From Bradyrhizobium sp. CCGB12 (GTDB lineage Bacteria; Pseudomonadota; Alphaproteobacteria; Rhizobiales; Xanthobacteraceae): a DNA stretch of 64,000 bases. The translations under genes and the position numbers were made by a program. The stretch is taken from assembly GCF_024199845.1 (NCBI RefSeq), contig NZ_JANADO010000001.1, forward strand, positions 3,658,001 to 3,722,000, written 5' to 3'. This document shows positions 1-64,000 of the stretch, one piece after another. The notes below the pieces were generated by a model. It saw only the letters and a program-made list of their open reading frames with translations. It ran no database searches and was not told where the DNA came from. Within the stretch, counting starts at the first letter, position 1. The number at the start of each line of letters is the position of its first letter.

Positions 1-1
1 C

Positions 2-127
2 CATGCCATCGAGGGCACCGGCGCGGGTCTGGCAGCCGCCGCGGCTGCGGTGCTTATCCTCGTCACTGCAATCCCGTTGCTGCTGATCAACCGGCGCATC
101 AACAAGCAGGAATCAACCGTGATATGA
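2..127 (+). CDS. ABC transporter permease, C-terminal end (cut by window edge)
   Basis: Only the last 41 residues are in the window. They form one hydrophobic helix (Ala-rich, then VLILVTAIPLLLINRR) followed by a short basic tail, as at the end of inner-membrane permeases of the MetI/binding-protein-dependent type. The stop codon TGA overlaps the ATG of the next gene (ATGA), so the two are probably cotranscribed and translationally coupled. The substrate cannot be told from this fragment. The importer family is an inference from the tail alone. Confidence 0.6.
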   Translation, partial: HAIEGTGAGLAAAAAAVLILVTAIPLLLINRRINKQESTVI

Positions 128-1200
128 CGGCAGGACAGGACGGTATGAACGAAGCAGCCCCGACGCTCCCGAATTTCCGCAGCGACAATGTCGCGCCGAT
201 CAGCCCCGAGATTCTGCGAGCAATCGGCGAGGCCAATCGCGGCCCGGCCGCCGCTTATGGCGACGACGATTATTCGAGGCTGTTGAACGAGCGCTTCTCG
301 ACGTTGTTCGAGACCGATGTCACCGTATTCCCGGTCTCGACCGGTACGGCGGCCAATGCCTTGTCGCTCGCAACCTGCGCACGGCCTTATGGCGCGATCT
401 ATTGCCACGAAGAGGCACATATCCACACGGCGGAAGGCGGCGCAACCGAAGCCTTCACCGGTGGCGCGAAGCTCATCGCCATGTCCGGCCGAAACTTTCG
501 GATCGAGCCGTCGAGCCTGCGCGAAGCGCTGGGCCGGGCGGCCTGGGGAGTTCGCAACCGCTCCCAGCCCGATGCGGTGTCGATCACTCAGGCCAGCGAA
601 TATGGAACGATCTATCCCCTCGCCGAGATCGCCGAGATCGGAGCAATCGCTCACGACAGGAATCTGTCGCTGCACATGGATGGCGCCCGGTTCGCCAACG
701 CGCTGGCACGGCTCGGTTGCAACCCGGCCGACATGACCTGGCGCGCCGGCGTCGACATCCTGTCCTTCGGGGCGACCAAGAACGGGGCGATGTCGGCGGA
801 TGCGATCGTGGTGTTCGACCAGGATCTTGTCGAATCCCTGTCCTATCGGATTCGCCGCGCGGGCCAGACTTGGTCGAAGATGCGCTTTGCGTCTGCACAG
901 CTGCTCGCCTACGTCGAGGATCGGCTTTATCTGCGGCTCGCGGCGAAGGCCAATGCCGCGGCCGTGCGTCTTGGAGCGGGTCTCGCTGCGTTGCCCGACG
1001 TTCGGCTCATTGCGCCAGTGGAAGCCAATCTAGTTTTCGTCAGCCTGCCGGCTTTGGCCATCAATAGGCTCGCGGCGAGCGGGCTGCAATTCGCGCGACG
1101 GGGCCAGGAAGTTATCCGGTTCGTCGCCCGCTTTGACAGCACCGAACAGGAAGCCGACGAGGTTGTCGCGCTTGTCCATCGCGCGATCGCAGAAAGCTGA
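124..1200 (+). CDS. ltaE: Low-specificity threonine aldolase-like PLP enzyme
   Basis: 358 residues of the beta-eliminating lyase / threonine aldolase family, fold-type I PLP enzymes that cleave L-threonine or related beta-hydroxy amino acids to glycine and an aldehyde in the cytosol. Family marks: FRSDN near the N-terminus (18-22), the Gly/Thr-rich cofactor loop STGTAAN (72-78), HMDGAR (184-189) with the pyridine-nitrogen Asp186, and SFGATKNG with the probable Schiff-base Lys219. The first ATG overlaps the stop of the upstream permease; an internal ATG at 145 is an alternative start. Being last in a transporter operon suggests it breaks down an imported beta-hydroxy amino acid. That substrate is inference; the family call is firm. 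Confidence 0.85.
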   Translation: MTAGQDGMNEAAPTLPNFRSDNVAPISPEILRAIGEANRGPAAAYGDDDYSRLLNERFSTLFETDVTVFPVSTGTAANALSLATCARPYGAIYCHEEAHIHTAEGGATEAFTGGAKLIAMSGRNFRIEPSSLREALGRAAWGVRNRSQPDAVSITQASEYGTIYPLAEIAEIGAIAHDRNLSLHMDGARFANALARLGCNPADMTWRAGVDILSFGATKNGAMSADAIVVFDQDLVESLSYRIRRAGQTWSKMRFASAQLLAYVEDRLYLRLAAKANAAAVRLGAGLAALPDVRLIAPVEANLVFVSLPALAINRLAASGLQFARRGQEVIRFVARFDSTEQEADEVVALVHRAIAES

Positions 1201-1213
1201 GAGTGATCACTCT
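1200..1213. repeat. 14-bp perfect palindrome at the 3' end of the aldolase gene
   Basis: AGAGTGATCACTCT is a perfect palindrome beginning at the last base of the aldolase stop codon, in the convergent gap before the SGNH hydrolase gene. As RNA it could fold only into a 5-bp stem with a GATC loop, and no T-run follows. It is therefore a weak terminator candidate at best and might be a protein site. Confidence 0.3.
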
Positions 1214-1418
1214 TGAAGCGCTCATTCCGCGGAAGGTCACCGTGCGGCACGCTGGGCAATGGCACTTGGGTCTGCGTCGGTCGATGAACGCCCCTCTCTA
1301 GAGAAGAAGAGTTTACAGGGAAAGCCCGGTGCGAGGCGGCACCAGCGGTCTACCGCGCGCTGGATACGCGCAGAGACACGCAGGCGGTCGCTAAGGTATC
1401 GAGACTGGTCTATTCAAA

Positions 1419-2078
1419 TCAGTTCGAGAGGACAGCGGTCACCTTTCTCGCTAGGGCCGCCCCAAGATCCACATTGTTCTTCGCGGTGAAATGAATGCCA
1501 TCGACGCCTGCCGTCGTGATCGCGCTGCCGGCATCGAAGAACTCGACCTTCATGAAACTGGCGAGCGCCTTGTACTGTGCCGCGAGCTGAACCGTCTTCT
1601 CGCGGCCGCCCTCGAACATGCCCTGAAACCAGGGATCCGGTAAATCGGCAAGCGGCGGCGGCGACACGACCAGAACCTTCGGCGCCGGGTAGCTCGTTCC
1701 GACGCCGCCGCCGGAGGTCAGGACCTGGGCGACCAGCTTCGACATACCGACCGCGATCTCATAGGGCGTGCGATGATAGTAGCTCTTGGTGTCGTTGGTG
1801 CCGAGCATCAGGATGACGAGATCGAGCGGGATGTGGCTCGCAAGCGCGGCCGGAAGGTAGGCCGACCCGTTGAGGCGCGGATCGACGGGATCGTCGATCG
1901 ACGTCGTACGGGCGCTGAGGCCTTCCTCGATGATCTCGTATCCATTGCCGAGAGCCGCAGCCATCGCGCCGGTCCAGCGCTCGTGAAAGGGAAAACGAGT
2001 CGTCGGGGAGCTCTCCGGGACGGCAATCCATCCCCAGGTCAGGGAATCGCCAAAGCACAGAATACGTCGCGTCATCAT
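1419..2078 (-). CDS. SGNH/GDSL hydrolase (copy 1), last gene of the sugar-importer operon
   Basis: 219-residue SGNH-fold esterase. Block I is CFGDS with nucleophile Ser12, block III is GTND (93-96), and block V is DGIHF near residue 200 with the Asp and His of the triad. No signal peptide is seen, so it should be cytosolic. The reading frame is open far upstream, but the start is the ATG at 2078 (or 2075), 8 nt after the permease stop and preceded by GAGG. It resembles the hydrolase at 6981-7646: both share EEGLSxRTT followed by DDP. Its place in the operon suggests removal of an ester such as acetyl from an imported sugar (inference). Family members act as aryl-, acetyl- or thioesterases, so the substrate is open. 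Confidence 0.8.
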   Translation of the reverse strand: MMTRRILCFGDSLTWGWIAVPESSPTTRFPFHERWTGAMAAALGNGYEIIEEGLSARTTSIDDPVDPRLNGSAYLPAALASHIPLDLVILMLGTNDTKSYYHRTPYEIAVGMSKLVAQVLTSGGGVGTSYPAPKVLVVSPPPLADLPDPWFQGMFEGGREKTVQLAAQYKALASFMKVEFFDAGSAITTAGVDGIHFTAKNNVDLGAALARKVTAVLSN

Positions 2079-2086
2079 GACCTCGC

Positions 2087-3031
2087 TCAGTTGGATTTGG
2101 ATCGAAGACCGTAGAAAATCGCGGCAAGCAGGATGATCAGGCCTTGCACGATCAGCTTGCCCGGCTCCTGCACGCCCATCGTCGTCATGACGACGAACAG
2201 CAGCGCAAAGCAGAGAACACCGACGAACGGGCCCCAGACCTCCGCGGGCCGTCCAAACACGACGCCGCCGAGGATCGTCGCCGCGATCGAGTTCATGATG
2301 AGCTCCGGCCCGAACCGCACGCTGCCGACGGCAATCGACGAGGTCTGCACAAGGCCTGCCACCGCGGACATCAGCCCGGAGATCACGTGCGCGATGACGA
2401 CGGCCCGCTCGACCGGCACGCCGGAGAAATGTGCCGACGTCGGATTGCTGCCGATCGACCACACGAAGCGCCCGAACACGAAGGCACCGAGAAACGCGCT
2501 CATTGTACCGGCGAGCGCGACCCAGAACAGCACCGGTGCCGGGATCGTCCAGAGTCGCAGATTGTAGAGCGCGCGGAATTCAGCAGGCACGTCGCCCGGT
2601 GGCTTGCCGTTGGCGAGATACTCGACGAGGCCGATCAGCACGATGTTGACCGCGAGCGTGACGATGACGGCCGACGCGCGCCGCTTACCGACAAAGAGCC
2701 CGTTGACAAGACCGACCGCCAGTCCGACGCCGAGGCAAAGCAGAATGATCGGCGGTAGCGGCCAGCTGTAGAGCAGCCCGGACGAGATCAGATAGTTGAC
2801 GAGCAGGATAATGCCGCCGGCCGACAGATCGATCGACCGCGACGAGATCACCAGCAATTGGCCGAGCACGACGATGCCGAGCGGCACCACCTGACGGGCG
2901 AACGTGCCCAGGATCGCGGGATTCATCATGTTCGGCCGCAGCACCCAGAGAGTGACCAGCAACACGACGAAGACAATACAGGACGGCGGGATCCGGAGCG
3001 TGGCGCGGAACAGGCTCGAGCGGGAGGTCAT
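2087..3031 (-). CDS. Ribose-type ABC transporter permease (RbsC family), second subunit
   Basis: 314 residues, almost entirely hydrophobic, of the BPD_transp_2 / RbsC family that forms the channel of CUT2 sugar importers. The hallmark stretch GQLLVISSRSIDLSAGG (a variant of the family's D-L-S-V/A-G motif) lies in the first third, and multiple membrane helices follow to a short charged C-terminus. It starts 3 nt after the stop of the other permease (3035-3976), so the two are coupled and probably pair as a heterodimer. The end of the protein is 8 nt before the SGNH hydrolase start. The substrate is unknown beyond the CUT2 class. Confidence 0.88.
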   Translation of the reverse strand: MTSRSSLFRATLRIPPSCIVFVVLLVTLWVLRPNMMNPAILGTFARQVVPLGIVVLGQLLVISSRSIDLSAGGIILLVNYLISSGLLYSWPLPPIILLCLGVGLAVGLVNGLFVGKRRASAVIVTLAVNIVLIGLVEYLANGKPPGDVPAEFRALYNLRLWTIPAPVLFWVALAGTMSAFLGAFVFGRFVWSIGSNPTSAHFSGVPVERAVVIAHVISGLMSAVAGLVQTSSIAVGSVRFGPELIMNSIAATILGGVVFGRPAEVWGPFVGVLCFALLFVVMTTMGVQEPGKLIVQGLIILLAAIFYGLRSKSN

Positions 3032-3034
3032 GAT

Positions 3035-3976
3035 CTACAGGCCGATGTTCTTGCGCGGCTGGAGCGCAATGACGAGAAGCAAGATCGCGCCTTTCACGAC
3101 CGTCTGGATGAAGGCCGACACGTTGAGCAGGTTCATGCCATTCGCGATTAGCGCGAGTAGCCCGCAGCCGATCAGTGTGCCGTGGAGGCTCCCGATGCCT
3201 CCGGCGAGCTGCGTGCCGCCGAGCGCCACCGCCGTGATCGAATCCACCGCATATTGCGTGCCGATATTGGGATCGCCCGAGGCGATCCGGCCCGCAAGGA
3301 AGATGCCGGCGGTCGCGGCGAAACAGGAGCTGAGCACATAGGCCGCTAGCGTATTGCGCTGCTCGGCGATGCCAAATGTGCCTGCCGTCTCGCCACCGCC
3401 GATGGCAAACAGGTGCAAGCCGAAGCGCGACGCATGTACAATCTTCCATCCGACAAGGATCGCGGCGATCGTCCAGATCACCGGCATGTAGACGCCGAAC
3501 AGCTGGCCGCTGACGAGCGCGACGATCTCGGGTGCCACCGTGCCGCCGGCCGACGGCCGCACGAACATGGCGACGCCTTGCGTAATGCCCGTGATCGAGA
3601 GGGTCGCGATGATCGGATGAACCCGGAAGCGCGTTACCGCGACGCCGTTGAGAAGCCCCACCACCGCCGCGGTCAGCATCGCTGCCGGCACTGTGACGTA
3701 AACAGGTGCATTCAGGGACAGGATTCCGGTTGTGAGGCTGACGACGGAGCCGACAGAGAGATCAAGTCCCTTCACCAGGATCACGATCATCTGGCCGATG
3801 CTGACCAGAATCAACGGGGTCGCCTGCGCAAACAGATTGAGAATATTCTGCCGGCTGACGAAATCGGCTGCCGATGCCGCAAGGCCTGCAAAACAGAAGA
3901 CAGCGACTAGCAGCGGAATTGTCCAAAGGCCGTGCCGCGAATTGGCGCGGACGAAGATCTGACCGACTTTCGACAT
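3035..3976 (-). CDS. Ribose-type ABC transporter permease (RbsC family), first subunit
   Basis: 313-residue integral membrane permease of the RbsC family with the diagnostic VKGLDLSVGSVVSL segment near residue 85 and about eight to ten membrane helices. I chose the ATG at 3976: it lies 13 nt after the ATPase stop and has GGATCGAG upstream, the same leader as the ATPase gene. An upstream in-frame start at 4060 would overlap the ATPase gene extensively. With the partner permease and the ATPase it should form a CUT2 importer in the inner membrane. Confidence 0.88.
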   Translation of the reverse strand: MSKVGQIFVRANSRHGLWTIPLLVAVFCFAGLAASAADFVSRQNILNLFAQATPLILVSIGQMIVILVKGLDLSVGSVVSLTTGILSLNAPVYVTVPAAMLTAAVVGLLNGVAVTRFRVHPIIATLSITGITQGVAMFVRPSAGGTVAPEIVALVSGQLFGVYMPVIWTIAAILVGWKIVHASRFGLHLFAIGGGETAGTFGIAEQRNTLAAYVLSSCFAATAGIFLAGRIASGDPNIGTQYAVDSITAVALGGTQLAGGIGSLHGTLIGCGLLALIANGMNLLNVSAFIQTVVKGAILLLVIALQPRKNIGL

Positions 3977-3989
3977 CTGTCTCGATCCT

Positions 3990-5492
3990 TCAGCGATGGA
4001 GCGCGGCTTCAAGGATGGCGTGCTCGGTGGCCTGTTCGGCCGACAATTCGGCAACGACATGCTTGTCGTGGATGACGTAAAGCCGGTCGCAGAGACCGAT
4101 CAACTCTAGCGTTTCGCGCGAGAGCACGATGACCGAGCCGCCGGCATTCGCATAGGACCGAAGCAGCTTGTAGATCTCGGCCTTGGCGCCGACGTCGACG
4201 CCGCGCGTCGGCTCCTCAATCAGCAGGATGTCGGCGCCGAGCGCGAGGTAGCGCCCGAGCAACACCTTCTGCTGGTTTCCGCCGGAAAGCGTGCCGACCG
4301 GCGTATAGGGCGTGGCCGCCTTGATCGAGAGGTTCTTGATCGAGTTCGCGATCACGTCGCGATGGCTGCCGGCGGACGCCAGCTCGAAATGTTGGCTGTG
4401 CAGGCCGATGGTGAGATTGTGCGCAAGCGACAGATCGAGAAATAGACCTTCGAGCTTCCTATCCTCCGGCACGAAGCTGACGCCGAGCGCTTGTAACAGG
4501 CGGATGCCATGGTCTTCCGGCAACGGCAAGGCGAGCTCGCGGCTGCCGATCCGCATCCGGCCCTCGTGCGCCGCATATTGTCCGACCAGCGATCTCACCA
4601 GCTCGCGCTGGCCCTGCCCTTCGAGCCCGGCCAACGCGACGATCTCGCCACGGCGAAGCAGGATCGAGCACGGCACCGAGTCCGACGTCAGGCGGAGACC
4701 TTCGATCGACAGAACGACATCGCCCTCTCCCCGGGGCGGTTTAGGCGGAAACAGCTCGGCGAGCTCGCGCCCGACCATCATCGCGATCAATCGCTTCGGC
4801 GTGATCGCAGCCACAGGAATGGTGTCAACGTTCCGTCCGTCCTTCAGAACGGTGATGGTGTCGCAGATCTTGAAGATCTCCTCCATGCGGTGCGAAATGT
4901 AGACGACCGCCTTGTCTTGCTGCTTCAGGTTAAGGATTTGCGCGTTGAGAATCTCGACGTCGGCGGCGTTAAGCGCGGCCGACGGCTCGTCCAGAATGAC
5001 GACGTCCGCATTGGCCGAGATGCCGCGCGCAATCTCCACGAACTGCCGCTCCGCGATCGAGAGATTGCCGACCAGCGTCGCCGGGTCGAGGTTCAGGCCG
5101 AGGCGACGGAGCGTGTCGCGCGCATTTCGCTCCATGCGCGCGTCGTCGACTGATCCGAGGATGGTGAGCGGCTCCTTGCCGAGGTACATGTTCTCGGCGA
5201 TGGAGAGATTGGCGAGCAGCGAGTGCTCTTGGAAGACGGTGGAGATGCCGGCATCGAGCGCTTCGCGCGGTGACGCGAAGTGAACGGTTCGACCGGCCTT
5301 CCGAATCATGCCGTCATCCGGCTGAACGACACCGGCCAGGATTTTCATCAGCGTCGACTTACCGGCGCCGTTCTCGCCCATGAGGGCGTGAACAGTGCCC
5401 GGCTGCAGTTGAAAGTCGACACTCTCAAGCGCGGCGATGCCACCAAATGACTTCGAAATCGACGTCATTTGGACCAGTGGTTCAATCGTCAT
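3990..5492 (-). CDS. Sugar ABC transporter ATP-binding protein, double-domain (RbsA family)
   Basis: 500-residue protein with two tandem ATPase domains, as in RbsA/MglA/XylG of CUT2 importers. Domain 1 has Walker A GENGAGKST, signature LSIAERQFVEIARG and Walker B VILDEPSAAL. Domain 2 has signature LSGGNQQKVLLGRYLA and LLIEEPTRGVDVGAK, with an aberrant Walker A, which is normal for this family. The ATG at 5492 is preferred over the TTG at 5510 because GGATCGAG lies 6 nt before it, matching the leader of the next gene. It energises uptake by the permeases just downstream. Confidence 0.92.
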   Translation of the reverse strand: MTIEPLVQMTSISKSFGGIAALESVDFQLQPGTVHALMGENGAGKSTLMKILAGVVQPDDGMIRKAGRTVHFASPREALDAGISTVFQEHSLLANLSIAENMYLGKEPLTILGSVDDARMERNARDTLRRLGLNLDPATLVGNLSIAERQFVEIARGISANADVVILDEPSAALNAADVEILNAQILNLKQQDKAVVYISHRMEEIFKICDTITVLKDGRNVDTIPVAAITPKRLIAMMVGRELAELFPPKPPRGEGDVVLSIEGLRLTSDSVPCSILLRRGEIVALAGLEGQGQRELVRSLVGQYAAHEGRMRIGSRELALPLPEDHGIRLLQALGVSFVPEDRKLEGLFLDLSLAHNLTIGLHSQHFELASAGSHRDVIANSIKNLSIKAATPYTPVGTLSGGNQQKVLLGRYLALGADILLIEEPTRGVDVGAKAEIYKLLRSYANAGGSVIVLSRETLELIGLCDRLYVIHDKHVVAELSAEQATEHAILEAALHR

Positions 5493-5570
5493 CGTCTCGA
5501 TCCGACGCAAGGAAGTACAGAAAGACGCAGCGCCGGCGATAGTACCGCCATCCCGCCGGCGCTGTCGCGA

Positions 5571-6647
5571 TCAGCGCTTGCCGTAATACTTCTGGAGATC
5601 CTGCTCAGTCAGGCTGGATGGAAACCAGGCATTGGCGGAAAGATCCTTGCGATAGTACTTTTTCGCTTTCTCGATACCCCAACCTTCTGGCTCGTAGATG
5701 TAGCGCTTGTGGAGCTGCTTGCCTTCTAAGAGAGCAATGACCGCGCGCACGCCGGCAGCGCCTTGTTCTGGACCGTATTCCGGCGAGATCGACGGGAAGC
5801 CCAGCTCGATCCAGCGAGCGAAGAAACCGTTGTTGCCCTCGCCAGTAATGGGCGGGATCTTCGCGCCATATTGCTGGAACACGTCGACACAGGCGCGGGT
5901 CATGTCGGCACCCGACGACCAGATGCCGTCGACCTTCGGGTTGTTGAGATAGAAGGTCTCGCAGACCTGCTTGCCGACATCGTACTGCCACTTGCCGGCA
6001 TCCTCAGCGACGATTTTGATATCGGTGCCCTTGATCGCTTCGAGCAGGCCCTTATAGCGGTTGATGTCTTCGGGATGCGCCGGAAGACCGCGCAGCACCC
6101 AAATGTTGCCCTTGCCGTGGAGCTGCTTGACGAGAAAGTCGCCCATGACCTTGCCGAAATGGACTCCGCCGCCCTGGATATCGACTGTGTATTTGTCGGT
6201 CTCGGTCAGGCCGGTGTGGACGATGACGGGGATGCCGGCGGCAACGGCCTTTTCAATGCCGGCATCGGCGGAGGTCGGGGTCAGCGGCGTCACGATGATC
6301 GCGTCGACCTTTTGCGCGATCAGGTCCTCGATGTCGGCAACCTGCTTGGCTTGGCTGATGTTGGCGTCGAGCAAAATGAACTGGCCGATTCTCTTGTCGA
6401 GCTTCGCGGCGGCCTCCGCGTCGTGCGCCATCTGGACAGTCCAGGTGTTGGCGTTCACACCGAAATGGCTCATGCCGATCTTCCACGGACCGTTCTTCTT
6501 AAACTGGTCCGGCGCCGTCATGCGTTCATCGCCCGGGCGCGGCGTCACGCCCTGCATGAGATTGACCTCCTCGGCCTGGACCGCTCCAACCCCGAGCCAA
6601 ATCGTCGCCATCAAACCGAGCCTGAGTGCCCTCATTCCCTGCTGCAT
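5571..6647 (-). CDS. Periplasmic sugar-binding protein of the ribose-type importer
   Basis: 358-residue periplasmic binding protein (Peripla_BP_4 / LacI-type fold) with a Sec signal peptide cleaved near the AVQAEE sequence (about residue 25). Recognisable strands include KIGMSHFGVN, DAIIVTPLTP and IPVIVHTG in the first lobe. The start has an excellent ribosome site, AAGGAGGA, 7 nt upstream. It is the first gene of the five-gene minus-strand operon and should set its specificity. The protein carries an unusual ~25-residue segment (MQGVTPRPGDERMTAPDQF) between the signal peptide and the first strand. Substrate is probably a sugar or sugar derivative; which one cannot be read from the sequence. 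Confidence 0.88.
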   Translation of the reverse strand: MQQGMRALRLGLMATIWLGVGAVQAEEVNLMQGVTPRPGDERMTAPDQFKKNGPWKIGMSHFGVNANTWTVQMAHDAEAAAKLDKRIGQFILLDANISQAKQVADIEDLIAQKVDAIIVTPLTPTSADAGIEKAVAAGIPVIVHTGLTETDKYTVDIQGGGVHFGKVMGDFLVKQLHGKGNIWVLRGLPAHPEDINRYKGLLEAIKGTDIKIVAEDAGKWQYDVGKQVCETFYLNNPKVDGIWSSGADMTRACVDVFQQYGAKIPPITGEGNNGFFARWIELGFPSISPEYGPEQGAAGVRAVIALLEGKQLHKRYIYEPEGWGIEKAKKYYRKDLSANAWFPSSLTEQDLQKYYGKR

Positions 6648-6980
6648 CGAATCCTCCTTTTTCGCACATGACGTGCCGAGTTCTTTTGCTTCGCCGGGGA
6701 GAAGGACGCAGGTCGCCGCGCGCCCGCCGCGCTGATGCGACGTACGTGGGGTGATGCAATCAAAAGGTGAGCAGCTCTTCTTCGCGAAGAGCTTGCGCCA
6801 ACGGCGTTCCCTATCTCCCGATGCCGGCGCGCTGCGAGCAGCAAACCAGCGAGCGCTACTTGCACATAGCCAAATCCGCCTGTCAATAATTATTCATCTT
6901 GAATGATCAATTGGCCCTTGCGGCTACCCGCCGCCGCGACCAAAGATGCGGAAGCCTAAAAACCATGAGGATTCAGAGCG
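6648..6980. promoter_or_regulatory. Divergent control region between binding-protein gene and SGNH gene
   Basis: This 333-bp gene-free stretch separates the importer operon (leftward) from the SGNH hydrolase/ROK pair (rightward). Its right part is AT-rich against the GC-rich background and holds a 13-bp inverted repeat, ATTCA-TCT-TGAAT, at 6892-6904. Such a site would suit the ROK-family repressor encoded at 7691-8782. No convincing -35/-10 pair could be assigned by eye. Confidence 0.45.
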
Positions 6981-7646
6981 ATGCCGATGCGCTCCGTTCT
7001 ATGTTTCGGAGACTCCAATACGCATGGCCAGATTCCTGGTCGGGGTCCGCTCGAGCGCTACGACCGGCATACGCGCTGGCCGGGCGTCCTTCAGTCCGAG
7101 TTGGGACCGTCTTGGTACGTCATCGAGGAAGGCCTGAGCGGACGGACGACCGTACACGACGATCCGATCGAAGGCGCCCACAAGAACGGTCGCAGCTATC
7201 TGCGACCGTGCGCGCAAAGTCATACCGTGCTCGATCTCGTGATCATCATGCTTGGCACCAACGACCTCAAGATCCGCTTCAACAAGCCGGCGTCGGAAGT
7301 GGCAATGGGCATCGGCTGCCTGATCTATGATCTACGCGAACTGGCGCCGGGCCCCGGCGGTAGCGTGCCCGAGATCATGATCGTTGCCCCTCCTCCCATC
7401 CTCGACGATGTCAAGGAATGGAAATCGATCTTCGCTGGCGCGCCGGAGAAGTCGCGACAACTGGCGCTCGAATTCGAGATCATGGCGGACTCGCTCGGCG
7501 TGCACTTCTTCAACGCAGGTTCGGTCTGCAGTTGCGACGAGGCCGACGGATTTCATCTGAATGCTGAAGCTCACCGGGCGCTCGGCGCTGCGCTCGCGCA
7601 GGAGATCGAGGCAATCGGCTGGCCGACCCAACAGCGCAAGAGCTGA
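6981..7646 (+). CDS. SGNH/GDSL hydrolase (copy 2), divergent from the importer
   Basis: 221-residue SGNH esterase. CFGDS holds nucleophile Ser12, GTND gives block III, and DGFHL near the C-terminus supplies Asp and His. It resembles the copy at 1419-2078, sharing VIEEGLSGRTT-type and VAPPPI-type stretches, but differs enough to be an old paralogue. It is closely followed by the ROK regulator (44 nt) on the same strand. No signal peptide is visible. Its position suggests it belongs to the same sugar utilisation system and removes an ester group (inference). The start ATG at 6981 has only a weak purine-rich leader; the next Met codon at 6987 is also possible. Confidence 0.8.
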   Translation: MPMRSVLCFGDSNTHGQIPGRGPLERYDRHTRWPGVLQSELGPSWYVIEEGLSGRTTVHDDPIEGAHKNGRSYLRPCAQSHTVLDLVIIMLGTNDLKIRFNKPASEVAMGIGCLIYDLRELAPGPGGSVPEIMIVAPPPILDDVKEWKSIFAGAPEKSRQLALEFEIMADSLGVHFFNAGSVCSCDEADGFHLNAEAHRALGAALAQEIEAIGWPTQQRKS

Positions 7647-7690
7647 CAACGATTTCGTGCGACGGTCTGCCGATATGAGGAGCACCTCCC

Positions 7691-8782
7691 TTGCCTGATA
7701 TGCGATTTGCGCCCCCCAACCCGCTACGGATCGCGGATCGCGCCAGTGGCCTTAACGCGCCTACGGTACGAAGCTACAATGAGCGTCTGGTGCTGTCGCT
7801 GCTCCTGCAGAGTTCGGGCATCTCCCGGCTGGAGATTGGCGAGAAGACCGGGCTTTCGGCACAGACCGTCTCGGTTATCGTGCGTTCGCTCGAACAGGAA
7901 GCTTTGGTCTCCAAGGGTGAAGCCCAACGAGGACGCGTCGGGCCGCCGACCATTCCACTCTCGCTCAATCCGGAAGGCGCGTTCTCCGTCGGGGTGAGTT
8001 TTGGTGAAGATGCCGCAAATGTCGCTCTGATCGATTTCGTCGGTAGGGTTCGCTATCACGCGGCACATCTCTATTCGTCCCTGCAGGAGTCGCCGGCTGC
8101 AATCGCAGCAAAGATTGAAGAAGGATTATTGACCCTTCCGCCGGCCAGTCGGACGCGGGTTGCTGGCGTCGGCCTAGCGGTGCCTGACGATGGCAATGTC
8201 AGCGGTCGCATCAGGAAGCTGTTGGGACGCGATCTGGCGGACGCGCAAGCAAATATCGAAAGGAAGCTTGGTTTATCCGTCTACATCCAGAACGAGATCA
8301 CCGCTGCCGCCGGAGGCGAGAGCCTGTTTGGCATGGCGCGCTCACTCTCCGATTTCCTTTTCTTCTATCTGGGGTCACGTCTGCACAGCCGATTGATCCT
8401 GAACTATCAGATCCACAGCGGCCGATCCGACCTCAGCCACGACGTTGGGTTGCTGGCCCTGCACCAGGGACTGAAGAAGCGGGGCCTCGCCTTGTCCGAC
8501 ATAGGATCGGAGATTCCGGCCGCGGCCGACGAGCTCTACACACAATGGCAGCAAGCTTGCTCCCAGCAGATCCTCGAATCGGTGCGATCACTGTTGAGCT
8601 TTGTGAACTTCAAGTCGGTCGTCCTGTCCAGTTACGCGCCGCCCGTACTCGCACGCGACCTGTGCGAGAGGCTCCGCAAGGAATTGCCGGACGTCCAATT
8701 TCTCCTCGGTGCAAACACGACTGCGCCGAAAGCCATAGGCGCGGCCAGTCTGCCTTACCACTCTCGTTTCATGGTTCAGTAG
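7691..8782 (+). CDS. ROK-family transcriptional regulator
   Basis: 363 residues: an N-terminal winged helix-turn-helix (about 28-90, including SRLEIGEKTGLSAQTVSVIVRSL as the recognition unit) followed by a ROK sugar-kinase-like domain. The kinase fold is degenerate: the usual DxGGT phosphate loop and the zinc Cys cluster are not seen, which fits a repressor that senses a sugar without phosphorylating it. The start is probably TTG at 7691, 9 nt after GAGGAG; an ATG at 7700 is also in frame. It likely controls the divergent importer operon and the SGNH genes, with the sugar as inducer (inference). Confidence 0.85.
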   Translation: MPDMRFAPPNPLRIADRASGLNAPTVRSYNERLVLSLLLQSSGISRLEIGEKTGLSAQTVSVIVRSLEQEALVSKGEAQRGRVGPPTIPLSLNPEGAFSVGVSFGEDAANVALIDFVGRVRYHAAHLYSSLQESPAAIAAKIEEGLLTLPPASRTRVAGVGLAVPDDGNVSGRIRKLLGRDLADAQANIERKLGLSVYIQNEITAAAGGESLFGMARSLSDFLFFYLGSRLHSRLILNYQIHSGRSDLSHDVGLLALHQGLKKRGLALSDIGSEIPAAADELYTQWQQACSQQILESVRSLLSFVNFKSVVLSSYAPPVLARDLCERLRKELPDVQFLLGANTTAPKAIGAASLPYHSRFMVQ

Positions 8783-8904
8783 AGTGACACTGCCTTCTCG
8801 ACTAGCCCCATACGGCCCCTGGCAAACGAGCTCGCCCCAGATGGGAAATTTCCGACCGCCTACGCCCCGCCGCGGGCCACCGGCCCCACCGAGGCGCTCG
8901 AATA

Positions 8905-8919
8905 GGCACGCTCCTTGCT
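8905..8919 (+). promoter_or_regulatory. Sigma-54 (-24/-12) promoter
   Basis: GGCACG-N4-TTGCT matches the RpoN consensus (T)GGCACG-N4-TTGCW, with the invariant GG and GC separated by exactly 10 nt. The only mismatch in the core is A for T just before GG. Transcription would start near 8930, about 24 nt before the ATG of the 49-residue ORF. No TGT-N10-ACA NifA site was found in the preceding 120 bp, so the activator is unknown. Confidence 0.7.
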
Positions 8920-8953
8920 AATTGGACCTACCCAAGCATGGAGGCGTGCACCA

Positions 8954-9103
8954 ATGGGACAACGAGTTCGTATCTTAAGACGTCCAAGATCCAGTTTGAC
9001 ACATACTGCCCGTGAGCTCTTAAGATTGTTGGACGCAATTGAGGAACTTGAAGATCTGAGAGAAAAGGTCCGGATCGCCGAAGCCGCCAGGATCCTCCAT
9101 TAA
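8954..9103 (+). CDS. Small protein (49 aa) behind a sigma-54 promoter
   Basis: I do not recognise this protein. It is 49 residues long, basic at the N-terminus (MGQRVRILRRPR) and Leu/Glu/Arg-rich in the second half (ARELLRLLDAIEELEDLREK), so the C-terminal 30 residues should form one amphipathic helix that could dimerise. The ATG has GGAGG upstream (8940-8944). An earlier in-frame start overlaps the promoter, which argues for this one. It stands alone, converging on the P450 gene. The case for a real gene is promoter plus ribosome site plus non-random composition. Confidence 0.55.
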   Translation: MGQRVRILRRPRSSLTHTARELLRLLDAIEELEDLREKVRIAEAARILH

Positions 9104-9350
9104 CCTAAATCCCCCAGGGGTCTGCCAGCCGCGGCTCAAAGGAAGAGCGGCGTCCATTTGCTATGGCAGGACGATTTACGCCGATCATCATTTTGCATCC
9201 TCAGCGAACGCGTGTGAGGCCCTCCGGATGCCGACGACGGGCATCGTGGCGCTGTTCCGCTCAGCTCTCGCAAGCGGACCATACGAGGCCAAGAGCTGAA
9301 GTCGGCCACGGGCCATTTTCGGACTTTGACGCTGATGCCTCATCCGGATT

Positions 9351-10589
9351 TCACGGCTGCCAGGATATCCGCATAGTATCGACGCGACGGATGCCGCTGT
9401 GCCCCTTGATCGCAGGCGCTTCATCCAATTGAAGCTTCGGGATGCGGGCCGCGAGCGTCGCCAGGCTCTCTTCGAGTTCGACACGCGCCAGCGCTTCACC
9501 GATGCAACGATGGGCGCCGGCACCAAAGGCGGGAAGTAACCGGGGTTGGTCGGTTCGACGGATGTCAAACACATCGGGACGTTCATAGGCCTCTTCGTCA
9601 CGCGCGGCGGACATGGTTGACAAGATGACGAATTGCCGGGCCGGAAGAACAACGCCGCCAACCTCGATGTCTTCAGTTGTCACCCTGACGAACGACGCCA
9701 CGCTCGGCTCGAATCGCATCGCCTCCGCAACCGCGCCCGGAATGAGCAAGGGATCGCGACACACCGCTTCCCATTGCTCCCTGTGCTGGAGCAGAAGCGC
9801 CAGTTGCACCACGATGGCGACGCGAGTCGTGTCGGTGCCGCCGACGATCAATTGAACGATCTGGAATATGATCTCGAGAGGTGATAGTTCACCCGCTGCG
9901 TCCGCCCTCCCCAGAAAATCCGAGAGGAAATCGTCGCGAGGGGCGCGACGCCTGTCTTCGAGCGTCTCTTCCACGTAATCGCGCAACTGTTGGCACGCCG
10001 CCCCTGCTTCAGGGATTTCGTCCGGCAGTACGCTGGAGCTGATGAATCGTGTCACTGAGTAAACAAGTTCTGTAAAGGATGGGATGTCGGCCCGCGGCAA
10101 ACCGAGAAGATCGCCAATGACGCGGGCGGGAAGCTGAGCTGCGAACTGACCGACAAATTCGACCTGACCATCGGCATACCAGCTCTCGATCAACTCCTCC
10201 GAGGAACGCCGTATATGCGGCCGCAGACCGGCTATCGTTCGCGCCGCAAAGCTTCTTGAGAACGGTGAGCGCCGGCGACGGTGAACGGCGCCATTGGCGG
10301 TGAGCATTCCCTGATCGAAGAGATCAAAGAGCGCTCCCTCCGTGACACCGAACAATTCTGGGTGGACCGTTTCGGATGCGGCTATGCGGGAATCACTGCC
10401 GAGCCGCTCAATGTCGGCATGACGGAGCACGAGAAAAGCTCCCGTTTCATGTCCGACAAAGGGATAGTCGGCGCGATACCTGCGGAACATGCCGTGAGGA
10501 TCCGCGTCGAGGTCTGCCACATTGAGAACCGGCAGGTCCTCAGGAGCGGCGAGAGCGACCAGATCGCTTGCGCCGATAACTTCCGCCAT
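9351..10589 (-). CDS. Cytochrome P450
   Basis: 412-residue soluble bacterial P450 monooxygenase. I-helix oxygen-binding motif is VGGTDTTR, the ExxR of the K helix is in AEAMRFEP, and the heme loop is FGAGAHRCIG with ligand Cys362. There is no membrane anchor, as expected for bacterial class I enzymes, which need ferredoxin and a reductase; neither gene is nearby. The start at 10589 is preferred over 10595 because GAGAGG lies 7 nt before it. It is probably part of an accessory oxidation cluster with the flavin monooxygenase and hydrolases further right. The substrate is unknown. Confidence 0.93.
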   Translation of the reverse strand: MAEVIGASDLVALAAPEDLPVLNVADLDADPHGMFRRYRADYPFVGHETGAFLVLRHADIERLGSDSRIAASETVHPELFGVTEGALFDLFDQGMLTANGAVHRRRRSPFSRSFAARTIAGLRPHIRRSSEELIESWYADGQVEFVGQFAAQLPARVIGDLLGLPRADIPSFTELVYSVTRFISSSVLPDEIPEAGAACQQLRDYVEETLEDRRRAPRDDFLSDFLGRADAAGELSPLEIIFQIVQLIVGGTDTTRVAIVVQLALLLQHREQWEAVCRDPLLIPGAVAEAMRFEPSVASFVRVTTEDIEVGGVVLPARQFVILSTMSAARDEEAYERPDVFDIRRTDQPRLLPAFGAGAHRCIGEALARVELEESLATLAARIPKLQLDEAPAIKGHSGIRRVDTMRISWQP

Positions 10590-10640
10590 TGGCATTCCTC
10601 TCGTCCCTGACTGCGACTTCTCCTCTATAGACTTCCCGTT

Positions 10641-10824
10641 TTACGTCTCGATTTCCGAACAGCCGAAGTTCGTTGCAATCGTAATGGGCGGCCGCGGTAC
10701 CGTTCCAATTTCCGTCGCACCGCCAATGACGCGATGGGCCAATTTTTGACATTGCCCTAGGACGAATGAACCATCGTGAACGGCCACAGTGAAAGTCGCG
10801 TCGCCAGCCTTGAGGTCGCGGCAA
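10641..10824 (-). pseudogene. Start-less coding remnant
   Basis: A minus-strand frame ending at 10641 reads like genuine protein (AGDATFTVAVHDGSFVLGQ ... RVIGGATEIGTVPRPP), but it has no start codon outside the neighbouring hydrolase gene. It looks like the C-terminal piece of a lost gene. I do not recognise the family. It occupies most of the gap between the P450 and the aspartoacylase-like gene. Confidence 0.35.
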
Positions 10825-12018
10825 CTACTCGGGATAGACTTGAACGTCCTTCGGCCCCGGCTTGTTGAATAGGATGAATACCAAGGGGTTGCCGGGCTCG
10901 GACATTGCATCGCTGCGCTGGCCCGCTATCTCTCCGGCCACGCCGCTTGTATATTCCGCAATCACCTCGCCGAAGCTATTGCGCTGGATGGCAACCTTCT
11001 GCCCGGCTTCGACCTTGTCTTTGAGTTTGACCAGATGCTCAACGAGACCGCCCGCGGCGGCCAGGATTGGGTAGGCGCTGTTACCAACAAAGACAGCCAC
11101 GTCCTTGCCTGTACGTCCTAGTGGCCCGGCAACGATGCCGTGATGCTTGAGGACGTTCATTGTGCCTTCCACGAAGAGCGAGATCATCTCAAGGTCCAGG
11201 ACGCGCGCAGCGCCGATTTCTGGCGTGAAGGACGGGATGCCCACGTCCATGAACGCGTTGTGCAGGACACCGGGATATACATGATTGTCGAAGATCTGGC
11301 CGACGGGATAGAGCTCGACCATCGCCTTGACCTCGGGCACATCCATACCGCCAATATTGAATGCGGTGACTTCGAATCCGGTCGTCCCAGTGTGGAAGTC
11401 GATCGCGAAGTCGGCGTTCGGCCGCAGCAGCCGGTTGAACAGAAGCCCGGCGTGTCGGCTGGGTGCCGTGGCGCTGTTCTCGTTCCCGGGCCACTCCCGA
11501 TTCATATCGATCAGATCGATGCCTCTGCCCTGATTGGGCCATCTGCGCTGCATGCTTTCCAGGGCCGGGCGGGACACGTCCGTGACCGCAATCACCGTGC
11601 CTGACATCTGCGCCGGGTCGAGTTGGTTCATCACGGTCTGGACCGTGTGCACAGAACTCATCTCGTCGCCATGTACGCCACTGGTCAGGACGCCGCGCTT
11701 GCCCGGCTTTGCTCCCTTCGCGACCGTCACAGACACATACCAGTGCTGTCCGGTTGGCATCTCAACGCCCTGAAAATACAACAGGTGCTTCTTTCCGGAC
11801 TCCAGGTCGTTGACGTCGAGCGCGCTGACGACCCTTTTGCCTTCGATAACATCGCCGGTATAGACCGTTCCTGATGTCGGCTTGACAGGGGGTGTCGCTG
11901 CGCCTTGGGCATTCGCAGCACTAGCGTTGACGGCGACGGCGGCCGCGGAGCCGACCGTGGCAATGGATGCCATTATCAGATCGCGGCGATCGATGCCCTT
12001 TGCAGATTTGTCAGGCAT
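10825..12018 (-). CDS. Tat-exported succinylglutamate desuccinylase/aspartoacylase-family hydrolase
   Basis: 397 residues of the AstE/AspA zinc carboxypeptidase-like family, which hydrolyse N-acyl amino acids or related amides. Zinc ligands are in GVHGDEM (His and Glu) and the distal DFHTG motif carries another His. The N-terminus has a twin-arginine signal: DRRDLIM (RR at 11-12), an Ala-rich hydrophobic segment, then ANAQ as a cleavage site, so it should act in the periplasm after folding. Start at 12018 is chosen for AAGGA upstream and because it places RR near the N-terminus. The C-terminal ~90 residues form the beta-rich cap of the family. Substrate unknown. Confidence 0.82.
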   Translation of the reverse strand: MPDKSAKGIDRRDLIMASIATVGSAAAVAVNASAANAQGAATPPVKPTSGTVYTGDVIEGKRVVSALDVNDLESGKKHLLYFQGVEMPTGQHWYVSVTVAKGAKPGKRGVLTSGVHGDEMSSVHTVQTVMNQLDPAQMSGTVIAVTDVSRPALESMQRRWPNQGRGIDLIDMNREWPGNENSATAPSRHAGLLFNRLLRPNADFAIDFHTGTTGFEVTAFNIGGMDVPEVKAMVELYPVGQIFDNHVYPGVLHNAFMDVGIPSFTPEIGAARVLDLEMISLFVEGTMNVLKHHGIVAGPLGRTGKDVAVFVGNSAYPILAAAGGLVEHLVKLKDKVEAGQKVAIQRNSFGEVIAEYTSGVAGEIAGQRSDAMSEPGNPLVFILFNKPGPKDVQVYPE

Positions 12019-12129
12019 GAGGGGATCCTTTGTGATTGTGAAGGGCAATTTCATACGACGGCACGGCATCCACATCGGTCGCCCGCGGTACGTCAAGTAC
12101 GAGTATGCCGCCGAACTCGTATACCTGGT

Positions 12130-12319
12130 TCCGTTTGTTTCGACTCATCGATGTCTGGCGCGCCCACGATAACAAGATCGAAAGCCTCATCGGCGTCGAT
12201 GCGCTTTTTGATGTCAGAAGAGCCTGTCCCGTTGGCATCACCGTGTTGCCGGAGTCGGCAGCTTGAACCGAGTGCGCAGCTAAAAGGCTGAAGAAGGCGG
12301 CGGCGATAAAGCGATTCAT
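12130..12319 (-). pseudogene. Remnant of a ModA-like periplasmic binding protein
   Basis: From the ATG at 12319 the frame begins with a clean signal peptide (MNRFIAAAFFSLLAAHSVQA). About 10 codons later the sensible sequence moves to another frame: GTGSSDIKKRIDADEAFDLV, then IVGAPDIDE. That matches molybdate-type binding proteins, where a TGT/SS...IKKRI(D/E)AGEAFDL segment follows about 50 residues after the signal. Most of the first lobe between them is missing and a frameshift joins the pieces, so this is a decayed gene. It lies directly upstream of the aspartoacylase-like gene. Confidence 0.6.
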
Positions 12320-12448
12320 GTCGGCCCCCGACGCTAGCGGATCAGCATATTGCTTTCTTTTCGATTCCGACACCAATGTCCGTGTGGGTCACTTGCGGAA
12401 GACGAGCACTGCCTCACGCTGGAAATGCCGGGCTGTCATCGTGCCCGG

Positions 12449-14131
12449 TCACGGTAGGGTGGCGGGAGCCTCAATGAGGTTGCCGATGCAGAAATGAGCC
12501 ATGTGCGCGACAGCTTCGGCACTATGGTAGTCCCCGAATTCCGCCGTGGCTTCCTTGCCGGCATACATTCGGGCAATTCCGGCGCCACCGGGGTGATGAG
12601 GCGCCCACTCGGAGATGTCGTAAACTTTGCCTGAGATAATGACCCAGCAGTCGTTTCGCGTGTTGTGCCGGGCGACCTCTTCCCGCGTGACGGAGCGTGG
12701 AGCGCTGGCAGGAGAAGCTGGCTTCCACAGCGCACCGGTCATCGTGGCGTAGTTGGCCTTGGCGGCTCGGCGGAAATCCCACGGCCCCAATCTCTTGTAG
12801 GGCAATTCGGCGCCGATATTGCGGGCGTCATACGCGTAGATCCAGGAGTCGTCCTCGCCGCCGCGCTTGTCGTGGGCAAAGGCCGGACTCACACGCTCGT
12901 CGAGCTTCTCCAGCAGCGCCTTCTGCTCAGCGGTGTCCTTTGCCCGCAAGTGATCGAAGGCGAATTTGGAACCGAGTTGGAAGCGGGTGGCGCGGTAATG
13001 CCGCACGCGCTCGTAGTGCAACAACGCTGTCGCGACATCTCGCTTATGCAAGGCGAAGGCGCTGGCGAGCGCGGCGGCGTCCTCGAAGGACTGCGCAGCG
13101 CCCTGGCCAAATGTGGGAAGCATCGGGTGCGCCGCGTCTCCAAGAAGACAGATGCGGCCTTGGACCCAGGTTTCGAGTGCATCACGATCGTAGAGGCCCC
13201 ATTTGGTCGGTCGAACGATCGCCCCCGCCAGTGCGAGCAGGTCTTCGCGACTGGTGCTCCCCTCGAATGCCTCTCCCACCTCGCGAAGGATCTCCTCCCG
13301 GCTGACGGGAAACCAGTCGCCCTCCTCCCGCTCGAACGCAGCCGCGTCGGGCTCATAGCGGGCGATCCACACGTTCAACAACTCGCCGCCGCGAACCCAA
13401 TATGTCGTTGCCCCGCTCCTGTCGTTCCGGTGACGGTCCATGCTGAAGGAGTCGATGGGATTGTTGCCCAGCGGGCTACCGTCTGCCTTGCGGAGCGAGG
13501 CGACCACTGCCCGCGGAATGAGGCCACGAAAGCAGGTTACCTCGGTCCAGCGCTTGGGACGCGGGTTCGGCCACGCCAGTTGCAACGTGGCTGAGTTGAT
13601 GCCGTCTGCACCGACAAGGACCTCTCCGGTGGCGGCTCGGCCATTCGAAAAGGTGGCGGTCACCTCGCCGGCGGCCTGGCTCAACTGTGTCAGCCTGCAG
13701 TCCATGTGCAAGGTGATCGGGCACGGTGCCCCGCTGCCGGGACCGAATTCGAACACCCGCTTGTACAGGCACATCAACAGGTCCAGCCTGTGCATGTGAT
13801 GGAACCCAGCGCTGTCACCCGCGGCAGTGACATGATCGAACGGCCTCTGTGTCACGCTCCCATCCGCGTTGAACTGCCGTGTCGATTCTAGAATTGCCGC
13901 CCGGCCACCGTCGATCGCCCCATCGGAGCCCTTGGGATCCCCGCCATCGAGGTCGACGCCCAGCCAACGACATATCCGCGCCCCGTTGGGCGGAATGTTC
14001 AATCCGGCACCCGCGGTGCTGGGCACTTTTGTTTGCTCGTAGACATCGACCGACGAGAACACACCGGACTGTCGCAGCGCCAATGCCGTCATCAGGCCAC
14101 CCATCCCCGCACCGACGATTACCGCCCTCAT
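12449..14131 (-). CDS. FAD monooxygenase fused to a C-terminal cytochrome b5 domain
   Basis: 560 residues. Residues 1-~400 are a flavin aromatic hydroxylase (salicylate hydroxylase-like): FAD-binding GAGMGG (7-12), the DG motif in GADGIN, and GD motif in LLGDAAHPMLP. After a linker, residues ~485-555 are a cytochrome b5 domain: the HPGG axial His513 and a second His536 in DYHS, 23 residues apart, as in b5 (His39/His63). Start at 14131 has GGAAGGAAG just upstream. No membrane anchor or extra reductase domain is seen. Such hydroxylases normally take electrons directly from NAD(P)H; the heme domain could receive or relay electrons, or link to the nearby P450 (inference). The fusion is unusual. 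Confidence 0.85.
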   Translation of the reverse strand: MRAVIVGAGMGGLMTALALRQSGVFSSVDVYEQTKVPSTAGAGLNIPPNGARICRWLGVDLDGGDPKGSDGAIDGGRAAILESTRQFNADGSVTQRPFDHVTAAGDSAGFHHMHRLDLLMCLYKRVFEFGPGSGAPCPITLHMDCRLTQLSQAAGEVTATFSNGRAATGEVLVGADGINSATLQLAWPNPRPKRWTEVTCFRGLIPRAVVASLRKADGSPLGNNPIDSFSMDRHRNDRSGATTYWVRGGELLNVWIARYEPDAAAFEREEGDWFPVSREEILREVGEAFEGSTSREDLLALAGAIVRPTKWGLYDRDALETWVQGRICLLGDAAHPMLPTFGQGAAQSFEDAAALASAFALHKRDVATALLHYERVRHYRATRFQLGSKFAFDHLRAKDTAEQKALLEKLDERVSPAFAHDKRGGEDDSWIYAYDARNIGAELPYKRLGPWDFRRAAKANYATMTGALWKPASPASAPRSVTREEVARHNTRNDCWVIISGKVYDISEWAPHHPGGAGIARMYAGKEATAEFGDYHSAEAVAHMAHFCIGNLIEAPATLP

Positions 14132-14935
14132 CCGATCTTCCTTCCAAAGTGAGCGACGCACCGATTTCCTGTCTCGCGACGAGAGCAAAGTGGATGACGC
14201 CCAGACAGACGAACGAGACTAGCCGCGAGCGGCCCAGCGATAAAGCAGCTTCTCGCGTGAGCAAGGTATGCGCGCGCCGCACAATTTGTCGCAAAGGATC
14301 CGATCTCGGCTCACGCAAGTCATTTTGCCATCAGCCCTACAACGATCATTGAAATGCCAATCGTTCGGTCGTTCCAGACGAGCGAGCAAGAGGCCGATTT
14401 GCCCAATACAGCATCGCGTAGCCGATCCGCCCGCAAACGCAGAAGTGAGCCCCTACAAAGTGAGCCAATCGTGCGTATTCGTTACGGCAGCGACGAGACT
14501 TGAAGCGGCGAAGAACGGGAGAGCCTCAAGGTCATTTCCAAGTGCTGTGACAACAGTAACGCGTTCGCTCGACGTTGAAGTGATGTCGTAGCGTGCACTA
14601 TCTACGCTGGATGTATCGCCGTGAGCGAAGCAACGCCGACGCCCGCTATGCGCACTTCCATGATAAGGAGACCGCCGATGGTGTCGCCGATTGCCGCGGC
14701 TTCGTCCTCATTGAGGATGGCGCGCACTTCCTGAGCCGGACAAGACTCGAGCCGATCAAATTTGACCTACAGGAACTGTCCGAGGCATTGGCCGTGACCA
14801 CGCTCGGCTTTGCAGTCACTTGCCGCAAATTGAAAAGCACAGTTTGGTGTAAAGAGCGGCGACGCCGCAAAGAAGCTCATCTTGTGAACGTCTCTATGAG
14901 CACTTTCGCGAAAACTTGACACGAAGGACAATGCG
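14132..14935. other. Gene-free stretch before the dienelactone-hydrolase-like gene
   Basis: About 800 bp between two divergently read genes. It has lower GC than its neighbours and short open frames on both strands without ribosome sites or recognisable motifs. A plus-strand frame at 14593-14919 reads partly protein-like (VLIEDGAHFLSRTRLEPIKF) but has no credible start. I see nothing I can name; an eroded gene is possible. Confidence 0.3.
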
Positions 14936-16171
14936 ATGCCGGAACAATGGATCGACATCAGGGCCGCAGATGGTAGCACCTTCAAAGGCTATCTCGCTAT
15001 TCCCACTTCAGGCTCTGGTCCCGGCATTCTGCTGCTGCATGAGATTTTCGGCGTCAACGCCTCGATGCGGAGCCTCGCCGACTACTATGCCGAGGAAGGC
15101 TATGTGGTATTGGCGCCGGACCTGCTATGGCGTATGGGAGCGGGCATCGAGCTTGCCGACCGCGACGGCGATTTCGACAGGGCGATGGACCGCTATCACG
15201 ACTTCGACGCCAACCAGTCGATCAAGGATTCCGCCGACGCATTGAAGGCACTGCGGGCGCGACCCGAATGCACTGGCAAGGTCGGCGCGCTCGGCTTTGG
15301 CCTTGGCGGCAAGCTCGCCTATCTCGTCGCAGCGCGCGCAGACGTCGACTGCGCAGTCTCCTACTATGGCGTCGGTATCGAGGCCGAACTTGGAGAGGCC
15401 ATGAGGATCAAGGGACCGGTCGTATTTCACCTCGCCGAGTTCGATCGCCTTGTCCCTGCCGAAGTGCGAATGCAGATCACGGCAATCTTTGCAAATCGTC
15501 CGGATGTCGAGCTGTATCTCTATCCCGATTGCGACCATGCCTTTGCGGCACCAGAACGTGCGAGCTTCAACAAATCGGCGACCTCGATCGCGTACTCGCG
15601 CTCGATCGCGATGTTCCGAAAAGTTCTCGGCCCCCATTACGATCTTTCGTCACTGTGGGACAAGCACACCGAGCTGGAATTTGCGACCCGCTCGGCGGAA
15701 GCGACCATGAGCACTATGGTGGCCCAGCCCTACGTCAACCACATCCCGACCATGACCGGCGGTGTTGGCTACCACGATCTCCTGCGCTTCTATAAGAATC
15801 ATTTCATCCCGAAGACGCCCAAGGACACCAGGCTCACCCCCATCTCGCGCACCATTGGCGCCGACAGGGTCGTCGACGAGATGCTGTTTTGCTTCACCCA
15901 TGACGTCGAAATCGACTGGATGCTCCCCGGCGTGCCCCCGACAGGCAGGTATGTCGAGATTCCACTGGTTGCGATCGTACGCTTCCGTGGCGACAAGCTC
16001 TACAATGAGCACATCTACTGGGACCAAGCCTCGGTGCTGGTGCAGATCGGGTTGCTGGATCCAAAGACGCTTCCCGTGGCGGGGGTGGAGACCGCGAGGA
16101 AGCTCGTCGAGGAGTCCCTACCTTCCAACACGATGATGGCGCGCTGGACCGAGAGCGCGCCGAAGGTTTGA
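14936..16171 (+). CDS. Dienelactone-hydrolase-like protein fused to a SnoaL-like domain, nucleophile missing
   Basis: 411 residues. Residues 1-~225 match dienelactone hydrolase in order and spacing: Glu36 in LLHEIFG, Asp170 in AEFDRLVP and His201 in CDHAF (reference Glu36, Cys123, Asp171, His202). The nucleophile elbow reads GFGLGG (120-125) where active enzymes have G-[FY]-C-x-G-G, so the Cys is Gly. Residues ~240-400 look like a SnoaL/ketosteroid-isomerase-type domain. The ribosome site is GAAGGAC 8 nt before the ATG. It may bind a lactone or act by another mechanism (inference); classical hydrolysis is unlikely without the Cys. Confidence 0.75.
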   Translation: MPEQWIDIRAADGSTFKGYLAIPTSGSGPGILLLHEIFGVNASMRSLADYYAEEGYVVLAPDLLWRMGAGIELADRDGDFDRAMDRYHDFDANQSIKDSADALKALRARPECTGKVGALGFGLGGKLAYLVAARADVDCAVSYYGVGIEAELGEAMRIKGPVVFHLAEFDRLVPAEVRMQITAIFANRPDVELYLYPDCDHAFAAPERASFNKSATSIAYSRSIAMFRKVLGPHYDLSSLWDKHTELEFATRSAEATMSTMVAQPYVNHIPTMTGGVGYHDLLRFYKNHFIPKTPKDTRLTPISRTIGADRVVDEMLFCFTHDVEIDWMLPGVPPTGRYVEIPLVAIVRFRGDKLYNEHIYWDQASVLVQIGLLDPKTLPVAGVETARKLVEESLPSNTMMARWTESAPKV

Positions 16172-16241
16172 ACGCAAATGCACTCCATCGCGGCCGCTCA
16201 CGGCGCCATTCCCGGATTGCGGTGTTAGGAGAGCACCGCCG

Positions 16242-16769
16242 TCAATCGCGATGCCCACCCCAGTTGACGTCTAGCCCGACCGCCGCATTCTCAGCTGGAC
16301 TTGCCAACCAATATCCTTTTGCATGGACAAGGTCGAGGAAACGCTGAGCCTGTTCTTCCGGCGACGAGCCGGCGGGTGAGATCGATATCTCCTGCAGAAA
16401 TCGGGCCATCTCCGTCGTCGTCACGCACATGATCGAAGCGGCCGCCTGCGACGCGTTTTTCCACGCATGCTTGGCCCCGTCTCGCACGTCGAAAACGTCG
16501 CCTGGTCCAAGCACCTCCCACCGATCTTCCCTCAGAGCATCTATCTTCCCGGACAGCACGTAAAACGTCTCTCGATCGGCGTGACTATGCATCGGCACCA
16601 CCACGCCCGCCGGCAGGGTACATCGAATGAGACAGTAGTCTCCCGCACTGCCGGAAATTTCCGTGAGATACTCGTTCGTCGGACGCACGTGCTCCTGCGG
16701 CGAGAACACCTCCTGGACATCGGGTGTGTTCTTCGAACGAGGATTATTCGGAGTGAGATTGTCAGACAT
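16242..16769 (-). CDS. Cupin-domain protein
   Basis: 175-residue single-domain cupin. Motif 1 is HSHADRETFYVLSG, supplying two His and one Glu as metal ligands, and motif 2 is GDVFDVRDGAKHAWKN with the last His, so a metal site should be intact. Family members include small dioxygenases, isomerases and sensors; nothing here decides among them. It converges with the DLH-like gene (70 bp apart) and diverges from the AraC regulator at 17121, which might control it. The N-terminal ~35 residues are polar and probably disordered. Confidence 0.75.
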   Translation of the reverse strand: MSDNLTPNNPRSKNTPDVQEVFSPQEHVRPTNEYLTEISGSAGDYCLIRCTLPAGVVVPMHSHADRETFYVLSGKIDALREDRWEVLGPGDVFDVRDGAKHAWKNASQAAASIMCVTTTEMARFLQEISISPAGSSPEEQAQRFLDLVHAKGYWLASPAENAAVGLDVNWGGHRD

Positions 16770-17120
16770 CGTCGGAGGCCTCTTGCATGATGCTGCAGAC
16801 CAAACACTTGCAGGTGACGATCAACGTGTTGACCGCAGCAGTTTGACTCTATTGCAGCCAGAGAGCCATCAGGCTGGGACCGCTGTGCCGGTCCAACCAT
16901 TCTCCCGGGCAACCAATATTTAGAACAATGGAGCATGACTCTGGAGTGGCTGGCGCGCCCTTTCCAATGCGGTAATGCGCACTCTTTGAACGAGCCGGAG
17001 CTCCTGTTTTTGGCAGCGACTTGGAAACACATTTTAGTGTACCGCTGCTGCAGCGTTCAGCCTTGCGCCGACTTGGAGTAAACAGGTCGTTTTGCTCCTC
17101 GGTGCGCTAAGGACGGAAAC
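16770..17120. promoter_or_regulatory. Divergent control region between cupin and AraC genes
   Basis: A 351-bp stretch without a supported gene, containing both promoters. I see no strong inverted repeat or clear -35/-10 pair. The right end carries AAGGACGGAAAC, the ribosome site of the AraC gene. Confidence 0.35.
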
Positions 17121-18083
17121 ATGACCAGCGGAAGCGAATTTCTCATCGGGCCAACATCCGATTGCGAGACATGGCTGACCGGCATCCGGTCAGTCGGCGT
17201 TCTCAGCTCTCAGCGCGTCGACTCCAAAGGGTTTAGAGGCTCGGTGCGTGGCTCATGCCTGTGGGGGATCACTACACTCGAAACTACGTTTGCAAGCCTC
17301 AGCGTCTGCCGGTTCGAACGGATGCATCGGGACCCCCGCCTAGAATGTAGTGACTACTCCAACGCAGTGTTTCAGATCTCTGGCCGCTCGACCCTGATGC
17401 AGAAAGACCGCGTAATGACGCTTTCTGTAGGTGACATCGGGTTTGTCGATGTGGCCAGACCAGTAAGTCTGATCTCCGGTGACCCGTCCTGCCGATGGCT
17501 TTCTCTGTCCCTGCCACGACGTGCGCTAATTTCCCACCTGGGTCGGGAGCCGCACGGCGGGATGCACTGCCACGGTGCAACACCCGCGAGCCGCAGCCTG
17601 TTCCGTCTTGTTTCCGACGCGCTTGGCGAAGGCGATATTTCAGCCGGCGCAGCTGATGCCTTTATGCAGCTCGCGATCTACGATCTTATCGGCGCTCTGT
17701 TCGCTAGCTCCGATTTACCGTCCGCCACCTCTCATACCGACAAGTTGTTCACACGCATATGCCGCATCGCCACGAACAACTTCTCCAATCCCGAATTTTC
17801 TCTCCGAGATGTGGCCGGTGAAGCGGGAATTTCACGACGCTATCTCCAGAAGCTTTTTACCGCGCGCGGAACAACGTGCAGCCGGTTCATACAGTCGCTT
17901 CGCCTAGACCACGCGGCGCGGCTTCTGAATAGACGGAACCTGCTAAAATCCGACCAGCCGCTTACCGAGATTGCTTATGCCTGCGGCTTCCGCGACTACG
18001 CGCATTTTTCTCGGACATTCCACCTTCGATTTGGCTGCACGCCAAGTGCAGCCTCCGAAGGACATCTTTCGACACCGAGTTGA
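17121..18083 (+). CDS. AraC-family transcriptional regulator (copy 1)
   Basis: 320 residues: an N-terminal ligand/dimerisation domain of the AraC_binding_2 type (~30-200) and a C-terminal double helix-turn-helix (~215-315), with GISRRYLQKLF in the first HTH and EIAYACGFRDYAHFSRTF in the second. It is closely related along its whole length to the regulator at 21271-22254, sharing AVFQISGRST, GTTCxRFIQSLRLD and LIKSDQPL-type stretches. It converges with the response-regulator gene at 18295. The ligand is unknown. Controlled genes may include the adjacent cupin and the glycosyltransferase (inference). Confidence 0.88.
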   Translation: MTSGSEFLIGPTSDCETWLTGIRSVGVLSSQRVDSKGFRGSVRGSCLWGITTLETTFASLSVCRFERMHRDPRLECSDYSNAVFQISGRSTLMQKDRVMTLSVGDIGFVDVARPVSLISGDPSCRWLSLSLPRRALISHLGREPHGGMHCHGATPASRSLFRLVSDALGEGDISAGAADAFMQLAIYDLIGALFASSDLPSATSHTDKLFTRICRIATNNFSNPEFSLRDVAGEAGISRRYLQKLFTARGTTCSRFIQSLRLDHAARLLNRRNLLKSDQPLTEIAYACGFRDYAHFSRTFHLRFGCTPSAASEGHLSTPS

Positions 18084-18294
18084 GCGCGACACTGGCAAGC
18101 GGAACGAGCTCGCAGCCCTCGCACAGTAGTTCTGCTTCAACATCTGGGCCCTCCTGCTCATGCTTGCAGAAGGCTGCCTGACCCTTCGCTGTTACCCCAC
18201 CATCACCAGGAAATACGGTTACAGCTGCAGCCAGCCAATATCGCGTCTACACTATCGTATGCAGGGTCACGACGCACGCATTGGCCGGTCACGC

Positions 18295-19068
18295 CTAGAA
18301 CGGCTCCACTGGTACTGCAAAGACGTAACCAACGCCGCGCTCGGTCTGGATGACGCGTGGCGCGCCGGGTTCGGTTTCCAACTTGCGTCGCAACCGCAGG
18401 ACTTGCACGTCGATGCTCCGGTCGAATATGTCTTCGTGCACGCGTGTTGCCTGCAGAAGATGCTCGCGTGTCAATGGACGCTGGGGCGCTTCGAGAAAGG
18501 CCAGTAGCAACGCATACTCACCCTTGCTCAATAAAACCGGCCTGCCATTCGGGTCAATGAGCGTGCGACCGCGACGTTCGAGGATCCAGCCGTTGAAGCG
18601 GTACCCGCCGCGTTCCGGATCACGGACGCGCGCGGTCCGTCCCATCTCCTGGCGCCGCAACACGGCGCGAACCCGCGCCAGAAGCTCTCTCAGGCTAAAG
18701 GGCTTGATGATGTAGTCGTCGGCACCAAGCTCAAGACCGACGATGCGATCGATTTCGTCCGGATGATGCCCGGTCGTAATGATGACGGGCACATCGGAAT
18801 GCGACCGGATTTCGCGCAGCAGATCCAGTCCATCGTCCTGACCGAGCCGAAGATCAAGAAGTATCAGGCTCGGCTGCGTCCCCTCGAGAAGCCGGTGCAG
18901 TTCTACTCGATCGGATGCAGACCTGGTCGACACATTGTGCTCTTCCAGATAAGTAATCACCATTTGACGCAAAGTGGAATCGTCATCGACAACGATGATG
19001 TGACCGACATCTGCCAACATACCCAGTCTCTCGAATTGAGGCGAACTGATCGCGAAGGCTTGCACCAT
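18295..19068 (-). CDS. OmpR/PhoB-family response regulator (copy 1)
   Basis: 257 residues. Receiver domain: acidic triad DDD at 28-30, phosphoacceptor Asp72 in ILLDLRLG, Thr98/Thr99 in IITTG and Lys122 in IIKPFS, so all catalytic positions are present. The C-terminal winged helix (~150-255) has the family marks LLSKGEYALLLAF and DVQVLRLRRKLE and ends in VIQTERGVGYVF. The start at 19068 is supported by copy 2 (22547-23320), which has the same length and puts the triad and Asp72 at the same positions. No histidine kinase gene is adjacent; the nearest is the hybrid kinase at 24744. Confidence 0.9.
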   Translation of the reverse strand: MVQAFAISSPQFERLGMLADVGHIIVVDDDSTLRQMVITYLEEHNVSTRSASDRVELHRLLEGTQPSLILLDLRLGQDDGLDLLREIRSHSDVPVIITTGHHPDEIDRIVGLELGADDYIIKPFSLRELLARVRAVLRRQEMGRTARVRDPERGGYRFNGWILERRGRTLIDPNGRPVLLSKGEYALLLAFLEAPQRPLTREHLLQATRVHEDIFDRSIDVQVLRLRRKLETEPGAPRVIQTERGVGYVFAVPVEPF

Positions 19069-19146
19069 CTTCCCCTGGCCACTTCGCCAAGGATGAAATC
19101 AGCTCCGATTGCAAAATTACTTTCACGCAAAATCGCGTGTTACCTG

Positions 19147-19166
19147 CCCACGAGCGTATTCGTGGG
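19147..19166. promoter_or_regulatory. Inverted repeat upstream of response regulator copy 1
   Basis: CCCACGA-N6-TCGTGGG is a perfect 7-bp inverted repeat 79-98 bp upstream of the response-regulator start. Just downstream of it (toward the gene) lies GGTAACACGCGATTTTGC, related to sequence before the 45-residue ORF at 24603. It is a candidate operator for autoregulation. Confidence 0.4.
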
Positions 19167-19479
19167 ACGAATGCACTTCGATCCACGTCGCTAGTTCACA
19201 ATCATAAGTTTCGGTTTGTAGATGAGCTAGGATATTTGTCAGGTCATATTCTGGGAACCTCTCCGGAAGGTGAAGAAGTGGGATCACCACGCTCGTCGCC
19301 GCAGAGCGCCGCCATCGCACCCCGCTCCTGCTTGGGCGCGCGTCGACGGCCACTAAGAACGCTTCCGACCGCGTGCATCATCTTCCTATCTCGCAGTTTC
19401 GGCGGCACGGATAAGTCCGCATGCAGAGACCTCGATCTAGAGGAGCGGGACTATCCGGTCTTGAAGATTCCCGCCGCCA

Positions 19480-19640
19480 GCGCTCACGGTCTAGCGAGCA
19501 GCCGCCTGATCGAACCCCGTGAACCCGACGGATCCGTCGCGACAAGTGGCTCAGGTCGGCAAAACCCGTGCGCGCGGAGATTTCCGCGAGGTTTTGACAA
19601 CCGCCGATCACCAATGACCGTTCGCGGCAATCTCAAGCGC
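19480..19640 (-). pseudogene. Remnant of an AraC-family DNA-binding domain
   Basis: A minus-strand frame reads LAEISARTGFADLSHLSRR followed by IRRVHGV, the classic second helix-turn-helix of AraC proteins (x-I-A-x-x-x-G-F-x-D-x-S-H-F-x-R-x-F-[RK]). It has a stop about 20 codons before it and no first HTH or ligand domain. The rest of the 19069-19896 gap holds only short unsupported frames plus the regulatory sites listed separately. This is a fragment of a lost regulator, distinct in sequence from the two intact AraC genes on either side. Confidence 0.55.
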
Positions 19641-19777
19641 TGAGCATCTGCGGCAGAATGACGACGTAGTTATGGAGCTGAGATTACGAACCTGTTTCAA
19701 GGCGGCGGGGCCCTACTACAACTGTAACATTTCGGCGCGGCGGCACTCCTGCGGCCAGCATCGCATCGAAGCCCGCT

Positions 19778-19825
19778 CGTTTCCGCCGTAACCAATTTTC
19801 CACGGCTCCGAAGCTTCGGCGTAAC
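19778..19825 (+). promoter_or_regulatory. Composite site shared with the histidine-kinase operon (site A)
   Basis: Order of blocks: CGTTTC (19778), CGTAACC (19787), TTTTCCACG (19796) and CGTAAC (19820), ending about 72 bp before the glycosyltransferase ATG. The same blocks in the same order and nearly the same spacing occur at 24516-24562 before the 45-residue ORF and kinase. The two CGTAAC copies are 33 bp apart here, about three helical turns. This suggests a common transcription factor. Confidence 0.5.
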
Positions 19826-19896
19826 GGACCTAGCGGCATTTCCTCTGCCCGGTCGACAATCGGCGTCCGCGACTTTCAACCAAGAGGATTCGTTAC

Positions 19897-21240
19897 ATGA
19901 AGCTGCTCTTCGCTTCGACACCCGCGACCAGTCAACTCAACGCGCTACTCGCCGTCACACGCATTCTACTAAGCGAGGGCCATGACATTGCCTTGCTGAC
20001 AGGGACCGCCTTTCGCGGCTGCATCAAGGCCAACGGCCTCACATTCTTCCCGCTTCCGCCCGAGGCCGATTTCAACTTGCGAGACATCCTCGGCGTTGTC
20101 CCGGATTTGAATGGCAATCCCGGCGGATCCGAATGGTTTTGTGTTGCTTCCGGGCGCCTCTTCGTCGACGCCATCGCGCCGCAGCATCTTGGATTGATTG
20201 AAGCGCTGAGGAAGTTTCCGGCCGATATCATCGTCGGCGACGACCTGTTTTTCGGAGTTCTGCCCATGTTACTTGGACCGTGTGCAAAGCGCCCTCCGAT
20301 CACGCTATGCGGCACCTCCATCCTCCATTGGCAACGCGAGGACGGTGCGCCGAATTTCCTGGGCCTGCCGCCAGCGACGACGGATGCACAGCTTGAGCAG
20401 TACGAGATTTTGGCTGCAGAGCGGGACTTGAAGGTCGATCAGCCTATCCTATGCAGCCTGAACAAAGTGCTGAAGGCATACCGTGTCGGACCGATTTCAA
20501 TGCCGCTATTCCATTCCGTTGTCGAGCTCGCCGATGCCTATATGCAGCTGTCGGTGCCGGGCTTCGAATTTCCACGGGAGTTACCACCAACGGTGCATTT
20601 CGTGGGCACGCCACCAATCATTCCGGATCAGATCCCTTTGCCGCCGTGGGCGCATGAGCTCGACGGCTCGCGCAAGGTTGTGCTGGTGACTCAGGGTACG
20701 GGGGCCAATCACAGCTTCGAGCTCCTGGTCGCGCCAACCCTAGCCGGGCTCGCCAACGAGCCAGATGTGCTGGTGGTTGCGACGGCTGGCGGCCGTCCGA
20801 CCGAGACTATCCCCGGGCCGATCCCGTCCAATGCACGAGTCGCCAGCTACTTACCGTTCGAATGGCTGCTGCCGCGCGTCGATGTATTCGTCACGAACGG
20901 AGGCTATGGCAGCGTCAACCAAGCCTTGAGTTTCGGCATCCCGCTGGTCACGGCGGGCTTGACCGAAGGCAAAGCCGACGTCAACGCGCGCGTGGCGTGG
21001 TCCGGCGTCGGCATTGATCTCGCGACCAACGCACCAAGCCCGGACGCGCTACGCAACGCAGTGCGGAGCGTGGTCGATCGTCCGGATTACAGCAAGCGCG
21101 CTTCGCAAATGGCAAGCGAGTTCGCGAGCATCAATACGAGATCAGAAATCCTCTGGATCATCAACCAGCTCGTTGCCGATCGGCAAGTATCGCGGCCAGT
21201 CGGCGCCAGCGCCAGTCGCGGCCGTCGCGTCAACCGTTGA
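19897..21240 (+). CDS. GT1-family glycosyltransferase (UGT/MurG fold)
   Basis: 447 residues, two Rossmann-like halves. The N-terminal acceptor half starts at once with MKLLFASTPATSQLNALLAV. The C-terminal donor half has VTQGTG and the nucleotide-sugar signature VTNGGYGSVNQALSFGIPLV, the equivalent of H-G-G-x-x-S/T in GT1 enzymes, but with Asn in place of the usual His (TNGGYG). It belongs to the family of glycosyltransferases acting on lipids, macrolides, flavonoids or rhamnolipid-type acceptors. Ribosome site AAGAGGA precedes the ATG. It stands alone between two AraC/OmpR-type regulator pairs. The acceptor is unknown; cytosolic or membrane-peripheral. Confidence 0.85.
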   Translation: MKLLFASTPATSQLNALLAVTRILLSEGHDIALLTGTAFRGCIKANGLTFFPLPPEADFNLRDILGVVPDLNGNPGGSEWFCVASGRLFVDAIAPQHLGLIEALRKFPADIIVGDDLFFGVLPMLLGPCAKRPPITLCGTSILHWQREDGAPNFLGLPPATTDAQLEQYEILAAERDLKVDQPILCSLNKVLKAYRVGPISMPLFHSVVELADAYMQLSVPGFEFPRELPPTVHFVGTPPIIPDQIPLPPWAHELDGSRKVVLVTQGTGANHSFELLVAPTLAGLANEPDVLVVATAGGRPTETIPGPIPSNARVASYLPFEWLLPRVDVFVTNGGYGSVNQALSFGIPLVTAGLTEGKADVNARVAWSGVGIDLATNAPSPDALRNAVRSVVDRPDYSKRASQMASEFASINTRSEILWIINQLVADRQVSRPVGASASRGRRVNR

Positions 21241-21270
21241 ACTGAGCGCGCCCCCAAAGGGCGTTAGCCT

Positions 21271-22254
21271 TCAGGCAATTTCGGCCCGTCTGCCAGCTTC
21301 GCGAGGCAATTCGTCGCCGGCAAGATGTCCGTCTGAAGCGACGGTCGGCGAGCACCCGAATCGACGGCGGAACGTACGGCAAAAATGGCCGTAGTCACGA
21401 AAGCCACAAGCGTGGGCAATCTCGGAGAGAGGCTGGTCAGATTTGATCAGCTTGCGTCGCCTCAGAAGACGCGCCGCCTGGTCCAGGCGAAGGGATTGAA
21501 TGAACCGGCCACAGGTAGTTCCGCGGGTCGTGAACAGCTTCTGGAGATAGCGCAAGGAAATGCCCGCTTCATTGGCTACATCAAGGTAGCTAATTCCAGG
21601 CTCCGAGAATCGCCCCTTGGCGATGCTACAGACACGCATAAACAGCTTGTCGGACGGAGAACGACTTGGCGAAACGTCTGACACTCGGAGTAATGCGCCA
21701 AAAAGATCATAAATCGCCAACTCCATGTATGGCTCACCCGCGCAGAACGGCTCATCGACTTCGCCAAGAGTGTCCGAAACGAGGCGGAAAAGGACGCGAC
21801 TTACGGGTGCCGCACTATGCCAGCACATGCCCCCGCGCGGCTCCATGCCCAGATGGGACTTCAGTGATCGCCGCGGCATATACATGGCAAGCCACCGGCT
21901 GCTATTGGTGATGAGGCTTGAGGACTGTGCCATGTCGACGAGTGCAAACTCACCTGCAGCAATCTCCATGACGCAATCGTTCTGGATCACGGTTGATCGA
22001 CCTGAGATCTGAAACACCGCTTTGTAGTAATCCCTCCCATCGACGCGTGTCTGCCGGTGCGTTCGCTCGGCCCTGCTAACACGGCGGCTTGCAAATGCCA
22101 CATCAACCGCGGAAACTCCCCACATATCCGAGCGACGCACAGAGCCTTCAAAAACATCGGATTCGAACGAGCTGTAACCGAGCGACTGGAGGCCGGTGAC
22201 CCAAGCCTCGTAGTTCGAGGTCGACTCAATGAGAAATTTGCGACTGGCAATCAT
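21271..22254 (-). CDS. AraC-family transcriptional regulator (copy 2)
   Basis: 327 residues, same architecture as copy 1 at 17121-18083: an AraC_binding_2-type sensor domain and a C-terminal double HTH (GISLRYLQKLF; EIAHACGFRDYGHFCRTF). The start at 22254 has a near-perfect GGAGGT site and aligns with the start of copy 1; an upstream in-frame start at 22320 lacks this. It converges with the glycosyltransferase gene 30 bp away and lies downstream of response-regulator copy 2 on the same strand, 292 bp apart. That duplicates the AraC + OmpR-type pairing seen on the other side. Confidence 0.88.
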   Translation of the reverse strand: MIASRKFLIESTSNYEAWVTGLQSLGYSSFESDVFEGSVRRSDMWGVSAVDVAFASRRVSRAERTHRQTRVDGRDYYKAVFQISGRSTVIQNDCVMEIAAGEFALVDMAQSSSLITNSSRWLAMYMPRRSLKSHLGMEPRGGMCWHSAAPVSRVLFRLVSDTLGEVDEPFCAGEPYMELAIYDLFGALLRVSDVSPSRSPSDKLFMRVCSIAKGRFSEPGISYLDVANEAGISLRYLQKLFTTRGTTCGRFIQSLRLDQAARLLRRRKLIKSDQPLSEIAHACGFRDYGHFCRTFRRRFGCSPTVASDGHLAGDELPREAGRRAEIA

Positions 22255-22546
22255 GCTACCTCCGGTCTTCGAGCCAACGAGCATGCGATGAAGGTCGAGC
22301 GGCTTCGAATATCGCAACATCCCCGGCTTATCGCCTAACGAAAGCGTGATGTTCGACCGTCTTCAACTTCTGAACATCTGTTGACACCGTACCCGCCCGC
22401 ACCACGTGCGCGCGGCATATTACGACCATCGCGATATCATCGCTGGATCATTCACGGCCTGGGCCGCCAAAAGGTCGCCCGGATCAGGGTAGATAGTTTG
22501 CGACCTGAGAGGCACCTGGACATTCCCAGATTCGACCTAAACTCTG

Positions 22547-23320
22547 CTAGAATGGATCGACTGTGGGAACGAAGACGTAGCCGACGCCACGTTCGGTTCT
22601 GATGATTTGAGGCGAACCCGGGTCCTGCTCCAATTTGCGCCGTAGACGCATCACCTGGACATCGATGCTTCGATCGAAAACGTCTTCAAGGACGCGGGTC
22701 GCCTGCAACAGACGTTCGCGCGAGAGCGGCCGCTGCGGTGTCTCGAGGAAGGCGAGGAGCAGAGCGTACTCGCCTTTGGTCAGCGGCACGGTATTGCCCT
22801 TGGGACCAGCAAGGTGCCGCGCGCGTCTATGAAGCTGCCATCCACCGAATCTGAATCCTCCCCGTTCGGGGTCGCGCGCGCGAGCCATTTTTCCCATTTT
22901 CCTGCGCCTGAGCACGGCGCGCACGCGGGCGAGAAGCTCCCTCATGCTGAATGGCTTGGCCAGGTGGTCATCGGCTCCCATTTCCAGCGCGATTACGCGA
23001 TCACTCTCGTCGCATTGATGATCGGCCGTCACGATAATCGGCAGGTCGGAGCGGGATCGTATCTCTCGCAAAGGCCGGAGGCGATCATCGCCTCCCAACG
23101 GCAGATCAAGGACGATCAGGCTTAGATTGCTTGCCTCGAAATCCTGGCGGCTCGTGCGCCAGTCTGGGACGGCACGGACCGGCATGTTGTGCGCCTCGAA
23201 GAAGCTGGCCAGTGACCGCCGAATATTGGGATCGCCCTCAATGAGGAGAAGATGACTGGTGGGGACGAGCATTTCCGCCGTGTCTGTTCTGATGAGTGCA
23301 GTTCCTTCGCGGACGCTCAT
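22547..23320 (-). CDS. OmpR/PhoB-family response regulator (copy 2), altered acidic triad
   Basis: 257 residues, collinear with copy 1. Receiver: Asp72 in IVLDLPLG and Lys122 in LAKPFS are kept, but the acidic cluster at 28-30 reads EGD instead of DDD, so one Mg2+ ligand is lost and phosphorylation may be weaker or absent. The DNA-binding half is better conserved (GEYALLLAFLETPQRPL, DVQVMRLRRKLE), suggesting it still binds the same type of site. I chose 23320 as start because it gives the same length and alignment as copy 1. A candidate Pho box lies about 180 bp upstream. Confidence 0.85.
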   Translation of the reverse strand: MSVREGTALIRTDTAEMLVPTSHLLLIEGDPNIRRSLASFFEAHNMPVRAVPDWRTSRQDFEASNLSLIVLDLPLGGDDRLRPLREIRSRSDLPIIVTADHQCDESDRVIALEMGADDHLAKPFSMRELLARVRAVLRRRKMGKMARARDPERGGFRFGGWQLHRRARHLAGPKGNTVPLTKGEYALLLAFLETPQRPLSRERLLQATRVLEDVFDRSIDVQVMRLRRKLEQDPGSPQIIRTERGVGYVFVPTVDPF

Positions 23321-23500
23321 GCTTGCTCTCTTACTTGTGGGCTGCGGGCTAACGGGCCAATTCGTGTACGAGCCATATAGATGTTGGCCCGAGCAGCCGA
23401 CAGCTCTGCTGCGTTTAGAAGTGCGCTCCAGAGCACTCACTAGGACGCGCAGCGACAAGGGCATTCCACGCGCACCTTCTGGAATCCCGGTTGGTTTGCA

Positions 23501-23529
23501 CATGACAGACTCATGACATTTTCATGTCA
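23501..23529 (-). promoter_or_regulatory. Candidate Pho box plus palindrome upstream of response regulator copy 2
   Basis: Read on the minus strand this is ATGTCAT-GAGT-CTGTCAT, an 11-bp-period direct repeat matching the PhoB consensus CTGTCAT-N4-CTGTCAT with one mismatch. It overlaps a perfect palindrome TGACAT-TTTC-ATGTCA (23514-23529), giving a third TGACAT half-site. The site points toward the response-regulator gene. The insertion sequence begins 37 bp away, at 23567. Confidence 0.5.
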
Positions 23530-23566
23530 AAGATCGGGGCCCGTGTCACGTCATCAACCGAACTAG

Positions 23567-24407
23567 GGTCTGGACTCAATTGAGCCACCAGAGCAAGGCG
23601 GCGGTCAGAAGGATTGCTGAGAGGAAGATATCTGCGCGCTTGTCATATCGGGTGGCGATGCGGCGGAAGTCCTTCAGGCGACAAAACATGCGCTCGATGA
23701 CGTTGCGGCCTTTGTAGGCGCGTTTGTCGTAGCGATGCGGGTGCTTACGGGTCGGATTTGGGGGGATGACCGCCTTGATCCGCCGCTGTGCGAGTTCCTC
23801 GCGCAAGCTTCTGGCGTCATAGGCTCGGTCGGCAATGACACTCTTCGGTCGATGCCCCAAAGTGAGCAGACGGCGGGCTCCGTCGAGGTCGTGGACGTTT
23901 CCAGCCGTGATCAACAAGGCATATGGACGCCCGATCTCATCGGTCAGCGCGTGGATTTTGGTCGTTTGCCCGCCACGCGAGCGGCCGATGGCATTGTTGA
24001 AGGCCCCCCTTTTGCGCCGGCTGCCGAGCGGTGGGCTTTGATGTAGGTGGAATCAACAGATGCCGCCCCGTACATGCCAGTCGACCCCGTCAGGGCATAG
24101 AAAATATCGGTCCAAATCCCCTGACGGCTCCAGCGATTGAAGCGATTGTAAACCGTCGTATACGGGCCGTAGACCTCCGGGCAGTCGCGCCAACGCGCCC
24201 CACATCGCAGCATATGGACGATCCCGCTGATCACCCGGCGATCATCCACCCGGTGCGCTCCGCGGCGGCCTCGCGGCAACAACGGCTCTATTCGCTGCCA
24301 CTCTGCATCGCTCAACCAATAGACTTGCTTTGCCATCCAAGCCTCCCTCCGTTGGAAAGCTTGAATCACAATCCCGCCTCAAGAGGAATCTCTATTGAGT
24401 ACAGACC
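23567..24407 (-). mobile_element. IS5-family insertion sequence, apparently intact
   Basis: 841-bp element. Its ends are an 18-bp imperfect inverted repeat starting GGTCTG: the two ends match at 16 of 18 positions, differing at positions 7 and 15. CTAG flanks both ends (23563-23566 and 24408-24411), a 4-bp target duplication typical of IS5-family elements. It carries one transposase in two overlapping frames. It sits between response-regulator copy 2 and the kinase operon and does not visibly break a gene. Confidence 0.85.
23576..24336 (-). CDS. IS5-family transposase, made by -1 frameshift
   Basis: DDE transposase in two frames. The first frame (from ATG 24336, with GGAGGGAGG upstream) has the DUF4096-type N-terminus (WLSDAEWQRIEPLLP) and the first catalytic Asp in ASVDST. 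The second frame supplies VIADRAYD with the next Asp and the ERMFCRLKDFRRIATRYDK signature with the catalytic Glu. The frames join by a -1 shift at an A4G6 run (24004-24013 on the plus strand as C6T4), a known programmed-frameshift arrangement in this IS group. No premature stop is seen, so the enzyme may be active. Confidence 0.85.
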
Positions 24408-24515
24408 CTAGTTCCAATCGCTTCCCTTCAGGGACCGGCGTGAGCGCGCCATCTGGCTTTTCAACGGCGAAACGTTGCCAGCATCGATTCAGAGATTTGC
24501 TGGATCCGCGGGGCC

Positions 24516-24562
24516 CGTTTCTCGCGTAACCGGGTTTTCCACGACTGAAACAGAGCCGTAAC
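24516..24562 (+). promoter_or_regulatory. Composite site shared with the glycosyltransferase promoter (site B)
   Basis: CGTTTC (24516), CGTAACC (24525), TTTTCCACG (24535) and CGTAAC (24557), the same order as site A at 19778-19825; CGTTTC-to-CGTAACC spacing is 9 nt in both. The CGTAAC copies are 32 bp apart. It ends about 40 bp before the ATG of the 45-residue ORF, a usual place for an activator or repressor site. Confidence 0.5.
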
Positions 24563-24602
24563 ACGGTGTCGCGATTTTGCAATGCATACCAAGGAGGCTC
24601 GC

Positions 24603-24740
24603 ATGAAGCGGGACAGGCGTAGCTGTGATGACGCAGAGCGGATGGGACAACGGATGCGTCAGCAACACCGTTGGGCCGTCGACCCAGACGGATGCGACAT
24701 TGTTTTCAACGAGCCCGGACGCCAGGATGGAGCACGGTGA
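24603..24740 (+). CDS. Small protein (45 aa) coupled to the histidine kinase
   Basis: I do not recognise this protein. It is 45 residues, highly charged (MKRDRRSCDDAERMG at the start), with two Cys and a WAVDPDGCDIVFNEPG stretch, and no membrane segment. It has one of the best ribosome sites in the window, AAGGAGG, 7 nt before its ATG, and ends 3 nt before the GTG start of the kinase, which has only a poor site of its own. Translation of the kinase is probably coupled to it. It may be a leader ORF or a small partner of the kinase. Confidence 0.6.
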   Translation: MKRDRRSCDDAERMGQRMRQQHRWAVDPDGCDIVFNEPGRQDGAR

Positions 24741-24743
24741 GAG

Positions 24744-27302
24744 GTGACTCTCCTGCTGCGGTTACATGTGCTGATCGTTGTCGCGTTGCTGCCTGCGATC
24801 GCGCTCCTGATCTACAATGAGTTCGACCTGCGTCGAACCCGCCAGATTGAGGTGCAGGGTCAGGCTCTCAACCTCGCCGAACTCGCCGCTGCTGAGCAGC
24901 GGCAGATCGTGCAGGGAATTCATCAGACGCTGATCGCCTTGTCGGAACTTCCTGCGATAAAGGCGAAGGACGCTGCGGGATGCAATGCTTACCTTGCCAA
25001 GATTAAGCAACGATATCCGGGCTTCATCAGTTTCATCGTGGTCGACAGAAATGGCAACTCGTTCTGCGATGCAACCGACGACCACAAGCCCTCGACCGCG
25101 GCAGGTAGACCCTACTTCGCGGATGTCCTGAGAACCGGTGAATTTACAGTCGGCCAGTTCGCGATTGGCCGCCAGACCGGCCGGAACGTCCTTCATTTCG
25201 CCCTGCCGTTCTTCGGCGATGATGGCCGCGTCGGCGGTGTCGTTATAGCCGCGCTCGGCCTGGATTGGCTGGCCGACTCCCTCAATCGGCGGAATGTTCC
25301 GCCTGGTGCCGCGCTTGCCGTCGTCGACCGCAATGGCACATACCTTGCCCACTACCCCGACAATGCCCGGTTTGTCGGCCGCAAGATGGCTAGCCACCAT
25401 GATCTAAGCCGCAACGATCGCACCACGGCCGATCTCGTTGACCGCGATGGCGTTGAACGGATCGTGGGCTACTCGACGCTGAAGGATGTTTCCGGAGGGC
25501 TTCTCATCGGCTTTGGCCTGGACAAGGCCCGGGCATTCGCCGAGATCCAACGCGGTACTCAGAGGGGGATACTTCAGATCGTGCTGAGCACGACGCTGGT
25601 TCTGATCCTGACATCGTTAAGCGCCCGTCGATTTATCCATCGCCCGCTGGGGAAGCTCGTCGATGCCGCCAATCAATGGCAATTCGGCAAATTCGACCAG
25701 CGTGTGGACATCCACGGTACGTCAGAAATAGCAAGAGTGGCCGAGGCATTCAATACGATGGCAGACGCGCTGGACCACCGTGAGCATCAATTGTCCGAAG
25801 CAAAGGAGAAAGCAGAGGAAGCTGCAACTCGGATCACGATGATCTTCGAGAGTACCACCGACGGCGTGATCATAATCGATCGAGACTGGTCAGTCAGCTA
25901 TCTCAACGGACCTGCCAAGCTGCGACTGGCCCATGACCGAGATGTCATCGGCCTGCCCCTTGCGGAAGCCCTTCCCGCCACCGCCGATCTCGTCGTCCTG
26001 AAGCAAATTCGTGAGGCGGCGTCGGAGCAACGACCGATCTTTCTCGAGACGTTTTGTCAACGTACTCAAGTCTGGTACACAATAAGCGCGTTCCCATCGA
26101 GTCAGGGCCTGGCGGTCTTCCTACGGGATATCACCGAACACAAGCACGCCCTTGAAGCACGGCGTACGATGGAAGAGCAACTCCATCAGAGTCAAAAGAT
26201 GGAGTCCGTCGGCCAGCTTACCGGCGGCGTTGCTCATGACTTCAACAACCTTCTTACCGTCATTTCCGCAAACCTTGAGCTCATCGAAAGCACGACGGAT
26301 CCTGGCAAAATCCGTCGGTGTGCCGAGGCCGCGCGACGCGCTACTGATCGAGGTGCAAAGCTAACGGCCCAACTACTCGCCTTCTCGCGGCGGCAGGCAC
26401 TAAGGCCGAAATTAGTCGACGCAAACGAGCTCATTGTCGAGTTTCAAGGGCTCATTCAACAGGCCGTCGGGGACACCTGCGAAGTCCGACTGCAGACGGA
26501 CGAGAAGCTGTGGCTGTGCCATGTCGATCCTGCTCTGCTGGAGACTGCTCTGCTTAACCTCGCCCTGAATGCTCGGGACGCCATGGCAGAAAGAGGTGTT
26601 CTCCGCATCGAGACGAAGAACATTGTGGTGGAATTGGGCATGCCTGAATGTTCTCCAGGATCGTACGTTCGCCTGTCCGTCACAGATAACGGCAGCGGAA
26701 TGCCTCGCGAAGTGCAGGACCGGGTGTTTGAACCTTTCTTCACGACCAAAGAGCTTGGTAAGGGTACTGGGCTCGGGCTCAGCATGGTCTATGGCTTTGT
26801 CCGACAATCCGGAGGACATATAGCTGTGCAGAGTGCACCGGGAGCAGGTACCACGATCACGCTATATCTGCCTGCAAGCAGACGGGAGCGCGACACCAAA
26901 CCGGATGCCACCGAGACGCACGCATTGCCCGCGGGCTCGGAGAGAGTTTTAGTCGTCGAAGACAACGATGATCTCCTGAACGTCACTTCGGCAATGCTCT
27001 CCACATTCGGCTATCAGGTTTCCTGCGCCCACAATGGCGCAGAAGCGCTTCGGACTCTCCGGAGTGACCAACCGTTCGAGCTTCTGTTCAGTGATATCGT
27101 AATGCCAAACGGAATGAACGGCATTGAGCTAGCCCGCGAAGCGAGGCGGCTACGCAAGGATATCAAGGTCCTGCTCACCTCGGGCTACGCCGAGGGCATG
27201 CTGCAACGAAATGATGCCGTTGGCGAATTTCCTGTTATTGACAAGCCCTTCAGCCTAGCCGACCTGGCGAGACGTGTCCGGTCAACCTTGCGCGAAGCAT
27301 GA
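24744..27302 (+). CDS. Hybrid histidine kinase (Cache-HAMP-PAS-HisKA-HATPase-REC)
   Basis: 852 residues, GTG start. A membrane helix at ~5-24, a periplasmic Cache-type sensor (~30-270), a second membrane helix (~276-293), HAMP (~295-350), PAS (~365-465), HisKA with phospho-His498 in VAHDFNNLL, the HATPase domain with N-box NLALNARDAM and G-boxes (DNGSGMP, GKGTGLGL), and a C-terminal receiver with phospho-Asp in LFSDIVMP and Lys in VIDKPF. It senses a small ligand outside the inner membrane and signals through the attached receiver. No output regulator is adjacent; the orphan OmpR-type regulators at 18295 and 22547 are candidates, supported only by the shared upstream site. Confidence 0.92.
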   Translation: MTLLLRLHVLIVVALLPAIALLIYNEFDLRRTRQIEVQGQALNLAELAAAEQRQIVQGIHQTLIALSELPAIKAKDAAGCNAYLAKIKQRYPGFISFIVVDRNGNSFCDATDDHKPSTAAGRPYFADVLRTGEFTVGQFAIGRQTGRNVLHFALPFFGDDGRVGGVVIAALGLDWLADSLNRRNVPPGAALAVVDRNGTYLAHYPDNARFVGRKMASHHDLSRNDRTTADLVDRDGVERIVGYSTLKDVSGGLLIGFGLDKARAFAEIQRGTQRGILQIVLSTTLVLILTSLSARRFIHRPLGKLVDAANQWQFGKFDQRVDIHGTSEIARVAEAFNTMADALDHREHQLSEAKEKAEEAATRITMIFESTTDGVIIIDRDWSVSYLNGPAKLRLAHDRDVIGLPLAEALPATADLVVLKQIREAASEQRPIFLETFCQRTQVWYTISAFPSSQGLAVFLRDITEHKHALEARRTMEEQLHQSQKMESVGQLTGGVAHDFNNLLTVISANLELIESTTDPGKIRRCAEAARRATDRGAKLTAQLLAFSRRQALRPKLVDANELIVEFQGLIQQAVGDTCEVRLQTDEKLWLCHVDPALLETALLNLALNARDAMAERGVLRIETKNIVVELGMPECSPGSYVRLSVTDNGSGMPREVQDRVFEPFFTTKELGKGTGLGLSMVYGFVRQSGGHIAVQSAPGAGTTITLYLPASRRERDTKPDATETHALPAGSERVLVVEDNDDLLNVTSAMLSTFGYQVSCAHNGAEALRTLRSDQPFELLFSDIVMPNGMNGIELAREARRLRKDIKVLLTSGYAEGMLQRNDAVGEFPVIDKPFSLADLARRVRSTLREA

Positions 27303-27505
27303 TCTCTTGCCCGACCGGACTGGCGCGCCCTCAATATCTACCTCCCGCCTTCGGAAGGCACACGTTCGTTTGCCGCATCTCGGCTGGATTCTGTGCTGGC
27401 ATCGTCACGAAAAGCTGAAGCGCGCGTCCGGAAAAGCCAAGACGATTTACGCATGCATCGTCAGACTTGTACTCGCTTTTTTTGGTACACTTCAACAAGA
27501 GCGTC

Positions 27506-28225
27506 ATGATGGATCAAGCAGAGAAAGTTGTCATAGTAACGGGTGCCTCTCGAGGAATTGGCGCCGGAATAGTCCAGCGATTCCTAGCCAAGAGCTACGG
27601 AGCCGTAGCGTGTTCGCGAACGATCGCGACAACCGGTCAACCAAACCTGGTCGAAGTCGCCGGCGACATCTCTCAGCCAGAGACGGCCTCGTTGGTTGTC
27701 AGGACTGCGATACAGCGCTTCGGACGCGTGGACACCCTCATTAATAATGCCGGAGCCTTTCTGCCCAAACCTTTTACCGAATACACCGAGAGCGAATTTA
27801 CGACGCTCGCGCAAGTAAACCTCGGAGGCTTCTTTCACGTCACGCAGCGAGCCATCGCGGAAATGCTCAATCGAGGGAGCGGACACGTCGTCAACATTAC
27901 GTCCAGTCTTCTGGCCGAGCAGCCATTGAAAAGCCTCCCCGCGGCCATGACCGCGATCACCAAGGGTGGACTCAACGCCGTGACGCGATCCCTCGCGATC
28001 GAATATGCGGACAAGGGTATCCGCGTGAACGCAGTGGCTCCCGGAGCGATCCGCACCCCGATGCACGCGATCGATACGCACGCCGTCCTCGCAACGCTAC
28101 ACCCAATGGGCCGCATCGGGGAAATTCAGGAAATCGCCGATGCAGTGCTCTATCTCGAAGGCGCCGCTTTCGTCACCGGAGAGATCTTGCACGTCGATGG
28201 CGGAGCTCACGCCGGACGCTGGTGA
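27506..28225 (+). CDS. SDR-family oxidoreductase with altered catalytic Tyr
   Basis: 239-residue classical short-chain dehydrogenase/reductase fold: cofactor loop TGASRGIG (12-19), NNAG (80-83) and Ser in NITSS (~133). The catalytic Y-x-x-x-K is replaced by T-A-I-T-K, that is Thr149 and Lys153, so the usual proton donor is missing. The rest of the family signature continues normally (KGGLNAVTRSLAIEYADKG; RVNAVAPGAI), so this is not frame damage. The ATG at 27506 follows AAGAG. It converges with an AraC gene. It may still bind NAD(P) and a ligand, or reduce substrates by another residue; the substrate is unknown. Confidence 0.82.
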   Translation: MMDQAEKVVIVTGASRGIGAGIVQRFLAKSYGAVACSRTIATTGQPNLVEVAGDISQPETASLVVRTAIQRFGRVDTLINNAGAFLPKPFTEYTESEFTTLAQVNLGGFFHVTQRAIAEMLNRGSGHVVNITSSLLAEQPLKSLPAAMTAITKGGLNAVTRSLAIEYADKGIRVNAVAPGAIRTPMHAIDTHAVLATLHPMGRIGEIQEIADAVLYLEGAAFVTGEILHVDGGAHAGRW

Positions 28226-28423
28226 GCGAATTTGACATCCGACTAACAGGCGGACGCGGTTGAGCGATCGGCGCTCTGCCTGGATCCGCAGGAAACGGTC
28301 ATCCCGATGCCGATCCCGGAAGCACTATGGATTCATCGACCTTTCGGACGGGCGCCGAAGTTTGAAACCTGCTTTTGTCACGGCGGCGGCGAGCCGGCGC
28401 GCGGACTTTCAAAGCCGCTCGCT

Positions 28424-29305
28424 TCAAACGGCCCGCTGAACGACAAAATTGGCCTCTGTCATTCTTCCAGCACCCTCGCGTATCTCGTGGGCGAAGAATT
28501 CCGTAGGTCCTTCGCCGATGATTCCCCTGAACTCTCTGGCGAGATGCGACTGATCGGCCAAATCGCAAGCGCATGCGATCTCAGCCCACGACAACCCCTT
28601 GCGCCGCTCGGCAACAATCCTCTCGATGCGCGCAAGGCGTGCAAACTGCTTTGGAGGCATTCCAAATGTAGCGTTGAAAGATCGCGATAACTGCCTCGTG
28701 CTGACGCTCAGCATCGATGCGAGCAGCTTCATCGGCAACGTCGGATCTCGCCTAAGGCAGGATGCGGCGTGGGAAGCCAAGCTGTCCTGCTCTGGTCGAG
28801 CGCGTCGAATCAAGAAAGCTTCAACGGTTGCAATCCTCTCACAGCTATTGCGCGCCCCGGCGAGCAATTCGTCGCATACCGATACATCGCCGCGGCTGAA
28901 GATACTTCCAAGGTGAATGTTGGTATTGGCAAATTGTCCCAGTGGCGCGCTGACGACGCGGTTGGCCGCGTCGGGCCGCAGACACACTATTACGATTCCA
29001 AGCGCCCCCGTCGGCTGGAGAGTGAGAGACGAGGATTGGATCTGGGTTGCGCATTTGTTCGGCAAGACTCGTTCTCCCTGACGAACGAGCGCCGGCGCTC
29101 TGTATTGCGCCATCAACAGCAGAGACGTGCCAGGCGCCCATTTAATGGTGAACGCCTTGGCTGTTTCGTCATCAGGAATGTCCAGATCCCAAATCGCATC
29201 AATGATCCCCGTCAGCAATTTAGGGCGGAAACATCGAATTGATCCGGCGCCAATCGCAGCTGGCTCTCGCGTCCCGACGTCAGTGGAATGGTCGATGAGG
29301 TTCAT
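28424..29305 (-). CDS. AraC-family transcriptional regulator
   Basis: 293 residues. The C-terminal ~100 residues form the double HTH: LLASMLSVSTRQLSRSF in the first and EIACACDLADQSHLAREFR in the second, with the usual Gly before D-Q-S-H replaced by Leu. The N-terminal domain (~20-170) is of the DUF6597-like/AraC-associated type, with an L-x-P-T-G-A-L segment. It converges with the SDR gene 198 bp away, a layout that does not suggest it regulates its own neighbour directly. It is not closely related to the two AraC copies at 17121 and 21271. Confidence 0.82.
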   Translation of the reverse strand: MNLIDHSTDVGTREPAAIGAGSIRCFRPKLLTGIIDAIWDLDIPDDETAKAFTIKWAPGTSLLLMAQYRAPALVRQGERVLPNKCATQIQSSSLTLQPTGALGIVIVCLRPDAANRVVSAPLGQFANTNIHLGSIFSRGDVSVCDELLAGARNSCERIATVEAFLIRRARPEQDSLASHAASCLRRDPTLPMKLLASMLSVSTRQLSRSFNATFGMPPKQFARLARIERIVAERRKGLSWAEIACACDLADQSHLAREFRGIIGEGPTEFFAHEIREGAGRMTEANFVVQRAV

Positions 29306-29745
29306 GGGGTCATACCTGCCAATGCCTTCTCAGGGTTCACGAGCTAGCATGTTTGGCATCAAATCCGTGACGACAACTGCGGTTCAAGCCACAGGAGCTG
29401 AATGTCACAGGAAGTTGACAACTTTGTCCGAATACACCAAGGCCGGAAGAGATCCGACACTGGAGTATCCGTTTGGCAGAGAGACGGCAGCCGCTGTCCA
29501 ATTGCAGCTCTCCGGCTGCGGACAGGCAGGCTGCGTTACAGGTATTGGAAATTCAAGGCTGCAATTGCGACCGCAACCGCCAATCTTGACAAAAACTGCA
29601 GCTCTCGTCGTGAATTACGGCACCTGCGCCAAATTCCGGAAACTCTCGGCGACACGGTTGGAGTGCCGCACGTGGTTCAACCTATGCGGCGGCCTTGCCG
29701 TTGACGCTACACGGCGTAGCAGGAAGCTGCATCGCGAACGAGACT
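29306..29745. other. Gene-free stretch
   Basis: 440 bp between an AraC gene start (reading left) and the 3' end of the nitronate monooxygenase gene. It must contain the AraC promoter at its left side. Short frames occur on the plus strand but none has a ribosome site or a recognisable motif. I see nothing else. Confidence 0.35.
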
Positions 29746-30810
29746 CTACAATCGTCGCTCACCCGACTTCGACAACCATATCGTCAGTTCCGCGGCCGAC
29801 AGCTCAGGGCTTAGCCGCGCAGCCTGACCGCACCATAAAGGCATGAAGTCTGTGCTGCCATGCGGCTCAGAAGCGGCGCGCAGGGGCGCCAAAGGGCTCG
29901 CGGCGAGCGGAAAGGCCGGTACATTTTTCGCGATTGGACCAAGCTCTCGAACGATCCTCGTCTCGCACACGCGGGCCGGCCGGCCGGTAAAGACATTTGT
30001 GACCAGCGTTTGCTCGGGTCGGGCAGCCTTTAATGCCTTGCGGCACAAAGGAGAAATGTTCGCCTCCTCACAGAAGAGAAATGCAGTGCCGACTTGAACC
30101 GCCGCAGCTCCCAACGCGAATGCAGCGGTGACTCCCCTGGGATCCGCAATACCGCCGGCTGCTATGACCGGCACTTTCACCGCGTCGACGATCTGCGGGA
30201 CTAATGCCATCGTGCCGATTTGCGTGTCAAGTTTGTGCCGGAGGAACGTTCCGCGATGCCCTCCAGCCTCGAGGCCCTGGGCGATGATGGCATCGCAACC
30301 GGCTTCCTCAAGCCACTCCGCTTCTTCGACGGTCGTCGCCGACGATAGGATCTTTGCGCCGGTGTTGCGTACTCGCTTCAGAAGGTGCTTGGGCGGAAGG
30401 CCGAAGTGAAAGCTGACGACCTCGGGCGCAAGTTCTTCCAGAAGCGTGCAATGGGCACTCCCGAATGTCGATAGTTGAATGCCGGAACGGCTTGGCTCGA
30501 AAGCGAGGCCGAGCTCGCTATAGTACGGCCTCAAACGCTGAACCCAAGCCTCCTCCTGTTCCGGGTTCGCCATCGGTTGTTCGTGGCAAAGAAAATTGAG
30601 ATTTATAGGTTTCGACGTCTGCCGTCGAATCTTGGCGACAATATCTCGCGTCTCTTCGGCACCCAAATGAGACGCAGGAAGCGAACCTAGCCCGCCCGCT
30701 TCCGCGACTCCAATGATCATCTCGCCCGTAACAGCACCCAGCATTGGCGCTTGAATAATCGGAATTTCGATTCCGAGCAGATCAACAATTGACTGGCGAT
30801 GGAAGCTCAT
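29746..30810 (-). CDS. Nitronate monooxygenase (2-nitropropane dioxygenase family)
   Basis: 354-residue FMN TIM-barrel enzyme that oxidises alkyl nitronates such as propionate-3-nitronate to the carbonyl compound and nitrite. Marks: IIQAPMLGAVTG at the N-terminus, GAEETRDIVAKIR, FHFGLPP, the FMN loop GLEAGGHRG with the family's key His, and VIAAGGIADPRG plus GAAAVQVGTAFL for phosphate binding. The ATG follows GAGGTGAAAGAG. It stands alone on the minus strand. Likely role is detoxification of nitro compounds or nitronate toxins, acting in the cytosol. Confidence 0.9.
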   Translation of the reverse strand: MSFHRQSIVDLLGIEIPIIQAPMLGAVTGEMIIGVAEAGGLGSLPASHLGAEETRDIVAKIRRQTSKPINLNFLCHEQPMANPEQEEAWVQRLRPYYSELGLAFEPSRSGIQLSTFGSAHCTLLEELAPEVVSFHFGLPPKHLLKRVRNTGAKILSSATTVEEAEWLEEAGCDAIIAQGLEAGGHRGTFLRHKLDTQIGTMALVPQIVDAVKVPVIAAGGIADPRGVTAAFALGAAAVQVGTAFLFCEEANISPLCRKALKAARPEQTLVTNVFTGRPARVCETRIVRELGPIAKNVPAFPLAASPLAPLRAASEPHGSTDFMPLWCGQAARLSPELSAAELTIWLSKSGERRL

Positions 30811-31386
30811 TTCTCTTTCACCTCGCTTTTTGATTGCGATAACCTGCCGGATCCGCCGCGCTCCGCGTTAATACCAACGACATCTTTCCAGTGGCGAACA
30901 CTGCATCTTCGCGAGAGGACCGCATCGATGTGATTCCGTCACCGGTGATCGGATCGCGATGGCACCGCGCTCACCGGTGCTCTTCTGCAAATTCGATTGC
31001 GATGAGCCGGGTCACGGCATCGATCCCACCACTGATCTTTCGCTGCGCAACGACCAACGAGGCCCGGCTGCGAGCTATTGCCGGCAATCTCGAGCCCGGC
31101 AAATCGCTGCCACCAATGTGACGGTCCCTGTGAACAACGTCTTGGTGCTTTCGGACATGCGCTTCAGCTTTCCGTGAAAGCTTATCGGCGTCGACTGTGT
31201 GTCTCGGTCGGCCGCTCCGGTGCAAGCGCCGGACAAGTCAAAGTGTCCGGCCGTGAAGTTCCCGGTCGCATCACCAGCCGAGCTCACGGACCTGCGCACC
31301 CTGGTCGCGGCCAGCAGCTGATTTCGGAAGGCATACGGCGCTCTGCTGCGTGGTCTTGCTGCAAGCGAATACGCCCAGCGCGCCAC
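30811..31386. other. Long intergenic region with a probable SDR fragment
   Basis: 576 bp without an intact gene. On the minus strand, 30974-31039 encodes KISGGIDAVTRLIAIEFAEE, strikingly like the post-active-site helix of SDR proteins (compare KGGLNAVTRSLAIEYADKG at 27506-28225). No cofactor loop or C-terminus can be followed in a single frame, so this would be a decayed SDR gene. The rest shows no recognisable feature; the promoter of the nitronate monooxygenase gene must lie near the left end. Confidence 0.4.
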
Positions 31387-32382
31387 TTACCCGATTGTCG
31401 AGAGATAAATACTTGGATCGAAATATTCCGCTGCCGGCGTCGACTTTACCGAACCGGCTTCGGTCATGAAGAAGTCGCTGACCTGCTGGAGCCATTTGAC
31501 CACCGTGCCGTCGGAATAGAGCCGCTTCCACTCCCGCGACGAAAACATCTTTTGCGCCTTGAGTGCTTCGGCGATGTCGTTGACCGTCGCGTGACGGTAG
31601 TGGTTTTTCTGCAAGGCCTCAGCCGCACCGGCGCTGTTGCGCACCATGTAATCATTCGCGTCCGCCCAGCCGCGGATGATCCCGACGATAACGTCCCTGT
31701 TGCTGCTGTAATAATCATGCCGTGCAACCCAGCCGCCGACGACCGCCGATTGCGGATAAAATGCCGACGCATCCACCAACTTGACGGCACTTGGCAGCTT
31801 CTCGCGAACCGTGATGTTGAAGGGCACCCAGAGCGCAACCGCCGGAACCTCGCCGGAAATGAACGAGGCAACTGCCGCCGACATGCTGCTATTGCGTACC
31901 TCAACCTCGGAATTGTCGATGTTGTTGGCGCGTAACGCGCGATCGAGAAAGATGTGAGCGGTCGTCCTGGTGGTCGTAGCAATGCGCTTGCCCCGGAGAT
32001 CGGCGAACGTCCGGACACCCAGATCGGGCCGCACCCAGAGCTGTGCGGTGGCGACCTCGATGTCGTTGATCAGGAAGGCGCGGCCGGCGCCAAGTGCCAG
32101 ATAGTTGGAGATCACGCCGCCCGCCGACAACACGTCAAGCTGACCGGCGGCCATCGCTTCGAAGACCTCGGGCCCGGTATTGAATTCCGAGCGCTCGAAC
32201 TCGATCCCGTGGCGCTCGAACGAGCCGCGATCGAGACCGGTCAAAATCTGCCCATCGACCGCGACGACGTGTAAATGGCCCAGCCGGAGTTTCGTCCTGG
32301 CCTGGACAATCGCAGGCGCTGATATCGCGGTTGCGCCGATCGCGAAGCCCGCCGCGCCGGTCAGAAGTTGCCGTCTGTCCAT
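31387..32382 (-). CDS. Orphan periplasmic binding protein (NMT1/SsuA-like)
   Basis: 331 residues of the nitrate/taurine/sulfonate-type binding protein superfamily. The N-terminus is a twin-arginine-like signal, MDRRQLLTGAAGFAIGATA, with cleavage near IVQAR. Core motifs are KLRLGHLHVVAVDG, the VLSAGGVISNYLAL hinge and DLRGKRIATT. Start at 32382 has CAGGAGAT before it. It lies 34 nt after the adenylate cyclase gene and is probably cotranscribed. No permease or ATPase gene is nearby, so it may feed a distant transporter or present its ligand to the cyclase sensor domain (inference). Confidence 0.82.
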   Translation of the reverse strand: MDRRQLLTGAAGFAIGATAISAPAIVQARTKLRLGHLHVVAVDGQILTGLDRGSFERHGIEFERSEFNTGPEVFEAMAAGQLDVLSAGGVISNYLALGAGRAFLINDIEVATAQLWVRPDLGVRTFADLRGKRIATTTRTTAHIFLDRALRANNIDNSEVEVRNSSMSAAVASFISGEVPAVALWVPFNITVREKLPSAVKLVDASAFYPQSAVVGGWVARHDYYSSNRDVIVGIIRGWADANDYMVRNSAGAAEALQKNHYRHATVNDIAEALKAQKMFSSREWKRLYSDGTVVKWLQQVSDFFMTEAGSVKSTPAAEYFDPSIYLSTIG

Positions 32383-32416
32383 CGTTCGATCTCCTGACGG
32401 CCGTTTCCAATCATCT

Positions 32417-34540
32417 TCAATGCCGGGACGTTGCGAGCAATTTCCGCTGCTGGACCGCCACACGAAGACGCTCGACGTGATATTGCGCGACGCCGTCCCG
32501 GGGATATTCGTGGAGAAAATCGGAAATTCGCATCAAGGCGGCGCTCGCCTCCTCGTTCCGAATCGACGCATAGACAGCGTCCCAGCGTTCGCAGAAGGCC
32601 AATTCCGAGCCGCCATTGCCGTCCAGTTCGCCACACAGTTCGTAGATCGCCACCGCCTCGGCAAACCCCTTGGGCCTTATCTCGTCGACACTGCGAAAAG
32701 CGAATCTGGATCCGACCCGTGCCTTGACGTCGGCGCTGGCGAGGATCTGCGTTCCGTAATTCTTGTTCAATCCCTCCAGGCGGGCGGCCAGATTGATGGT
32801 GGCGCCGAGCGCGGTGTAGTTCATGCGATCGGAAGAGCCGACATTGCCAACGACGGCATCTCCCACATGCAAGCCGAAGCGGGTGACGTAAGCCGGCCAG
32901 CCGGCTTCGCGGAACCGTTCGTTCAATTCGCCGTTGCGCTTGACGCAGGCCAGCACGGCCTCGCAGGCGTGCACAACGTGATCGGCATCGTCATCGGGCG
33001 CATTCCAGAGCGCCATCACGGCATCGCCGATGAATTTGTCGATGGTACCGTGGTGCTCCATGATCGTCTCCGACAACGCCGCGAAATAGCGCGAGGTGAA
33101 GATCATGACCTCGGATGGATCAGCTTTTTCCGTCTTGGCCGTGAAATCTGCGACGTCGGTAAACAGCACCGTGACCTCCCGTCGCGTCCCGCCGAGTTCG
33201 ATTGACGCTCCGGACTCGATGAGCTGCCGCACGATCGGCCGCGGAACGAAGCTGGAGAAATTGCGAATGGCCGTCCGCATCGTAAAGACCGAACGGCCGA
33301 GTTCGTTGATTTCGGTGATGAGCGAATGAAGACGCGGCCGATCCGCGAGCTGAAAGTGCTGGATCTCGTCGGTCTGTTGCGCGAGATTGCGCAGCGATCG
33401 TGCCAGCATGGAGCCGAGCCAGATGGCCAGCGGCAGCATGCCGAGCACAAAGCCGAGCGCCAGCACAAACAGCCCGCTGCGCTCGGAAATGATCTTCGCG
33501 AAAAATTCGTCGAGCGGCGCGATCACGGCCAGCTTGATATTGGCATTGCCCGCCGTCTCGACGCGCTGGAAAGCGGCCACATAGCTGCGTCCGGCATCAT
33601 CCGCAAAAAACTGCTGCGAAGCGCCGCCCTTTCGCCACGCCTCGACCGCGTGCGCAAGGCCGGGCAGCTTGATGGCGCTGATCCGGGGCAGTTCGTCGCC
33701 GCGCTCGGGAATCTCGTCCATCAGCCGGCTCATCTCGGGATGGCCAACAATCCGTAACGAGTCGTCGAACAGAAAGGCGAGCCCGGAATCGCCGAGCTTT
33801 TGCTCGCCCAGCATTTCCTCGAGCCGATTGAGCAGGAGATCGGCCGCCACCACGCCGCGACGGCCCTCCTTCAGCACCGTTCGCAACGTGTAGCCGGGCT
33901 GTCCGGTCGCAAAGAACACATACGGCCCGGTCAACAACGTCTTCTGGTCCTTGAACGCCTCGACATACCAGGGACGCTGGCGCGGGTCGTAGCTCGTCGG
34001 CGCCTTGGTCTCCGCGACCTGGATCAGATTTTCAGATAGATACACGGTAACGGGTGCCGATGACGCTGCGCCGGTGCGGGAAATGATGACCACGCGAAAC
34101 GCAGCATCTTCCTCCACGCCGAGGCTGGTTCGGAAAGCCGGCTTTGCGCGATCGATCACGTCCATTTCCAGGAACGAGCCATCCTCATAGCCGACATACA
34201 GATTGAATATCTGCGGGTTGTTGCGCAGCATCGAGGCCATCAGGCCATAGAGGCGAGAATTGTCCTCGATTTCGGCCGATTGAATCGATGGCAGACCGGC
34301 CAGGATCTCGAGATTGTCGCGCACATTGCGAAACTTCGAATCGATCCGGCCGGCACCGAGCTGCGCTACCTTGTCGATGAAGGTGCTTGCCGCCGTCTGC
34401 GTGATCTTCGAGACGCGGTTGAAGCTGAGATAGACCAGCGTCAATCCGACGAACAGCACCACCGCCACGAACAGCGTGACGATCGAGGTACGAAACCCGA
34501 TACGGAGTTTGCGCTGTTCCTTGAGACGGTCGTTGGTCAT
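32417..34540 (-). CDS. Membrane adenylate cyclase with Cache sensor and HAMP
   Basis: 707 residues. Membrane helix at ~18-40, a large periplasmic double-Cache region (~45-350, with DPRQRPWYVEAF as the typical dCache segment), a second helix (~355-378), a HAMP linker and a class III cyclase domain from ~450. Metal-binding Asp462 is in LFTDVADF and Asp506 in DKFIGDAVMALW; Lys502 fits the adenine-selecting position; NYTALGATINLAARLEG carries the transition-state Asn and Arg. So it probably makes cAMP in response to an external ligand. Start at 34540 follows GGAGGCCCAGAG and overlaps an upstream stop (ATGA). Confidence 0.88.
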   Translation of the reverse strand: MTNDRLKEQRKLRIGFRTSIVTLFVAVVLFVGLTLVYLSFNRVSKITQTAASTFIDKVAQLGAGRIDSKFRNVRDNLEILAGLPSIQSAEIEDNSRLYGLMASMLRNNPQIFNLYVGYEDGSFLEMDVIDRAKPAFRTSLGVEEDAAFRVVIISRTGAASSAPVTVYLSENLIQVAETKAPTSYDPRQRPWYVEAFKDQKTLLTGPYVFFATGQPGYTLRTVLKEGRRGVVAADLLLNRLEEMLGEQKLGDSGLAFLFDDSLRIVGHPEMSRLMDEIPERGDELPRISAIKLPGLAHAVEAWRKGGASQQFFADDAGRSYVAAFQRVETAGNANIKLAVIAPLDEFFAKIISERSGLFVLALGFVLGMLPLAIWLGSMLARSLRNLAQQTDEIQHFQLADRPRLHSLITEINELGRSVFTMRTAIRNFSSFVPRPIVRQLIESGASIELGGTRREVTVLFTDVADFTAKTEKADPSEVMIFTSRYFAALSETIMEHHGTIDKFIGDAVMALWNAPDDDADHVVHACEAVLACVKRNGELNERFREAGWPAYVTRFGLHVGDAVVGNVGSSDRMNYTALGATINLAARLEGLNKNYGTQILASADVKARVGSRFAFRSVDEIRPKGFAEAVAIYELCGELDGNGGSELAFCERWDAVYASIRNEEASAALMRISDFLHEYPRDGVAQYHVERLRVAVQQRKLLATSRH

Positions 34541-34749
34541 CTCTGGGCCTCCGACGCCGCCTTGGAGATGTCGACGGTGAAGGTTCCGTTGGCACAAACT
34601 GCATATTCGTTGTCCCGAAATGCAGCTTTGAGGCGTTCGATCCGGCGTGGCCGCGTGACGATAAAGTCACTACCGATGAAAAACTCTTGGCCGCGCGAAC
34701 CAAGTCCCCAAAGCGGCGCACAAGCGGCTTTGTCTTCTCCTAGAATGAC
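34537..34749 (-). pseudogene. Start-less coding remnant overlapping the cyclase start
   Basis: About 70 codons end in TGA overlapping the cyclase ATG (ATGA), the junction typical of operon genes. The text is protein-like (ERLKAAFRDNEYAVCANGTF) but there is no ATG, GTG or TTG in frame before the divergent MetA-type gene. It is probably the 3' end of a lost first gene of the cyclase operon. I cannot assign a family. Confidence 0.35.
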
Positions 34750-34779
34750 TTGTCCCTTGGCGCTTCCGGGAGAATCCGA

Positions 34780-35790
34780 ATGATGGATCGATGGTCGCAA
34801 CGAGCGCTCGCAATGGCGACGCTGTGCGCGATCGCGCTGATGCCGGTTTCGGTAAAGGCAGACAACGGCGGCATCGGTTTCTGGTTGCCGGGCACCATGG
34901 GCAGCCTCTCGGCAGTGCCTGGCCAGCCCGGGATGAGCTATACCTTTCAGTATATCCACCTCGACGCTGTCGCCGGCGGAGGCAAGGCCCTTCAGAACAA
35001 TGCCAACATCGTTGCTGGCCTGCGTGCAAAAGCCGATGTTGGAGTCTTCCTGCCGACCTACACTTTCGCAACGCCCGTGCTCGGCGGCCAGTTGACGATC
35101 GGTGCGGCGACGGTACCAGGCAATATCGGCGTCGATATCAACGCGACGCTGACGGGCCCGCGCGGCAACGCGGTTTCCGGTTCGGCCTTCGACAACAGGG
35201 TCACCTGGGGTGACCTGTATTACATCGGCACCCTGAAATGGAATTTCGGCGTCAATAACTTCATGACGTACCTGTTCGGCAACATCCCGAGCGGCACCTA
35301 TGATTCCACTCGCCTTGCCAATCTCAGTCCCGGGTTTGTCTCGGTCGATACCGGTGGCGGCTACACCTATCTCAACCCCAAGACCGGCCGGGAGTTTTCG
35401 GCGGTCGCGGGGTTCAGCTTCAACGGTACGAATAACGCTCTGGATTACCGCAACGGAATCGACTTCCATGCCGACCTGGCGGCTTCGCAGTTTATCGGCA
35501 AGACGGTTCACATGGGGTTGGTCGGATATGTGTATCAGCAGGTCACAGGCGATAGCGGTACCGGCGCAAAACTCGGCGACAACAGGGGCTCGGCGATCGG
35601 CCTCGGCCCGCAGATTGGCATCTTCTTCCCGGCATGGGAGGGATATACCGGCTATGTCAACTTCCGTGGCTATGTTGACATCCACACTGAAAACCGGCCG
35701 ACGAACTCCACGTTCATGGCGACCCTGAGCTTTACGCCGGCCACTCCGGAGCAACCGGTAACGCCACGCGGGCCGCGGCACTTGAAATAG
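34780..35790 (+). CDS. Outer-membrane transporter of the MetA-pathway (SphA/phenol) family
   Basis: 336 residues with a Sec signal peptide (cleavage after VSVKA, about residue 28). The rest is Gly/aromatic-rich, with alternating polar/hydrophobic beta strands (GDLYYIGTLKWNFGVNNF, HMGLVGYVYQQ, GPQIGIFFP, GYVNFRGYV), as in the Phenol_MetA_deg family of channel-like outer-membrane proteins. It ends in a short Pro-rich tail rather than the usual terminal Phe. ATG at 34780 follows GGGAG; ATG at 34783 is equally possible. It diverges from the cyclase operon and converges with the broken secretion/sulfatase genes. It likely imports a hydrophobic compound. Confidence 0.75.
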   Translation: MMDRWSQRALAMATLCAIALMPVSVKADNGGIGFWLPGTMGSLSAVPGQPGMSYTFQYIHLDAVAGGGKALQNNANIVAGLRAKADVGVFLPTYTFATPVLGGQLTIGAATVPGNIGVDINATLTGPRGNAVSGSAFDNRVTWGDLYYIGTLKWNFGVNNFMTYLFGNIPSGTYDSTRLANLSPGFVSVDTGGGYTYLNPKTGREFSAVAGFSFNGTNNALDYRNGIDFHADLAASQFIGKTVHMGLVGYVYQQVTGDSGTGAKLGDNRGSAIGLGPQIGIFFPAWEGYTGYVNFRGYVDIHTENRPTNSTFMATLSFTPATPEQPVTPRGPRHLK

Positions 35791-35791
35791 G

Positions 35792-36205
35792 TCAGAACGG
35801 GTTGACATAGTTTACGATCGCTACTTGACGCAGGATCACGCGCCGGGCCACATGCGTCGGCTTCAAATGTTCGGTGTAGATTGCCGCCGTGCCGACCGAG
35901 CCGGCCGCGAGCATGCGCGCGACCGCACCATCATCCAGCTTGATCCGCACTACGAAGGGCGCGGCCTCGATCGTCCTTGGCATCACTGCGGAGCCCGACG
36001 TCTGTGTCTGTCCGGCGGCGATTGCCTGCAGCACGCTGTCGACCTTTCCCTTGTAGATATGGCCAGGCGCGAATTTGAAGGTCACTTCGGCCTCCTGCCC
36101 CGGCTCGACATAGCGGGCATCGTTCTGGTTGATCTCGACACCGATGAGGGTCTCCGAGGTATCGATGAAGGCCATCACCGGCGAGAGTGGCAGGTTGGCG
36201 ACGCG
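35792..36205 (-). pseudogene. C-terminal half of an HlyD-type membrane-fusion protein
   Basis: 138 codons with the C-terminal beta-barrel/OB region of HlyD/EmrA-type periplasmic adaptors: SPVMAFIDTSETLIGVEI, VEPGQEAEVTF, GHIYKGKVDSV and a final ARMLAAGSVGTAAIYTEH. The N-terminal membrane anchor and coiled coil are absent; instead the frame runs into arylsulfatase debris. No start codon or ribosome site serves it. It ends the disrupted sulfatase operon. Confidence 0.7.
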
Positions 36206-36384
36206 TGCGCCCTTGCGCGCGGTGGGAAGTCCTTGAACGTGTCGATGAACTGCGCGCGACCATGGCTTGCGCGGGAACCGCCAGAAAGGACAGCTTGAAC
36301 ACCCAGTCGTTGTAGATGTTGGACGTAATGTCGGCGCGTTCATTGGTGTCGGCGAAGTCGGTCGGTGGTCTTGTTGCCTGACAT
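36206..36384 (-). pseudogene. Arylsulfatase deletion scar (start and C-terminal end only)
   Basis: A perfect AAGGAG site and ATG at 36384 open a frame that gives MSGNKTTDRLRRHQ and stops. In the next frame follows DFADTNERADITSNIYNDW and FKLSFLAVPAQAM, and after another shift QFIDTFKDFPPR, which together match the C-terminal end of bacterial arylsulfatases. The whole catalytic body, including the Cys that becomes formylglycine, is gone. The remnant runs directly into the HlyD fragment. This is a large internal deletion followed by small indels. Confidence 0.65.
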
Positions 36385-36403
36385 TAAACTCTCCTTACCG
36401 ACG

Positions 36404-37393
36404 TCATTTCGTTGGTGGACTCCTCACCACGCACCGGAATCCAAGATGGCTGGTGGAGGTATCGACCGGCTCGGCGTGGCGCGCGGCCGGCCGGTAGCGG
36501 CTGCAGTAATTCGGCGCGCATAGATGCGAGCCGCCCTTCAGAACTTTGCGCGGAATGCGGATGGCGGGTTGATGTGGATCAAGGCTCCCTGCTTCAGGTC
36601 CGCCGCGCGGATTTAGTGGAATGCAGCATGGCTTGGCGGCGTCGGCCTCGTGTTTGGCGGACCGCCAGTCGGCCGTCCATTCCCAGACATTGCCGATCAT
36701 GTCATGGAGGCCATAGCCGTTTGGCGGAAACGCCGTCACCGGTGAGGTACGCTCGTAACCATCCTCATGGAGATTGCGCAGCGGAAATTCACCCTGCCAG
36801 GTATTGGCCATATGCTCGCCATCGGGGGTAAGTTCATCACCCCAGGCGAATTCGGCGCCGTCGAGCCCGCCACGTGCGGCGAATTCCCATTCCGCCTCCG
36901 TCGGCAGCTCCTTGCCTGCCCATCGCGCATAAAGGAACGCGTCCGCGTACGCCACATGCACGACGGGATGATCGTTCAGGACGTTGATGTCGCTCTTGGG
37001 CCAGTAGGGATGCCGCCAGTTGGCGCCCCTCATGAAGCTCCACCACTGGCTCCAGTCGCGCAGATCGTAGATCGAGCGTGGTCGCTCGAACACCAGCGAG
37101 CCCGCGTAGAGCATGTGCGGCAACGCCCCCGGATAATGCTTTGGGTCGGGTGGTATCTCGGCAAAGGTCTTGTGACCGGTTTCAATGACAAACTGCTTGA
37201 ACTGACGGTTGCTCACCGGCGTGCGGTCGATCCAAAAGCCGTCGACCGTCACCCGATGGCTTGGGACCTCCTCGGGATAATGACGATCAGAGCCCATGCG
37301 GAACGTGCCGCCGGGAATCCAGAGCATGCCGGTTGTCCGGCTATCCTCCGACTGTCGTTCGTTCGGCCCGATCTCGGTACGCAGCAACGTCAT
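36404..37393 (-). CDS. Formylglycine-generating enzyme (sulfatase-modifying factor)
   Basis: 329 residues of the FGE-sulfatase fold that oxidises an active-site Cys of sulfatases to formylglycine. The N-terminal IPGGTFRMGSD and middle LPTEAEWEFAARGG and GNVWEWTADW motifs are present. The copper-binding catalytic pair is intact: Cys292 and Cys297 in GGSHLCAPNYCSRYRPAAR. It is transcribed toward the arylsulfatase scar 19 nt downstream, so it was built for that substrate. Both catalytic Cys are kept although the local sulfatase is destroyed, which suggests service to sulfatases elsewhere in the genome or recent loss of the partner. Confidence 0.9.
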   Translation of the reverse strand: MTLLRTEIGPNERQSEDSRTTGMLWIPGGTFRMGSDRHYPEEVPSHRVTVDGFWIDRTPVSNRQFKQFVIETGHKTFAEIPPDPKHYPGALPHMLYAGSLVFERPRSIYDLRDWSQWWSFMRGANWRHPYWPKSDINVLNDHPVVHVAYADAFLYARWAGKELPTEAEWEFAARGGLDGAEFAWGDELTPDGEHMANTWQGEFPLRNLHEDGYERTSPVTAFPPNGYGLHDMIGNVWEWTADWRSAKHEADAAKPCCIPLNPRGGPEAGSLDPHQPAIRIPRKVLKGGSHLCAPNYCSRYRPAARHAEPVDTSTSHLGFRCVVRSPPTK

Positions 37394-37417
37394 GACACGG
37401 TCCCCTGACGATGCGCT

Positions 37418-37915
37418 TTACCGGCAATAATCCCAAAAGCCCTGCGTGCGTGACGGGTCCGTGTAGTACCAGCACATGCCGGGAGCAGGAGCCGCGCCGG
37501 CCCAGGCGGCGGCGGTCGCGGCGGTTACAACGCCGATGGCCGCGCCGGCAGCGATGGCTCCGCCCCTCGGCCAATAGTAGCGACCCGGTCGCGCCCACCG
37601 TGCGCCACCGGCATAGCCCGGACGCACCACTGCGCCACGCCGCACCACGGTGCGGCTTGCGACGCCTCCGCGCGGCCCCACAACGGTGGTGCGGCGCACG
37701 GCACCGCCGCGCGCGGCGGCACGCACCTCGATCAGATCGGGATTGTGCACGTTGACAGGCATTTGCGCGGCAACCGACCGTGCGGCGCCAAGATTTGTTG
37801 CATGTGAAGGATTGGGTGTTGCCACGACGCCGAGCAAGACAATGCCAGCGAGCTTGCGAAGGATATTCCAAACGTCTCGTTCCCGACGATCGACCGCCGT
37901 CTTGGACAAACGCAT
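37418..37915 (-). CDS. Exported Arg/Gly-rich protein of unknown function
   Basis: 165 residues. A basic N-terminus and hydrophobic stretch (LAGIVLLGVVATPNPSHA) give a probable Sec signal peptide. The middle is rich in Arg, Gly and Val (RRTTVVGPRGGVASRTVVRR), followed by an Ala/Gly hydrophobic segment (~118-140) and a Cys-containing tail ending FWDYCR. Proteins of this style are common in Bradyrhizobium and relatives, without a known function. It lies 24 nt upstream of the FGE gene on the same strand and may be cotranscribed. The composition is biased but codon use looks coding. Confidence 0.6.
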   Translation of the reverse strand: MRLSKTAVDRRERDVWNILRKLAGIVLLGVVATPNPSHATNLGAARSVAAQMPVNVHNPDLIEVRAAARGGAVRRTTVVGPRGGVASRTVVRRGAVVRPGYAGGARWARPGRYYWPRGGAIAAGAAIGVVTAATAAAWAGAAPAPGMCWYYTDPSRTQGFWDYCR

Positions 37916-38352
37916 TGTCGAGCCCTTTCATTTTCAACTCCACCGGACTGTCCGGCGGAGGAAACAAGTCAGCCCCTCTTCAGAAGCGTAAATTTCGCGC
38001 AGACTCCTCCTCTAGCTCCCGCGCTGGTGATGCAGCGCGGACACGTGTTCGCTTCCGGAATTGCAACGATAGATCAATGCCAAGCGCGTGTGATGTGCAG
38101 TTCGTGCCAAATGTCGGCCGCCCCGTGGCACGCTTAATGGAAGCTCTCCAACACCGGTCGATCGATCATCCCTGTGCGCATCATCTTTTATGAAAATTTG
38201 CAGAGCGTTCAGGTGGGATGCAGCGATCGGCAGCGTGTATTTGCGCGACGTGCTCTGTCCACCGCGGCAAACTGTCTCGTCGCAAAAAAATCATGATCGC
38301 CAGATAGTTGTACAAGGCATTTGGTTCGCGTGATTTCCAGAGGCGTATTTGT
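37916..38352. other. Divergent region before AraC regulator
   Basis: 437 bp that should hold the promoters of the leftward exported-protein/FGE operon and of the rightward AraC gene. The right half is AT-rich (ATCTTTTATGAAAATTTG; CAAAAAAATCATGATC), as promoters in this genome are. I see no clear inverted repeat, and no supported gene. Confidence 0.35.
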
Positions 38353-39327
38353 ATGGGCAACCGCCTTTCCGTCATGAGCAGTGACCTAAATGGCTTCGAG
38401 GGGCTGCATCAGGCCGTCCAAGGTTCGCACGTTGACGTCATGCAGCTCGGGCGCGGCAGGTTGCGCGGCACGCTGTCGCATATCGGCATCGGTGATTTCT
38501 CTCTCAGTGTCGGTTCGTTCAACCTGGGCGTCCGTACGCAGCGCACCTCCAGTGACGAGAAGCTGATCGTCGGGATGCTGCTGTCCGCGGAAGACCGTGT
38601 CAGCCATTTTGCGTTCGACATGCGCCCGGCGGATGTGCTGGTGATCCCACCAGCGGTGGAGCACGACGGCATCTTCCACGGCGCTTCTTCCTACGCCGCG
38701 CTGCGCTTCGATCTCGCCGATGTTACCACGATCTTCGCCGGCGAAGCGCGCTTGAGCGATCCCGTGACCTGGCTCGAGAAGAATCGCTATCGCGCCGATC
38801 CCACCGTCATGCCGGTGACAACAGGCCGCTTGCAGCAGATCGTTTCCTGCCTCGCACAGCATCAGGACACTTTGACGGAAGCATCCGCCGATTTCTGGAA
38901 ACGCGCCATTGTCGATTGCATCACCGCGACGATCTTCCAGTCGTTACCCGCAGACGAGCATGGCACGCTGCCGTCGGCGCTGAGGCTGGTGCACAATGTC
39001 GAGGATTATCTTGCCGCCGCTGAATCCCGGCCGGTGCATGTGTCGGAGCTTTGCGCCGCTTTTCGAGTGTCGCGACGCGGACTGCATCGAGCCTTTCATG
39101 ACGTGTTCGGCATCGGGCCGGTAACGTTTCTGCGTCACAAGCGACTTTGCGCTATTCATTGCGCGTTGAGGGATAGTTCGCCCGGCAAGACCACCGTCAG
39201 CGCGACCGCCCTACAACAGGGTTTTGTCGAGCTCGGTCGATTCTCACAATACTACCGCGCGCTGTTCGGCGAATACCCTTCGGAGACGCTTGGCCTACGG
39301 GCTGTTGGTTCGTCGCCACTGCATTAA
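38353..39327 (+). CDS. AraC-family transcriptional regulator
   Basis: 324 residues. The N-terminal cupin-like region includes VLVIPPAVEHDGIFHG; the C-terminal DNA-binding part has ELCAAFRVSRRGLHRAFHD and then FGIGPVTFLRHKRL, the hallmark linking helix of the AraC subgroup that includes eutR-type regulators; the second HTH reads GFVELGRFSQYYRALFGEYPS. The start at 38353 has AGAGGCG upstream; a TTG 45 nt earlier is also in frame. Neighbours are the leftward FGE operon and the converging phosphatase gene. Target genes are unknown. Confidence 0.8.
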   Translation: MGNRLSVMSSDLNGFEGLHQAVQGSHVDVMQLGRGRLRGTLSHIGIGDFSLSVGSFNLGVRTQRTSSDEKLIVGMLLSAEDRVSHFAFDMRPADVLVIPPAVEHDGIFHGASSYAALRFDLADVTTIFAGEARLSDPVTWLEKNRYRADPTVMPVTTGRLQQIVSCLAQHQDTLTEASADFWKRAIVDCITATIFQSLPADEHGTLPSALRLVHNVEDYLAAAESRPVHVSELCAAFRVSRRGLHRAFHDVFGIGPVTFLRHKRLCAIHCALRDSSPGKTTVSATALQQGFVELGRFSQYYRALFGEYPSETLGLRAVGSSPLH

Positions 39328-39483
39328 CCGCACATTTGAGGAAACCTAGATTTCGCGCTCTTGCCACGGAATTCTATTGATCCGAGCTCCATCACCTCCT
39401 CAGATGGCTTCGACACAGAGGCCCCCTTGGATCCGCGATCCCGTACGTTAGTCCGTCGACCGCGCCCAATTGCTCCTCCAAAA

Positions 39484-40062
39484 TCACAGCTCTTCGAGGC
39501 GACGCCAGCCATGCAGCACGCGACGTCTAAGCGAGGTGAACGCGAAGAAGCAACCGCCGCCAGCGGGCTGGTCATGGGCGCGATCAATCCCCAAACCGGA
39601 GTAATGGCAGTATAAGAGAGTACCAACGCCACCGTGGCCGACAAAGAGCACGTCGCCCGGCGTGTTGCGGGCCAGCACATGCTCGACCTCGCGGACAATG
39701 CGTAGCTGGGCGTCGAGGGCTCGTTCCCAGCCACGAATGCTGACGTGGGGTTGCCCGAAGAACTGATTGGCCATCGCCTCGAACTCGTCGGGGACAAGGA
39801 AACCTGTGGCCGATCGGTCGTTCTCGTGCGTCGCCTCGCGCACCTCCACGCCAACTCCCAGTTTTGCAGCAATGATCTGAGCGGTCTCGATCGCCTTTCG
39901 CTCTCCGCTGGAGATGACCTGCGTGGTACCTGACAGCAGCCCCGTCGCCGTCACGGTTTCCGTGCGCGCTTTGCCGACCTCGCTCAGGCTCCAACACGGA
40001 ACGGGGATCAACGGATCGATAGTCACCTGAGGATGGGTCAGATAGCGTACGATATTCGTCAT
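39484..40062 (-). CDS. Histidine phosphatase superfamily protein
   Basis: 192 residues of the phosphoglycerate-mutase-like branch. The phospho-His motif is YLTHPQV rather than the usual R-H-G, as in a known bacterial subgroup; the conserved S-S-G/P-x-x-R-x-x-x-T segment is VISSGERKAIETAQ; the second catalytic His is in VGHGGVGTLL. It follows the ABC ATPase gene of the amino-sugar importer on the same strand (60 bp gap), so it may be the last gene of that operon and remove phosphate from a sugar phosphate (inference). Cytosolic. Confidence 0.75.
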   Translation of the reverse strand: MTNIVRYLTHPQVTIDPLIPVPCWSLSEVGKARTETVTATGLLSGTTQVISSGERKAIETAQIIAAKLGVGVEVREATHENDRSATGFLVPDEFEAMANQFFGQPHVSIRGWERALDAQLRIVREVEHVLARNTPGDVLFVGHGGVGTLLYCHYSGLGIDRAHDQPAGGGCFFAFTSLRRRVLHGWRRLEEL

Positions 40063-40122
40063 GAAACGATCGCGCCCTCACACCTGCTTGCAGTCGGCAT
40101 CGCATCGCCTCCCTCAACGAGT

Positions 40123-41202
40123 TTATGTCGCAACGCGCAGGCCGGAGGCGTCGAAGACGTGGACATCAGGACTCGCGGCAACGAGTGTCACCGTCTCGCC
40201 CGGCGCCGGCGTCCGGCGGCCGCGGACCTCCGCAACGGACATCCTGCCGTCGACGCGGCGCAGATAGGCGAAGGAGGCCTCACCAAGCCGTTCGACCAGC
40301 TCGACGATGCCTTCGGCGGCGAAGAAACCGGCCTCGCCCCGGACAAGATGCTCCGGACGAACACCTACCGTCAGCGCGTCGCCGACCTTCAGCGATCCCG
40401 CCGGTATGTCGAGGTTGCGAAACGCGGTGCCGGCCATGCGCGCACGTCCGCCCTCGATGCCTTCGACCTCTGCCTCGAAGAAATTCATTGCAGGCGATCC
40501 GATGAATCCGGCGACGAACAGATTAGCGGGTTCATAATAGAGGTCGAGTGGTTTGCCGACCTGCTCGATGCGGCCCTTGTTCATCACGACGATGCGGTCG
40601 GCAAGCGTCATCGCCTCAACCTGATCGTGCGTGACATAGACGATCGTCGACTTCAGCAGCCTGTGCAAATTCGCGATCTCAACGCGCGTCGAGACACGCA
40701 AGGCTGCGTCGAGATTGGAGAGCGGCTCGTCGAACAGGAAAACAGCGGGCTCGCGCACGATCGCACGGCCGATCGCAACACGCTGACGCTGACCGCCGGA
40801 GAGGTCGCGCGGATAACGCTCGAGCAGCTCCTCAAGCCGTAGCATGCGAGCCACTTCTATAACGCGCCGCTCGCGTTCGGTCGGCGGCACGCCGGTGAAC
40901 TTCAATCCGAACGTCATGTTCTTGCGCACATTCATGTGCGGATAGAGTGCATAGGACTGGAACACCATCGCGATACCGCGTTCGGCAGGCGCGAGCGTAT
41001 TGACAAGCTTGCCGGCGATATGGATGTCCCCACCCGATGCGCCATCGAGCCCGGCAATCATCCGCAGCAGCGTCGACTTGCCGCAGCCTGAAGGGCCAAC
41101 GAGAACGACGAATTCGCCGTCTCCGATGCTCAGGTTGACGTCGTTGAGCACTGTCGTCGCGCCATAACGCTTGTTGAGATGCTCGATGCGCAGATTGGCC
41201 AT
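40123..41202 (-). CDS. Sugar ABC transporter ATP-binding protein (MalK/UgpC type)
   Basis: 359 residues. ATPase domain: Walker [13 protein letters not shown]-loop FQSYALYP, signature [14 protein letters not shown], Walker [13 protein letters not shown] and switch His in VTHDQ. The C-terminal ~120 residues are the MalK-type TOBE domain (VGVRPEHL). It drives the CUT1 importer formed by the two permeases just upstream. Translation starts 9 nt after the permease stop. MalK-type TOBE domains can bind regulators, but nothing here shows that. Confidence 0.93.
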
Positions 41203-41211
41203 TCTGACAAC

Positions 41212-42045
41212 CTATTTGACTGCGCCGGAGGTGAGACCCGCGATGAGTTGGCGTGAGAGGATGACGTAGATCATGACGACCGGCAGGATCGCCATCGACA
41301 GCGCGGCGAGCACGGAATTCCAGTCGGTGATGTACTGGCCGAGAAACTGCTGCACGCCGAGCGTCACCGTATGGGTCGAATCGCTCGAGGTCAGGATCAA
41401 TGGAAACCAGAGGTCGTTCCAGATCGGCACGATGGTGAAGACAGCGACCGTTGCGATGGCTGGTCGCAGTAGCGGGGCGACCACTTCGAAGAAGATGCGG
41501 GTTTCCGGCACGCCGTCGCAGCGCGCGGCATCGCGCAAGTCCTTGGGAATCTGCTGGATAAATTCGCTCAATATGAAGATCGACATCGGCAGGCCCTGCG
41601 CGACATAGACCAGGACCAAGGCCGTCAGCGTGTCGTTAAGGCCGGCGGACCGCATCATGTTCAGGATTTCGACGGAGCCAAGCCGGATCGGCACCATGAT
41701 GCCGATCGACAGGAACAGCGCCAGCGCCGTCGAACCACGGAAACGGTACTCGCTAAGCGCCCAAGCCGCCATCGCCCCGAACAGCAGGACGAGCGCCATG
41801 CTGACGAGGGTCACGACCAGCGAATTCGAATAGTACAAGAGGATATGTGAGGAGCGAAAGACCTTCTCATAGCCGACCAGGCTGAACGTTGATGCGTCCG
41901 GCGGCGCTAGCGGGCTACCGAAGATGGCGCTGCGCACCTTGAACGAATTCATCACGACGAGCAGGATTGGACCTACCGCCAGAAGGCTGTAGGCAATCAG
42001 GATGAGATGGACACTGATGCTCCGTGCGCGCTGGTCCGTCGTCAT
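41212..42045 (-). CDS. Sugar ABC transporter permease (MalG type)
   Basis: 277-residue inner-membrane permease of CUT1 importers with six predicted helices. The cytoplasmic EAA loop reads DAARCDGVPETRIFFEVVAPLLRP, matching E-A-A-x-x-x-G. ATG follows GGGGGAGG. It begins 9 nt after the MalF-type permease, so the two are coupled and form the heterodimeric channel for the binding protein at 43142-44404. Confidence 0.92.
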   Translation of the reverse strand: MTTDQRARSISVHLILIAYSLLAVGPILLVVMNSFKVRSAIFGSPLAPPDASTFSLVGYEKVFRSSHILLYYSNSLVVTLVSMALVLLFGAMAAWALSEYRFRGSTALALFLSIGIMVPIRLGSVEILNMMRSAGLNDTLTALVLVYVAQGLPMSIFILSEFIQQIPKDLRDAARCDGVPETRIFFEVVAPLLRPAIATVAVFTIVPIWNDLWFPLILTSSDSTHTVTLGVQQFLGQYITDWNSVLAALSMAILPVVMIYVILSRQLIAGLTSGAVK

Positions 42046-42054
42046 GCCTCCCCC

Positions 42055-43005
42055 TCAGAAAGCGTAACGGCGGATGCGCCGCTGCACGAGGAAGAGATAG
42101 AGGCAGAGGCCGAGAAGGATGATGAAAAACATCACGGTCGCGACCGCGGCGCCCATCGTCGGATTGCCGAGCTGGAGCTGATTGCCGAAGAAAGTGCGGT
42201 AGAAAAACGTACCGAGGATGTCGGTGGCGAAATTCGGCCCCGCAAGCGCGCCCTTGACCGAGTAGATCAGATCGAAAGCGTTGAAGTTGGCGACGAAGGT
42301 CAAGACCGAGACCAGGCTGATCGTCGGCAGAACGAGCGGAAGCTTGATGTGAAAGAAGATGCGGAACTGTCCGAGCCCATCGACGCGAGCCGCGTCGATC
42401 AGCTCTTCGGGGATGTTGAGCAGCGCGGCGTAGATCAACATCATCGGGATGCCGACGAATTGCCAGACAGAAATGAGGGATAAGGTGACGAGCGCGCTCG
42501 ATTCGAGCCCCAGCCAGGGAGCAAATAGTGAGCCCAATCCGACGGCCTTCAAAGCGCCAGCGGCCACGCCCCAGAGGGGCGAGAGAATCAGGTTCCAGGA
42601 GAAGCCGACAATGACGACCGACAGCATCGTTGGAAGAAACATCACGGTTCGATAAAAACCCTTAAGCCTAACACCCGGCAGGCTGAGTAGTCCCGCGAGC
42701 GCAATACCAATCGGATTCTGCACGCACATATGCACGGCGAAGAATATCAGATTGTTTCCAAAGGCGTTCCAGAATGGCTTCGACCAAAGCGCATCGCCGA
42801 GCAGCGTTTCGAAATTGGCGAGGCCAACGAAAGATCGGGCTCCGGACGGATCGCTCGTGTAGGTGGAGAGCGCCATCGTCGCGACGAGCGGGTAGATCGA
42901 AAACAGGACATAGATCGTCACCGCGGGCCCGAGAAAGAACAGCAGAAGGCCCGCGAGTTTTGCGCGAGGCATCTGGGTGGTGATATTGGAGACGGGTTCA
43001 GGCAT
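42055..43005 (-). CDS. Sugar ABC transporter permease (MalF type)
   Basis: 316-residue permease, partner of the MalG-type subunit. Its EAA loop is DAARVDGLGQFRIFFHIKLP. The N-terminal ~20 residues are polar and cytoplasmic, then six hydrophobic helices follow. It starts 136 bp downstream of the binding-protein stop, across a hairpin at 43107-43134 that may set the ratio of binding protein to permeases. Confidence 0.92.
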   Translation of the reverse strand: MPEPVSNITTQMPRAKLAGLLLFFLGPAVTIYVLFSIYPLVATMALSTYTSDPSGARSFVGLANFETLLGDALWSKPFWNAFGNNLIFFAVHMCVQNPIGIALAGLLSLPGVRLKGFYRTVMFLPTMLSVVIVGFSWNLILSPLWGVAAGALKAVGLGSLFAPWLGLESSALVTLSLISVWQFVGIPMMLIYAALLNIPEELIDAARVDGLGQFRIFFHIKLPLVLPTISLVSVLTFVANFNAFDLIYSVKGALAGPNFATDILGTFFYRTFFGNQLQLGNPTMGAAVATVMFFIILLGLCLYLFLVQRRIRRYAF

Positions 43006-43106
43006 GACGGGACGAGAGCAAACCTACCGTGCGTTATCGTCGCTGTCCGCTTGCGGCTCGTGCCAACTCTTGGCGGAGCGTGCAGCAACTATCGACCAAG
43101 GACAGC

Positions 43107-43134
43107 CCCTCTCCCCGCGAAAGCGGAGAGAGGG
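43107..43134 (-). repeat. Intergenic hairpin between binding protein and permease genes
   Basis: Arms CCCTCTCCCCGC and GCGGAGAGAGGG pair at 11 of 12 positions around a GAAA loop. No T-run follows on the minus strand, so it is more likely an mRNA-stabilising or processing element than a terminator. Similar CCCTCTCCCCGC-type repeats are scattered in Bradyrhizobium genomes. Confidence 0.6.
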
Positions 43135-43141
43135 ACCTACA

Positions 43142-44404
43142 TCACTTGGCGGGCTTGTACCACTTGTCGAGGCCGTCCTGGAGCTGCTTGCCGGCAGCTT
43201 CGGGCGTCAGCTTGCCGTTGACGACCTGCGCGGACACATTCCAGAGCTCGTTTTCGAGATTCGGCGTACCGCGTGACAGTATCTGATACGAATTGCGGAT
43301 CGTCGACTTGCAGGTCTGCCGCCATCCGACCATCGTCGCAGCGACATCGTCTTCGACCTTCACCGGAGTCTTGGCAAGCGAGAAGAAGCCGGGAAGCGCG
43401 TTGGCATAGATCGTTGCGAATTCCGGCGTCGTCAGCCATTCCAGGAACTTCTTGGCGTCCTCCTTGTTCTTCGAGGCTGCGTTGACGCCCATCGCGATGT
43501 CGGTGTGATCTGAAATGTAGCAATCCGTCGTGCCGGCCGGCTGCGGCGGCGGGAATGCACCCATGGCGAAAACCGCCTGGCCCCGGAACGTCGAGATGTC
43601 CCATGAGCCAGCCGCATAGATCGCGCCCTTGCCGAGCGAGAACAGGTTCTGACTGTCGGCGTAGGTCTGCGCCTGGAAGCCCGATCCGAGATACGGTGCC
43701 CAGCTTGCGATCTCCTTGAAGGCCGCGACGTATTGCGGGTCGGTGAGCTTCTCCTTGCCAGCAATCAGATTGGCTCGCCCCGTCTCGCCTTTCCAATAGT
43801 CGGGACCGATGCTCTGGAATCCCATGGTTGCGGCCTCCCACTGGTCAGCCGTGCCCATCACCAGCGGGACATAGGTCCCGTCCTTCTTCAGCTTCTCGAG
43901 TACGGCGTGGAACTCGTCAAGCGTCTTCGGCTCGGATACGCCGACCTTTGCGAAGGCCTCCTTGTTGTAGATGAACCCGGCGATAACGGAGGCGATCGGA
44001 ACACAGAAAGTGGTTTTGCCATCGTCGGTTTGCCATGCAGCCTTTGCGACATCGGAGAAGTTGTCCATGCCTTTGATGGCGTCGACGCTATCGAGCTGAC
44101 GTTTCTGATAGAGCGCGAGCGAGGCGTCGAACGGACGGCAGGTAATAAGGTCGCCGGCGGTACCGCCATCGAGCCGCGCGTTGAGGGCGGCATTGTATTC
44201 CTTGGGCGCCGAGGCCGCGAACTCGATCTTGATGTCGGGATAGTGCTTGTTGAAGGCAGGAATGATCTTGGAGTTCCAGATGTCGGCGTCGTCATTACGC
44301 CAGCTCTCGATCTTCAATGAGCCTGCCTGGACCGACGCCAGCCCCGCGAGCAACGCCAACCCGGCAACCTCAGCTCCCAATGCGGCCTTGAATGTCCGTC
44401 TCAT
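43142..44404 (-). CDS. Extracellular solute-binding protein of the amino-sugar importer
   Basis: 420-residue family 1 sugar-binding protein with a Sec signal peptide (cleavage after SVQA, about residue 27). Typical motifs: KIESWRNDD, IIPAFNKHYPDIKIEF at the first lobe, and AASKNKEDAKKFLEWL in the middle. It starts 1 nt after the MurQ-like gene stop, in one transcript with it. Context (MurQ, NagA, kinase, deaminase) points to GlcNAc, MurNAc or short peptidoglycan/chitin sugars as ligand; the sequence alone does not decide. Confidence 0.9.
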   Translation of the reverse strand: MRRTFKAALGAEVAGLALLAGLASVQAGSLKIESWRNDDADIWNSKIIPAFNKHYPDIKIEFAASAPKEYNAALNARLDGGTAGDLITCRPFDASLALYQKRQLDSVDAIKGMDNFSDVAKAAWQTDDGKTTFCVPIASVIAGFIYNKEAFAKVGVSEPKTLDEFHAVLEKLKKDGTYVPLVMGTADQWEAATMGFQSIGPDYWKGETGRANLIAGKEKLTDPQYVAAFKEIASWAPYLGSGFQAQTYADSQNLFSLGKGAIYAAGSWDISTFRGQAVFAMGAFPPPQPAGTTDCYISDHTDIAMGVNAASKNKEDAKKFLEWLTTPEFATIYANALPGFFSLAKTPVKVEDDVAATMVGWRQTCKSTIRNSYQILSRGTPNLENELWNVSAQVVNGKLTPEAAGKQLQDGLDKWYKPAK

Positions 44405-44405
44405 G

Positions 44406-45362
44406 CTATGCTCCCTTGTTCGGGCCTTCGCCCTTGATTCCGCTGACCCTTGCGCGGCACAACGCGTCGTCTATGCGGCCTTCCGCAGCAGCGAGCCAGT
44501 TGACGGCCTCGCTCATGCTGGCGATGCCGCAGGCAATCAGCACCGCGGGCTTGACATCGCCGCCGGCCTCACGCAACGCCGCTGCCGCTTTGGCATCGCT
44601 GACGCTCGCGATCGTTGCGACGATCCCGCGCGCCCGCTCGCGCAACTTCGCGTTATCGGCCTTCAGACTGACCATCAGCCCCTGGTGGATGTGACCGAGC
44701 TCGAGTCCCATCAATGATGAGAGCATGCCGAGCGCGGCCTTTTGCGCGGCTCCGGCCGCGAGCCGCGTCGAGCCGCGCAGAGCCTCCTCCCCGCTTTCGA
44801 GCAGGATCGACGCGTCGGCGCCAATGAGCAACGGCGAGGCCGGATGGTGCGCGATGCCGACCACGAAAGCGCCGCGGCGACGCGCCTCTGCGGCCGCGGC
44901 GACGGTGAACGGCGTCGAGCCGCTCGCCGATACAGCGATCACGGCGTCGCGGGAGAGATCGCCAAGCTCGGTCATGGATCGCTCACCGGCTAGAGCATCG
45001 TCCTCCACCGCGCCGTCGATGCGAAACGGCTCGACGGTCCCGCCGGGCAAGACAATCGCGATGCGGTTCTGGTCAAGGCCGAACGTACCGGGAAGCTCGG
45101 CAGCATCTCCGGCCGCCGCAAGGCCGGAAGACCCCGCACCGGCATAGACGAGACGCCCGCCGGCTCGCCAAATGGCCGCGAGCCGAAGTGCTGCCGCGCG
45201 GATGTCGCTGGAGGCAGCCGCGACCGAAGCAATCGCGCGGCGGTAGGAGGCGAGCACCGCGTCCGCGAACATCGCCTCATCGGTCGTCACGACGTCAGTG
45301 GTGTCGCCGCACCTCTCTCCGCCCGTCTCCAAGCTCGGCAGTACCGACATCGTGAATACCAA
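44406..45362 (-). CDS. murQ: N-acetylmuramic acid 6-phosphate etherase-like SIS protein
   Basis: 318 residues of the MurQ/GCKR branch of SIS-domain proteins, which cleave the lactyl ether of MurNAc-6-phosphate to GlcNAc-6-phosphate. Marks: GGRLVYAGAGSSG, the Glu-containing DAAELPGTFG, and SASGSTPFT for sugar-phosphate binding, then an HTH-like C-terminal part (EAVNWLAAAEGRIDDAL). It differs from E. coli MurQ in lacking the T-E-x-x-N-P N-terminus, so a related substrate is possible. A TTG start at 45362 has AAGAGG 8 nt upstream; ATG 45350 is the alternative. It is the first gene of the importer operon. Confidence 0.78.
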   Translation of the reverse strand: MVFTMSVLPSLETGGERCGDTTDVVTTDEAMFADAVLASYRRAIASVAAASSDIRAAALRLAAIWRAGGRLVYAGAGSSGLAAAGDAAELPGTFGLDQNRIAIVLPGGTVEPFRIDGAVEDDALAGERSMTELGDLSRDAVIAVSASGSTPFTVAAAAEARRRGAFVVGIAHHPASPLLIGADASILLESGEEALRGSTRLAAGAAQKAALGMLSSLMGLELGHIHQGLMVSLKADNAKLRERARGIVATIASVSDAKAAAALREAGGDVKPAVLIACGIASMSEAVNWLAAAEGRIDDALCRARVSGIKGEGPNKGA

Positions 45363-45368
45363 TGGTAG

Positions 45369-45412
45369 ATACCTCTTGTATTCGTTTTATCCACGTGACA
45401 TACCACTTGTCT
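45369..45412. promoter_or_regulatory. Two direct repeats in the murQ/kinase divergent promoter
   Basis: ATACCTCTTGTAT (45369-45381) and ATACCACTTGTCT (45400-45412) match at 11 of 13 positions and are 31 bp apart, about three helical turns. The first overlaps the murQ ribosome site, the second the control region of the kinase gene. They are the obvious candidate operators for the GntR/UTRA regulator at 46313-47068. Confidence 0.5.
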
Positions 45413-45443
45413 AGAGGCGTTAAGAATTTTTTTAGGAGGTTCC

Positions 45444-46322
45444 TTGGCGACAGCCCGGTTCTTTCTCGGAGTAGACGGCGGCGCCACCCGTTGCCGCGCG
45501 AGACTGAGGGACTCGTCGGGCCGCGAGCTAGGGCGCGGCCTCGGGCCGGCTTCGAACATCTATCTCGACTTCGACGAGGCGATGCGGGTCGTGCGCGAAA
45601 CCATCGAATCCGCGATCAGTGCCAACACGTCACGGCAGGAGATCGCCATCGGCCTGAGCCTTGCCGGGCTCTCGGACGACAATGAAGCGGTGCGTGTCTC
45701 CGCCGCCCTGCCCGGCTTTGCGCGCATCGTCGCCGTCAATGATGCTGTCGCTGCCTGCGTGGGAGCCAACGGCGTCGGCGACGGTGGCCTGATCATCGCG
45801 GGCACGGGCTCGGCGGGCATCGCTCGCGTCGGAGCGCGAACGACTATCATCGGCGGACGCGGCTTCTGGCTGGGCGACGACGGATCCGCCGCACGCCTCG
45901 GCGAATCCGCGTTGCGCGCGACGCTGCGTGCGATCGACGGCCTCGAGCCGATGAGCGGACTCGCCCAAGCGCTCGGGCGACATTTTGATGATGATCCGTT
46001 GCGGATGAGCCGCTGGGCAGCGGAGGCCACGCCCAGAGACTACGGCTCCTTCGCGCCCCAAGTCCTGGCTGTCGCCAGGTCCGGAGATATGCGCGCGCGT
46101 GAAATCGTCGGGGAAGCAGCCTGCGCGATAGCGGCGCTCGCGAACGCGCTGAACGCGTTAGGCGCCGAACGCATTGCGCTCGTGGGCGGCTTCGGCGAGC
46201 CCTTGCGGCCCTTCTTGCCGCCTGATGTGGCCAAGCGCCTCGCCCAGCCGCGGCGCGACGCAGTCGACGGCGCGATCCTTCTCGCCGGCGGAACTCTCGC
46301 GGAGGACGCGGCATGTCCATGA
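45444..46322 (+). CDS. BadF/BadG-type sugar kinase (GlcNAc/MurNAc kinase-like)
   Basis: 292 residues of the ASKHA fold: phosphate-1 loop FLGVDGGATRCRA, AIGLSLAGL, phosphate-2 region GTGSAGIARVG, and GGRGFWLGDDGSAARLG. This family includes human NAGK and clostridial MurK, which phosphorylates MurNAc and GlcNAc at O6. TTG start with AGGAGGT 4-5 nt upstream. It overlaps the GntR gene by 10 nt. With MurQ and NagA next door it should supply the 6-phosphates for the pathway. Confidence 0.85.
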   Translation: MATARFFLGVDGGATRCRARLRDSSGRELGRGLGPASNIYLDFDEAMRVVRETIESAISANTSRQEIAIGLSLAGLSDDNEAVRVSAALPGFARIVAVNDAVAACVGANGVGDGGLIIAGTGSAGIARVGARTTIIGGRGFWLGDDGSAARLGESALRATLRAIDGLEPMSGLAQALGRHFDDDPLRMSRWAAEATPRDYGSFAPQVLAVARSGDMRAREIVGEAACAIAALANALNALGAERIALVGGFGEPLRPFLPPDVAKRLAQPRRDAVDGAILLAGGTLAEDAACP

Positions 46323-47068
46323 CGGTCGAAACGGCGCCGGGCCAAAAGCTCTATCGTGCCGTGGTCGACGCGCTTCGACGCGAGATCGAGACCGGACGCT
46401 TCGCTGAGACGCAACTGCTTCCGGCGGAACGCGTGTTGTGCGAGCTGCTTGACATTTCGCGCACCACGCTGCGAAAGGCGATCGCTGATCTGATCGTCGA
46501 AGGCGTGCTGTTTCACCGCCACGGCGCGGGCACCTTCATCCATCGCGCAACGCCGCGCGTCGAACAGCCCTCGTCGCGTCTGACGAGTTTCACGGAAGAC
46601 ATGCGGCTGCGCGGATTGGAGGCGAGCTCGCGCGAGCTCGAACGCGGCGTATTCCTGCCGACGCCGGAAGAGGCGATGATGCTTGGCGTACGACCGAACG
46701 AACGCGTGTTCCGGCTTGGACGCCTGCGCCTGGCCGACGGTTCGCCCATGGCAATCGAACGCGCCGCCGTGCCGATACGCTTTCTTCCTGGACAGGATTC
46801 GGTCGGCGGCTCGCTCTACGAGGCACTCTCCGCAAGGGGCTTCAAGCCGACCCGAGGCCTCCAGCGCCTGCGTGCGACCCTCGTCGATCATGCGGACGCT
46901 GAACTACTCGGCGTCGCGCCAGACAGCCCGGCGCTCTACATCCAGCGCATCGCCTATCTCGCCGACGGAGCCTGCGTGGAGTTTACGAAATCCTGGTACC
47001 GCGCGGACGCCTATGATTTCGTCTCCGAACTCACGCTGTCGCCTCCGGCCCGAAAGGCGCACCGATGA
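46313..47068 (+). CDS. GntR-family regulator with UTRA domain (HutC subfamily)
   Basis: 251 residues: winged HTH (~8-75, ETQLLPAERVLCELLDISRTTLRKAIADL) and a UTRA effector domain (~95-245) that in NagR/DasR-type regulators binds GlcNAc-6-P or GlcN-6-P. It overlaps the kinase gene before it (10 nt) and the deaminase gene after it (ATGA). It probably represses both divergent operons through the direct repeats at 45369-45412 and is released by a pathway sugar phosphate (inference). Confidence 0.88.
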   Translation: MSMTVETAPGQKLYRAVVDALRREIETGRFAETQLLPAERVLCELLDISRTTLRKAIADLIVEGVLFHRHGAGTFIHRATPRVEQPSSRLTSFTEDMRLRGLEASSRELERGVFLPTPEEAMMLGVRPNERVFRLGRLRLADGSPMAIERAAVPIRFLPGQDSVGGSLYEALSARGFKPTRGLQRLRATLVDHADAELLGVAPDSPALYIQRIAYLADGACVEFTKSWYRADAYDFVSELTLSPPARKAHR

Positions 47069-48090
47069 CGACACACATGCTTCAGGAGATCAGCGAGGCA
47101 GGCGAAGCGGCCGCGCGCCAGCTCGGTCAGAATGCGGAACGGCTCGCTGAACTCGGAGCGCGTCTGCGCGCCCTCGATCCGCCGCTCGTCGCAACCATCG
47201 GCCGTGGCTCGTCAGATTGCTGCGCGCTCTATCTGAAATATCTCGTCGAGATTCTTTCGGGGGTGCCTTGTGCCTCCATCGGCCCCTCGATTGCGACGCT
47301 TTATCGGACGCCGATGCAACTTGAAGGCAGCGTATCCGTCGCGATCTCGCAATCGGGCCGCAGCCCGGACATCGTGGAAATGCAGCGTGCCGCAAGAAAC
47401 GGCGGTGCGTTGGCCCTCGCATTGGTCAACGACGTGGCCTCGCCACTCGCGCAAGAGGCCGAAATCCTGCTGCCGCTATGCGCTGGCACGGAACGTTCCG
47501 TCGCCGCGACCAAATCGATGGTGGCCGGTCTCGTCGCGGGAGCGAGCCTCGTCGCGGCCTGGCGCGAGGATCGGCAGCTCGCAGATGCCCTCGCCGGCCT
47601 GCCGGACGTCCTGCGCGCCCAAGCAACGCCGCCGCCCGCAGCGATACTGGAGAGACTTGCAAATGCCCGCAGCGCTTTCGTGCTCGGCCGGGGCGCGACG
47701 CTTGCGATCGCCGCGGAAGCGGCACTCAAACTCAAGGAAACGTGCGCGATTCACGCCGAGGCCTACTCCGCGGCCGAGGTGCTGCACGGCCCGGCCGAAC
47801 TTATAGCTTCGGGCTTCCCCGTCATCGCCTTCCTGCCGTCCGACCCAGCGCGCGAAGGCATGCTGCCGACGCTCTCGGCGCTGGCCGGCGCCGGCGCGAC
47901 GGTGATCGCAATCGAAGCAGGCGGCGCCGATGAGTCGGATTGTCTCGCGACGGCACGAGTCGAGGCGCCCCTGTTGGAACCCATCGTCATGATCCACCGC
48001 TTCTACCGGCTTGCCGAAGCGCTTGCGCTCCGGCTCGGGCGCGATCCCGATCGCCCGCGCAATCTGCGCAAGGTAACGGAGACCGTCTGA
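47065..48090 (+). CDS. SIS-domain sugar isomerase/deaminase (NagB-II/AgaS type)
   Basis: 341 residues with two SIS domains, like the isomerase half of GlmS without the glutaminase half. First SIS: IGRGSSDCCALYLKYL and ISQSGRSPD; ATKSMV is the GlmS-like loop; second SIS: VLGRGATLAIAAEAALKLKE with the conserved Glu and HAEAYSAAEVLHGP. In amino-sugar operons such proteins deaminate GlcN-6-P to fructose-6-P in place of hexameric NagB, which is absent here. Coupled to GntR (ATGA) and to NagA (stop and start share one base). Confidence 0.85.
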   Translation: MTTHMLQEISEAGEAAARQLGQNAERLAELGARLRALDPPLVATIGRGSSDCCALYLKYLVEILSGVPCASIGPSIATLYRTPMQLEGSVSVAISQSGRSPDIVEMQRAARNGGALALALVNDVASPLAQEAEILLPLCAGTERSVAATKSMVAGLVAGASLVAAWREDRQLADALAGLPDVLRAQATPPPAAILERLANARSAFVLGRGATLAIAAEAALKLKETCAIHAEAYSAAEVLHGPAELIASGFPVIAFLPSDPAREGMLPTLSALAGAGATVIAIEAGGADESDCLATARVEAPLLEPIVMIHRFYRLAEALALRLGRDPDRPRNLRKVTETV

Positions 48091-49256
48091 TGATCGTTCT
48101 GTCCGGCGCGCGGATTTTCGATGGCGAGCGCTTTCTCGATGACCACACGGTTGTCGTCGAAGGCGCGCGCATTGCAGCAATCGTTCCCTACTCAGAGAGA
48201 CCTGACGGCGCAGTGCGGGATCTCGGCGGCGGCCTGCTTGCGCCCGGCTATGTCGACGTTCAGGTCAATGGCGGCGGCGGCGTCTTGTTCAACGAGGACC
48301 CGACGCCCGAAGGCATCGCCCGCATCGCGGCCGCGCACCGTAATCACGGGACCATCGGGCTGCTGCCGACGCTGGTGACCGACGCGCCGCAGGTGACGGC
48401 CGCAGCGATCGCCGCGACGCGAGAGGCGCGGCGCCTGACCCCTGCGGCGCTCGGCATTCACCTGGAGGGGCCCTTCCTGGATCCGCGCCGCAAGGGCGCG
48501 CATGAACTCAGCTACATCCGCGACCTCGAGCCCGACGACGTCGCGACAATCGCAAAGGCGGATTGCGGCGCGGTCATGCTGACGCTCGCGCCCAATCGGG
48601 TCGGGACCGGGAGCATCGCCGAGCTCGCACGGCATGGCGTGCTCGTCTCGCTGGGCCACTCCGACGCAAGCTACGAAGAGGCACGCAGGGCCGTGGAAGT
48701 AGGTGCGCGCGCGTTCACCCATTTGTTCAACGCGATGAGCGCGCCGACGGGGCGCGAGCCGGGCATGGTCGGTGCCGCGCTCGATCTCGACGAGGCGTTC
48801 GTCGGCCTCATCGCCGACGGCCATCATGTCCACGAGGCGAATTTGCGCATCGCCGTTGCCGCCAAGCGGCGCGATCGTTTCATGCTGATTACCGACGCGA
48901 TGCCGCCGGCGGCCGGCGGCCCCGATCATTTCGATCTTCAGGGCCGCCGCGTGACGTGCGCTGACGGTTGCCTGCGGCTCGACGACGGGACGCTCGCCGG
49001 CTCGGTTCTCACCATGGATGAGGCCGTGCGATTTACCGTCAACGTCGTCGGGCTTCCGCTCGCCGATGCCCTCGCAATGGCATCACGCGTTCCGGCAACG
49101 TTTCTCCGGCGCGATACTGAACTCGGCTGTATCGCACCAGGCTATCTCGCGAGCCTCGTGCATCTCGACGACGAGCTGCGGGTGCTGGAAACCTGGATCG
49201 AGGGCCGGCCGCCCACCGACAGCTCCGAGCACGATACGGTGACGGACAACACCTGA
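48090..49256 (+). CDS. nagA: N-acetylglucosamine-6-phosphate deacetylase
   Basis: 388 residues, amidohydrolase fold. GIHLEGPFLDPRRKGAH gives the metal Glu and substrate loop, SLGHSDASYEEA and THLFNAMS carry metal His residues, and LITDAMPP holds the catalytic Asp. It hydrolyses GlcNAc-6-P to GlcN-6-P and acetate in the cytosol. The start is the ATG at 48090 overlapping the deaminase stop (TGATG). The active site looks complete. Confidence 0.93.
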   Translation: MIVLSGARIFDGERFLDDHTVVVEGARIAAIVPYSERPDGAVRDLGGGLLAPGYVDVQVNGGGGVLFNEDPTPEGIARIAAAHRNHGTIGLLPTLVTDAPQVTAAAIAATREARRLTPAALGIHLEGPFLDPRRKGAHELSYIRDLEPDDVATIAKADCGAVMLTLAPNRVGTGSIAELARHGVLVSLGHSDASYEEARRAVEVGARAFTHLFNAMSAPTGREPGMVGAALDLDEAFVGLIADGHHVHEANLRIAVAAKRRDRFMLITDAMPPAAGGPDHFDLQGRRVTCADGCLRLDDGTLAGSVLTMDEAVRFTVNVVGLPLADALAMASRVPATFLRRDTELGCIAPGYLASLVHLDDELRVLETWIEGRPPTDSSEHDTVTDNT

Positions 49257-49276
49257 CTGAAGGACGCGATCGAGCC

Positions 49277-50374
49277 ATGTCCTCGCACTCCATTTCACTT
49301 CCACAGAATGTTCGCGTTCTCGTGGTTGGCCTCGGCACTATGGGAACCAGCCATGCCCGCGCCTACCGATCGATCGAGGGTTTCGAGCTCGTCGGTCTTT
49401 GCACCTCTCGCGCGGCCGATCGCGACGATCTCGAGGCCGAGTTTCCTGCTCTTCCGCGCTTCGAAAGCTTCGACGAGGCGCTCACGAGTTTGCGTCCCGA
49501 TGCCGTCGCGATCTGCACCTACACAGAGCATCACGCCGCCATGGCGTTGCAGGCTTTCGCTGCTGGCGCGCATGTTTTCTGCGAAAAACCGCTGGCCGAC
49601 ACGCGGGATGCCGCGCGACAAGTCGTCAGCGCTGCACACGCGGCCGGAAAGGCGCTGCTGATCGGCTATATTCTGCGCGTACATCCCGCATGGTCGCGGT
49701 TCGTCGAAATCGGCCGAACGCTCGGAAAGCCGCTCGTCATGCGCATGAATCTCAACCAGCAGTCTGCAGGCTCCTTCTGGGAGGTGCACAAGAGACTCAT
49801 GCGGTCGACTTCACCGATCGTAGATTGCGGCGTCCATTACGTCGACATCATGTGCCAGGTGACGCGAGCGCGTCCCGTTGCGGTTCACGCGGTCGGGGTA
49901 CGACTGACGAGCGAGATCGCGCCGGCCATGTACAATTACGGCCATCTTCACATCATGTTCGACGACGGCTCCGTCGGCTGGTACGAGGTCGGCTGGGGTC
50001 CGATGATGAGCGAGACCGCTCATTTCGTGAAAGACATGATCGGCCCAAACGGCAGCGTGTCGATGGTCGCGAAAGAGAGTACCGATACGGGCGGGCGTTC
50101 GGCGGAACATGACACGCATACACGGACCAACGCGCTTCGCATCCATCACGCGGCGCGCGACACCGAAGACCGCTTTGCGAAGCCGGACGAATTGATCTCG
50201 ACCGCAGATGAACCCGACCATCAGGAGCTCTGCGAGCGCGAGCAGCGGCTGTTTCTGAGTGCGGTCCGTGGCGAGATGGACCTGTCCGAGCATCACGAAG
50301 ACGCGATCAATTCACTTCGCATCGTCTTTGCCGCCGACGAGAGCGTTCGAACTGGTGAAGTCGTACGCCTGTAG
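49277..50374 (+). CDS. Gfo/Idh/MocA-family sugar oxidoreductase
   Basis: 365 residues: N-terminal Rossmann NAD(P) site VLVVGLGTMGTSHARAY, the family E-K-P motif in FCEKPLADT, and an alpha/beta C-terminal domain with GVHYVDIM supplying the usual Asp/His. It lies 20 nt after nagA and is likely the last gene of the operon. In an amino-sugar locus it could oxidise, epimerise or dehydrate a modified sugar before the main pathway (inference). Nothing in the sequence fixes the substrate. Confidence 0.88.
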   Translation: MSSHSISLPQNVRVLVVGLGTMGTSHARAYRSIEGFELVGLCTSRAADRDDLEAEFPALPRFESFDEALTSLRPDAVAICTYTEHHAAMALQAFAAGAHVFCEKPLADTRDAARQVVSAAHAAGKALLIGYILRVHPAWSRFVEIGRTLGKPLVMRMNLNQQSAGSFWEVHKRLMRSTSPIVDCGVHYVDIMCQVTRARPVAVHAVGVRLTSEIAPAMYNYGHLHIMFDDGSVGWYEVGWGPMMSETAHFVKDMIGPNGSVSMVAKESTDTGGRSAEHDTHTRTNALRIHHAARDTEDRFAKPDELISTADEPDHQELCEREQRLFLSAVRGEMDLSEHHEDAINSLRIVFAADESVRTGEVVRL

Positions 50375-50484
50375 ATCAACACCTATCGAACGCGCCGATC
50401 CAGGAACGGACAGTGTAGGCTATTGCTGTTCGCATGATCCCTCGATTTCGAGCGTCGCGCCGTGTGCCGAGCTCTCACCCGAAT

Positions 50485-50506
50485 TATTTTAAGCATAAAA
50501 TTTTTC
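50485..50506. promoter_or_regulatory. MarR-type element, site 1 (upstream of marR gene)
   Basis: A 22-bp AT-rich element containing the inverted repeat ATTTTA-AGCA-TAAAAT (50486-50501), 218 bp before the MarR start. It matches the element at 58686-58707 at 17 of 22 positions, with common core TATTTYAAKCATAAA. The rest of the 349-bp gap (50375-50723) shows no gene. Confidence 0.5.
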
Positions 50507-50723
50507 TTCGCACAGACTTTGTCAAGACGGTACCGCAGGGACCACGGGCCGCAAGCTCGCCACCACAGCGTCTATTTGAGATTCATTGCAAATTGGATAC
50601 CCGGGAGCGCCGATACCGGGCGATGCGGGCTCAGCCTTGAATTTACTTTTGGCACGAACTATCTTGCTCGTGTCCACAAGAGCTGCGCCAGCTTTCAATA
50701 GGCCACGAGCCCGGGAGATTCGA

Positions 50724-51230
50724 TTGGCACTCGCGAAGGAGTCCACGCCTGTTTCGGCCAGGAACGGGACAGATCAGGAAGCCGAGTACAGGGCTCAAAC
50801 CCGGGTTTGGCTCCGCCTGCTTGCTTGCACGACTCTGATCGAAGGCGAGCTGCGGCGCCGGTTTCGCGAAGAGTTTGATTTCACGATGCCCCGCTTCGAT
50901 GTTCTCGCTCAGCTCGACCGCGAACCGAGCGGACTCGTGCTGGGAGAGCTGCCCAAGCGCCTGATGGTCTCGGCCGGGAACCTGACGCCGATCGTGGATC
51001 GCCTGGTTGAGGATGGATACATCACCCGCACGCCGTCGAACCTCGACCGCCGCGTGCAGATTGTCTGCATGACGGTCGAAGGCCGCAAGACCTTCAGACG
51101 CATGGCCAAGAGCCACGGCGCGTGGCTCGCCGAACTGCTGGCGGATTTCCCGGCGGACCGGTACGAGGGGTTGATCAGCGAGCTCGACGAGCTCAAGGGC
51201 GCCGTCAGGGACGCGTTACAAAAACCCTGA
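50724..51230 (+). CDS. MarR-family transcriptional regulator
   Basis: 168 residues: winged HTH with DVLAQLDREPSGLVLGELPK, LMVSAGNLTPIVDRLVEDG as recognition helix, and the wing ITRTPSNLDRRVQIV (D-x-R motif). The TTG at 50724 is chosen because GGGAG lies 6 nt before it and the N-terminal helix then has the usual length. Regulators of this type control aromatic or phenylacrylic acid CoA pathways and respond to CoA thioesters or free acids. It converges with the CoA-ligase gene (13 bp apart). The duplicated element at 50485 and 58686 suggests it controls itself and the catabolic operons. Confidence 0.87.
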   Translation: MALAKESTPVSARNGTDQEAEYRAQTRVWLRLLACTTLIEGELRRRFREEFDFTMPRFDVLAQLDREPSGLVLGELPKRLMVSAGNLTPIVDRLVEDGYITRTPSNLDRRVQIVCMTVEGRKTFRRMAKSHGAWLAELLADFPADRYEGLISELDELKGAVRDALQKP

Positions 51231-51243
51231 GCGGAGGCGACGG

Positions 51244-52908
51244 TCAGCGTCGCAACCTCACTCCGGCCGCCTCGCGATCCCATGTATCCGCGGTGACGCC
51301 CGCGTCGCGCAGCACGCCCTTCTTGATCTTGCCGTTCTCCGTCAGTGGCATCTGGCTCAGAATGCGCACATAGCGCGGGATGGCGAAATAGGCGATCTGC
51401 CCTTCGCAATGCCTGACGATGTCGACGGGCTCCAGCGCTTGGCCCGGTTCCGGCAGGATCGCAGCCGCAACCTCGTCCTCTCCCAACTCCGATGGCAGCG
51501 GGTAGATCGCGCAAGCGGCGACCGCGGGATGGGACTGGATGGCCTGCTCGACCTCCCACGAGGATACGTTCTCGCCACGCCTGCGGATCGAATCCTTCAT
51601 GCGGTCGATGAAGCGATAATGTCCGTCAGGATCCCGAACGACCCGATCGCCCGAGTGAAACCACAGATTTCGCCAGGCCTCGACCGTCTTCTCCGGCATG
51701 CCGAAATAGCCGGTGGCGAAAGCAAAGGGTTCTCTGGCGCGAAGCACGAGCTCGCCGGCCTGTCCGTCGGGAAGCACTGAATCATTCTCGTCCACGATCC
51801 GCGCCTCGATTCCATCGGCCAGATAACCCATCGTCCCCGGGCGATCGGACGGAATCGCGCCGGCGAACACAAAGTTCGTCTCGGTCGACCCGTAGCCGTC
51901 GACCAGGGGCACGCCAAATCGCTCGCGGAACGGACCGTGGATCTGCGGCGGCACGCCACCGCCAAGCGCGACACGCATACGATGCGTCAAATCGTCTGCG
52001 CCCTTCGGCTGCGCCAGAAGCATCGACGCCATGGCGCCGAGCAGATAGCCGACCGTCGCATTGTGCCGTCGCGCGACGGCCCAGAAGCCGGAGGCGGAGA
52101 ATTTCGGCTCCAGCACGTAGGTGCATCCGTTCAGCAGCGCCTGATAGAACGCATTCAGCGCGTTGGTGTGGAACAGCGGCAGTGTCGTGAACAGCACATC
52201 CCCCTCGCGGATGCCGAGCGCCCGCGCCGAATAGATGCCCCACCAGAACAGTTGCGCCTGCGGACAACACACACCCTTTGCAGGTCCTGTTGTGCCCGAT
52301 GTGTAGAGGATCGCAACGGTGTCGCCGGGGCGGACGGCGCCCGCCGGGGCCGTGGCTCCGAGAGCCGGCAAAGGTCCCGCGGAAAGCCTGGCATCGATTG
52401 CCCCGGCGGCGGCTCCGATGATCCAGGTGCGGGGCGGCAGCTCGACACCCGCCTCGACACTATCGATCGCGGCAACGAATTGAGCCTCGACGACGAGGAG
52501 CGCAGGACGCGAGTTGCGGAAGATGTGAGAGAGCTGGAAGCCGCGCAGCGCGGTATTGATCGGCACTGCGATGGCCCCGAGCCACGCACAGCCGAGATAG
52601 ACTTGCAGGAACTCCGGACGGTTGGAGCACATCAGCGCGACCCGATCGCCCGGCTTGATCCCGGCATCGACGAGCGCCTGGGCCGACGCAGCCGCAATCG
52701 CCGCGGTCTGCGCAAAGGTCCAGCGCGTCTCTCCCGCGACCAGCAGGACGCGATCGCCGTAACGCTCCGCCTGCCGCGTGAGGATCGTCGAGAGGATGCG
52801 GTCCGACGGCGGAAACGACGTCACTGCGCGTACCCAGCCCGGCGTCGCATTCTCTCGGCCGACCGTCTCGCTGATGTTCGCCGGCGCATCGTTCTCCGTC
52901 ACGATCAT
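51244..52908 (-). CDS. AMP-forming acyl-CoA ligase
   Basis: 554 residues, ANL superfamily. ATP-binding P-loop YTSGTTGPAKGV, A5 motif GYGSTETN, A7/A8 WFHSGDRVVRDPDGHYRFIDRMKDSIRRRGENVS hinge region, and the C-terminal catalytic Lys in TENGKIKK. It activates a carboxylic acid to its CoA thioester, the first intracellular step of the pathway. It resembles carnitine/crotonobetaine and medium-chain ligases (CaiC-like), but the acid is unknown. It is last in the long minus-strand operon, 9 nt after the binding-protein gene. Confidence 0.9.
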   Translation of the reverse strand: MIVTENDAPANISETVGRENATPGWVRAVTSFPPSDRILSTILTRQAERYGDRVLLVAGETRWTFAQTAAIAAASAQALVDAGIKPGDRVALMCSNRPEFLQVYLGCAWLGAIAVPINTALRGFQLSHIFRNSRPALLVVEAQFVAAIDSVEAGVELPPRTWIIGAAAGAIDARLSAGPLPALGATAPAGAVRPGDTVAILYTSGTTGPAKGVCCPQAQLFWWGIYSARALGIREGDVLFTTLPLFHTNALNAFYQALLNGCTYVLEPKFSASGFWAVARRHNATVGYLLGAMASMLLAQPKGADDLTHRMRVALGGGVPPQIHGPFRERFGVPLVDGYGSTETNFVFAGAIPSDRPGTMGYLADGIEARIVDENDSVLPDGQAGELVLRAREPFAFATGYFGMPEKTVEAWRNLWFHSGDRVVRDPDGHYRFIDRMKDSIRRRGENVSSWEVEQAIQSHPAVAACAIYPLPSELGEDEVAAAILPEPGQALEPVDIVRHCEGQIAYFAIPRYVRILSQMPLTENGKIKKGVLRDAGVTADTWDREAAGVRLRR

Positions 52909-52917
52909 GCTCCCGCC

Positions 52918-54075
52918 TCAGGGCAACAGCTTGTATTTGCCGTCCTCGATCTGGACCAGGATACGCGAGCGATCGTCGACGCCATGCCGATCCGCCGGCG
53001 TATAGGTGTAGACGCCCTGTGTGCCGACGACCTCTTTGGTCGTGAACAGCGCCTGACGCAGCGCGGTGCGGAATTCCGGCGAGCCGGGCTTCGCTCCGGT
53101 TGCCATCGCGCGCTTGGCGGCATCGGCGAAGACCAGCCAGCCGTCGAAAGAATAGGACGAGAATGAATCCGTCGGCGCCTCGCCGTTCGCCTTCTCGAAG
53201 GCGCTGCGGAAATCCAGAGCCACCTTCTGGATCGGATTGCTGGTAGGCAGCTGCTCGGCCGCGGTCACCGGTCCGGTCGGGCAGATGATGCCGTTGGCGG
53301 TCTTGCCGGCCAGACGGAGGAAATCGGCGCTGATCAGCCCGTGATTGCCGTAGAGCGGCCCTTTATACCCGCGCTCGGACAAGGCGATGACCGGCAGTGC
53401 ACCGGGCGTCCCGGTGCCGCCGAGCATAATGGCATCGGGACGCGCAGCGAGTGCGCGCAGCACCTGGGCCGTCACCGAAGAGTCCGATCTGGCGTAGCGT
53501 TCGTTGGCAATGACCTTGATGTCGGCCGTCTTCGCACTCTGCTCGAGCGAATTGTACATGAGGTCGCCGAACGCATCCGAGAAGCCGATGAAGGCGGCCG
53601 TCTTCAGGCCCTTCGCCTTCATGTGGTCGATGATACCTTGCACGAGAAGCGGCGTCGGTTGCGGCGTCTGGACGACCCAGGGGCCGCCGTCGCCAGGCGG
53701 CACCGGCGCGATCGGAGACACCGCGATCATCGGAACCTTCATTTCGATGGCCGCAGTCGCCATCGCGAGCGTCTGGGGGGCTCCGGACGTGCCGATGAGG
53801 ACATCGACCTTCTCCTGCTCGACGAGCTTACGGGCGTTGCGCGCCGACGCCGTTGGATCGGAGCCGTCATCGAGCTGGATGACCCGGAGCTTCTCGCCGC
53901 CGATCTCGCCGATATAGGCCTGCCCTGCCGCGATCCCCTTCGCGTTGGGAATGCCGATCGACGACACCGGCCCGCTGAGGCCGGTGACGAATCCGACGAG
54001 GATTTCGGCCTGCGCAAGCTGCGGGACGGCAAGCAGCAATGCAGTGGAGGCCAGCAGGTTCTTGATCAAGTTCAT
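52918..54075 (-). CDS. LIV-type periplasmic binding protein (copy 1)
   Basis: 385 residues, Peripla_BP_6 family, with Sec signal (cleavage after AQA, ~residue 23). It aligns along its length with the protein at 59269-60417: both share ILVGFVT/ITIGFVT, IQLDDGSDP, NARKLVE and VPMIAVSPI. In this family such proteins bind branched amino acids, amides or aromatic and other carboxylic acids. The start at 54075 places the signal peptide at the N-terminus. It has no permease in this operon and probably shares the LivHMGF proteins at 60461-63980. Confidence 0.9.
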   Translation of the reverse strand: MNLIKNLLASTALLLAVPQLAQAEILVGFVTGLSGPVSSIGIPNAKGIAAGQAYIGEIGGEKLRVIQLDDGSDPTASARNARKLVEQEKVDVLIGTSGAPQTLAMATAAIEMKVPMIAVSPIAPVPPGDGGPWVVQTPQPTPLLVQGIIDHMKAKGLKTAAFIGFSDAFGDLMYNSLEQSAKTADIKVIANERYARSDSSVTAQVLRALAARPDAIMLGGTGTPGALPVIALSERGYKGPLYGNHGLISADFLRLAGKTANGIICPTGPVTAAEQLPTSNPIQKVALDFRSAFEKANGEAPTDSFSSYSFDGWLVFADAAKRAMATGAKPGSPEFRTALRQALFTTKEVVGTQGVYTYTPADRHGVDDRSRILVQIEDGKYKLLP

Positions 54076-54132
54076 GGCACCTGTCTTTCGTGAGCGTTTC
54101 TTGTTCTGATCGGCAAGCGCCACGGGTTGGGT

Positions 54133-54915
54133 TCAGGTTGACGCAACCAGCGCAATGACGCGAAGCGGACTGCCGGAGCCGTTCTGGATCTTCAGTGGCG
54201 AGGCGACGATGATGGCGCCGGTGGCCGGCAACTGATCCAGGTTGCACAGACATTGCAGGCCATAACGCCCCGCTCCGTGCAGGAAGTGATGCGCCGGATA
54301 AGGCGGATCGAAATGCCCGGCCTGCCCCGCATCGGTACCGATGGTCTCGGTGCCAAACCCGATGACGCCGCGCTCCTCCACCAGCCACTTCATGACCGCC
54401 GGATTCGGGCCCGGCGTATGTGCACCGTCGTCCCTGAGGTTCGCGTAGTCGCGCCAACCCTTCTTCGACCAATCGGTGCGCAGCAGAACCCAGTGACGAT
54501 CCGGGATCCGTCCATGCTTCGTTTCCCACGCTTCGACAAGCGGGACGGTCAGGACGAAGTCCGGATCCTGCGCGGCCTGTGCGGAGCAGTCGATGACGCA
54601 AGCCGGGGCGATCATGTCCTTCGGTGGCATCGTGTCGACGGCATTGTTCGGCAGGTTCTTGCCGGTGAACCAGTGAATCGGCGCGTCGAAATGCGTGCCG
54701 GTGTGTTCGCCAAACGTGACATTGTTCCAGTACCAGGCCGGGCCGCGACCGTCGTACCGCGAGATTTCCTGGATGCGGACCGGCGCCGCCTGGCCGAACT
54801 CCGGCGGTAGCACAATGACCGGAAAATCCGGACTAAGCGTAAAGGTCAGATCGACAACGCGCACCGCGCCGGAAGAGATCGCACCCGCCAGCTCCAGGAG
54901 ATTCTTGCTTTGCAT
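54133..54915 (-). CDS. Cyclase-family metal hydrolase (kynurenine formamidase fold)
   Basis: 260 residues. The metal motif HTGTHFDAPIH (H-x-G-T-H-x-D-x-P-x-H) is intact, with the LLRTDWS strand and VIGFGTETIGTD following, as in KynB and other cyclase/amidase members. Start ATG 54915 follows CGGAGGA 9 nt upstream; the frame is open further upstream but inside the neighbouring gene. Members hydrolyse amides, lactones or formamides. In this CoA locus it may open a ring or remove an acyl group; the substrate is not readable. Confidence 0.85.
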   Translation of the reverse strand: MQSKNLLELAGAISSGAVRVVDLTFTLSPDFPVIVLPPEFGQAAPVRIQEISRYDGRGPAWYWNNVTFGEHTGTHFDAPIHWFTGKNLPNNAVDTMPPKDMIAPACVIDCSAQAAQDPDFVLTVPLVEAWETKHGRIPDRHWVLLRTDWSKKGWRDYANLRDDGAHTPGPNPAVMKWLVEERGVIGFGTETIGTDAGQAGHFDPPYPAHHFLHGAGRYGLQCLCNLDQLPATGAIIVASPLKIQNGSGSPLRVIALVAST

Positions 54916-54949
54916 CGTCACATCCTCCGGTTTGATTGAAATCTCGATC

Positions 54950-56191
54950 TCACCTGTCGAGCTCGCGCTCGAGCGCTTTCGGATTGGCCGCGAGACGCTG
55001 CCGGGTCTCTTCTGCGACATCTCCGACATACATCTCTTCGAGCCCACCTCTCAGCCCCGATACGATCGCCTGCGCAATCGCGCGCGGCGCCACCTTCGGC
55101 GGCGGCACGGTCTGAAACCATTCGGTGTCGACGGGCCCGGTGAACAGGTTCATCACCCGGACGCCCGCGGGCCTGAGCTCCGCGCGAAGGCAGTGCGACA
55201 GCGACAGGCAGGCTGCCTGCGAGGCCGAGTAGGCGCCAAAGGCAGGCCAGTTCGCCAGCGCATAGACCGAGAGAATGTTGACCCAAGCGGCGCTGTTATT
55301 GATGCCGTCGGCGCCGCGCATCCGCATGGCGGGTCCAAAGGCCTGCGCGAGGTTGATGAAGCCGAGATAGGCCTGGTCGATCTCGTCGCGTGCGATGCTT
55401 GTGCCCCGGCGGTCGAGCAGGCCGCCCGGCCGCACATATTCCGTCGTGTTGACAAGGATATCGACCTTACCGCCGATGTCGGCGGCCAGATCGGCGGCGG
55501 ACTTTTCGTCGGCTGCGTCAAGGGTAACGATCTCGATCCCGTCCTGACCACGCAGCAGCTTCTCGCCGGCGAACGGCCGCCATGGTTCGGCAACGCCGAC
55601 GAATACCGTCTTGGCCCCTGCACCCTTCAAGGCGGCGACGGCTTCCTGGCCGATCACGCTGCGGCCGTTGGTCACGAGCACGCGCCGGAATTTCGGGTCG
55701 GCCGTCATTTCCCGCCACTGCTTGTCGTCTACCATGTTGGGAGTCTCCCCCTCAGGATGGGCAAAGGCCACCGCCTGACCGCTCTTGTCGAGTTGCAACG
55801 ACATGCGGACGGGCGTGCCCTCCGCGCAGTCGGCGTGGAGGTGTGCCACGATCGTCGGACCGCAATCCATCTTCACGAGGCCGATCCGCCAGGGCGCCCG
55901 CTCGCGGAAGTAGACATCGCTCGGCACGCGCGCCGTCGTCTCGGAAAGGAGCATGCCTCGGCGCGGCGCGTCGACGAATGCGAGGCCCAACGACAGGCAT
56001 GACGGACACGCCTCCCGCGCCGGATAAGCAAAGGTGCCGCAAGCCTCACAGCGTTGCAGCATGAAGCGGCCTTCGGCGGCTGCCCGCGTAAACCCATGGG
56101 ACGTCCTGCTGCGCGGTCGCGGTGGCGAGGCAGGAAGCCGCGTCCGCAACAGCGGGTTCTTGCGCCGGGGCGGTTTGATCGGCTCGATCAT
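54950..56191 (-). CDS. DUF35 (Zn-ribbon/OB) fused to a degenerate SDR
   Basis: 413 residues. N-terminal half (~35-150) is DUF35: a Cys4 zinc ribbon (Cys48, 51, 62, 65 in CEACGTFAYPAREACPSC) and an OB fold, which in lipid metabolism partners thiolase-like proteins and handles acyl-CoA. C-terminal half (~168-370) is SDR-like, but damaged at key sites: VTNGRSVIG in place of T-G-x-x-x-G-x-G, and Tyr320-SAS-Gln324 where Y-x-x-x-K is expected (Lys to Gln). Ser307 is present. It overlaps the thiolase gene by 4 nt. The SDR half may be a binding or structural module. Confidence 0.82.
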   Translation of the reverse strand: MIEPIKPPRRKNPLLRTRLPASPPRPRSRTSHGFTRAAAEGRFMLQRCEACGTFAYPAREACPSCLSLGLAFVDAPRRGMLLSETTARVPSDVYFRERAPWRIGLVKMDCGPTIVAHLHADCAEGTPVRMSLQLDKSGQAVAFAHPEGETPNMVDDKQWREMTADPKFRRVLVTNGRSVIGQEAVAALKGAGAKTVFVGVAEPWRPFAGEKLLRGQDGIEIVTLDAADEKSAADLAADIGGKVDILVNTTEYVRPGGLLDRRGTSIARDEIDQAYLGFINLAQAFGPAMRMRGADGINNSAAWVNILSVYALANWPAFGAYSASQAACLSLSHCLRAELRPAGVRVMNLFTGPVDTEWFQTVPPPKVAPRAIAQAIVSGLRGGLEEMYVGDVAEETRQRLAANPKALERELDR

Positions 56192-57366
56192 CGCGAAGGC
56201 CCTGCAAAGATCGCGGCGCCCGATGCCAGGCCGCGGTCATAGTTGATCATGCCGAAGCCCGAGGCCAGGCAGAGGTTTGCGTCGCTGGCCTGGGTCGGCC
56301 CCGCGATTCCCAGAACCTGCCGCAGCCCTTCGACGAGACCGAGATAAGCGCCGGCCGCGCCGGCCTGCCCGGCCGAGAGTTGCCCGCCCGAGGTGTTGTG
56401 CGGAAAGTCGCCGTCGATGGTGAGATCGTGCTGGCGCACGAATTCCGCGCCCTCGCCCTTCTTGCAGAAGCCGAGATCCTCGAACTGCATCATCGTGATG
56501 ACGGGATAATCATCATAGGTCTGCACGATATCGAGATCGTCAGGCTTCACGCCGGCCATCGCATAGAGCTCGCCCGCGTCCATCGCCCAGCCGCCGCGCA
56601 CCTGCATCGGATCGTCGGCAAAGGCATTATGCCGCTCGATCGTCGAAAGCAGCCGGGCGGCTGCCAGCCCGAGTGAGGCTGCAGTCTCCTCGCGCATCAC
56701 GAGGAAGGCCTCGGCGCCGGCGCATGGCATCACGCAATCGAACAGATGGATGGGGTCGGAGATCGGCCGTGCCGCCAGATACTGCTCCATCGTCAGCGGC
56801 GTCTTCATCAGCGCGTGCGGATTGCGCAAGGCATTGACCCGCTGGGCGACGGCGATCCTTCCGACATCCTCGCGCGTGACGCCGAACGTCCGCATGTAGT
56901 TGCGCGCAATCAGCGCGAAGCTCGCATTGGCGCCGCCCGCTCCGTAGGGATAGACGGCGTCCTGGTTGAACCGGGAAAAATTCTCCAGCGTCAGCCTGAA
57001 CGAATCGACATGATTGGTATCGCCGGCGACGCACGCCACGATGTCGGCGTCGCGCGCCTGAACCGCGCGCGCCGCCTTTCGCAGCGCAGCGATGGCGCTG
57101 GCGCCACCGAGCGGGATCGTGTCCAGCCATCGTACGCAGAGCCCAAAATGCTGCGTCAAGCCGACCCCGCTGTCAGTACCCATGGTGAAACTGGAGACGC
57201 ACAGACCGTCGATATCAGACGCCTTGATGCCGGCCTGTGCAACGAGCGCGCTCAGCGCCCGCCCGATCCACCACTGCGCGCTCTCTATGGAGTAGCGCAC
57301 ATAGGGAATTGTAACGGGAGCCGCGATCACGACCCCGTCGTACGGTGTGCGCAAGGTATTGGTCAC
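56188..57366 (-). CDS. Thiolase-fold lipid-transfer-type protein lacking catalytic Cys and His
   Basis: 392 residues of the SCP2-thiolase-like family. At the nucleophile site the sequence is PLGGASAIAALRKAAR, with Ala89 where the Cys stands in true thiolases. The C-terminal G-H-P motif is SGGQLSAGQAGAAGA, with Gln334 in place of His. The remaining fold marks (FDCVMPCAGAEAFLV; CLASGFGMINYDRG) are good. Steroid-degrading Ltp2 is a Cys-less thiolase homologue that, with a DUF35 partner, cleaves CoA esters by retro-aldol reaction; the overlap here with a DUF35 gene makes the same role likely (inference). Confidence 0.85.
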   Translation of the reverse strand: MTNTLRTPYDGVVIAAPVTIPYVRYSIESAQWWIGRALSALVAQAGIKASDIDGLCVSSFTMGTDSGVGLTQHFGLCVRWLDTIPLGGASAIAALRKAARAVQARDADIVACVAGDTNHVDSFRLTLENFSRFNQDAVYPYGAGGANASFALIARNYMRTFGVTREDVGRIAVAQRVNALRNPHALMKTPLTMEQYLAARPISDPIHLFDCVMPCAGAEAFLVMREETAASLGLAAARLLSTIERHNAFADDPMQVRGGWAMDAGELYAMAGVKPDDLDIVQTYDDYPVITMMQFEDLGFCKKGEGAEFVRQHDLTIDGDFPHNTSGGQLSAGQAGAAGAYLGLVEGLRQVLGIAGPTQASDANLCLASGFGMINYDRGLASGAAIFAGPSR

Positions 57367-57388
57367 CGACCGCCCTCGTTCATCCGAC

Positions 57389-57817
57389 TCAGACCACCGT
57401 CAGTTTCACGTCAATATTGCCGCGGGTTGCGTTCGAATAGGGGCAGCGCTCGTGTGCGCCGGCAACGACCTCTTCGGCCACTGCTTTCTCGACACCAGGC
57501 AGATTGACCTTCAGCTCGACAGCAAGCGCGTATCCGACGGCAACCGGCCCCATCGCAACCTTAGCTGTCACGGACGGCTCGGCGGAGGGCACCACCTTCC
57601 GCGTGCGCGCGACGAGCTTGACCGCGCCGAGAAAGCACGCGGCATAGCCGGCTGCAAAGAGCTGCTCGGGATTGGTGCCCTCCCCACCCGGGCCGCCCAG
57701 CGATTTCGGCAAGGACAGCGACACCGACAATAGTCCGTCGATGCTAGCGGCCTTACCCTCCCGACCGCCGGTCGCCGTCACCTCGGTCTCGTACAGGATC
57801 TTTTCGGGAGTCATCAT
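57389..57817 (-). CDS. ohr: Organic hydroperoxide resistance protein (Ohr/OsmC family)
   Basis: 142 residues. The two catalytic Cys of the Ohr peroxidase are Cys61 in YAACFLGA and Cys125 in HERCPYSNATRGN; the GTNPEQLFAAGY signature and N-terminal beta strands fit Ohr rather than OsmC. It reduces organic and fatty acid hydroperoxides using lipoylated proteins. ATG at 57817 follows GGAGAG. It sits 22 bp upstream of the thiolase-like gene within the operon, perhaps because oxidation of the substrate makes peroxides. Also possible: control by the MarR protein, which has OhrR relatives. Confidence 0.9.
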   Translation of the reverse strand: MMTPEKILYETEVTATGGREGKAASIDGLLSVSLSLPKSLGGPGGEGTNPEQLFAAGYAACFLGAVKLVARTRKVVPSAEPSVTAKVAMGPVAVGYALAVELKVNLPGVEKAVAEEVVAGAHERCPYSNATRGNIDVKLTVV

Positions 57818-57847
57818 GATTAGCTCTCCAGGAATTGTTCGCGGGGA

Positions 57848-58630
57848 CTAGCGGCTGCTACGGGCGAGCAGCGCCCGGAAATCGGCGCGCGCCTGGGCGC
57901 TGGCCCGCGTGAAGCTCGGCCCCCGGCTTGGTTCTGTGCCATTGAGCTGCCGGAGCTGCACCCACATCTCGGCACTCTTCAGCGCCACGGCCGCGCAGTT
58001 GACCACCGGCGCGTGGCCGACCTTCAGGCCATGCTCCCGCCCAATCAGGAGGCCCGGCAGCACGCCGGCCGGGATCACGACATCAGCGCCGCGCTCGACC
58101 AGGGGGAGGGCACAGGCGACAAAATCCTCGATCATGCGGGCTTGCGCGACGGCGTCTCCGGCGAACGCATCGGCGAAATCCTCCGGCTTGCAGCCGAGAC
58201 CGGTCACGTGCACCACGCGGCCGCCGAGGCCGTAACGCTCGGCCTGCTCGTAGTGCCAGACCTCGAAGACGGGATCGAGCGTGACAAGGCCGAGTCGCCG
58301 GCCGAGTTGTGAGGCCGCCAGCAACGTTGCCTCGCCGGCCCCGATCACGGGAATGTCGAGCGCCGAGCGCAGCTCGTAAAGGCCGGGATCCTGGAAATGC
58401 CCCATGACAAAGGCGTCGAACCCGCCCTCCTCTGCCGCAATGCCGTTATCGATCGCCTGGACCGCACAGCGCAATTCCGCAAGCCGTCCGAATTCCCGGT
58501 CTGGCGGCGTAATGCCCTCGACGTGAACCGTCGTGCCTGATGCGGCGATGTTGTTGAGATATTCCGACAGCCGCGCCATGTAGGGCGCGTTCACGCTCGC
58601 ATCAACGAAGCTCTGCCAGAAGATGCGCAT
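57848..58630 (-). CDS. Asp/Glu/hydantoin racemase-family protein with replaced catalytic Cys
   Basis: 260 residues of the racemase fold: IFWQSF near the start, a first active-site loop VMGHFQDPGL where true hydantoin racemases have C-F-x-D-P-G, so the Cys is His78, and a second loop DVVIPAGVLPG where the family has L-G-C-A-G-M, so that Cys is lost as well. Glycine-rich GAGEATLLAA fits the substrate-phosphate-like loop. It is the first gene of the leftward operon, just behind the MarR-type element. Racemisation by two Cys is excluded; isomerase or decarboxylase activity is possible. Confidence 0.75.
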   Translation of the reverse strand: MRIFWQSFVDASVNAPYMARLSEYLNNIAASGTTVHVEGITPPDREFGRLAELRCAVQAIDNGIAAEEGGFDAFVMGHFQDPGLYELRSALDIPVIGAGEATLLAASQLGRRLGLVTLDPVFEVWHYEQAERYGLGGRVVHVTGLGCKPEDFADAFAGDAVAQARMIEDFVACALPLVERGADVVIPAGVLPGLLIGREHGLKVGHAPVVNCAAVALKSAEMWVQLRQLNGTEPSRGPSFTRASAQARADFRALLARSSR

Positions 58631-59268
58631 CGTCCTTCTTCCTCAAGCGGTGATCGGAGGGTCGGTCGTCAGATGCCGATGAATATATTTCAATCATAAA
58701 CTAATTCACGCGTCAAATGCGCGCCGCGGCGGCGGCGATGGGCATCGTCCACGACACGGCAAGCCCAGCTTTTTCGCGCGCTCGAGCGATGAAGAAACGC
58801 CGCATACTTACGAAATTGTATGCAGCAACATTTTTTTCTGACAGCGCCGTGACACGTGTTGACGGCGCCACCGGCAATACTTTAGGCTTTAAGCAATTCC
58901 TCGCCGGGCTAGGGACCGGCGGCCATGACAATGATGTTGCAGGGCAGCGATTTTGAGAGACTCGATCGTGTGGACAGTCGCCGTGCTCGAACAGCCGGCC
59001 GTAGCAGCAGCATCACCGGTCGCGCATCGCGGCCGCACCGACGACCTTTCATTGCTCCGGAAAAGGCCCGCCTGCATTCGCCGATGGGCCCGTCGTTCGC
59101 GCGGCAAGCAACATCATGGCTGCTGAGCGCCCGGGCGAGCAAACTCCCTTCGGTCGCGCCAGGGATTTGGCGCTGCAGCAATGCTTTCAATCGGTTGGTT
59201 CGTCGTTCGGGGTCTCCGCGCGGCAGCTTCAAGGCATTTCTATCCAGCATCAACGGAGGAGAACGCAG
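58631..59268. promoter_or_regulatory. Divergent control region of the two acyl-CoA/transport operons
   Basis: 638 bp without a supported gene. Near the left end lies the 22-bp MarR-type element (58686-58707). A half-similar stretch, AAATTGTATGC, is at 58813-58823. The right part carries the leader of the binding-protein gene with ACGGAGGAG. A long minus-strand frame crosses here but reads as the shadow of the binding-protein gene. Confidence 0.5.
58686..58707. promoter_or_regulatory. MarR-type element, site 2
   Basis: Matches the element at 50485-50506 at 17 of 22 positions (core TATTTYAAKCATAAA), 56 bp upstream of the racemase-family gene start. It sits within a looser palindrome from 58681 (GAAT-N3-TTT ... 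AAA-N3-ATTC). Location fits repression of the leftward operon, perhaps also of the rightward one. Confidence 0.5.
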
Positions 59269-60417
59269 ATGCGCAAGACTCTGAGCTTCCTTGCACTTGT
59301 CGCCGGAATCGTCGCAGCCCCAGCCGCGCAGGCCGACATCACCATCGGCTTCGTCACTTCGCTCAGCGGCAACGGTTCGTCGATCGGCATCCCCTATGGG
59401 CGCGGCATCAACGCCGCCTATGAATACAAGAAGACCATCAACGGCGAAACCGTCCGCCTGATCCAGCTCGACGACGGTTCCGACCCGTCGGCCGCGACCC
59501 GCAACGCGCGCAAGCTGGTGGAAGAGGAGAAGGTCGACCTCCTGATCGGCACCGCGACGGCGCCTTCGACCATCGCGATGGCGGCGGTGGCGAGCGAATT
59601 GAAAGTGCCGATGATCGCGGTCTCGCCGATCGGCAAGCTGCCTGAAACACCCGAGCAGTGGGTGGTGTCGGTGCCACAGCCGGCGTCGCTCCTCGTCAAG
59701 GTCATCGCCGACCGCATGAAGCGCGATGGCATGAAGAACATCGGCTATATCGGCTTCTCCGACGCGTGGGGCGACCTCGTCTACAACGGCGCCAAGGCCG
59801 CCGAAGCCGCCGGTGACATCAAGATCCAGACCAATGAGCGCTATGCGCGCACCGACACCTCGGTGACCGCACAGATCCTGAAGGTGCTTGCTGCACGGCC
59901 CGACGCCGTGCTGGACGGCGGCTCGGGGACGCAAGGCGCGCTGCCTCTCCTCAGCCTCGCGGACCGCGGCTTCAAGGGCAACACCTACGGCACGGTGGCG
60001 CTGGTCAATCCGGACTTCGTGAGCGTCGGCGGCAAGGCGGCGGAAGGCATCCAGGTCTCCGCGGGCCCGGTCATCGTGGCCGAGCAGCTTCCCGACGAGC
60101 ATTTCGCCAAGAAGATCGCGCTGGACTTCCGCAGCGTCTACCAGAAGACCAATAACGTCCCGACCACCGACGGCTTCTCCGCCTACTCCTTCGACGCCTG
60201 GCTGATCTTCGCCAATGCTGCGGAGCGCGCCCTCAAGACGGCGAAACCCGGAACGGCCGAATTCCGCACTGCGCTGCGGGATGCGATCCTCAGCACCAAG
60301 GAGCTGGCGGGCGTGCATGCCGTCTACAACTTCAAGCCCGGCGCGGTGACCGGTGTCGACGAACGCGCCCTGGTCGTGGTGCGCCTGACCGGCGGCGCCT
60401 GGAAGTACGCGCCTTAA
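59269..60417 (+). CDS. LIV-type periplasmic binding protein (copy 2)
   Basis: 382 residues, Peripla_BP_6 family; Sec signal with cleavage after AAQA (~residue 23). Start 59269 has ACGGAGGAG 5-7 nt upstream and puts the signal peptide at the N-terminus; the longer frame upstream is unsupported. Homologous to copy 1 at 52918-54075. It is the first gene of the LivHMGF operon. Two binding proteins feeding one permease set would widen the substrate range; the ligand is probably the acid activated by the CoA ligase (inference). Confidence 0.92.
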   Translation: MRKTLSFLALVAGIVAAPAAQADITIGFVTSLSGNGSSIGIPYGRGINAAYEYKKTINGETVRLIQLDDGSDPSAATRNARKLVEEEKVDLLIGTATAPSTIAMAAVASELKVPMIAVSPIGKLPETPEQWVVSVPQPASLLVKVIADRMKRDGMKNIGYIGFSDAWGDLVYNGAKAAEAAGDIKIQTNERYARTDTSVTAQILKVLAARPDAVLDGGSGTQGALPLLSLADRGFKGNTYGTVALVNPDFVSVGGKAAEGIQVSAGPVIVAEQLPDEHFAKKIALDFRSVYQKTNNVPTTDGFSAYSFDAWLIFANAAERALKTAKPGTAEFRTALRDAILSTKELAGVHAVYNFKPGAVTGVDERALVVVRLTGGAWKYAP

Positions 60418-60460
60418 GTCGGACGGCGGCAAGCCACGAGAACAAGGGAACGACGTCTCA

Positions 60461-61504
60461 ATGACGAGCGACATCGCAGCCATTCTTGCGATCGACGGGA
60501 TCGCCACCGGAGCTGTCTATGCCCTGGTGGCGATCGGGACGGTCCTGATCTTCACGGTGACGCGGGTCATCTTTATTCCCTTCGGCGACATCGCCGCCTT
60601 CACGGCGCTGACGCTGGCTGCCCTCGATGCGAAGCGCTTTCCGGGCACGGGAGCGCTGGTCGTCATCCTGGCCTGCCTCGCTACCCTGATCGAGATCATC
60701 GCCCTTGCGCGTTCCAGCGAGCTCCGGCAGCTGCCTCGCGCACTGTCCTTCTATCTCGTGCTTCCGCTCGCTGTTGTCGGCGCAGCCTGGCTTGTCATGC
60801 GCCTGGATCCTCCCCTCGCGGTCCGGCTCGTGCTCGCGCTGATGCTGATCATGCCAATCTCCCCGCTGCTCGATCGGATCGTATTCCGTCCGATTGCTGA
60901 CGGCACCGTGCTCCTGTTGCTGACGGTGTCCGTGGCGCTGCATTTCGCGCTGGTGGGCCTTGGCCTGTTGTTCTTCGGCCCCGAAGGGGTCCGGACCGAG
61001 CCGCTGACCTCACTCTCGACCGAGTTCGCGGGCGTGCTGATCTCGGGCCAGACCATGCTGATCGTGATCGCGGCACTCGTCTTCAGCGGCCTGCTCTACC
61101 TCTTCTTCGACTTCACGCTGGTCGGAAAATCGTTGCGCGCCACGGCCGTGAACCGGACTGGTTCCCGCCTGATGGGGATACGGCCGGCTCGCGCCGGCAC
61201 CATTGCCTATCTGCTGGGGTCGCTGATGGCCGGCGTATCGGGCATCCTGATCGCTCCTGTGAACACCGTCTTCTACGACTCCGGCTTCCTTCTCGGCCTC
61301 AAAGCCTTCGTCGGCGCCATCGTCGGCGGCATGACCAGCTATCCCGGTGCGGTGATCGGCGCCGTCGGCGTCGGCATCCTCGAAAGCTTCGCATCCTTCG
61401 AGAGCAGCGCGCTCAAGGATGTCATCGTGTTTTCACTCCTGATCCCGATCCTGATCTGGCGATCCCTCGCCTCGCTGCATTCCGAGGAGGAAATCGAGGA
61501 ATGA
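60461..61504 (+). CDS. livH: Branched-chain-type ABC permease LivH
   Basis: 347-residue inner-membrane permease of the LivH family with about eight to ten helices and the N-terminal GAVYALVAIGTVLIFTVTRV segment. The cytoplasmic loop with the ATPase contact reads KSLRATAVNRTGSRLMGI. It begins 43 nt after the binding-protein stop and overlaps the next gene (ATGA). Family members import branched amino acids, amides, urea or aromatic and other acids. Confidence 0.92.
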   Translation: MTSDIAAILAIDGIATGAVYALVAIGTVLIFTVTRVIFIPFGDIAAFTALTLAALDAKRFPGTGALVVILACLATLIEIIALARSSELRQLPRALSFYLVLPLAVVGAAWLVMRLDPPLAVRLVLALMLIMPISPLLDRIVFRPIADGTVLLLLTVSVALHFALVGLGLLFFGPEGVRTEPLTSLSTEFAGVLISGQTMLIVIAALVFSGLLYLFFDFTLVGKSLRATAVNRTGSRLMGIRPARAGTIAYLLGSLMAGVSGILIAPVNTVFYDSGFLLGLKAFVGAIVGGMTSYPGAVIGAVGVGILESFASFESSALKDVIVFSLLIPILIWRSLASLHSEEEIEE

Positions 61505-63266
61505 CGCGTCTTCACGTTCAGCTTGCTGCGCTGACAGCGGTGGTGTGCCTCGCGCTCGCGCCCCTCGTCCTCAGCCCCTTCAGCATCACGCTGATGAATT
61601 ACATCGGCATCTATTCGCTGGTCGCCATCGGACTTGCACTTCTCACCGGCGTCGGCGGCATCGTGTCCTTCGGACAGGCCGCGTTTGTTGGCGTTGCGGC
61701 CTACGCGACGGCCTGGGTCTCTGCGCTGAACGGGCATTCGCCCTGGCTCGGACTGCTGTTCGGCGTGGTCCTGACCTGCGGCGTCGCGACCCTTCTGGGC
61801 GTCGTCACCCTGCGGCTTCAGGGCCATTTCCTGTCGCTCTCGACCGTCGCGTGGGGCCTTGCGATCGGCTTCCTGTTCGGCAATGTCGAGGGGCTCGGTC
61901 GGTTCAACGGCATCTCGTCGATCCCGCCGATCAGTTTCGGATCGTTTGCGCTGGCCTCCAGCGCGCAGATCTATTTCCTGATCTGGGGAATCGTCGTCCT
62001 CGTCCTTGTGCTTGGCTACAATCTCCTGGACTCCCGGCTTGGCCGCGCCATGCGCGCGCTCCGCGGCGGCAATACGCTGGTCGAAAGCCTCGGCATCAAT
62101 GCCTTCCGGATCAAGCTCGCGACCTTCGTGATCGCGGCGTTCCTGGCCTCGCTGTCCGGCTGGCTCTACGCGCATCTGAGCCGCTTCATCAGCCCGGGTC
62201 CGTTCGATGCCGGTATGGGCATCGAATATCTGATGATGTCGATGGTCGGTGGCGCCGGCAGCCTTCTCGGCGGCGTCGTGGGTGCCGCCATCGTGACGCT
62301 ACTGAAGAACAGCGTGCAGGACTATCTGCCACTCATCGCCAAGGGCGCATCCGGCCAGCTCGAGATCGTCGCCTTCTCCGCGCTGTTCATCCTGTTTTTG
62401 CAATGGGCGCGGCAGGGCATCGTGCCGTTCGTCGCGCGCTACCTGCCGAAGATGCGGCGAGAGCGGCCGCAGTCGGCGCCGTCCCTGCCTCGCCGTTCGC
62501 AGCCGAAGCCGGGCGAGCTCCTCCTGAAGGTGGATGGTGCCGAGCGCCGGTTCGGCGGCCTCGTCGCCGTCAACAATGTCAGCTTCGAGGTCCGCTCCGG
62601 CGAGATCCTTGCCGTCATCGGCCCGAACGGCGCCGGCAAGAGCACGATGTTCAACTGCCTGACCGGTGCGCTCAGGGTCAACAAGGGTGAGATCGTGTTC
62701 GCGGGACGCCCGATCACACGCGACGCGCAATCCCGCATCGCCAAGGCTGGAATCGCCAGAACCTTTCAGCACGTGAAGCTGCGGCCGCGCATGAGCCTGC
62801 TCGAAAACGTCATGCTCGGCACCTACGGCCGCACCGGCACCGGCCTGTTTGCCGGCGCCTTCCGGCTGAATCGACGCGAGGAAGCGAGCGCCCGACATGA
62901 GGCGCTGATGCAGCTCGAGCGCGTCGGGCTCGGCGACAAGCCATTCGAGCTCGCTGGCAACCTTCCCCTCGGCAATCAGCGCATCCTGGAGATCGCGCGC
63001 GCACTCGCGGCCGACCCTGCGCTGCTGGTGCTCGACGAGCCGGCGGCGGGTTTGCGCCGCCAGGAGAAGCTCAGGCTTGCCGAGCTGCTGCGGTCATTGC
63101 GGGCGGACCATCTGACCATTCTGATCGTCGAGCATGACATGGAGTTCGTGATGTCGCTGGTCGACCGCATCGTGGTGCTGGATTTCGGCTCCAAGCTCTG
63201 TGAAGGCGTACCGAGCGCGATCCGCAACGACGAGCGGGTTCAAGAGGCTTATCTCGGAGGCGTCGC

Positions 63267-63270
<4 letters not shown>
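61501..63270 (+). CDS. LivM-LivG fusion: permease plus ATPase in one chain
   Basis: 589 residues. Residues ~1-315 are a LivM permease (VSFGQAAFVGVAAYATAW; coupling loop GRAMRALRGGNTLVESLGI). After a Pro/Arg-rich linker (~320-335) a LivG ATPase follows: Walker A GPNGAGKSTMFN (~376), Q-loop TFQHVKL, signature LPLGNQRILEIARALA, Walker B LLVLDEPAAGL and His in VEHDMEF. LivM and LivG are usually separate genes. Signature LPLGNQ differs from the usual L-S-Y-G-x-Q, as often in LivG. It overlaps LivH and LivF by 4 nt each. Confidence 0.92.
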
Positions 63271-63980
<710 letters not shown>

Positions 63981-64000
63981 AATCCGTCTGGATCAGGCCA

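Follow-up and report, generated by a model that had tools for sequence, protein, structure and literature searches.

Bradyrhizobium japonicum is reported to degrade indole-3-acetic acid (IAA) through isatin to anthranilate. In this route the upstream enzymes convert IAA to dioxindole-3-acetic acid (DOAA); formation of the CoA thioester of DOAA is attributed to IadF. The iad genes are being transferred to root bacteria to tune plant growth, and the roles given in print to the proteins of the next step, IadG and IadH, are taken from gene annotation (PMC12633357). Variovorax strains deleted for iadG or iadH have less anthranilate and accumulate C10H9NO4, the formula of DOAA; C8H7NO3 is reported as well (PMC12633357). 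Expression clones of Variovorax IadG and IadH have already been made (PMC10374108). When IadI is missing, C8H7NO2 (the formula of dioxindole) was found by Jiang et al., who read it as a reductive step. No tested enzyme mechanism for side-chain removal in the isatin route of auxin degradation was found in the literature surveyed. Outside this pathway, the closest described systems are the thiolase-fold aldolases CtSal (9MYR) and Ltp2 (6OK1), which have DUF35 partners and act on the side chains of bile acids and steroids.

The DNA analysed here (the window) is a stretch of 64,000 nucleotides from Bradyrhizobium sp. CCGB12, and its relevant features are listed in Table 1. The pair of interest consists of two ORFs that share 4 bases, with the same boundaries as in an earlier sequence-only reading. 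Pfam bears out that reading on the domain level: zf-ChsH2, OB_ChsH2_C (DUF35) and adh_short occur in a single protein of 413 aa, and its neighbour carries Thiolase_C_1. The gene order thiolase, DUF35/SDR, cyclase recurs beyond Bradyrhizobium, with the fusion protein at 42–59% identity. The proposal of a novel system in an undescribed acid-degradation route has to be given up, since the genes are iadG (thiolase-like protein), iadH (DUF35-SDR fusion) and iadI (the 'cyclase') of the published IAA-degradation locus.

Table 1. Features of the iadGHI region (positions within the window)
Feature	Position	Strand	Basis
iadG, thiolase-fold, predicted dioxindole-3-acetyl-CoA retro-aldolase	56188..57366	-	ORF, PF22691, relatives 9MYR/6OK1, tree
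YDDY, Tyr284-Asp285-Asp286-Tyr287 (Tyr284 as the predicted base and Asp286 as the predicted acid)	56506..56517	-	alignment to CtSal Y302-D-C304-Y
Gly88 of IadG, nucleophilic-Cys position of thiolases (CtSal Gly89)	57103..57105	-	alignment
Gln334 of IadG, GHP-His position (CtSal Gln352, Ltp2 Tyr344)	56365..56367	-	alignment
iadH, DUF35 (zinc ribbon and OB fold, residues 37-132) joined to SDR fold (~165-410)	54950..56191	-	Pfam, Foldseek
Rubredoxin-like zinc ribbon of IadH, CxxC...CxxC, residues 37-69	55985..56083	-	alignment
Broken SDR active site of IadH, Tyr321-SAS-Gln325 (YxxxQ)	55217..55231	-	alignment
iadI, predicted isatin hydrolase (PF04199)	54133..54915	-	likely start ATG at 54915
Periplasmic binding protein, 7ylt relative	52918..54123	-	7ylt match, E 2e-141
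Second CoA ligase (NF004808/PRK06155)	51244..52908	-	family match; by synteny not the IadF ortholog
MarR-family regulator	50586..51230	+	family match
Ohr peroxiredoxin, directly upstream of iadG	57389..57817	-	family match
Asp/Glu racemase-family protein	57848..58630	-	family match
Second 7ylt-like binding protein	59116..60417	+	7ylt match, E 3e-136
LIV-type importer permease and ATPase genes (predicted)	60461..63980	+	ORFs alone; conserved with the locus

A single run of iadD-F-G-H-I-J occurs in Ruegeria, Roseibium, Paracoccus and Sulfitobacter plasmids, in a Variovorax-like genome and in three further genomes, and the window genes correspond to G-H-I within these runs. Contiguity of iadC-J is usual and was not taken as defining an iad locus. 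In CCGB12 the three genes are consecutive and are separated by about 21–26 kb from iadCDEFJ; a Rieske oxygenase, a MarR regulator, IorAB and the IadF and IadJ orthologs lie 16–26 kb from the pair. The oxygenase, at about 3.739–3.741 Mb, matches Variovorax IadD (7yls/9o71; E 3e-171), and the adjacent regulator matches over its full length (E 7e-102) 7kym, listed as the B. japonicum MarR (PMC11630574). In the genome scan, which scored the best few candidates per genome (here 6 out of 103), CCGB12 gave one IadH match. Its 4 zf-ChsH2 matches include one fused DUF35-SDR protein and its 5 Thiolase_C_1 matches one YDDY protein, so there is no other iadG or iadH at hand.

Of the neighbours named in the sequence-only reading, the CoA ligase and the cyclase-fold hydrolase are present, along with a predicted LIV importer, and the hydrolase, IadI, is a close relative of the solved isatin hydrolase A (5nna/5nnb, E 1e-117). 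Among 75 IadI homologs, EHTGTHFDAP is found in 73 and the QC of the GLQC type in 74; the Mn-site HxxxHxD and GLxS/GLQC are isatin hydrolase motifs, with roles as described in PMC6117287. The ATG assigned to iadI is preceded by GGAGG, and a longer ORF reaching 55047 is probably over-extended. The window's CoA ligase was considered as IadF and rejected: by synteny the IadF ortholog is at 15302-16918 of locus L066, beside iadCDE, and among 49 loci the window ligase has no match in nine and only a short match in three. The binding proteins on either side resemble 7ylt, which we take to be Variovorax IadK2. Their presence, together with that of the isatin hydrolase, led us to reject a steroid or fatty-acid route. 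In B. japonicum USDA110, where Blr3429 is IadG, the Ohr gene blr3428, presumably the ortholog of the window's Ohr gene, is IAA-induced 17.1-fold.

The best solved relative of IadG is CtSal (9MYR, E 4e-50), followed by Ltp2 (6OK1). Loss of the nucleophilic cysteine had been recognised but placed at Ala89; alignment to CtSal and to a thiolase of the same genome puts it at Gly88, one residue earlier, while Gln334 does replace the GHP histidine. A further replacement had been overlooked, the HDCF motif of SCP2 thiolases being YDDY in IadG. All four catalytic residues of SCP2 thiolases are thus gone (the nucleophilic Cys, the His and Cys of HDCF and the GHP His, now GQA), and all three motifs are intact in the CCGB12 thiolase (L103). 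Over 196 aligned sequences, which are not independent, Tyr284 and Gln334 are invariant, and Asp286, Gly88 and the complete YDDY are each found in 195; the sole exception at Gly88 (L093) is apparently frameshifted near that residue and was kept unchanged. Such conservation, together with a gene order that recurs outside Bradyrhizobium, indicates that the losses are not due to chance. The dependence among rows arises because the database proteins (for IadG the best 120 of 7999; for IadH 240, the best 120 of 2692 plus the best 120 of 5427) come mostly from Bradyrhizobium and Variovorax, and some of them coincide with entries of the loci. The better sample for conservation is the 26–27 diverse loci; L050, L054-L058, L060-L063, L065 and L071-L073 (short loci, genomes already represented) and L066-L070 were left out of the locus alignment.

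IadG shares with Sal and Ltp2 the absence of the nucleophilic Cys, an adjacently encoded DUF35 partner and the catalytic Tyr within YDxY/F, at a place that reads YDCY in Sal and YDHF in Ltp2. It is not filed under either, since Asp286 and Gln334 stand where Sal has Cys304 and Ltp2 has His296 with Tyr344. Gln161, the oxyanion residue of CtSal, has no counterpart in IadG, where 26 of the 27 rows show Ala or Pro and the other shows Thr. In the tree, where branches are long, support for the grouping of IadG with Sal and Ltp2 does not exceed 93/80 and 92/90, and it drops to 88/79 and 85/54 with five additional rows. IadG forms a clade of its own, in which Asp286 presumably acts as the acid. Replacement of the CtSal Cys by Ala, Ser or His kills activity, so an Asp at this position is not a trivial swap. 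Structure prediction of IadG from 43 aligned sequences gave a mean pLDDT of 39, and statements on its structure come from alignment to the solved relatives.

For IadH, a Foldseek search with the predicted model (pLDDT 76) matched the DUF35 part to 6ok1_B and 9myr_B and the SDR part to 5u4s; the 50 rows listed by VIA-align span almost solely the SDR half, and the DUF35 matches are those of Foldseek. Each zinc-ribbon Cys is present in 316–317 of 320 non-independent rows, the remainder being gaps except for two rows with Ser at Cys62. The reported loss of the YxxxK lysine is real, although the residue is Gln325 (with Tyr321) rather than Gln324. Tyr and Lys occur together in none of the 317 readable rows, and one or both have been lost by different ways in different lineages; the site is intact in all nine control rows of IadJ (at least 45% identity to the IadJ of this genome). 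One apparent exception, P0099, has an SDR that is cut short and joined to a binding protein, which leaves this site misaligned. In the glycine-rich motif, the second residue is Asn or Asp in all 320 rows. DUF35 is thus carried on an enzyme fold other than MaoC, as had been noted, but this SDR half looks catalytically dead.

A thiolase requires a beta-ketone, which oxidation of a tertiary alcohol cannot supply. The thioester dioxindole-3-acetyl-CoA has a tertiary beta-hydroxyl group and therefore cannot become a beta-ketoacyl-CoA, whereas its retro-aldol cleavage would give isatin and acetyl-CoA; by formula, DOAA equals isatin plus acetic acid. It is very probable that IadG and IadH are the iad pair for this cleavage, with the SDR half of IadH a dead scaffold. 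In the predicted reaction, Tyr284 would deprotonate the tertiary hydroxyl at C3, the side-chain CH2 would be cleaved from C3, and the acetyl-CoA enolate would be protonated by Asp286 with help from Gln329 and Gln334. Isatin and acetyl-CoA would then leave IadG, neither NAD(P) nor free CoA having been used, and IadI would open isatin to isatinate, en route to anthranilate. The DUF35 domain of IadH would hold IadG, and its SDR half would be kept by selection without catalysis. Of the sequence-only reading, a CoA retro-aldolase with a DUF35 partner thus survives as the best explanation (the retained Sal/Ltp2 Tyr, the four missing thiolase residues, the DUF35 structure match and the pathway chemistry), and its unknown pathway does not.

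The printed assignment, in which IadG as beta-ketothiolase and IadH as alcohol dehydrogenase together produce dioxindole by reductive loss of the acetyl side chain, comes from gene annotation and agrees with the build-up of C8H7NO2 in the absence of IadI. It is nevertheless very improbable, given the chemistry of the tertiary alcohol, the missing thiolase residues of IadG and the broken YxxxK of IadH; moreover, hydrated dioxindole (C8H9NO3) does not match the reported C8H7NO3, which is isatin plus H2O. There is little likelihood, too, that the module acts on an acid other than IAA, as the sequence-only reading proposed, even though iadGHI is distant from iadCDEFJ and has its own CoA ligase. 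In one sample, with the best few candidates scored per genome, 6 of 14 IadH-bearing genomes have no close IadD. The ORFs picked beside IadH in such genomes, in a search for another oxygenase, proved to encode winged-helix regulators and parts of TRAP transporters. Relatives with a stand-alone DUF35 are also located in other gene settings. Against another acid stand the absence of a second iadG or iadH at hand, the isatin hydrolase and 7ylt-like proteins flanking the pair, and the IAA induction of the Ohr neighbour in B. japonicum.

A variant that overlaps with the preferred reading keeps IadG as retro-aldolase but leaves the SDR half of IadH a task that involves a nucleotide or a substrate, such as handing on DOAA-CoA or, as a side reaction, reducing isatin to dioxindole. 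Strong purifying selection acts on the SDR part (Ka/Ks 0.052, from pairs among the 19 of 48 loci passing the length and frame filter), Ser308 is kept in 316/320 non-independent rows, and 5u4s, the nearest solved relative, was solved with NADP despite a Leu aligned at the Tyr position. The differing losses of Tyr and Lys, the altered glycine-rich motif and the very existence of stand-alone-DUF35 relatives speak against it, and it is considered unlikely.

The new element is a proposed mechanism for the single iad step whose printed assignment comes from annotation; the iad pathway itself is known. Should IadG prove to be a cofactor-free retro-aldolase and IadH a dead scaffold, the pathway would be drawn without NAD(P)H or thiolysis and with isatin, not dioxindole, as product; the assays would change as well, and perhaps also the minimal gene set. 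The range of thiolase-fold aldolases would then reach beyond steroids to an aromatic substrate, handled by another catalytic pair, and IadH would clearly exemplify an SDR domain retained after loss of catalysis. We lean towards regarding IadG-IadH as founding a third class among the thiolase-fold CoA retro-aldolases, characterised by Tyr and Asp of YDDY as the acid-base pair, a tertiary beta-hydroxyacyl-CoA substrate outside steroid metabolism and DUF35 on a pseudo-dehydrogenase, and supplying the missing C-C cleavage of aerobic bacterial auxin catabolism via isatin. On this view, the relatives with a stand-alone DUF35 point to a larger group of these aldolases that act on other substrates.

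Compared with known systems, the locus has the gene set and iadG-H-I order of the iad loci of Variovorax paradoxus CL14 and B. japonicum USDA110, for which the literature gives isatin and anthranilate as end products, and differs in its split from relatives with iadC-J in one run. IadI, with predicted activity, shares the metal-site and GLQC signatures of isatin hydrolase A from Labrenzia aggregata. The benzoylsuccinyl-CoA thiolase BbsB/BbsA likewise combines a thiolase fold with a DUF35 subunit, but BbsB keeps the nucleophilic Cys and GHP His that IadG lacks. TcLtp2-ChsH2, the steroid C3 side-chain aldolase, has the fold, the catalytic Tyr and a DUF35 partner in common with IadG-IadH, but YDHF and Tyr344 in place of YDDY and Gln334, and another type of partner. 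CtSal-CtShy, the bile-acid side-chain aldolase with a DUF35-MaoC partner, shares the fold, the Gly at the nucleophile place, the catalytic Tyr, both Gln residues and a fused partner enzyme whose N-terminal part is DUF35. It differs in Cys304 (Asp286 in IadG), in Gln161 and in its substrate, which for IadG is probably an indole compound; and where CtShy is an active hydratase, IadH carries an apparently dead SDR.

The minus-strand genes iadG (thiolase-like protein), iadH (DUF35-SDR fusion) and iadI (PF04199 hydrolase) are iadGHI of the published auxin (IAA) degradation locus, since the same G-H-I order is found in the iad runs of other genomes and further iad genes are neighbours in the same genome. 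One annotated run, (iadC-)D-E-F-G-H-I-J, is present in Ruegeria pomeroyi DSS-3, Roseibium aggregatum, Paracoccus saliphilus and a Sulfitobacter plasmid, and its G-H-I corresponds to the window trio. By tblastn, the same order occurs in a Variovorax-like genome of another class (G636) and in three further loci (L078, L081 and L087), the E position being an unscanned gap. Among the relatives of the G636 IadH (best 120 of 5427), all that carry a genus name belong to Variovorax; at about 417 aa, they share the DUF35-SDR architecture of the window protein. In contrast to the usual layout, iadGHI and iadCDEFJ are separated by about 21–26 kb in the window genome; there, an ORF flanked by the Rieske and ligase genes resembles iadE when read by eye. 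The hydrolase, a predicted isatin hydrolase, is closely related to the solved isatin hydrolase A (E 1e-117), with the metal-site and GLQC signatures present. Both binding proteins have 7ylt as best match (E 2e-141 and 3e-136), which we take to be Variovorax IadK2, supported by near-identity to the binding protein of a Variovorax-like locus (L077). A fumarylacetoacetate-hydrolase/cupin/nitrilase block adjoins the iad genes (L066, 6245–9506), with similar blocks in Ruegeria (L074), Shinella (L076) and Sagittula (L096), and possibly represents an anthranilate or nitrile side route.

Genes of the window locus and further iad genes of the same genome
Feature	Position	Strand	Order or evidence
Asp/Glu racemase-family gene, then Ohr gene	within 57389–58630	−	first two in transcription order
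Thiolase-like gene (iadG)	56188–57366	−	third, after Ohr
DUF35-SDR gene (iadH)	54950–56191	−	fourth, after iadG
PF04199 hydrolase (iadI)		−	fifth, after iadH
Periplasmic binding protein		−	sixth, after the hydrolase
CoA ligase	51244–52908	−	seventh, last
MarR gene and LIV-type importer	flanking both sides of the minus-strand run		
IorA, IorB	about 16–26 kb downstream of iadG		Pfam and similarity to annotated relatives
MarR, 160 residues	about 16–26 kb downstream of iadG		matches 7kym, E 7e-102
Second MarR	about 16–26 kb downstream of iadG		matches 3boq
SDR, CoA ligase, reductase	about 16–26 kb downstream of iadG		
Rieske alpha subunit	about 16–26 kb downstream of iadG		matches Variovorax IadD, 7yls/9o71, E 3e-171

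The fusion gene is 80–96% identical to its counterparts in 49 genome loci, 48 of them from records titled Bradyrhizobium. It adjoins the hydrolase in all 49, and the thiolase-like gene is present in 47, the other two beginning within the fusion at a contig edge. One Bradyrhizobium-type locus, 95% identical, carries the record title Frankia sp. RB7 (L007), which is probably wrong. The Ohr gene lies directly upstream of iadG in the window; Ohr (36/49 loci) and Asp/Glu racemase genes accompany iadG in many Bradyrhizobium loci, and also in Pukyongiella (L092) and Agrobacterium pusense (L091). The window ligase is a second CoA ligase, of the PRK06155 type and not an IadF ortholog. Ligases 50–75% identical to it recur in further iad loci (L076, L079, L081, L085, L137); among the 49 Bradyrhizobium-type loci, it is unmatched in nine and matched over just a short stretch in three. 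In a sample of 297 genomes of the order, IadH (E ≤ 1e-40) occurs in 14 and IadG-like proteins (E ≤ 1e-80) in 17, counts that ignore relatedness. IadD (E ≤ 1e-100) occurs in eight, all among the 14, so that six of the 297 have IadH without a close IadD; the window's genus supplies four of the 14 and four of the eight. Seven IadG-IadH loci (L080, L082, L083, L084, L086, L088, L089) show no close IadD inside the 20 kb fetched. Four of them (L083, L086, L088 and L089) encode a TRAP-type binding protein together with a winged-helix regulator.

The iad locus and the requirement for its genes are already known. Iad loci, including those of Bradyrhizobium, are described in PMC9613470 and PMC11630574, and a preprint (PMC12633357) reports Variovorax deletions of iadCDE, F, G, H, I and J, where loss of iadF, G, H or I leads to less anthranilate and to build-up of C10H9NO4, the formula of dioxindole-3-acetic acid (DOAA). 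Its roles are annotation-based (G a ketothiolase, H an alcohol dehydrogenase); it proposes a “reductive removal” yielding C8H7NO2, and C8H7NO3 and C7H7NO were detected downstream. In B. japonicum, 1 mM IAA raises blr3428 (an Ohr gene) 17.1-fold, iorA 30.7-fold and iorB 7.64-fold (PMC3788728). Judging from tag number and product, blr3428 is probably the ortholog of the window Ohr gene; in UniRef, an IadG of 95% identity (P0157) bears the name Blr3429.

Because the hydroxyl of DOAA, placed beta to its carboxyl group, is tertiary, the compound cannot be converted to a beta-ketoacyl-CoA and offers no substrate for a dehydrogenase or thiolase. Retro-aldol cleavage of its CoA ester would yield isatin and acetyl-CoA and be redox-neutral. 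By formula arithmetic, isatin plus water gives C8H7NO3, the formula reported downstream, and decarboxylation then leads to C7H7NO, which was also reported; hydration of dioxindole would give C8H9NO3. The C8H7NO2 found without IadI may be isatin reduced by other host enzymes. In the openly licensed PMC literature, neither IadG as an aldolase nor a DUF35-SDR fusion was found described; we propose as new the mechanism, an active site built on YDDY and the reading of IadH as a pseudo-enzyme.

In the bile-acid retro-aldolase CtSal (9MYR), Tyr302 is the base and Cys304 the acid of a YDCY motif, Gln347 and Gln352 stand behind Cys304, and Gly89 occupies the thiolase nucleophile position; the steroid aldolase Ltp2 (6OK1) employs YDHF and Tyr344 (PMC12329534). 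The aligned IadG residues are Tyr284-Asp285-Asp286-Tyr287, Gln329, Gln334 and Gly88. Among 196 IadG sequences (including the best 120 of 7999), Tyr284, Gln329 and Gln334 are invariant, and Asp286 and Gly88 are each kept in 195; YDDY is present in none of nine comparison sequences (four paralogs of the window genome and five solved chains). The CtSal oxyanion residue Gln161 is not conserved in IadG, where an invariant Asn147 adjoins its place. All 27 IadG sequences of a 36-row tree fall into a single clade (100/99), nearest to CtSal and Ltp2 (93/80 and 92/90). Adding five rows lowers the latter support to 88/79 and 85/54, and because of long branches this neighbourhood is moderate evidence only.

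The SDR half of IadH appears, by its sequence, to be a catalytically dead yet protected domain. Tyr and Lys occur together in one of 320 aligned rows (including the best 120 of 2692 and the best 120 of 5427), P0099, and two further rows have gaps. P0099 is a pseudogene, its SDR half cut near the active site and continuing into the neighbouring binding protein, so an intact site is found in 0/317 readable rows. Most often the site has Tyr with Gln (151 rows, as in the window IadH) or Phe with Lys (124 rows, as in the Variovorax-like L077). In the IadJ dehydrogenase, taken as a control, YxxxK is intact in 9/9 cases (eight loci and the window genome). The zinc-ribbon cysteines are kept in 316–317 of the 320 rows, the rest being gaps, bar two with Ser at Cys62. 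Median Ka/Ks against 18–19 other Bradyrhizobium loci is 0.048 for IadG, and 0.052 for the SDR part and 0.078 for the DUF35 of IadH.

The SDR domain is lost sooner than the aldolase-DUF35 core. Four more YDDY proteins (L132–L135), candidate aldolases for other acids, adjoin a DUF35 without SDR, recognised by Pfam in three and, in L133, from its zinc motif and a tblastn match. That L132 falls within the IadG clade (98/95 with L088) is consistent with a fused ancestor having lost its SDR half. L132, L133 and L135 have a CoA ligase as neighbour, L134 a family III CoA-transferase. Both partners are degenerate in another locus (L136, 9559–11921): NDEC replaces YDDY, the DUF35 falls under the Pfam cut-offs and its C-terminal half is without a Pfam family match.

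The structural matches of the IadH model are led by an SDR (5u4s). Next come the DUF35 chains from the complexes of Ltp2 (TM by target 0.76) and Sal (0.73), which rank ahead of PhlB and archaeal DUF35 by E-value. Shy, the DUF35-MaoC partner of Sal, binds it through DUF35 (PMC11321319), and Shy and IadH are alike in domain order, with DUF35 first and the enzyme domain second.
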